Shown here piece by piece: positions 1 through 5,176 of a stretch of 5,176 nucleotides of DNA. The stretch comes from JBBIVP01 sp037439705 [NCBI: bacterium]. GTDB lineage: Bacteria; JBBIVP01. Location: positions 1 to 5,176 of the forward strand of contig JBBIVP010000151.1 in NCBI GenBank assembly GCA_037439705.1, read 5' to 3'. Below the pieces are notes generated by a model. That model saw only the letters and a list, made by a program, of their open reading frames with translations, was not told the origin of the DNA and ran no database searches. How positions within the stretch are numbered: position 1 is the stretch's first letter; every line of letters starts with the position of its first letter. A program made the translations under genes and the position numbers.

Positions 1-40
1 CCCTTCACCCTCCTATTTCTCGAAATGAAAGAGAATTACC

Positions 41-69
41 TTGCTTATTTTTTTGGATTAACATATTAT
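41..69 (+). promoter_or_regulatory. Putative sigma-70-type promoter giving a leaderless mRNA
   Basis: A -35-like TTGCTT (41-46) and a -10-like TATTAT (64-69) are separated by 17 bases. Counting the usual six discriminator bases (70-75) puts +1 on the A of the ATG at 76, so the transcript would have no 5' leader. This agrees with the absence of a Shine-Dalgarno sequence. AT-rich sequence yields such matches by chance, so this is a prediction only. Confidence 0.45.
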
Positions 70-75
70 AAAATT

Positions 76-1386
76 ATGACCGAAGAGAAAAAAAAGATAT
101 TTGAAAAAATTGCTTCCCTTATAAAAGAGGGAAAACTCGGGGAGGGAATAGAGATAAAATTTATCGTTTATGAAAGACCTGGAATTTTTGTGGGAGAGGT
201 TCTCGGAAATCCTGTAATGGACCCATCGGGCAGAAAGGGAGGAGTTCTTTATGACCTGTTGATAGATTTTAAAGAATTGTTTCCCGAGATAATTGCGGTG
301 ATTGTGAAAAATGGCAGAAATTTTTTCAAGATTCCTTGGAATGAGGTGGAAATGTTCAACCGAAGATTTGTTGTTTCAAAAACCGAGATTGAAAACTGGA
401 AGACATATTCGCCATTACAGAATGACCTTCTGGTAAGAAAACGCATCCTTGACAAGCAGATTGTTGATATAAACGGAGCAAAGGTCGTTAGAGTCAACGA
501 TATCAAACTTACGGAAATAGGTGGTAATTTTTTTGTAGTGGCTGCAGAAATAGGAGTTGCGGGGATAATAAGAAGACTTTCCTTAGAAAAACTTTTTAAA
601 ATTTTAAGGATAAAGCCATCTTCAAAACTACTTCCATGGCATTTTTTCAAACCCCTTGAACCGAGCCTCTCAAGACTTACACTTTCCATTACAAATACTA
701 TGCTCAGGGAGATGCATCCAGCAGATATTGCAGATATAGTGGAAGATATTCCTGAGGATCAGAGAATATGGTTTATAGAACATCTCCCTTCTGAAGTTAT
801 TGCGGATGTTCTTGAAGAACTTGAGCCAATATATCGGGCAGGAATAATTGAAGGACTTAAAAGTGATAAAGCAAAGGATGTTATAGCAGCCCTTGAGCCC
901 GACAAAGCAGCAGATATAATCTCCAATCTCTCGGATTCAACTGCCAAAAAACTCCTCTCCTATATGGATAGAGAAGAAGCAAGAGAAATTGAGGAACTTC
1001 TCAAACATCCGAAGAGAAGAGCAGGGGGACTTATGACCACAGATTATGTTTCTTTCCCTCCTGATATGAGCGTCAGTGAGGCAATAGAAAAATTTAAAGA
1101 AAAGGCTAAAGAGATAGAGGCTGTGTATTATATTTACATAACCGAGGGAGATGTCTTGAAGGGTGTTTTATCTTTAAGGGAGCTTCTTCTTGCAGACAAA
1201 GAAAAAAAACTTTCAGATATTATGACAACAAACATAAAGTTCTGTACCCCGGACATGAATTATAAACAAATTGCAGAAATAATGGCGACCTACAACCTTA
1301 TAGCCCTTCCAGTAATTGAAGATGGAAAATTCAAAGGCATAGTTACTGTAGACGATATTCTGGAAATTGCCTTTCCTCCACCATAA
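76..1386 (+). CDS. PRC-barrel / MgtE N-domain / CBS-pair protein, putative cytosolic divalent-cation sensor
   Basis: Seen (436 aa, numbered from ATG 76): PRC-barrel-like segments at about 38-100 (GNPVMDPSGRKGG) and 122-180 (VDINGAKVVRVND); an MgtE_N-type helical repeat at about 210-312 (HPADIADIVEDIP at 214-226, LEPDKAADII at 273-282); the AGGLM junction at 316-320; and two CBS domains at about 315-372 and 378-433, ending IVTVDDILEIAFPPP. There are no membrane helices. Known: in MgtE Mg2+ channels the N and CBS domains bind Mg2+ and close the pore through a plug helix. Here the chain stops at that point, so it is a sensor-like soluble part without the channel. Inference: it senses Mg2+ or Mn2+ and regulates the NRAMP transporter encoded immediately downstream, whose ATG overlaps this stop as TAATG. 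Start: ATG 76 fits the promoter at 41-69. ATG 25 is in frame and the frame stays open to base 1, so a longer N-terminus is possible, but that extra stretch is hydrophobic and matches no domain. Neither start has a Shine-Dalgarno sequence. Domain identity is firm, the role inferred. Confidence 0.88.
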   Translation: MTEEKKKIFEKIASLIKEGKLGEGIEIKFIVYERPGIFVGEVLGNPVMDPSGRKGGVLYDLLIDFKELFPEIIAVIVKNGRNFFKIPWNEVEMFNRRFVVSKTEIENWKTYSPLQNDLLVRKRILDKQIVDINGAKVVRVNDIKLTEIGGNFFVVAAEIGVAGIIRRLSLEKLFKILRIKPSSKLLPWHFFKPLEPSLSRLTLSITNTMLREMHPADIADIVEDIPEDQRIWFIEHLPSEVIADVLEELEPIYRAGIIEGLKSDKAKDVIAALEPDKAADIISNLSDSTAKKLLSYMDREEAREIEELLKHPKRRAGGLMTTDYVSFPPDMSVSEAIEKFKEKAKEIEAVYYIYITEGDVLKGVLSLRELLLADKEKKLSDIMTTNIKFCTPDMNYKQIAEIMATYNLIALPVIEDGKFKGIVTVDDILEIAFPPP

Positions 1387-2615
1387 TGAAGATTTTAAAA
1401 AATCTCTTAAGAAGAACATGGATTTTTTTACTGGTTATGGGTCCTGCCTTTATTACCTCCGTGGCGGATAATGATGCCAGCGGAGTGGCGAGTTACACAG
1501 TAGCAGGAGCAAGAACTGGTTATTCCCTGCTTTTTGTTCTTACCATTTCCACCATTTTGCTCATCGGAATTCAGGAGATGTCGGCAAGGCTTGGGGTGGT
1601 AACTGGAAAGGGATTAACAGAAACCATAAGAGAAATCTATGGGGTGCAGATTGGTTTTCTGTGTCTCATTCTACATATAGTAACCACATTTAGCACAGCA
1701 GTAGCAGAAGTGGCTGGTATAGCAGGAAGTATGGGACTCCTTGGAGTATCAAAATTCTTGGCGGTTCCACTTTTCATAATCGCTCTTTTTTTAATAATCT
1801 ATTTCTGGGACTACAAAATTCTTGAGAGGTTTTTTCTTACACTCACACTTTTTTACTTTTGTTATGTGGCATCTGCTCTGATGGTAAACCCTCCGTGGGA
1901 GGAAGTAGTTTACAGAATTTTTGTTCCTGACATAAAGGCATTTTTAAAAAGGGAAGGTTTATATCTTTTAATTATTATTGTTGGAACAACAATAACTCCG
2001 TGGATGCAATACTACCTCCAGTCCAGCGTGGTAGAAAAGGGTATAATGAAGGAACATCTTCCTTATGTGAGGTTAGAAGTGATTCTTGGAGCATTTGCTA
2101 CCCAGTTTTTTGCTCTTTTTATGATGGTCTGTGCTGGAGCAGTTTTGCATCCAAACGGGATAAGGGTGGAAAGTGCTGAAGAGGCAGCAATGGCATTAAA
2201 ACCTCTGGCGGGAAAGTACTTTTACATCCTCTTTTCCATAGGATTTTTGAACGCTTCCCTGATGGGAGCTCTGATTCTTCCTATTTCATCAGCATACGCA
2301 ATTTGTGAGTTTTTTGGGTGGGAGGGTGGAGTGAGTAAAAACTTTAAAGAGGCACCATATTTTTATATTACTCTCGCTCTTTACTACATATTTTCAGCCT
2401 TTTTTGTACTTATACCGGGGATGCCTCTCATATCCCTTATGCTTATATCACAATTTCTGAATGGAGTTCTTCTTCCACTTTTGATTTTTTTGATGCTCAA
2501 GGTTGCGAACTCAGATGAGATAATGGGAAACTTAAAAAATCCATTCATCATCAATCTCACAGCCATTTTAACTGTTCTGTTTGTTGTCCTTGCTACCATT
2601 TTTATGCTGAGATAA
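1386..2615 (+). CDS. NRAMP-family divalent metal transporter, divergent (NRAMP-related Mg-type candidate)
   Basis: Seen: 409 aa with about 11 hydrophobic helices (roughly 13-40, 44-66, 90-115, 122-141, 146-167, 191-212, 230-253, 277-308, 324-342, 346-372, 385-407), the usual NRAMP/SLC11 size and layout. Helix 1 aligns without gaps to the family (GPAFITSVADND, then AGARTGYSLLF); the DPGN ion motif is D30-A31-S32-G33, with an additional D28. In helix 6 the classical A-x-x-M-P-H is TTITPW (201-206), so the metal-liganding Met is Thr204 and the His is Trp206. Known: the Met selects transition metals over Mg2+ and Ca2+, and NRAMP-related Mg transporters lack it. Inference: proton-coupled or facilitated import of a divalent ion at the inner membrane, with Mg2+ at least as likely as Mn2+ or Fe2+. 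The ATG shares its A with the upstream stop (TAATG) and has no Shine-Dalgarno sequence, so translation is probably coupled to the sensor-like gene. Family call is strong, substrate open. Confidence 0.9.
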   Translation: MKILKNLLRRTWIFLLVMGPAFITSVADNDASGVASYTVAGARTGYSLLFVLTISTILLIGIQEMSARLGVVTGKGLTETIREIYGVQIGFLCLILHIVTTFSTAVAEVAGIAGSMGLLGVSKFLAVPLFIIALFLIIYFWDYKILERFFLTLTLFYFCYVASALMVNPPWEEVVYRIFVPDIKAFLKREGLYLLIIIVGTTITPWMQYYLQSSVVEKGIMKEHLPYVRLEVILGAFATQFFALFMMVCAGAVLHPNGIRVESAEEAAMALKPLAGKYFYILFSIGFLNASLMGALILPISSAYAICEFFGWEGGVSKNFKEAPYFYITLALYYIFSAFFVLIPGMPLISLMLISQFLNGVLLPLLIFLMLKVANSDEIMGNLKNPFIINLTAILTVLFVVLATIFMLR

Positions 2616-2636
2616 AAAACAGATTCCACCTTTCTC

Positions 2637-2657
2637 AATCAAAAAAGTTTGATTTTT
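2637..2657 (+). repeat. Short inverted repeat with T tail (weak terminator or operator)
   Basis: AATCAAA (2637-2643), a loop AAAG (2644-2647) and TTTGATT (2648-2654) form a perfect 7-bp stem followed by further Ts (2655-2657). It lies 22 bases after the NRAMP stop. The stem has a single G-C pair, so as an intrinsic terminator it would be weak. Its right arm overlaps the -35-like hexamer of the next promoter, so it could instead be a regulator site. Both readings are inferences. Confidence 0.35.
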
Positions 2658-2676
2658 GGGGTATAGAGGTTAAAAT
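2649..2676 (+). promoter_or_regulatory. Putative promoter of the ABC importer operon
   Basis: TTGATT (2649-2654), 16 bases, then TAAAAT (2671-2676). The predicted start is near 2682-2684, only about 3-5 bases before ATG 2687, so the mRNA would be nearly leaderless. The one purine-rich candidate, GAGGT (2666-2670), ends 16 bases before the ATG, too far for a normal ribosome binding site and partly upstream of the -10. This promoter would separate the ABC operon from the NRAMP pair. Confidence 0.4.
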
Positions 2677-2686
2677 AAAAAACACG

Positions 2687-3691
2687 ATGAAGAAAAAGTG
2701 GTGGGTTATTTTTATATTTTTTCTTTTGACGGGACTGATAGGAAGAATTATTACACGAAAAAAAGAAACATCTGTCCTACGGATAGGTTATCAGCCCATT
2801 ACAGACCATCTTGCCCTTATGATAGCAATGGAAAAGGGATGGTTGATGGAGGGGTTGAAAAAATACGGAATAAAAAAAATAGAACTGAAAGAGTTTCCAA
2901 CAGGTCCTCAGGAAATTCATGCGATGATGGGGGGGGAAATAGATATTGTTTATGTGGGTTCTGCTCCAGTAATTGCGGGCATCTATGAAGGACTTCCCGC
3001 GAAAATCATAGCAGGCGTTCACTTACAGGGTTATGCCCTCGTTTTAAAAAAGGAGATTGCAAAAACATATAAGGATGTTTTCTCTTTGAAGGGACTGAAA
3101 ATTGCCACCTATCCTCCAGGTTCTGTTCCATACATTGTATTTGTTAAATGGCTTATGGACAAGGGAATCTCTCCGGATGAACTTTCAATAAAAACAATGG
3201 GTCCTTCAGATGGAGTTCTGGCAATGGAAATGGGAGATGTGGATGGTATATTTCTTCCTCCTCCCTATCCTGTGATAATTGTAGAAAAGGGCATTGGAGA
3301 TATTGTTGAAACCTCTAAAACTATATGGAAGGGACATGCCTGTTGTGTTATTGCAGCAAGAAATGAACTAATAGACAAAACTCAAGAAATCCTTGTTGAA
3401 ATGATAAGGATTCATATAAAAGCCACTGAATATGTAAAAAACCATCCTGATGAGGCAGTTGAAACATTCTCAAAATGGACAAACATTAAACCATCAACCA
3501 TTAAACTTGCCTTTAAGCTTCTTGATATGGACTGGATTCATGACCCTGAAATTTCCATACCCTCTGTTTTAGAATATGCAAAGGTCATATACCAACTGAA
3601 TAAGGAAAGATATCAAAAAAGACAGCCATTGGGCGTTGAAGAAATATTTTATCTTCCACTTTATAAAAAAGCCATAAGTGAACAATTTTAG
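2687..3691 (+). CDS. NitT/TauT-type ABC transporter substrate-binding protein (NMT1/SsuA-like)
   Basis: Seen: 334 aa. Residues 1-4 are basic (KKK), followed by a hydrophobic segment at 5-22 and then RKKE. No lipobox Cys is visible, so it is probably held by an uncleaved N-terminal anchor outside the membrane. The mature part has the family landmarks: LRIGYQPITDHLALMIAMEKG (31-51), GGEIDIVYVGSAPVIAGIYEG (82-102), LKGLKIATYPPGS (134-146), MEMGDVDGIFLPPPYP (180-195) and GHACC (216-220). Known: this family binds small anions or precursors such as nitrate, sulfonates, taurine, bicarbonate or thiamine-related pyrimidines, and delivers them to a permease-ATPase pair. Context: the permease gene overlaps its end by 14 nt and the ATPase gene follows, so a complete importer is present. 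The substrate cannot be assigned. A run of eight Gs lies inside the gene at 2929-2936. ATG 2687 is the only sensible start, since later Met codons fall inside the fold; it lacks a usable Shine-Dalgarno sequence. Confidence 0.9.
   Translation: MKKKWWVIFIFFLLTGLIGRIITRKKETSVLRIGYQPITDHLALMIAMEKGWLMEGLKKYGIKKIELKEFPTGPQEIHAMMGGEIDIVYVGSAPVIAGIYEGLPAKIIAGVHLQGYALVLKKEIAKTYKDVFSLKGLKIATYPPGSVPYIVFVKWLMDKGISPDELSIKTMGPSDGVLAMEMGDVDGIFLPPPYPVIIVEKGIGDIVETSKTIWKGHACCVIAARNELIDKTQEILVEMIRIHIKATEYVKNHPDEAVETFSKWTNIKPSTIKLAFKLLDMDWIHDPEISIPSVLEYAKVIYQLNKERYQKRQPLGVEEIFYLPLYKKAISEQF
2929..2936 (+). repeat. Poly-G tract (G8) inside the binding-protein gene
   Basis: Eight consecutive Gs encode the end of Met81 and Gly82-Gly83 (ATG GGG GGG G). 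Such a run is conspicuous in an AT-rich sequence. A one-base slip would frameshift the protein about a quarter of the way in. It may be a slippage site, or simply a Gly-Gly pair written with GGG codons. Confidence 0.85.
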
Positions 3692-4442
3692 AACAAATTT
3701 TATTGTATCAATTTTTACATTCCTTCTAATTCTGGAATTCCTTGCAAGGTTTGTAGTCAAAAATCCAGTTTATCTTCCTCCTCCATCTTCCGCTCTTTTA
3801 TCCTTTGTGCATTTGAGGAATTATATCCTCAAAGACCTTATGACAAGTTTGATGCATTTTTTTATCGGGGTAGGGTTTGCCTGCTTTTTCGGAATTTTTA
3901 TCGGAATTGGAATTGGCTGGTTTCCTAAAATTTATAATGCCTTTTTCCCTGTTCTTGAAATTTTAAGACCCATTCCCCCAATTGCCTGGATACCAATGGC
4001 AATAATATGGTTTAAACTCACGCATTTTTCAGCAGGTTTCATAATTTTTACAGGAGCATTTTTCCCTGTTCTTATAAGCACTTACACAGGACTGAAAGAT
4101 GTGCCAAGGGTTCTTATAGAAACAGCAAAAATTCTCGGAGCAAAAAGTGCTCTGTCTTTAATAAGGCATGTCGGAATTCCTTATGCTCTCCCTTATATCT
4201 TTTCAGGTATAGGAACGGGAATGGGGGTAGGGTGGATGTGTGTTGTGGCTGCAGAGATTTTCGGGGTCAGCGATTCAGGAATAGGGTACAGACTTTTTCA
4301 AAGATTTTACCATTTCCATCAGATGGATTATGCACTGGTTTATATGCTTCTTCTTGGTTTTGTCTCCCTTACAATGGATGCAATTTTCAGGAAACTGGTA
4401 ATTGATAGATTTCTTAAGTGGAAAAGAGGGATAGTGAAGTGA
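3678..4442 (+). CDS. NitT/TauT-type ABC transporter permease
   Basis: Seen: 254 aa with about six hydrophobic segments (near 8-26, 58-80, 89-112, 118-136, 174-195, 215-235), the normal size for SsuC/TauC/NrtB-like permeases of the BPD_transp_1 family. The conserved entry YLPPPSS (32-38) precedes the core, as in the family. The cytoplasmic EAA loop that docks on the ATPase is present at 148-172 (ETAKILGA, then IPYALP), with Thr in place of the second residue of the motif. Role: probably a homodimeric channel in the inner membrane that receives substrate from the binding protein encoded just upstream. Start: GTG 3678 directly follows an in-frame TAA (3675-3677), so it cannot start earlier, and no good start codon follows soon. 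This gives a 14-nt overlap with the binding-protein gene and no clear Shine-Dalgarno sequence, suggesting translational coupling. The end overlaps the ATPase gene by four bases. Confidence 0.92.
   Translation: MNNFRTNFIVSIFTFLLILEFLARFVVKNPVYLPPPSSALLSFVHLRNYILKDLMTSLMHFFIGVGFACFFGIFIGIGIGWFPKIYNAFFPVLEILRPIPPIAWIPMAIIWFKLTHFSAGFIIFTGAFFPVLISTYTGLKDVPRVLIETAKILGAKSALSLIRHVGIPYALPYIFSGIGTGMGVGWMCVVAAEIFGVSDSGIGYRLFQRFYHFHQMDYALVYMLLLGFVSLTMDAIFRKLVIDRFLKWKRGIVK
4426..4431 (+). promoter_or_regulatory. Shine-Dalgarno-like GAGGGA that fixes the ATPase start
   Basis: GAGGGA lies seven bases before GTG 4439, a normal ribosome-binding distance. It lies downstream of the alternative GTG at 4418 and so cannot serve it. 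This supports the later start. It is the only start in the window with a convincing Shine-Dalgarno match. Confidence 0.55.
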
Positions 4443-5107
4443 AACTTGACCTGATCAATGTATCAAAGACATATTTCTCTGATAAAGGGAAGGTGAAGGC
4501 ACTTGAAGACATAAATTTGGAAGTTAGAGAAGGGGAATTTTTGTGCATAGTAGGTCCTACAGGCTGTGGAAAAACTACCCTTTTAAGGTTGATAGCAGGA
4601 CTTGAGCGTCCTACATCCGGAAGAATTTTACTTGATGGTAAAGAAATTTCTGAACCTTCTCCTGAAAGAGCCCTTATTTTTCAAGAATTTTCCCTTTTTC
4701 CATGGAGAAGTGTTTACAAAAACATTGAATTCGGACTTGAGATGAGCGGAATAAAAAATAGAAAAGAGATTGTTGATAAATATATAGAACTTATGGAACT
4801 GAAAGGGTTTGAAGAAAGGTATTCTCATGAACTTTCAGGAGGGATGAAACAGAAGGTAGCCATTGCGAGAGCCTTATGTATGGACCCGGCAATTCTTTTG
4901 ATGGACGAACCATTTTCTTTTCTTGATTCAGAAACCACAAAGATGCTCCATAAAGAGATTTTAAATATATGGAAAAAAACAGGAAAAACCATAATTTTTG
5001 TCACCCACAGTTTAGAGGAAGCAACAGTTCTTGGCAGAAAAATTGTTTTTCTTTCTCAGAGACCGGGAAGGATAATAAAAATAGAAGAGTTTAAAAACCC
5101 TGAATGA
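4439..5107 (+). CDS. NitT/TauT-type ABC transporter ATP-binding protein
   Basis: Seen (222 aa from GTG 4439): Walker A GPTGCGKTT (39-47), Q-loop Gln82, FPWRSVYKNIEFGL (87-100) as in SsuB/TauB/NrtD proteins, signature LSGGMKQK (132-139), Walker B ILLMDEP (152-158, with D156 and catalytic E157), D-loop FLD (161-163) and H-loop His190 in FVTH. All catalytic motifs are intact. Role: a dimer at the cytoplasmic face that powers the permease encoded just upstream. Start: an in-frame GTG at 4418 would add seven residues (MEKRDSE). GTG 4439 is preferred because it gives the usual family beginning (MKLDLINVSKTY), has GAGGGA seven bases upstream and overlaps the permease stop as GTGA. The length is slightly short; after RPGRIIK (208-214) only eight residues remain, so the C-terminal tail seen in many relatives is reduced. 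The stop overlaps the next start as ATGA. Confidence 0.93.
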   Translation: MKLDLINVSKTYFSDKGKVKALEDINLEVREGEFLCIVGPTGCGKTTLLRLIAGLERPTSGRILLDGKEISEPSPERALIFQEFSLFPWRSVYKNIEFGLEMSGIKNRKEIVDKYIELMELKGFEERYSHELSGGMKQKVAIARALCMDPAILLMDEPFSFLDSETTKMLHKEILNIWKKTGKTIIFVTHSLEEATVLGRKIVFLSQRPGRIIKIEEFKNPE

Positions 5108-5176
5108 CCAGGCACAAGAGAAGAAAACCAAAAGAAAGGTTTATAGGTGGATTCACGACAGAGGAGTTTCTCCCTG
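5104..5176 (+). CDS. Unidentified protein, N-terminal fragment cut by the window edge
   Basis: An ATG at 5104 overlaps the ATPase stop (ATGA) and opens a frame that runs uninterrupted to the right edge. It encodes MTRHKRRKPKERF, then IGGFTTEEFLP. The first 12 residues are very basic, followed by a Gly-Gly and an acidic-aromatic stretch. The ATGA overlap matches the tight spacing of the three preceding genes, which is the main reason to think it is real and part of the ABC operon. No ideal Shine-Dalgarno sequence is seen. With 24 residues no family can be named. The basic start has no hydrophobic segment, so it looks cytoplasmic, perhaps nucleic-acid binding or an enzyme acting on the imported compound. 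Confidence 0.55.
   Translation, partial: MTRHKRRKPKERFIGGFTTEEFLP

What the first reader, a model, noticed from the sequence alone, without database searches (positions are those of the whole stretch)
76..2615. Detached MgtE-like sensor coupled to an NRAMP transporter
The Mg2+-sensing half of MgtE (N domain plus CBS pair) occurs without its channel and is translationally coupled (TAATG) to a transporter of an unrelated fold. This suggests a two-part ion importer in which the gating module of one family controls the pore of another. MgtE gating by its N/CBS domains is established; their action on an NRAMP protein is inferred. Similar gene pairs probably exist in other bacteria, so the arrangement itself may not be new.
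Basis: partly seen in the sequence, partly recalled or inferred. Interest (0 to 1): 0.6.

Follow-up and report, generated by a model that had tools for sequence, protein, structure and literature searches.

The report
Magnesium sensor gene beside metal importer
This is a two-gene set in which a free-standing copy of the magnesium-sensing part of one ion channel sits next to an unrelated magnesium transporter; the pairing was described in 2014, but related genomes suggest that the sensor can be moved between two different kinds of pore.

Summary
Sensor gene 76-1386 is PRC barrel + MgtE_N + CBS pair, without the MgtE channel. It overlaps the transporter gene (1386-2615) by one base (TAATG). Its best solved relative is the Mg2+ transporter EleNRMT, and it has that clade's DxxG-TxxA/T site.

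The pairing and the proposed feedback role were published by Shin et al. 2014 (PMC4072509), so the central idea is not new. There, NrmT worked without the partner, and the one co-expression test gave no gain.

New support here: the sensor is adjacent to 69 of 75 strong NRMT hits in 198 Nitrospirota genomes. NRMT genomes rarely carry an MgtE channel (2 of 73 against 77 of 125; replicated in another phylum). Sensors keep MgtE's Mg4, Mg6 and Mg7 acidic residues but lack its plug helix. In four related genomes without NRMT, the same sensor is fused to an MgtE channel.

Most likely it is a Mg2+-dependent feedback regulator of NRMT. Contact and gating remain unshown.

The parts
76..1386 (+). Sensor gene: PRC barrel - PRC-like half - MgtE_N - CBS pair, 436 aa from ATG 76 (start unsure; ATG 25 is also in frame)
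187..381 (+). PRC-barrel domain, residues 38-102
   Evidence: PF05239 E 9.3e-6, 26 bits against cut-off 21.2
418..675 (+). Second conserved half of the N-terminal region (about residues 115-200), possibly a second PRC barrel; not recognised by Pfam
   Evidence: D126, Q128, R139, D142, R166 invariant over 63 sensors; no PRC hit for the fragment of the window or of L008; reading it as PRC is by eye, helped by two PRC stretches in L107
712..1014 (+). MgtE intracellular N domain, residues 213-313; holds D244 (805-807), D276 (901-903), D280 (913-915), the counterparts of MgtE E59, D91, D95
   Evidence: PF03448 E 1.2e-26; alignment to T. thermophilus MgtE
1030..1368 (+). CBS pair, residues 319-431; D427 (1354-1356) is the counterpart of MgtE D247; N407 and E430 stand at D226 and D250
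   Evidence: PF00571, two stretches; alignment
1384..1388 (+). TAATG: stop of the sensor and start of the transporter overlap by one base
   Evidence: sequence
1386..2615 (+). NRMT/NrmT-type transporter, SLC11/NRAMP fold family, 409 aa
   Evidence: PF01566 E 2.2e-88; EleNRMT 7qia E 1.9e-91
1473..1484 (+). DxxG (D30-A-S-G33) of the ion site on helix 1
1986..1997 (+). TxxT (T201-T-I-T204) of the ion site on helix 6, followed by P-W in place of the proton-linked histidine

Best explanation
The pair is an NRMT (NrmT) importer for Mg2+ with its cytoplasmic, MgtE-like ion sensor as a separate subunit. Inferred mechanism: when cytosolic Mg2+ is plentiful, ions bridge the N domain and the CBS pair through the retained MgtE sites (Mg4, Mg6, Mg7), the module folds compact, and it binds the inward side of the NRMT and slows uptake. 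When Mg2+ falls, the module loosens and uptake resumes. The PRC half is a candidate for the docking part, since the MgtE plug helix is absent. Shown by sequence: the domain make-up, the NRMT ion site, conserved linkage, retained acidic residues, and natural fusion of the same sensor to an MgtE channel. Inferred: Mg2+ binding by this protein, contact with NRMT, the sign of the effect, and Mg2+ rather than Mn2+ as this transporter's main ion.
For: Closest solved structure is EleNRMT, a Mg2+ transporter. The NRMT site DxxG-TxxA/T is complete here; over 84 loci, D and G are kept in 83 (one gap each), T in 84, A or T in 83, W in 84.

Linkage: 66 of 73 genome loci; 69 of 75 strong NRMT hits in 198 Nitrospirota genomes, against 0 of 19 weaker hits. 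In two genomes (G215, G167) the two genes lie on different contigs but both are present.

M-box Mg2+ riboswitch within about 310 nt upstream of the sensor in 9 of 21 loci scanned.

Sensor residues in 78 sensors: acidic at E59 in 75, D at D91 in 70, D at D95 in 76, D at D247 in 70. D95, D247 and D91 equal T. thermophilus MgtE in 97, 92 and 89% of sensors, against a 33% mean over columns.

NRMT tends to replace MgtE: 2 of 73 strong-NRMT genomes have the MgtE channel against 77 of 125 others, and 3 of 34 against 85 of 114 in a second phylum.

Four genomes without NRMT carry the same sensor fused to an MgtE channel (Pfam check of three), and the sensor halves of the three full-length ones lie among NRMT sensors (for L100 also shown apart from MgtEs).
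Against: NrmT of C. acetobutylicum restores Mg2+ uptake without the partner, and co-expressing the A. capsulatum partner did not improve rescue; that transporter looked mainly like a Mn2+ importer despite having the partner (Shin et al.). An inhibitory regulator would fit the first result, but the second showed no gain from the partner. The plug helix that shuts MgtE (with E258 and D259) is absent. D226 of site Mg5 is Asn here and in 54 of 78 sensors, though also in 12 of 13 MgtEs checked; of the ATP-contact residues the window keeps Y170 and R187 but not N203, V207 or F227. 7 of 73 loci lack an upstream sensor on the same strand; of these L070 has it on the other side in the opposite orientation, and L072 has only a PRC-half-like frame after the transporter. 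No M-box is in the window, which holds only 75 bases upstream, nor in the three Nitrospirota loci scanned (L005, L008, L012). The exclusion statistics are not corrected for kinship.
Confidence: 0.62

Rival explanations
1. The sensor responds to Mn2+ (or both ions) and regulates a transporter that imports mainly Mn2+.
For: The A. capsulatum NrmT, which has the partner gene, fully rescued a Mn2+ uptake mutant and a Mg2+ mutant only in low millimolar Mg2+ (Shin et al.). Mn2+ binds in the EleNRMT structure. The window shows no M-box.
Against: Ion site of NRMT type; M-box upstream in 9 of 21 loci; near-exclusion with the MgtE channel; fusion of the same sensor to MgtE channels; the earlier C. acetobutylicum NRMT did not permit growth under Mn2+ limitation (passage).
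Confidence: 0.17
2. The sensor acts elsewhere: as a metal chaperone, or as a regulator of transporter stability or expression, and does not gate the pore.
For: Shin et al. named metal-chaperone activity as an alternative, and NrmT works without the partner. PRC domains occur in soluble and membrane-associated proteins of other pathways (recalled, from no call).
Against: Retained MgtE bridging residues; in-frame fusion to an MgtE channel where the MgtE sensor normally sits.
Confidence: 0.14
3. The linkage is a relic: the sensor is a decayed MgtE whose channel was lost, kept next to NRMT by shared expression only.
For: The MgtE_N-CBS part equals MgtE minus the channel; loss of the plug helix; no gain seen in the one co-expression test.
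Against: Sensor kept across many phyla with selected acidic residues more conserved than average; PRC half also conserved; sensor present on another contig in two genomes.
Confidence: 0.05

Closest known systems
NrmT operons with an MgtE-like gene (Shin et al. 2014, PMC4072509; sections 6, 11, 12 read)
   Same: NRMT gene next to a gene homologous to the MgtE cytoplasmic domain; M-box control in some; feedback regulation of transport already proposed
   Different: Window pair has no visible M-box and overlaps by one base. The PRC half, the residue survey, the exclusion with MgtE and the fusions are not in the sections read; its supplementary figures were not seen.
EleNRMT, Eggerthella lenta (PDB 7qia; Ramanadane et al. 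2022, PMC8806188; sections 5, 9 and passages read)
   Same: Same clade, DxxG-TxxA/T ion site, Trp for the first proton-linked His; phmmer E 1.9e-91
   Different: Thr204 here where EleNRMT has Ala; that paper's main text has no occurrence of CBS or operon
MgtE Mg2+ channel (T. thermophilus, PDB 2yvy/2yvx; PMC5882242 passages and section 12 read)
   Same: N domain and CBS pair, phmmer E 1.1e-33; residues of Mg4, Mg6, Mg7 kept
   Different: No channel, no plug helix, extra PRC half, partner of NRAMP fold
PRC-MgtE_N-CBS-MgtE fusion proteins of G161 and relatives (L100, L107, L108, L110)
   Same: Same sensor module; the L100 sensor half is up to 69% identical to detached sensors of related genomes
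   Different: Pore is an MgtE channel in one polypeptide; no NRMT found in these four genomes

Membership tests
NRMT / NrmT (Nramp-related Mg2+ transporter) | NRAMP/SLC11 family | tested here: met
   PF01566 E 2.2e-88
NRMT / NrmT (Nramp-related Mg2+ transporter) | Ion site DxxG on helix 1 and TxxA/T on helix 6 (Ramanadane et al.) | tested here: met
   D30-A-S-G33 and T201-T-I-T204
NRMT / NrmT (Nramp-related Mg2+ transporter) | Two helix 6b histidines of NRAMPs replaced (W and N in EleNRMT) | tested here: met
   Trp206 and Leu211 opposite the EleNRMT Asn (alignment); the helix 3 Glu is kept as Glu108
NRMT / NrmT (Nramp-related Mg2+ transporter) | Mg2+ transport | not testable with these tools
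   needs an uptake assay
Classical NRAMP / MntH | DxxN and A/CxxM ion site | tested here: not met
   G33 and T201/T204 instead; MntH model 141 bits against cut-off 430; the broad model NF037982 'Nramp family divalent metal transporter' is passed (56.5 against 50)
MgtE-like partner protein of NrmT (Shin et al. 2014) | Homology to the MgtE N-terminal cytoplasmic domain, no channel | tested here: met
MgtE-like partner protein of NrmT (Shin et al. 2014) | Encoded beside an NrmT gene | tested here: met
   window; relatives
MgtE-like partner protein of NrmT (Shin et al. 2014) | M-box upstream (subset of members) | tested here: inconclusive
   none found, but only 75 bases upstream are in the window
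MgtE channel | Channel domain PF01769 | tested here: not met
   no hit in the sensor; TIGR00400 159.9 bits against cut-off 232.75
MgtE channel | Plug helix with E258 and D259 | tested here: not met
   five residues remain after the CBS pair
MgtE-type Mg2+ sensor | Acidic residues of sites Mg4, Mg6, Mg7 | tested here: met
   D276 and D427, D280, D244
MgtE-type Mg2+ sensor | Mg2+ binding and compaction | not testable with these tools
   needs ITC, NMR or protease protection

The most novel reading that the evidence does not exclude
The PRC-MgtE_N-CBS module is a portable Mg2+ gate that works on two unrelated pore folds: in trans on an NRAMP-fold carrier and in cis on an MgtE channel. Evolution has exchanged the pore under the same sensor at least once, and the sensor tree asks for two changes, within Nitrospirota.
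Probability: 0.4. Interest if true: 0.66.

Novelty: new member of a known kind. Interest (0 to 1): 0.38.

Why it matters
The role of the MgtE-like partner was left open in 2014, and I found no later answer in the papers searched. The genomes give a direct handle: the same sensor occurs beside NRMT and, in related genomes without NRMT, fused to an MgtE channel. If it gates both, it is a natural case of one ion-sensing module regulating pores of unrelated fold, and it would explain how a carrier without proton coupling avoids overfilling the cell with Mg2+.

Tried and rejected
So linkage in those 80 holds for the relatives nearest to the window, not for all NRMTs. Among plasmids, 171 records hold a transporter (E 1e-20) but only 66 a sensor match (E 1e-10), 17 of these over at least 80% of its length, so many transporters at about 30% identity have no full sensor in their record.

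I first thought that loss of D226 (site Mg5) marks detached sensors. Rejected: Asn stands there in 12 of 13 MgtE controls too. Those controls are 12 of the best MgtE channel hits of one phylum plus one Clostridium protein, so a narrow set. In one search the fusion row and row L095 were cut at the wrong domain, so those rows are void; one search repeats them correctly. In one search the row labelled as the second helix 6b histidine is one position too low; Leu211 is read from the alignment.

In-frame sensor-NRMT fusion: none seen. Rows with a stop inside a long frame (G099, G116) are read as neighbours in one frame, not as fusions; I did not look further.

The 1e-100 line between strong and weak NRMT hits was drawn after seeing the list (a gap between 7e-111 and 4e-77); the same line was used, where two weaker hits (G243, G357) count as non-NRMT. 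In one search I entered 76 sensor rows and dropped the listed rows that match only the MgtE_N-CBS half inside long MgtE-like frames; rows beyond that call's listing limit were not seen. Three partial rows beside NRMT (G053, G126, G169) were kept.

The 21 loci for the riboswitch search were picked by hand; the first ten were taken from groups where I expected an M-box.

One fusion or two: the sensor tree puts the three full fusions in two places, but their channel parts are 64-82% identical to each other and 32-45% to other MgtEs. So one fusion with later exchange of the sensor half is as possible as two fusions.

No complex could be modelled.
Full report
WHAT IS THERE. The window holds two overlapping genes on the + strand. 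The first (76-1386, 436 aa) matches PRC (PF05239), MgtE_N (PF03448) and a CBS pair (PF00571), and nothing of the MgtE channel. It matches the cytoplasmic part of T. thermophilus MgtE over residues 207-431 (E 1.1e-33) and ends five residues later. The second (1386-2615, 409 aa) is a member of PF01566 (E 2.2e-88). Stop and start share one base, TAATG at 1384-1388. The start of the sensor is unsure, since relatives align from about residue 37. The region between the PRC match and MgtE_N (about residues 115-200) is strongly conserved, but Pfam does not name it; by eye it looks like a second PRC barrel.

WHICH TRANSPORTER. Against solved structures the best hit is EleNRMT (7qia, E 1.9e-91), far ahead of the next (10ky, E 6.6e-21) and of the best chain named MntH (7.7e-16). 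Ramanadane et al. (PMC8806188, sections 5 and 9 read) give DxxG-TxxA/T as the NRMT ion site and note that the helix 6b histidines are replaced. The window has D30-A-S-G33, T201-T-I-T204, W206 and, opposite the EleNRMT Asn, L211. Across 84 loci D and G are each kept in 83 (one gap each), T201 in 84, A or T at 204 in 83, and W206 in 84. So it is an NRMT by sequence; transport itself was not tested.

ALREADY IN PRINT. Shin et al. 2014 (PMC4072509; sections 6, 11 and 12 read) named NrmT, reported that most group members sit beside a gene for a protein like the MgtE N-terminal cytoplasmic domain, and speculated that it gives feedback regulation or affects metal chaperone activity. They also reported that the C. 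acetobutylicum transporters worked without it, and that the A. capsulatum partner did not improve Mg2+ rescue by its transporter, which behaved mainly as a Mn2+ importer. So both the arrangement and the idea in the finding are known. Of later papers I searched three by term: the EleNRMT paper has no occurrence of CBS or operon, and two 2026 papers (PMC13060092, PMC13209247) do not name NrmT. The other papers in the NrmT listing were seen as listings only. Searches for PRC with MgtE or Nramp: none of the 25 listed of 29 papers holds 'PRC-barrel'; neither of the two papers listed (of 3, one a second copy) holds MgtE. Searches found no paper, and two that are unrelated. The library holds only open-licence papers.

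LINKAGE. The genome scan kept 80 loci, the best of at least 564 relatives. 73 of the 80 have at least 1300 nt upstream of the transporter frame, and 66 of 73 have the sensor directly upstream on the same strand. In 72 same-strand pairs, 4 of them from plasmids and one of those (L002) with the transporter first, 19 overlap by 4 nt and 2 by 1 nt (starts chosen by script). In plasmids, 17 records carry a sensor over at least 80% of its length; 16 of the 17 have a listed transporter within 0.5 kb, in either order, several of them near-copies of one another, and the 17th is not among the 60 transporter rows shown of 171. In 198 genomes of the phylum of L008 (Nitrospirota), 75 strong NRMT hits lie in 73 genomes; 69 of 75 have the sensor within 1 kb on the same strand (63 sensor first, 6 transporter first), while none of 19 weaker NRAMP-like hits do. 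Six strong hits lack it. In two of those (G215, G167) a full sensor lies in the middle of another contig of the same genome, which would fit action in trans; the flanks of their NRMT genes were not inspected. G027 has partial genes on two contigs, and G064, G076 and G081 have no sensor match at E 1e-20.

Mg2+ CONTROL OF THE GENES. An M-box riboswitch stands within about 310 nt upstream of the sensor in 7 of 10 loci and in 2 of 11 further loci (one of these is cut by the locus end). The loci were picked by hand. None is in the window, which holds only 75 bases upstream, and none in the three Nitrospirota loci scanned.

RESIDUES OF THE SENSOR. MgtE's cytoplasmic Mg2+ sites are Mg2 (E258), Mg3 (D259), Mg4 (D91/D247), Mg5 (D226/D250), Mg6 (D95) and Mg7 (E59) (PMC5882242, passages and section 12). 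In 78 detached sensors: E59 is acidic in 75, D91 is D in 70, D95 is D in 76, D247 is D in 70, D250 is D or E in 56, D226 is D in 6 and N in 54. In 13 MgtE controls (12 from Nitrospirota, 1 from Clostridium) the counts for E59, D91, D95, D247 and D250 are 1, 13, 8, 13 and 13, and N stands at 226 in 12. So Mg7 and Mg6 are better kept in the detached sensors than in these MgtEs, while D91, D247 and D250 are better kept in the MgtEs. The window has D, D, D, D, E at these five and N at 226. The plug helix that carries E258 and D259 and closes the MgtE pore is missing: only 4 to 39 residues follow. So the ion-bridging core is largely kept and the MgtE output element is not. Of the ATP contacts of MgtE (PMC5529423, passages) the window keeps Y170 and R187 but not N203, V207 or F227.

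NRMT TENDS TO REPLACE MgtE. In the same 198 genomes the MgtE channel family is over its cut-off in 79. Only 2 of 73 strong-NRMT genomes have it, against 77 of 125 others (Fisher p 7.7e-19). In 148 genomes of the phylum of L016 (Pelotalea), it is 3 of 34 against 85 of 114 (p 3.8e-12). In 20 genomes picked from the NRMT loci (two of them, G006 and G010, without a linked sensor), MgtE is over cut-off in 2 and CorA in 16; in the tool's 14 control genomes MgtE is over cut-off in 9 and CorA in 13. These tests ignore kinship and many genomes are drafts, so the p-values are only a guide; still, draft gaps would not by themselves make two genes avoid each other.

THE SAME SENSOR ON ANOTHER PORE. In G161 a 607-aa protein carries PRC, MgtE_N, CBS pair and MgtE channel (L100). 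It is 69% identical over residues 1-408 to the detached sensor of G189, which lies beside an NRMT. Among 60 relatives of G161 searched, full-length matches exist in G234 and G221, and one split over two contigs in G231, so it is not a single assembly error. None of the four genomes has an NRMT at E 1e-10. A tree of the N-CBS part puts the L100 fusion inside the Nitrospirota NRMT sensors and away from MgtEs (starred forks 96/90, 98/87, 100/99, whose bootstrap had not fully settled). A tree of full sensors puts the three full fusions in two places: L100 with L109 (100/98), L107 and L108 with L018 and L111 (95/92); none of 200 bootstrap trees makes them one clade. Their channels are 64-82% identical to each other and 32-45% to other MgtEs, so a single fusion with later exchange of the sensor half also fits. 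Either way, the module beside NRMT is close kin to one that sits where MgtE's own sensor normally sits.

HOW IT MOST LIKELY WORKS. Best reading: a separate Mg2+ sensor subunit gives feedback control of the NRMT importer. Shown: domains, NRMT ion site, linkage, residues, fusions. Inferred: Mg2+ binding, docking (perhaps by the PRC half), inhibition at high Mg2+, and Mg2+ as the main ion for this member. Against it stand the null co-expression result and the Mn2+ behaviour of the A. capsulatum pair.

VERDICT. Observation confirmed; interpretation partly supported and already published in 2014; the window is a new member of that known kind. The part that seems new, within the searches named, is the PRC-containing sensor found fused to MgtE channels in genomes without NRMT.

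Noticed in passing
window 2687-5107: Three genes of an ABC importer of the nitrate/sulfonate/taurine type: an SsuA/NMT1-like binding protein, a permease and an ATPase; the second and third overlap the frame before them. No clear link to the sensor-NRMT pair.
   Followed up: no
L100 2572-4395 (-), L107 1495-3312, L108 1495-3321 (-), L110 1495-2730 (-): PRC-MgtE_N-CBS-MgtE fusion proteins in four related genomes in which no NRMT was found; the sensor halves of the three full-length ones lie among NRMT sensors at two places of the tree.
   Followed up: partly
L102 3160-4407, L103 3455-4723 (-): Full detached sensors in the middle of contigs, on other contigs than the NRMT of the same genomes (G215, G167).
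   Followed up: partly
L072 7205-7810: In an Actinomycetota locus without the usual sensor, a frame right after the transporter matches only the PRC half of the sensor model (positions 10-175, E 1.5e-17), so the PRC half alone may partner an NRMT.
   Followed up: no
L002 3971-6683: On a conjugative Serratia plasmid (IncHI2A typing) the order is transporter then sensor, between two IS630-type transposase genes, so the pair may travel as a unit.
   Followed up: no
L061 12726-12882 and 9290-10606 (-): Clostridium manihotivorum has a second NRMT-like frame and a second M-box near the paired operon.
   Followed up: no
L070 7235-8803 (-): Sensor on the opposite strand, facing the transporter gene instead of preceding it.
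   Followed up: no
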